Made by a program: the position numbers and the translations under genes. Shown here in pieces: positions 1 to 9,219 of a stretch of 9,219 bases of DNA (positions are counted from its first letter, which is position 1; each line of letters begins with the position of its first letter). The stretch is from a bacterium (GTDB lineage: Bacteria > CSSED10-310 > JAJRTK01): assembly GCA_024278345.1 (NCBI GenBank), contig JAJRTK010000484.1, positions 1-9,219 on the forward strand, in the 5' to 3' direction. The notes under the pieces were generated by a model. It had not been told where the DNA came from, did no database searches, and saw only the letters and a program-made list of their open reading frames with translations.

Positions 1-2
1 AG

Positions 3-413
3 GTCGATCGAGAGGCGCGCCGCCGAATTGCCCGCCGGCTCTGCGACCTGGTGCTTTCCGAGGATCCCGCCGCCGCCCTCGCGGCCGCGGAACCTCTTGC
101 CGCCCTCCCCGAACCAACCGTTGCGCCAGACCTCCTCAAGGCCCTCGCCCGAGCTGGTCAGACAACCCAATACAACGTCGCCTGGGTTTTGCGCCATTGG
201 AAGGTCCCCGTCCTAGAGGCTCACCTTCTCAAAGTGTTGCAGGCGGTGTCGCCGAGCCGCCAGATCAATGTCATCTGGATTCTGGAAGAACTGGGCACGG
301 AGGCAGCCTGGGAGGTGTTGGAATCGCTTTCCCAAGAGGGCGAATCCGGGGTCAAGAACGCCGCCGGGAAAGCGGTCTCCGCCATTCGCTCCAGGAGAGA
401 GAAAGGCGAGTGA
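3..413 (+). CDS. HEAT-repeat protein, C-terminal fragment (5' end outside window)
   Basis: This reading frame is open from the left edge and stops at TGA 411-413, so only the last 136 residues are seen and the true start lies upstream. A GTG at 51 is in frame, but it has no convincing ribosome site and the codons before it are also coding-like. The visible part is alpha-helical, with repeated ~30-residue helix pairs. Short stretches such as NVAWVLRHWKVP and NVIWILEELGTEAAWEVL, followed by a last unit with VKNAAGKAV, resemble HEAT / PBS-lyase-like repeats, in which a hydrophobic helix is followed by an Ala-rich helix. Such proteins are protein-interaction scaffolds, and no catalytic residues are visible. 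The specific partner cannot be told. The family call is fairly safe and the function is unknown. Confidence 0.6.
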   Translation, partial: VDREARRRIARRLCDLVLSEDPAAALAAAEPLAALPEPTVAPDLLKALARAGQTTQYNVAWVLRHWKVPVLEAHLLKVLQAVSPSRQINVIWILEELGTEAAWEVLESLSQEGESGVKNAAGKAVSAIRSRREKGE

Positions 414-521
414 CGGCGGCCGGATGGACGCTGGCGGGAGCGGACCCAACCCCAAAAAGAAAAGAACTTTTATCGAGTCATGCCTGGCTCGGGAGACCAC
501 CGACTTCCCATCATGGCCGTG

Positions 522-550
522 TTGACCTTTTCGAGCTCCGTCGATATGGC
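522..550 (+). promoter_or_regulatory. Weak sigma70-like promoter candidate before the DUF465/pssA genes
   Basis: TTGACC at 522-527 matches the -35 consensus at five of six positions. A 17-nt spacer leads to TATGGC at 545-550, which is a poor -10 box (three of six). Transcription would start near 557 and give a ~150-nt leader containing the inverted repeat at 597-647. The position suits the DUF465-pssA pair, but the -10 box makes this tentative. Confidence 0.22.
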
Positions 551-596
551 TTTTGTAGAGCCTTGTGCCGGGTTTTCCTGGATTTTTCACTGGAAG

Positions 597-661
597 CTGT
601 CACCGGGCAGTCTGAGGCGCTTTCCCACCAGGCCGATCCGGTGACGGAAACTGTAGATCGG
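597..661 (+). promoter_or_regulatory. Inverted repeat with possible pseudoknot in the leader of the DUF465-pssA unit
   Basis: GTCACCGG at 599-606 is perfectly complementary to CCGGTGAC at 638-645. The stem can grow by a T-G wobble (598/646) and a C-G pair (597/647), giving about ten pairs around a ~31-nt loop. Inside the loop CCGAT (633-637) is complementary to ATCGG (657-661) downstream of the stem, which is the topology of an H-type pseudoknot. It lies 46 nt before the ATG at 708 and could be an RNA control element or a DNA-binding site. I do not recognise it as a known riboswitch class. The complementarity is seen directly; a role is inference. Confidence 0.35.
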
Positions 662-692
662 AGCGGATTCGTGGCTGGCTGATACCATGGAC

Positions 693-700
693 GAGGAGGT
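693..700 (+). promoter_or_regulatory. Strong ribosome binding site that sets the start of the DUF465 gene
   Basis: GAGGAGGT lies 7 nt before the ATG at 708. An in-frame ATG at 687 sits upstream of this site and would place the Shine-Dalgarno inside the coding region, so 708 is preferred as the start. Confidence 0.75.
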
Positions 701-707
701 TTGGCGT

Positions 708-959
708 ATGAATGAAGAGCGGCTTCGGCAACGACTTCTGGCGGAAGATTCCGTTTACCGGCGGCTTCATGAGGAACATCGCCGGTTTGACAAGGAGCTC
801 CAGAAACTGGCCAAGCATCGTTACCTCACGGATCAGGATCGGCTTCGTGAGGTGGTGCTGAAGAAGAAAAAGCTGCTCAGGAAGGATGAAATGGCGGCAA
901 TTCTTCGAAGTACAATCAAGAGTTTGCGTGCCTCTGGAAGCGTTTTCGAGGTCCTTTGA
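708..959 (+). CDS. DUF465-type small coiled-coil protein
   Basis: An 83-residue, highly charged, entirely helical protein. It carries the pattern typical of the DUF465 (YdcH-like) family: an N-terminal helix with an H-EEH-R-FD motif (residues 21-28, HEEHRRFD), a turn (YLTDQDRL, 39-46), then a second helix with a lysine cluster (LKKKKLLRKDEM, 51-62). The usual length is 65-85 residues, so it is full length. These proteins form a two-helix hairpin or coiled coil, and their role is not established. The start at ATG 708 is chosen because GAGGAGGT stands 7 nt upstream. The gene is followed after 76 nt by pssA on the same strand, so the two may be co-transcribed from the leader region before it. 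No membrane segment or signal peptide is visible. The family assignment is from recognised motif pattern; no function is inferred. Confidence 0.65.
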   Translation: MNEERLRQRLLAEDSVYRRLHEEHRRFDKELQKLAKHRYLTDQDRLREVVLKKKKLLRKDEMAAILRSTIKSLRASGSVFEVL

Positions 960-1035
960 GTTTCTTCGGCGGGCTGCGGGGTTTCAATGGGGTTTCCGAA
1001 GAGCTCCGCGCCCATCGGATGGAAAGGCAAGTCAG

Positions 1036-2184
1036 GTGAAAAGGAAGAGGCGGAAGAAAGCTGGTGCCTACGACTCCGACCGGAGGGCCGGTAAGGGGTT
1101 GAAAAAACGGATGCGTGAGGGTGGGCAGCGCGCCCGCGAAAAAGTCCGCCAGGGGGTTTTCCTTCTCCCATCTCTTCTAACGGTGATCTCGATTTCTCTG
1201 ACTTTTTGGGCGCTCACCGCCATCATCAACCTTTCGCCGGGGCCAGCGGAAGTGATGGCCCACACTTTTTTTGTCTGTTCCTGGCTGTTGGTAGGGGCCT
1301 TCATTTGCGATGGGCTGGATGGACGGGTCGCCCGTTTGACGGGAACCAGCAGTGAGTTTGGGATCCAGCTCGATTCGCTCGCCGATGTCTTGTCATTCGG
1401 GATTACACCCTCGCTGTTGGCCTATAGCTGGGCGTTGCGTCCTTTCGGGCGAGTCGGGGGGGTTGTCTGCTTCTTGTTCGTGGTTTGCGGCACCGTTCGC
1501 CTGGCCAGGTTCAATGTCCAGACGGGAGAAAAGCCGGACAAACGCTATTTTACGGGACTCCCCATTCCCATGGCAGCGCTGGGCATCGGCTTGGTCATGA
1601 TGAATTTACCCGCGCCACCAGAGCGCGGCGCTTTTTCCTTCGCCATGCTCATTCTGGTCTGTGTTCTTTCTTTTCTCATGGTCTCCCGCGTTCGGTACCG
1701 CAGCTTCAAGGATATCGATCTTCGCCGACCGCGCGGGTTCAGGTTCGTGGCACTCATGGCCGCGGCGCTGGCGTTTTCCGCGCTCTTTCCTGAGCTCACA
1801 CTGTTGCTCGCCATGTGGGCGTATGTCATGTCAGGGCCTCTCGCCAAGGTCGTTCCGGAGCGTTGGAAACGCCTCACCAGCAAAGCAAGCCGCTCCATCG
1901 AAGAAATCGTGGAAGGAGGGGACGACGATCTGGCTCCGGGAATTGAAGCGGAGATGGAGCAAGAAGATCCAATGGCCGAGGAGGAGGACCTGGACTCTGG
2001 GGGAGGCGAAGAGCCGGCGCCGAGGCAAGATCTCGATTCAGGGTCTACACTGGATGAAGCCGAGGAGGAGGCTACAGATTCGCCCGCGGTGACCCATGGC
2101 GCCCATGAGGATTCGCAAGAGCTGCTCTCTCCCATTCCACTCCCAAAGCGGCGCCGCTCCGACATCGCCGGAAGCGGAGGCTAG
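1036..2184 (+). CDS. pssA: CDP-diacylglycerol--serine O-phosphatidyltransferase (type II PssA) with acidic C-terminal tail
   Basis: Integral membrane enzyme that joins serine to CDP-diacylglycerol, giving phosphatidylserine and CMP, the precursor of phosphatidylethanolamine. The diagnostic CDP-alcohol phosphatidyltransferase signature is complete: D92-G-L-D95-G96-x2-A99-R100, eight residues, G109-x3-D113-x3-D117. GVFLLPSLLT near the N-terminus (40-49), the VRLARFN segment (154-160) and FTGLPIPMA (172-180) are typical of the PssA subgroup. Several hydrophobic segments follow up to about residue 268. After residue ~285 there is a ~95-residue tail rich in Asp/Glu, then a short basic stretch (KRRR, 371-374), which is not part of the usual enzyme. 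The start is uncertain: GTG 1036 has GGAAAGG 8 nt upstream, while TTG 1099 and ATG 1111 are in-frame alternatives with poorer sites; an ATG at 886 would overlap the preceding gene heavily. No psd gene is adjacent. It converges on the protease gene with 36 nt between stops. Confidence 0.88.
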   Translation: MKRKRRKKAGAYDSDRRAGKGLKKRMREGGQRAREKVRQGVFLLPSLLTVISISLTFWALTAIINLSPGPAEVMAHTFFVCSWLLVGAFICDGLDGRVARLTGTSSEFGIQLDSLADVLSFGITPSLLAYSWALRPFGRVGGVVCFLFVVCGTVRLARFNVQTGEKPDKRYFTGLPIPMAALGIGLVMMNLPAPPERGAFSFAMLILVCVLSFLMVSRVRYRSFKDIDLRRPRGFRFVALMAAALAFSALFPELTLLLAMWAYVMSGPLAKVVPERWKRLTSKASRSIEEIVEGGDDDLAPGIEAEMEQEDPMAEEEDLDSGGGEEPAPRQDLDSGSTLDEAEEEATDSPAVTHGAHEDSQELLSPIPLPKRRRSDIAGSGG

Positions 2185-2220
2185 GGAGATCTGTTCCACG
2201 GCACGATGACTGGCCCCAGC

Positions 2221-3486
2221 CTACTCTTCTTTTCGCGGTTTGAGGATCATCGCCCGATCATCGTGATCGATGGTGACGCGGAACCTCCGCAGAAAGCTGA
2301 GTCCCAGCAAACCATCCACGGAATCCGTCGATTCCACGTCGTAAATGGCTGCTCGGACGTCGTAAGCGACGGCTTTGCCGAATCGGACGACTTCCAGGAC
2401 CACCACGGGGGCCTCCACGACGCCCGATGCCGTTTGGAGCGTAATCATGCTCAGCTCCGGGGAGTCGAGATCGAAGCCGATTTCGTCCGCCAGTTCTCGG
2501 GAAATGATGGTGAGAGTCGAACCGGTATCCAGAAGGAACCTGACATCGTTAGCCCTCTCCACTTCGCCGTCCACCAGGATTGCTGAACCAGACTGCAAGA
2601 TGGGGACGCGAAACTCGTTCTCCCCCCTTTGATCCGCGTCGTCTCCACTGGGAGCAAGCTCTTCCAGCCGTCGGGCCGCTTCCTCCGCTTCGGGAGAATC
2701 GGGGAAGAGTCGGAGGAATTCCTCGTAGGCGGCAATGGCATGCTCCAGCCGCTCTAGCTCGTCCAAAATCCGTGCAGCTCCGATGAAAGCGGCTCGTCGC
2801 CGGGGGAAATCACGCTGGAGATCCCGGTAGATCTTCAGCGCTTGTCCGGGAAAACCGCCTTCACGGAGAACGGATGCAAGTTGCTCCCGGGTGTACGGAT
2901 CGTTCGGCCTCATGCGCTGGGCCACCGAAAGTTCCGACCGAGCGCACTGGAAGTCCCCCTGATCCCCGCACAAGAGACCTAGTTCCAAATGGGCTTCCAC
3001 AGAGGCCGGGTCAAGGGCGATGGCCTTTCTATAGGCGTCGGCGGCCTCCAGAAGTTTTCCCTTCGCCGCCAGATCTCGCGCTTGAACAAGAAGTTTTCCA
3101 ACGTCTTGAACAGGTTTCTTCGGTGGATTGTCTTGTGCCCTGCCCAGAGGCTTTTCTTGTGTGGAGGAGCCCTTGAGAGTTGCCGCGTGCAGAGAGCCAG
3201 GCGCCGGCCGTCCGTCCTCCAGCTTCGTTTGCGAAACCCCGACGAAGGAGACCCCTTGACTCTTCGGGGCCCTGTCTGCCCCTGGGTGCGACCTGCTCCC
3301 CAATTGCCTGAGCGCCGCCACTGAAAAAAAAGCGGCGACGGAGAAAAGTCCACCCCAAAACAGCCAGCGCCAACGATTGGAACGGCGGCGCCATCCACAG
3401 TCGCAGCGGGGTGACTTCAGGCGCGAGGCCGGAATGATTCGATTGCACACTGGGCAAGTCAAACCGATTGTCGGCAGTGGCTCCAC
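2221..3486 (-). CDS. Membrane-anchored zinc-ribbon / TPR / retropepsin-like aspartyl protease
   Basis: A 421-residue, four-part protein. Residues 11-30 hold two cysteine pairs, C11-x2-C14 and C28-x-C30, like a short zinc ribbon. A basic stretch (WRRRSNRWRW) precedes one hydrophobic helix (about 39-58), so the N-terminus should be cytoplasmic and the rest periplasmic. A polar Pro/Ser-rich linker leads to TPR-like helices (about 130-278, including YRKAIALDPASVEAHLELG). Residues 292-418 are a single-domain, retropepsin-like aspartyl protease of clan AA: the catalytic LLDTGST (D320-T-G322) and the downstream hydrophobic GLLGLSFL (392-399) are both present. Such domains dimerise to form one active site, so the enzyme probably acts as a homodimer; its substrate is unknown. 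GTG 3486 is chosen because GGAGA stands 7 nt upstream and a promoter candidate lies just before it. The frame continues to a TTG at 3543 without a ribosome site. It is monocistronic in the window and divergent from the BMC operon. Confidence 0.8.
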   Translation of the reverse strand: MEPLPTIGLTCPVCNRIIPASRLKSPRCDCGWRRRSNRWRWLFWGGLFSVAAFFSVAALRQLGSRSHPGADRAPKSQGVSFVGVSQTKLEDGRPAPGSLHAATLKGSSTQEKPLGRAQDNPPKKPVQDVGKLLVQARDLAAKGKLLEAADAYRKAIALDPASVEAHLELGLLCGDQGDFQCARSELSVAQRMRPNDPYTREQLASVLREGGFPGQALKIYRDLQRDFPRRRAAFIGAARILDELERLEHAIAAYEEFLRLFPDSPEAEEAARRLEELAPSGDDADQRGENEFRVPILQSGSAILVDGEVERANDVRFLLDTGSTLTIISRELADEIGFDLDSPELSMITLQTASGVVEAPVVVLEVVRFGKAVAYDVRAAIYDVESTDSVDGLLGLSFLRRFRVTIDHDDRAMILKPRKEE

Positions 3487-3553
3487 AGTCGAATCTCCGC
3501 GAGTCCGTTCCAGGTGTTGAGTGTTTCCCCGCACCGATTTCAAAAGCGTAACC

Positions 3554-3582
3554 AGTATAACCGAACGAGGGGAAAGTGGCCA
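3554..3582 (-). promoter_or_regulatory. Sigma70-like promoter candidate for the protease gene
   Basis: Read on the - strand, TGGCCA (3582-3577, four of six to the -35 consensus) is followed after exactly 17 nt by TATACT (3559-3554, five of six to the -10 consensus). Transcription would begin near 3547, leaving a ~60-nt leader before GTG 3486. This also argues against the TTG at 3543 as start. Confidence 0.4.
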
Positions 3583-3720
3583 TGCACTGTTATCCGTAAA
3601 ACTGGATCACTGGCTACAGGGGTGACACTCGTTGGGTCATGCCCGTCGAGTTTGAGGGTGAGCAGCCACATTTCCCACGGCGTGAGACGATTCGCCATCT
3701 AGAAATTCTGGAACCTTCTC

Positions 3721-3750
3721 TTGGCCACGACCGCGCCTTCAGTGTAAAGT
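3721..3750 (+). promoter_or_regulatory. Weak promoter candidate for the TRASH-aldolase-BMC operon
   Basis: TTGGCC (3721-3726) and TAAAGT (3745-3750) are separated by 18 nt, and each matches its consensus at four of six positions. The heptamer TTGGCCA occurs at 3721-3727 and again at 3751-3757, exactly 30 nt later, which could mark a regulator binding pair. The site lies ~40 nt before the ATG at 3792, the only intergenic space ahead of the five overlapping genes, so a promoter should be somewhere here. The boxes themselves are weak. Confidence 0.22.
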
Positions 3751-3791
3751 TTGGCCAGTCCCTGATCTGTCCAGGTGGCTTGGAGGTCGTG

Positions 3792-4442
3792 ATGTGGAGT
3801 TTCCTTGCGGAAGCCGTCGTGCTGTACATTCTTATGACCATCGCCAAGGATCGGCAAGAAACGATGAGTGGCCGCCGCTCTGCCGTGGGGGAGACCGCCG
3901 ATTCAGAGGAACGGCCCACCGAACCGGCAGAGGACCGATCCTCATCCGCCCCGAAGGCCCGGCCCTCGCGGGAGGCCCCGGGAGAGCGTCCCGGCGCCGC
4001 GGACAAATCTCGCCAACCCAGTTGGACCTGGCGAGGCCGGACCCAGGCTGAAAAAACTTTCCGATCAACTCTCTTCAACCGAGCCCCCCGAGGCCAGGCC
4101 GAGCCCGAGAAAGGGCTTTGGGACAAGGTGGGGCGGTGGTATGGAAAAAGTAAGGAACGAGTCGTCAAGACGGGGCGCCAAGTGCGTTCCCGGGTCAATG
4201 GAATTGGCGTGGATCTTCCCAGCCGGGCCAGTGATCCGGAAAAGCCCGAAGAGACCGCAGATTCAAAACCCACTTCGCCGAAGCCCCCCCCTTTTGAGCC
4301 GCCCCAGATGATTCGAGACCCACAATGCGGAGAGATCGTCCCCTGGGCTCTGGCGGTCTCCCTCAAGGTCGAGGGGCAGGTGCTGTACTTTTGCAGCGAG
4401 GATTGCCGGGATTCCCACGAAGAGAGGTTGCGCGATGAATGA
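3792..4442 (+). CDS. Single-pass membrane protein with C-terminal TRASH/YHS-like cysteine motif
   Basis: A 216-residue protein opening with a short hydrophobic helix (residues 3-17, SFLAEAVVLYILMTI) followed by a charged stretch, so it is probably anchored with its bulk on one side of the membrane. Residues ~20-170 are Pro/Ser/Arg/Glu-rich and look disordered, apart from a basic, possibly amphipathic part around 105-135. The C-terminus (173-208) carries a compact cysteine motif: DPQCG (C179), then YFCSEDC (C201, C205). The spacing C-x21-C-x3-C fits the TRASH metal-binding pattern and resembles YHS-type domains. In related proteins these bind or traffic metal ions; here a metal role is inference. 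ATG 3792 is chosen because GGAGG stands 5 nt upstream; the frame is open farther back without a better site. Its stop overlaps the aldolase start by 8 nt, so it is the first gene of the BMC-type operon and probably co-translated with the aldolase. The exact family is not recognised. Confidence 0.7.
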   Translation: MWSFLAEAVVLYILMTIAKDRQETMSGRRSAVGETADSEERPTEPAEDRSSSAPKARPSREAPGERPGAADKSRQPSWTWRGRTQAEKTFRSTLFNRAPRGQAEPEKGLWDKVGRWYGKSKERVVKTGRQVRSRVNGIGVDLPSRASDPEKPEETADSKPTSPKPPPFEPPQMIRDPQCGEIVPWALAVSLKVEGQVLYFCSEDCRDSHEERLRDE

Positions 4443-5472
4443 GCTTTCCATGCGCCGGGAGATGGCCCGTGCCGGTCGCCTTCTCTACGAGCGCGATCTC
4501 TTGACGGCGTTGGATGGCAACATCAGTCTTTTGTTGGGGCCGGGGCGCCTGTTAACCACGCCGTCGGGAGCCTGCAAGGGAAGACTCGACCCCGATGACA
4601 TGGTGGTGGTCGATGAACGGGGCGAGCCCTTTCCCGGGCAGAGGCGCCCCTCCTCGGAGCTCAAGATGCACCTGGCGATCTATGCGGTGCGCCCCGACGT
4701 CCGGGTTGTCGTCCATGCCCATCCGCCCCATGCCACAGCCTTCGCCGTGGCTGGCGTCCCCCTGGACAGCGTCGCCTTGGCCGAGGTCGTCTACAACGTG
4801 GGCGTTGTGCCGCTCACGGAGTATGCCCTCCCCTCCACTGACCGGCTGGCTCGCATCATCGGCCAGTACATCCCCTACTACCAGGCACTGCTTCTTCGGA
4901 ACCACGGCGTCGTCACCGTGGGCAAGGATCTGTGGGACGCGTACCACAGGATGGAGAGCGTGGAGCATTTCGCCCGGATTCTTCTCTACGCCAAGCAGCT
5001 TGGAGGCGTGGAGGAACTCGATTCCGAACAGATCGGGCAGCTTTGCCAGCTTCGGCGGAATGCCGGTGAGCTGGGGCCAAATCCACTTTGTGATGAGATT
5101 CCCCCAGATGTGGCCGCTTCCTCCCCCGCTGCCGTTGGCCCATCCGCTGCGGCCTGCCGAGAAGAGGAGAACCATGCCGGAGACCATCACTGCTCTGGCT
5201 GCTCCGGGGCGGGCGGGGCAGGCCCCCTCCGTGACACCGAGATCGATCTTCACTGGTCTCCCGCCGATGCCTGGCCGGAGTCTCAGAGCCTAGCTGCTCC
5301 CACCGGCAGTCAAGAATGCTCTCCTGCCGCCGCCGCCGGTGAATGGACTTCATCCAATGGGGGTTCCGACCTCAAGGCGGAAGCGGATGAGATGGTGGCA
5401 TCGGTGGTGCGGCAGGTACTTGAACAAATGAGCGCAAAAATGCGCAGGGGAGGGCTTCATGTTACTGGGTAG
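4435..5472 (+). CDS. Class II aldolase (fuculose/rhamnulose-phosphate aldolase-like) with BMC-targeting-like C-terminal tail
   Basis: Residues 1-~215 form a class II aldolase/adducin domain. The expected zinc-site residues are present: E75 in the PSSELKMH segment, the HAHPP pair H94 and H96, and H157 in the RNHG motif; the glycine-rich DGNIS and TPSGACKG loops are also there. Family members cleave L-fuculose-1-phosphate or L-rhamnulose-1-phosphate to dihydroxyacetone phosphate and lactaldehyde; the exact substrate cannot be read from sequence. The ordinary enzyme ends near 215 residues, but here a further ~127 follow: a Pro/Ala/Ser-rich linker, a Cys/His patch (C241, H247, H251, H252, C253, C256), and a final amphipathic helix (EADEMVASVVRQVLEQM, 316-332) like BMC encapsulation peptides. 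It starts inside the stop of the TRASH gene (AGAGG 7 nt upstream of ATG 4435) and overlaps the first BMC-P gene by 14 nt. Together with the BMC-P genes this points to a microcompartment cargo enzyme. A ribulose-5-phosphate epimerase/aldolase relative is the main alternative. Confidence 0.85.
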   Translation: MNELSMRREMARAGRLLYERDLLTALDGNISLLLGPGRLLTTPSGACKGRLDPDDMVVVDERGEPFPGQRRPSSELKMHLAIYAVRPDVRVVVHAHPPHATAFAVAGVPLDSVALAEVVYNVGVVPLTEYALPSTDRLARIIGQYIPYYQALLLRNHGVVTVGKDLWDAYHRMESVEHFARILLYAKQLGGVEELDSEQIGQLCQLRRNAGELGPNPLCDEIPPDVAASSPAAVGPSAAACREEENHAGDHHCSGCSGAGGAGPLRDTEIDLHWSPADAWPESQSLAAPTGSQECSPAAAAGEWTSSNGGSDLKAEADEMVASVVRQVLEQMSAKMRRGGLHVTG

Positions 5473-5731
5473 AGTGATCGGCACGGTGGTGGCCACGCGA
5501 AAGGCCGACAGCCTTGTAGGGGGAAAACTCTTGATCGTCCGCTATTTAGAGTTGGACGGGAAACCCAAGGGGTCGTTCGATGTCTGCCTCGACACCGTGG
5601 GCGCCGGGGCCGGAGAAACAGTCCTCGTGGTCAAGGGTAGCTCCGCACGGATGGTGGAAGCGTTCAAGAACTGTCCCACCGATGCTTCCATTATTGCCAT
5701 CGTCGATCACGTGGAAGTGGACAGTCCATGA
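5459..5731 (+). CDS. BMC-P shell vertex protein 1 (EutN/CcmL family)
   Basis: A 90-residue protein of normal length for the EutN/CcmL (Pfam BMC vertex) family, whose pentamers cap the corners of bacterial microcompartment shells. Characteristic features are the opening beta strand GRVIGTVVATRK (4-15), the KLLIVRYLELDG strand (23-34), the DTVGAGAGETVLVV signature (45-58), and the closing IIAIVDHVEV (78-87). The start ATG 5459 is preceded by a GGGGAGGG ribosome site. The gene overlaps the aldolase end by 14 nt, and its own stop overlaps the next BMC-P start in an ATGA (5728-5731), so expression is coupled through the block. It is the shortest of the three paralogues and has no extension. The family is certain; which microcompartment it belongs to is inferred from the aldolase next door. 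Confidence 0.95.
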   Translation: MLLGRVIGTVVATRKADSLVGGKLLIVRYLELDGKPKGSFDVCLDTVGAGAGETVLVVKGSSARMVEAFKNCPTDASIIAIVDHVEVDSP

Positions 5732-6207
5732 AATTCGCCAGGGTCATCGGGACGGTGGTTGCCACCGTAAAAGCTCCGAGTTTCGTGGGGAAAAAGCTCC
5801 TGATCCTTCAACCTGTGGACGGTCGGGGGCAGAACCTGGGCTCGCCTATTGTCGGGATGGATTCCGTTGGGGCCGGTGCCGGCGAGCTCGTTCTCTACGT
5901 GGGCGGCAAGGAGGCCTCCTTTCCCTTCCTGCCCCAGGAAGTCCCCGTGGATGCTGGAATCGTCGGCATCATCGATACCATCGACCGCTACGATTTTCCC
6001 GCTGCGCCCCTTCGGGCCCCAGAAAACGAATCTCGACTCTCCAGGGCGCTCTCCGGCGCGCCGGAACAAAAAATTCCAACCTCGCTTTCGCCGTCCACAC
6101 CGCCGAAGGGATCGCTCTCCAAGAGCATGGCCGCGGCCCTCCGGGAAAAACGCCGCCGCAGGCGGAAGAGGAGCAAGCAGAGGAGGCGCAAAGGTGCAAA
6201 TCGCTAG
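5728..6207 (+). CDS. BMC-P shell vertex protein 2 with long polybasic C-terminal extension
   Basis: Residues 1-~90 are a complete EutN/CcmL domain: FARVIGTVVATVKAP (3-17), KKLLILQPVD (22-31), MDSVGAGAGELVLYV (44-58) and VGIIDTIDRY (79-88). It differs from its neighbours by a ~70-residue tail. The first part (90-130) is Pro/Ser-rich and probably disordered. It is followed by a short potential helix (SKSMAAALREK, 131-141) and a strongly basic end (RRRRRKRSKQRRRKG, 142-156). Ordinary BMC-P proteins are 80-100 residues. The tail could reach into or out of the pentamer to bind cargo, another shell protein, membrane or nucleic acid; none of this is shown by sequence. The coding of the basic end also contains the AGGAGG ribosome site of the next gene, so some arginine codons may be constrained by that. 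The start overlaps the previous stop (ATGA), and the TAG stop lies 14 nt inside the third BMC-P gene. Confidence 0.93.
   Translation: MKFARVIGTVVATVKAPSFVGKKLLILQPVDGRGQNLGSPIVGMDSVGAGAGELVLYVGGKEASFPFLPQEVPVDAGIVGIIDTIDRYDFPAAPLRAPENESRLSRALSGAPEQKIPTSLSPSTPPKGSLSKSMAAALREKRRRRRKRSKQRRRKGANR
6181..6186 (+). promoter_or_regulatory. Ribosome binding site for the third BMC-P gene
   Basis: AGGAGG, 7 nt before GTG 6194, inside the Arg-codon-rich end of the second BMC-P gene. It decides the start of the third BMC-P, for which longer upstream starts are in frame. Confidence 0.75.
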
Positions 6208-6499
6208 GGTTACCGGAACCATCGTGGCTACTCGGAAACAGGAGCCCATGGAAGCGAAGAAATTGCTCCTCGTTCAGCCTCTCGACTTGGAGCAAGAACC
6301 CACGGGCCCCGAGTTCATGGCCATGGATTCCGTCGGCGCCGGCGTCGGAGAGCTGGTCCTTGTCTGCAACGAAGGAGGATCGGCCAATACCGTCTTCGAA
6401 ACCACCCGCGCCCCCTTCGACTCCGTCATCGTAGGCATCATCGACGCCATTGATCTCCACGGCGGTGGCTCGGCCATCCCGAAAGAGTTCGCAAGTTAG
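6194..6499 (+). CDS. BMC-P shell vertex protein 3 (EutN/CcmL family), GTG start
   Basis: A 101-residue EutN/CcmL pentamer protein. Family signatures are ARVTGTIVATRKQ (4-16), KKLLLVQPLDLE (22-33), MDSVGAGVGELVLVC (44-58) and VIVGIIDAIDLHGGG (77-91), followed by a ~10-residue tail. The frame is open far upstream within the second BMC-P gene, which would suggest a much longer protein. The real start is GTG 6194, because AGGAGG stands 7 nt before it and the BMC-P fold begins there. It shares 14 nt with the end of the second BMC-P gene, the same overlap geometry as between the aldolase and the first BMC-P. It is the last gene of the operon; 194 nt separate it from the convergent oxidoreductase. 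The three vertex paralogues differ from one another well beyond recent duplication, suggesting distinct vertex roles. Confidence 0.93.
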   Translation: MQIARVTGTIVATRKQEPMEAKKLLLVQPLDLEQEPTGPEFMAMDSVGAGVGELVLVCNEGGSANTVFETTRAPFDSVIVGIIDAIDLHGGGSAIPKEFAS

Positions 6500-6693
6500 C
6501 CATTTTCCGATGATTCCCTGTTTCCGAGAAGCTCTTGGAGGGTTCGCGTCTCGAAAACGCCGACAGCGGTTCCAAAAAACTTGAGCATCGAGTATCAGGG
6601 CAGGCGCCTTGGCCGAGGCCCATGAAAAGGTGAGTGGCAGCGGACGGTGGGAACTCATGCCGCAGGCGTGGGTCGTGTCGCCGCGAACGGAAC
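6500..6693. other. Convergent intergenic region, possible weak terminator hairpin
   Basis: The 194 nt between the convergent ends of the BMC operon and the oxidoreductase gene hold no gene. The only hairpin noted is GCCTT (6606-6610), loop GGCC, GAGGC (6615-6619), five pairs with one G-T wobble. It has no T-run after it on either strand, so it is not a convincing intrinsic terminator. An A6 run at 6575-6580 gives a T6 on the - strand but has only a poor stem beside it. Confidence 0.3.
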
Positions 6694-8733
6694 TCAAGCC
6701 AAACTCTGCTCCACCAGCTCAAGGATATCGTACGCCTTCACCTTCTCTTCCCGATCCGTGGTCTTGATGCCGTCTTCCAGCATGGTCATGCAGAAGGGGC
6801 AGGCCGAGACGATGAGTTCGGCGTTGGTCTCCACGAGTTGGTCCACGCGCTTCTTGTTGATGTGGGAACCCCGATCCTCCTCCATCCAAATTCGGCCGCC
6901 TCCGGCGCCGCAGCAAAGGCCCTTTTCGCGGGTCAGGGAAGCCTCCCGGCAGGTGCCTCCAAGCGCAGCCATGATCTGCCTCGGACTGTCGTAGATGTCG
7001 TTGTACCGCCCCAGATAGCAGGAGTCGTGGAACACCATGCTCTTGCCCAGGGAAGCGTCCGGGGAAATCTTGCCTTCCCGGATGAGCTCCGCCACGAAAT
7101 CGGCGCTGTGAACGACCTCGAAGGAGGATCCGAAATCGGGATACTCGTTCTTGAGCGTGTTGAAGCAGTGGGGGCAGTTGGTCACGATCTTCTTGAACTT
7201 GTACTGCTGGAAGATCTCGATATTCTGCTGCGCCATGATCTCGAACAGATACTCGTTTCCGATGCGCCGGGCGGCATCGCCAGTACAGCTCTCTTCTTCT
7301 CCGAGGATCGCGAAATTGACGCCGGCCTTTTGGAAGATCCGGACCAGTGCGCGAGAGACCTTCTTGTTCCGCTCGTCGAAAGCCCCGGCGCAGCCCACCC
7401 AGAACAGAACATCGGTCTCCTCCACGTCAGACATGATGGGGACTTCTAGGTCCCGGCACCAGTCCTCCCGCTCGTGAGCCCCCATGGAATAGGGATTCAT
7501 CTGGGTTTCCAGGCTGTTGAAGACCTCCACCACTTCGCTGGGGAACTCTGCTTCCTCCAGCACTAGGAAGCGCCGCATCTGGACGATCTTGTCCACGAAC
7601 TCGATGCTCACCGGGCAAGCCTCCTCACAGGCTCGGCAGGTGGTGCAATCCCAGAGAACATCGGTGGTGATGATGTCGTGGATGAGACTGGGCCTCCCGT
7701 TGTCTCCGCCATTTTTCTTCTCTTTGCCGTTGGCCCCTCCCACGCCGGCCATCATCGTATCCCGGAGGCTGTAAAACTGGTTCCGGAGGTTCATGGAAAG
7801 ATGCTTCGGAGAAAGCGGCTTATCTGTATTGTAGGCGGGGCACATGGAGGAGCAGCGTCCGCATTCCGTGCAGGTGTATGCGTCCAAAATGTCCTTCCAG
7901 TCGAAATGCTCCACCCTGGAAAACCCGTAGTTTTCGGCCTCTTCGATGTTTTCAATCCTGGGCAGCTTCCCCTTGGGACCAAGGTTTACGAAAAAAGTGT
8001 TGGGGATGGCAGTGATGACGTGGAAGTGCTTTCCATACGGAAGCAGGTTCAAAAAGAGCAGGATCACACCCAGGTGAAGCCACCAGTTGAAGGCGTGGAT
8101 CATCTGGAGCGATTCCAGGGAAAGCCCGCTGAGCGCCATTCCCACAAAGTTGCTGACGGGAAGCCAGGCCGACCAGGATTGTGCCGCCGTCCATGGGGTC
8201 ATGGAAGCCGCCGCGATTTCCGTTCCGTCGATGTAAAGATCCGTCACCATCAGCGTCAAAATCAAAAGCAAAATGAAATAGGCCTCCAGAGCGTTGGAAA
8301 TCCGCTTCGGAGCGGCCGCAAACCGCCAGAAGATCCAGAACAGCGCGCCAATGCTCACCAGGATGGCGAAGATCTCTTTTGATAGCAGGTAGACGCCCCA
8401 GGTCACCTCGAACCAGCCCAGCAGCGGAAAACGGAAGCCGTGGTACAGGCCCTCTCCAAAAAGGGTCACCGTCCGAATGGAAAAGACGCAAAACCCCCAA
8501 AAAACAATGGCGTGCATGAACCCAGCCAATGGCTCCTTGAACATCTTCTTCTGGCCCAGGGCCACCTGAATCACGTACATAATACGCTTGGGAATCTGGT
8601 CGAATCGGCCCAGAGGTTGCCCCGCCATCAGCAAGCGGGTTCGATGGTAGGCCGAGTAAGCGAAAACGCCAAGGCCCACCGTCATCATGGCGATAAGGCT
8701 GAGCCATCCGGCGTCGGTCTGGGTCGGAGTCAT
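6694..8733 (-). CDS. Membrane FeS oxidoreductase, EtfAB:quinone oxidoreductase-like (NarI-like plus HdrD/CCG domains)
   Basis: A 679-residue fusion. The N-terminal ~245 residues carry about five to six hydrophobic segments resembling the gamma subunit of respiratory nitrate reductase, with candidate haem-ligand histidines H74, H213, H220 and H236/H238. Two 4Fe-4S ferredoxin motifs follow: C288-x2-C291-x2-C294-x3-C298-P and C363-x2-C366-x2-C369-x3-C373-P. Two cysteine-rich CCG-type domains like those of heterodisulfide reductase end the protein: C448, C483-T-G, C520-x2-C523, and C572, C607-C608-G, C645-x2-C648. This order and length match the FadF-type / EtfAB:(mena)quinone oxidoreductase group, which passes electrons from electron-transfer flavoprotein (for example from acyl-CoA oxidation) to membrane quinone. 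Other HdrD/DsrK-like oxidoreductases are the alternative, and no etf genes lie in the window to confirm. The ATG has GGAGG 7 nt upstream. The gene stands alone on its strand, convergent with the BMC operon; two palindromes lie upstream. Confidence 0.85.
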   Translation of the reverse strand: MTPTQTDAGWLSLIAMMTVGLGVFAYSAYHRTRLLMAGQPLGRFDQIPKRIMYVIQVALGQKKMFKEPLAGFMHAIVFWGFCVFSIRTVTLFGEGLYHGFRFPLLGWFEVTWGVYLLSKEIFAILVSIGALFWIFWRFAAAPKRISNALEAYFILLLILTLMVTDLYIDGTEIAAASMTPWTAAQSWSAWLPVSNFVGMALSGLSLESLQMIHAFNWWLHLGVILLFLNLLPYGKHFHVITAIPNTFFVNLGPKGKLPRIENIEEAENYGFSRVEHFDWKDILDAYTCTECGRCSSMCPAYNTDKPLSPKHLSMNLRNQFYSLRDTMMAGVGGANGKEKKNGGDNGRPSLIHDIITTDVLWDCTTCRACEEACPVSIEFVDKIVQMRRFLVLEEAEFPSEVVEVFNSLETQMNPYSMGAHEREDWCRDLEVPIMSDVEETDVLFWVGCAGAFDERNKKVSRALVRIFQKAGVNFAILGEEESCTGDAARRIGNEYLFEIMAQQNIEIFQQYKFKKIVTNCPHCFNTLKNEYPDFGSSFEVVHSADFVAELIREGKISPDASLGKSMVFHDSCYLGRYNDIYDSPRQIMAALGGTCREASLTREKGLCCGAGGGRIWMEEDRGSHINKKRVDQLVETNAELIVSACPFCMTMLEDGIKTTDREEKVKAYDILELVEQSLA

Positions 8734-8771
8734 GGCGGAACCTCCACGTTTTTTTTCTGATCGTCACCTTC

Positions 8772-8786
8772 CGAAACCCGGTTTCG
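8772..8786. promoter_or_regulatory. 15-bp palindrome in the leader of the oxidoreductase gene
   Basis: CGAAACC (8772-8778) and GGTTTCG (8780-8786) are perfect inverted repeats around a single C, 39-53 nt upstream of the oxidoreductase ATG. As RNA it could form a CGAAA/UUUCG stem with a five-base loop; as DNA it could be a dimer operator. Its role is not known. Confidence 0.3.
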
Positions 8787-8909
8787 TCGGTCATCAACGC
8801 TTTTTTCAGAAGAAAAACGCCCCGCGCCCCGTTGGAGTCGCCGGATTGAGCGTTCCTCGGCGAGCTCTCCAGGTCTTTGGGAGCACGCATGCCCCGCAAG
8901 CCAGGACCG

Positions 8910-8927
8910 ACTGAATCAGGATTCAGT
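8910..8927. promoter_or_regulatory. Operator-like 18-bp palindrome upstream of the oxidoreductase gene
   Basis: ACTGAATC (8910-8917), AG, GATTCAGT (8920-8927) is a perfect 8-bp inverted repeat with a 2-bp centre, about 177 nt upstream of the oxidoreductase start. The size and symmetry resemble sites of dimeric TetR-type regulators, a group that often controls fatty-acid oxidation genes, which would suit an EtfAB:quinone oxidoreductase. The regulator and target are inferred only. Confidence 0.4.
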
Positions 8928-9219
8928 GAACAGGGAAATGCTCTAGCACAGGATGAGCATCACCGAAAGAGCGCCCTATAAAAGAGACCCAAGAATTCCC
9001 ACCGAACTACTGGCAGGGAACCACGCCAAACGCGGCTATCTGGACGGCGAGATCTGCCTAAAGCACCACGGATGACCAACCCGGGGTATCCACGCAAGGC
9101 GGGACATTCCCGGGACTGTGGAATCGCAAGCGTCCGGGCAACGCCTCGCTATCGCTCGGCGGGTCACGCCGTGCGTTACCCGAAGGTGGTCCGGGGATTC
9201 CATCCCCCGTCCCCTGGCA

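Follow-up and report, generated by a model that had tools for sequence, protein, structure and literature searches.

The window, which is the complete contig C428 (9219 bp) of a draft MAG (G000), carries half of a microcompartment gene set, and the gene neighbours of its relatives suggest a compartment that degrades sugars derived from DNA and from the waste of S-adenosylmethionine. The five-gene operon at its centre is very probably a satellite of one microcompartment with split loci, and in architecture it represents a variation on a type already known. Our main reading, to which we give a probability of roughly 0.55, is that one microcompartment is encoded over at least three loci and converts nucleoside sugar phosphates via acetaldehyde to acetyl-CoA. 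G000 is 88% complete and consists of 550 contigs; absences in it are soft.

The operon encodes, in order, a TRASH/YHS-like single-TM protein, a class II aldolase and three BMC-P vertex proteins (Table 1). The five reading frames overlap by 8, 14, 4 and 14 nt, which reproduces every frame and overlap of the coupled unit described in the original prediction. Both flanking genes (2221–3543 and 6694–8733) are on the reverse strand; therefore, the operon is complete, and no BMC-H gene, which would have made this an ordinary locus, lies just beyond it. When the eight window proteins were scanned with Pfam, no BMC-H, BMC-T, AldDh or PTAC gene was found on the contig, as predicted for an operon that lacks the aldehyde dehydrogenase and phosphotransacylase, and a hydroxyacid dehydrogenase (PF00389/PF02826) was likewise absent among these eight proteins. 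All three BMC-P genes of G000 lie in the window.

Table 1. Coordinates of the operon genes and of the tails of their products in the window.
Feature	Position	Strand	Characteristics
TRASH/YHS-like single-TM protein, 216 aa	3792..4442	+	N-terminal hydrophobic segment, long charged/Pro-rich linker, C-terminal C...FCSxxC
Class II aldolase (PF00596)	4435..5472	+	Pfam Aldolase_II E=2.3e-49
Aldolase tail, disordered linker, approx. aa 230-310	5122..5364	+	pLDDT < 50
Aldolase C-terminal amphipathic helix, aa 311-338, putative encapsulation peptide EADEMVASVVRQVLEQMSAKM	5365..5448	+	block mean pLDDT 81-89
BMC-P 1, 90 aa	5459..5731	+	EutN_CcmL 6.5e-30; 62% identity to G003 BMC-P 1
BMC-P 2, 159 aa, long C-terminal tail	5728..6207	+	EutN_CcmL 1.8e-26; 72% identity to G003 BMC-P 2 over domain
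Polybasic end of BMC-P 2 tail REKRRRRRKRSKQRRRKGANR	6142..6204	+	
BMC-P 3, 101 aa, GTG start	6194..6499	+	EutN_CcmL 2.1e-28; 56% identity to G003 BMC-P 3

The metal-binding and catalytic residues of the aldolase (E75, H94, H96 and H157) are invariant. In the AlphaFold model, the core (mostly > 90) is followed by a disordered linker and the helix of residues 311–338. The amphipathicity of this tail alone, measured as hydrophobic moment, is mildly significant (33–99 of 1000 shuffles reach it), so the case for an encapsulation peptide is built on its conserved position and predicted structure. Against NCBIfam, the aldolase passes no substrate-level cut-off; its scores (130 of 250, 102 of 300) stay far under the curated values, and the best models include OtnC (NF043034) and ribulose-1-phosphate aldolase (NF053831). 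Its structural relatives in the PDB are DrdA (6btd/6btg), which makes DHAP and acetaldehyde (PMC6079011), OtnC (6vop/6voq) and FucA. Because OtnC/YgbL, FucA and DrdA are matched alike, the substrate is not readable from the sequence. In a tree of 30 rows, the window aldolase groups on a long branch with the aldolases of ACI loci and of the same-phylum genomes G001 and G003 at an SH-aLRT of 83, which is under the 95 mark; neither the family models nor the tree assigns it to a subtype. Beyond this aldolase, G000 yielded no PF00596 protein and thus no MtnB of that family; MtnP and MtnA are present.

The original prediction turned on the BMC-domain genes elsewhere in the genome. A PF00936 search of G000 yields a single match, a BMC-H gene on contig C353, so the facet gene is missing from the operon and not from the genome, and the description of a satellite with an aldolase cargo and three vertex proteins stands. 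This BMC-H shares 84% identity with the ACI BMC-H of locus L158 and 80% with that of G003. It is located directly upstream of a DeoC aldolase that bears an N-terminal encapsulation peptide (TIGR00126, 277 bits; cut-off 117). An aldehyde dehydrogenase with a terminal extension, for which the original prediction also advised a search, is encoded on a third contig without shell genes (C133, 3 kb): this AldDh has a C-terminal encapsulation peptide and is closest to the acetylating acetaldehyde dehydrogenase TIGR02518 (605 bits; cut-off 620). The tailed AldDh recurs in G001 and G003, tails included, and relatives at about 47–51% identity are found in most genomes with ACI-like loci. PduL, which would account for CoA recycling, was not found in the draft G000, a gap that counts against our main reading. 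Inspection by eye of the genes surrounding the two shell loci showed no RpiB-type PF02502 isomerase.

Of the 60 relatives, 7 genomes belong to the same phylum. The BMC-H–DeoC pair recurs in G001, G003 and G007 of this phylum and is followed by a pyrimidine-nucleoside phosphorylase gene in G001 and G003; in both of these genomes the shell genes are also found at several locations. In G003, the orthologous aldolase and three BMC-P genes come after MerR-MtnP-PfkB in a tightly packed row. The ACI loci of Acidobacteria have a BMC-H gene between the aldolase and the three BMC-P genes. Among same-phylum genomes, only G003 shows the link to MtnP and two show that to pyrimidine-nucleoside phosphorylase, and in G000 neither gene is known beside a BMC gene; its MtnP-PfkB and MtnA genes are at sites apart from the known BMC genes. 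A locus in a Spirochaete unites MtnA, MtnK, a tailed aldolase and PduL. An MtnA gene 1.7 kb from the BMC-P triplet of G001 was not counted as a link, being on the opposite strand with intervening genes. MtnP and MtnA are widespread in organisms without BMC, and MtnA may serve methionine salvage by another route.

From these genes, we infer a shell to which the satellite would supply three pentameric vertex proteins, the C-terminally tailed aldolase as cargo and the membrane-anchored TRASH protein. The C353 BMC-H, co-encoded with the N-terminally tailed DeoC, would form the facets, and the tailed AldDh encoded alone elsewhere would be a further cargo. Nucleoside-derived sugar phosphates may go into this shell, where DeoC would cleave 2-deoxyribose-5-phosphate to glyceraldehyde-3-phosphate and acetaldehyde, and the class II aldolase a ketose-1-phosphate to DHAP and an aldehyde. 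The likeliest substrate of the latter is 5-deoxyribulose-1-phosphate, which MtnP and MtnA would supply (the 'DHAP shunt') and whose cleavage would again give acetaldehyde. The trapped acetaldehyde would be converted to acetyl-CoA by AldDh, and the triose phosphates would exit the shell. The assignment to a nucleoside-sugar compartment with two aldolases releasing acetaldehyde stands at about even odds.

Two readings question the architecture itself. One holds that this is an ordinary ACI operon whose BMC-H was lost through faulty assembly or binning, which is barely credible: G000 is a fragmented draft, and the BMC-H of Acidobacteria ACI loci stands exactly between the aldolase and BMC-P 1, but the 14-nt overlap of these two frames in the window leaves it no space, and G003 likewise has no BMC-H at this position, which together already refute an assembly artefact. 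G000 moreover has its BMC-H at another locus, and the tetranucleotide profile of the window agrees with other contigs of the MAG (r 0.92–0.95). The same profile, together with a BMC-P identity that is higher to G003 than to ACI, rules out a mis-binned Acidobacteria contig. That the BMC-P proteins act outside any microcompartment shell is very improbable. The single BMC-H gene, the lack of a detected BMC-T or PduL in G000 and the unusual polybasic tail of BMC-P 2 would fit such a role; against it, the BMC-H is closely related to that of ACI, and the aldolase, DeoC and AldDh all have tails of the encapsulation-peptide type. Haliangium shells form with a single BMC-H gene, although Haliangium also has BMC-T (PMC4207490).

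Other readings retain the shell and change the substrate. The original prediction drew an analogy to fucose/rhamnose-type loci, in which a PVM/GRM5-like compartment would have the aldolase cleave L-fuculose- or L-rhamnulose-1-phosphate to DHAP and lactaldehyde. PVM and GRM5 do employ PF00596 aldolases (PMC8217296, PMC4207490), the window aldolase is structurally close to FucA, and FucI, RhaA or FGGY kinases occur at some loci of related aldolases (L141, L154 and L178). The analogy nevertheless found no support: a joined E. coli-type FucI+RhaA+RhaB query against ten genomes gave strong matches in the Firmicutes controls only, with FucI found at 67% in Moorella, whereas E. coli-type FucI/RhaA was not detected in G000 (a soft negative in a draft genome), G001, G003 or G004, and G000 gave only a kinase fragment of 23% identity. 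In the phylum, no fucose/rhamnose gene was noticed in the vicinity of BMC genes, AldDh resembles an acetaldehyde dehydrogenase, and DeoC is in the BMC-H locus. We consider this reading improbable. A different substrate in the same shell is somewhat less unlikely; it could be ribulose-1-phosphate (yielding glycolaldehyde), methylthioribulose-1-phosphate (methylthioacetaldehyde) or a 3-oxo-tetronate phosphate (by decarboxylation). The OtnC and ribulose-1-phosphate aldolase models and OtnC structures among the best matches are consistent with it, as is the activity of MtnP on methylthioadenosine. However, the model scores are all far under their cut-offs, no tetronate genes were seen nearby, and acetaldehyde is the sole product that would be common to both aldolases and the acetylating dehydrogenase.

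Among known types, the operon matches the ACI loci that Sutter et al. (2021; PMC8217296) describe from Acidobacteria, with which it shares the PF00596 aldolase with a C-terminal encapsulation peptide, the order TRASH-aldolase-(BMC-H)-BMC-P x3, an Arg-rich tail on the middle BMC-P and a related AldDh encoded apart from the locus. In contrast to ACI, the window has no BMC-H and no hydroxyacid dehydrogenase, and the BMC-H of G000 is paired with a DeoC cargo, a relative of which was undetected in 9 of the 11 genomes with ACI-like loci. The host presumably lies outside the Acidobacteria, since the same-phylum count among the relatives is far below the expectation for that phylum. The catalogued FRAG type (PMC8217296) offers shell genes scattered over several loci, a BMC-P triplet and a poorly known phylum, as here; FRAG is defined by shell-protein clade composition on a tree, and the likeness noted here is one of gene arrangement. 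By their description, FRAG genes mostly lie far from known enzymes, whereas each shell locus here has a tailed aldolase. SPU (DeoC + RpiB; PMC8217296, PMC4207490) likewise has an encapsulation-peptide-bearing DeoC as acetaldehyde source, AldDh and a proposed nucleic-acid sugar catabolism, and its DeoC-type PF01791 aldolase with shell genes has a counterpart in the C353 DeoC beside BMC-H; here, however, no RpiB or PduL was noticed beside the shell genes, the set includes a class II aldolase as well, and the loci are split. The HO type I (Haliangium-type) satellite (PMC8217296) also combines BMC-P genes with an aldolase, and some of its genomes encode a tailed DeoC elsewhere, but it has two BMC-P genes instead of three, and HO has BMC-T where PF00936 yields one BMC-H here. 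PVM, PVM-like and GRM5 loci (PMC4207490) differ in gene order; no fucose/rhamnose isomerase was found here, and DeoC is present. The split locus led by a membrane protein had been called uncommon; the split is borne out, but the arrangement has precedents: it corresponds to the ACI block, TRASH membrane protein included, minus BMC-H, and similar layouts are found in the scattered loci of FRAG with their BMC-P triplet and in the HO satellite. The published DHAP shunt (MtnP or MtnK, MtnA and DrdA/Ald2; PMC6079011, PMC10986504) shares the class II aldolase making DHAP and acetaldehyde (here predicted) and the presence of MtnP and MtnA in G000, with the genomic MtnP link in G003; it differs in being described with neither shell nor encapsulation tails, and the aldolase here is not clustered with MtnA.

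Both ACI and FRAG are large groups of BMC to which no substrate has been assigned (PMC8217296). For them, the split loci offer a concrete, testable one, because the shell genes of relatives adjoin nucleoside-phosphorylase genes and both tailed aldolases can give acetaldehyde. We tentatively propose, at somewhat less than even chances, that one shell unites 2-deoxyribose catabolism (nucleoside phosphorylase and DeoC) with the 5-deoxyribose DHAP shunt (MtnP, MtnA and class II aldolase), that both aldolases feed one encapsulated dehydrogenase, and that ACI and FRAG work in this manner. If so, the DHAP shunt, hitherto described without a shell, would also run inside protein organelles in several phyla, and with it the disposal of 5'-deoxyadenosine, a by-product of radical-SAM enzymes. 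We found no paper proposing a nucleoside-sugar compartment with two acetaldehyde-releasing aldolases. The loci also indicate that an ACI-like operon can keep its facet gene at a separate locus and that one BMC-H gene may be enough to build a shell. In several ACI loci the middle BMC-P ends in an Arg-rich tail shorter than that of BMC-P 2.

The TRASH protein starts at an ATG (3792) preceded by GGAGG and has one hydrophobic segment. Its TRASH/FCS-type motif, which is of a metal-binding type, scores weakly by itself (zf-FCS E=0.0017, below the cut-off) but can be aligned to homologues from Acidobacteria, several of them scoring as YHS. The ACI homologue of Acidobacteria, of ~80–90 aa, is encoded immediately upstream of the aldolase, and the window protein is about 2.5 times longer. 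ACI loci regularly include such a TRASH membrane protein; the one in the window perhaps acts as a membrane tether or in metal delivery.

The BMC operon of the window is real and was accurately described in the original prediction: its five genes all lie on the + strand, and the overlaps of 8, 14, 4 and 14 nt match exactly. Both flanking genes run on the opposite strand, which indicates that the operon is complete inside the window. The host draft genome (G000; 6.06 Mb, 550 contigs, 88% complete) contributes the window as one entire 9219-bp contig (C428), and correct binning is supported by the tetranucleotide profile, which correlates at r = 0.92–0.95 with other contigs of the MAG and at 0.37–0.78 with other genomes. 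The flanking Fe-S oxidoreductase falls below every NCBIfam cut-off and, as far as seen, has no relation to the operon.

Coordinates of the operon, its flanks and related loci
Feature	Position	Strand	Remarks
Gene 1, TRASH protein	ATG 3792, GGAGG 5′ of start	+	one N-terminal hydrophobic segment; C-terminal C...FCSxxC
Gene 2, class II aldolase		+	PF00596, E=2.3e-49
Genes 3–5, three BMC-P		+	PF03319, E 1.8e-26 to 6.5e-30
BMC-P 2 polybasic end	6142-6204		16 K/R among final 30 residues
TPR/aspartic-protease protein	2221-3543	-	flanks operon on one side
Fe-S oxidoreductase	6694-8733	-	other flank; fused membrane/4Fe-4S/CCG-domain, 679 aa
BMC-H of G000	C353:20189-20416		sole PF00936 match in genome
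MtnP-PfkB pair of G000	L113:5432-7390 (C501)		pair also in G001, G003
BMC-H-DeoC-pyrimidine-nucleoside phosphorylase	L117:7270-9924, L121:5441-8200		two genomes of phylum
BMC-P triplet, then putative alcohol dehydrogenase	L049:8017-10173, L051:2478-4550		G004 and G007, respectively
Spirochaete locus L211	2136-9181		JAHIWG010000079.1, Spirochaetota MAG contig; binding protein-MtnA-MtnK-transporter-DeoR-tailed aldolase-PduL
Spirochaete locus L194	1-12404		JAKPBN010000386.1, Spirochaetota MAG contig; sister locus, close relative of L211; transporter-DeoR-aldolase-PduL-like, then BMC-H, AldDh, BMC-P, PduS-like genes

A genome search located exactly three BMC-P genes, all within this operon. The shell-facet protein BMC-H is neither just outside the window nor missing from the genome but lies on another contig (C353), and the term satellite is therefore apt. 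Directly downstream of this BMC-H is DeoC (deoxyribose-phosphate aldolase; it scores 277 bits with TIGR00126, whose cut-off is 117), which carries an N-terminal extension of the encapsulation-peptide type, ERIVDLVTRITLQVLQDL. One of the seven aldehyde dehydrogenases (AldDh), standing alone on the 3-kb contig C133, has the C-terminal end DDQIRALVEQVLRNMKL and scores 605 bits with TIGR02518 (acetylating acetaldehyde dehydrogenase; cut-off 620). PduL was searched for in G000 and not found. We infer that the window, C353 and C133 loci build one compartment, for which the TRASH protein would perhaps be a membrane tether or deliver metal.

The AlphaFold model of the window aldolase, built on a 20-sequence alignment, has a confident core (mostly >90), a disordered stretch at residues 230–309 and a helix at 311–338 (block-mean pLDDT 81–89), the usual anatomy of a putative encapsulation peptide on a linker. 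Comparable C-terminal helices end related aldolases with linkers of varying length; taken alone, the hydrophobic moment of the tail is only mildly unusual. The metal-binding and base residues of the family (E75, H94, H96 and H157) are invariant in the alignment, so the aldolase should be an active enzyme. Its nearest folds are YgbL/OtnC, FucA and DrdA; no family model reaches its cut-off, and the substrate is thus not readable from sequence. The original prediction drew an analogy with fucose/rhamnose breakdown, which has lost support: E. coli queries detected neither FucI nor RhaA in the phylum genomes searched, a soft negative given a draft genome and queries of that origin, while the positive control worked for FucI and the kinase.

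The main interest of the operon is the functional hypothesis suggested by its setting. In the DHAP shunt, MtnP and MtnA convert 5′-deoxyadenosine to 5-deoxyribulose-1-phosphate, which a class II aldolase cleaves to DHAP and acetaldehyde (PMC6079011, PMC10986504). DeoC would release acetaldehyde from 2-deoxyribose-5-phosphate, the window aldolase, if of the DHAP-shunt kind, would be a second source, and the tailed dehydrogenase, which resembles acetylating acetaldehyde dehydrogenases, would consume the product. A single compartment trapping acetaldehyde from both deoxy-sugars would explain two aldolases on one shell-protein set; 5-deoxyribulose-1-phosphate is our inferred choice of ketose phosphate for the window aldolase. 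MtnA and the MtnP-PfkB pair are present in G000 at sites away from the window (this PfkB kinase does not reach the cut-off of any specific family). The window aldolase is the sole PF00596 protein of G000, as is the case for one each in G001 and G003, and a PF00596-family MtnB (methylthioribulose-1-phosphate dehydratase) was thus not found in G000.

Each aldolase adjoins shell genes, and in relatives each lies near a nucleoside phosphorylase. BMC-P triplets occur in four of seven same-phylum genomes examined. In G003, MerR, MtnP (an MTA phosphorylase that passes the TIGR01694 cut-off), PfkB kinase, aldolase and three BMC-P (62, 72 and 56% identical to window BMC-P 1, 2 and 3) form a tightly packed row, and BMC-H, DeoC and pyrimidine-nucleoside phosphorylase occupy a separate site. 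The latter three are also together in G001, where aldolase and triplet each stand by themselves; the MtnP link to BMC genes is thus seen in one genome and the pyrimidine-phosphorylase link in two. The BMC-H-DeoC pair is found in four genomes of the phylum, including G000 and G007, and tailed AldDh in both G001 and G003. In G004 and G007, members of one family, the triplet is directly followed by a gene reading as zinc-type alcohol dehydrogenase, possibly an NAD-recycling enzyme.

The Spirochaete loci L211, where a class II aldolase with an EP-like C-terminal tail shares a cluster with the DHAP-shunt genes MtnA and MtnK, and L194 look like an encapsulated DHAP shunt. Their gene content independently supports the idea that class II aldolases with such tails can take part in this pathway. 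In the open literature, we found no paper joining the DHAP shunt, methylthioribose or 5-deoxyribose to a microcompartment; methylthioribose kinase lies alongside the A. woodii pdu cluster and was termed unrelated in one paper.

Scanning the aldolase alignment against genome contigs gave 80 named loci. The single-strand order TRASH protein-aldolase-BMC-H-BMC-P-BMC-P-BMC-P recurs in at least 10 Acidobacteria loci and one labelled Acidimicrobiia. Judged by aldolase, triplet and host, the Acidobacteria loci are of the ACI type. Their TRASH protein (~80–90 residues, one hydrophobic segment) shares the RDPxCG...FCSxxCR motif with the window, some copies scoring as YHS domain, and is probably among the 'several proteins of unknown function' of this type (Sutter et al., PMC8217296). 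The window has the same block without BMC-H, and its TRASH linker is longer. Several ACI loci have an Arg-rich tail on the middle BMC-P, whereas that of the window is much longer; this polybasic tail possibly contacts nucleic acid, polyphosphate or membrane. The C353 BMC-H shares 84% identity across 87 residues with one from an ACI locus, and the window aldolase groups weakly with ACI and same-phylum aldolases (support 83, long branch). We leave the window locus outside the ACI type because it lacks BMC-H and hydroxyacid dehydrogenase and its host apparently belongs to a different, sparsely sampled phylum. Scattered shell genes and the triplet fit the description of FRAG, whose subtypes are defined by shell-protein trees. 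The operon is a split ACI-like/FRAG-like satellite, a variant of a known BMC kind. The ACI-like locus on the contig labelled Acidimicrobiia (L153) and a 'Bacillota' aldolase nested among those of Bryobacterales (L181) reflect either transfer or mis-binning.
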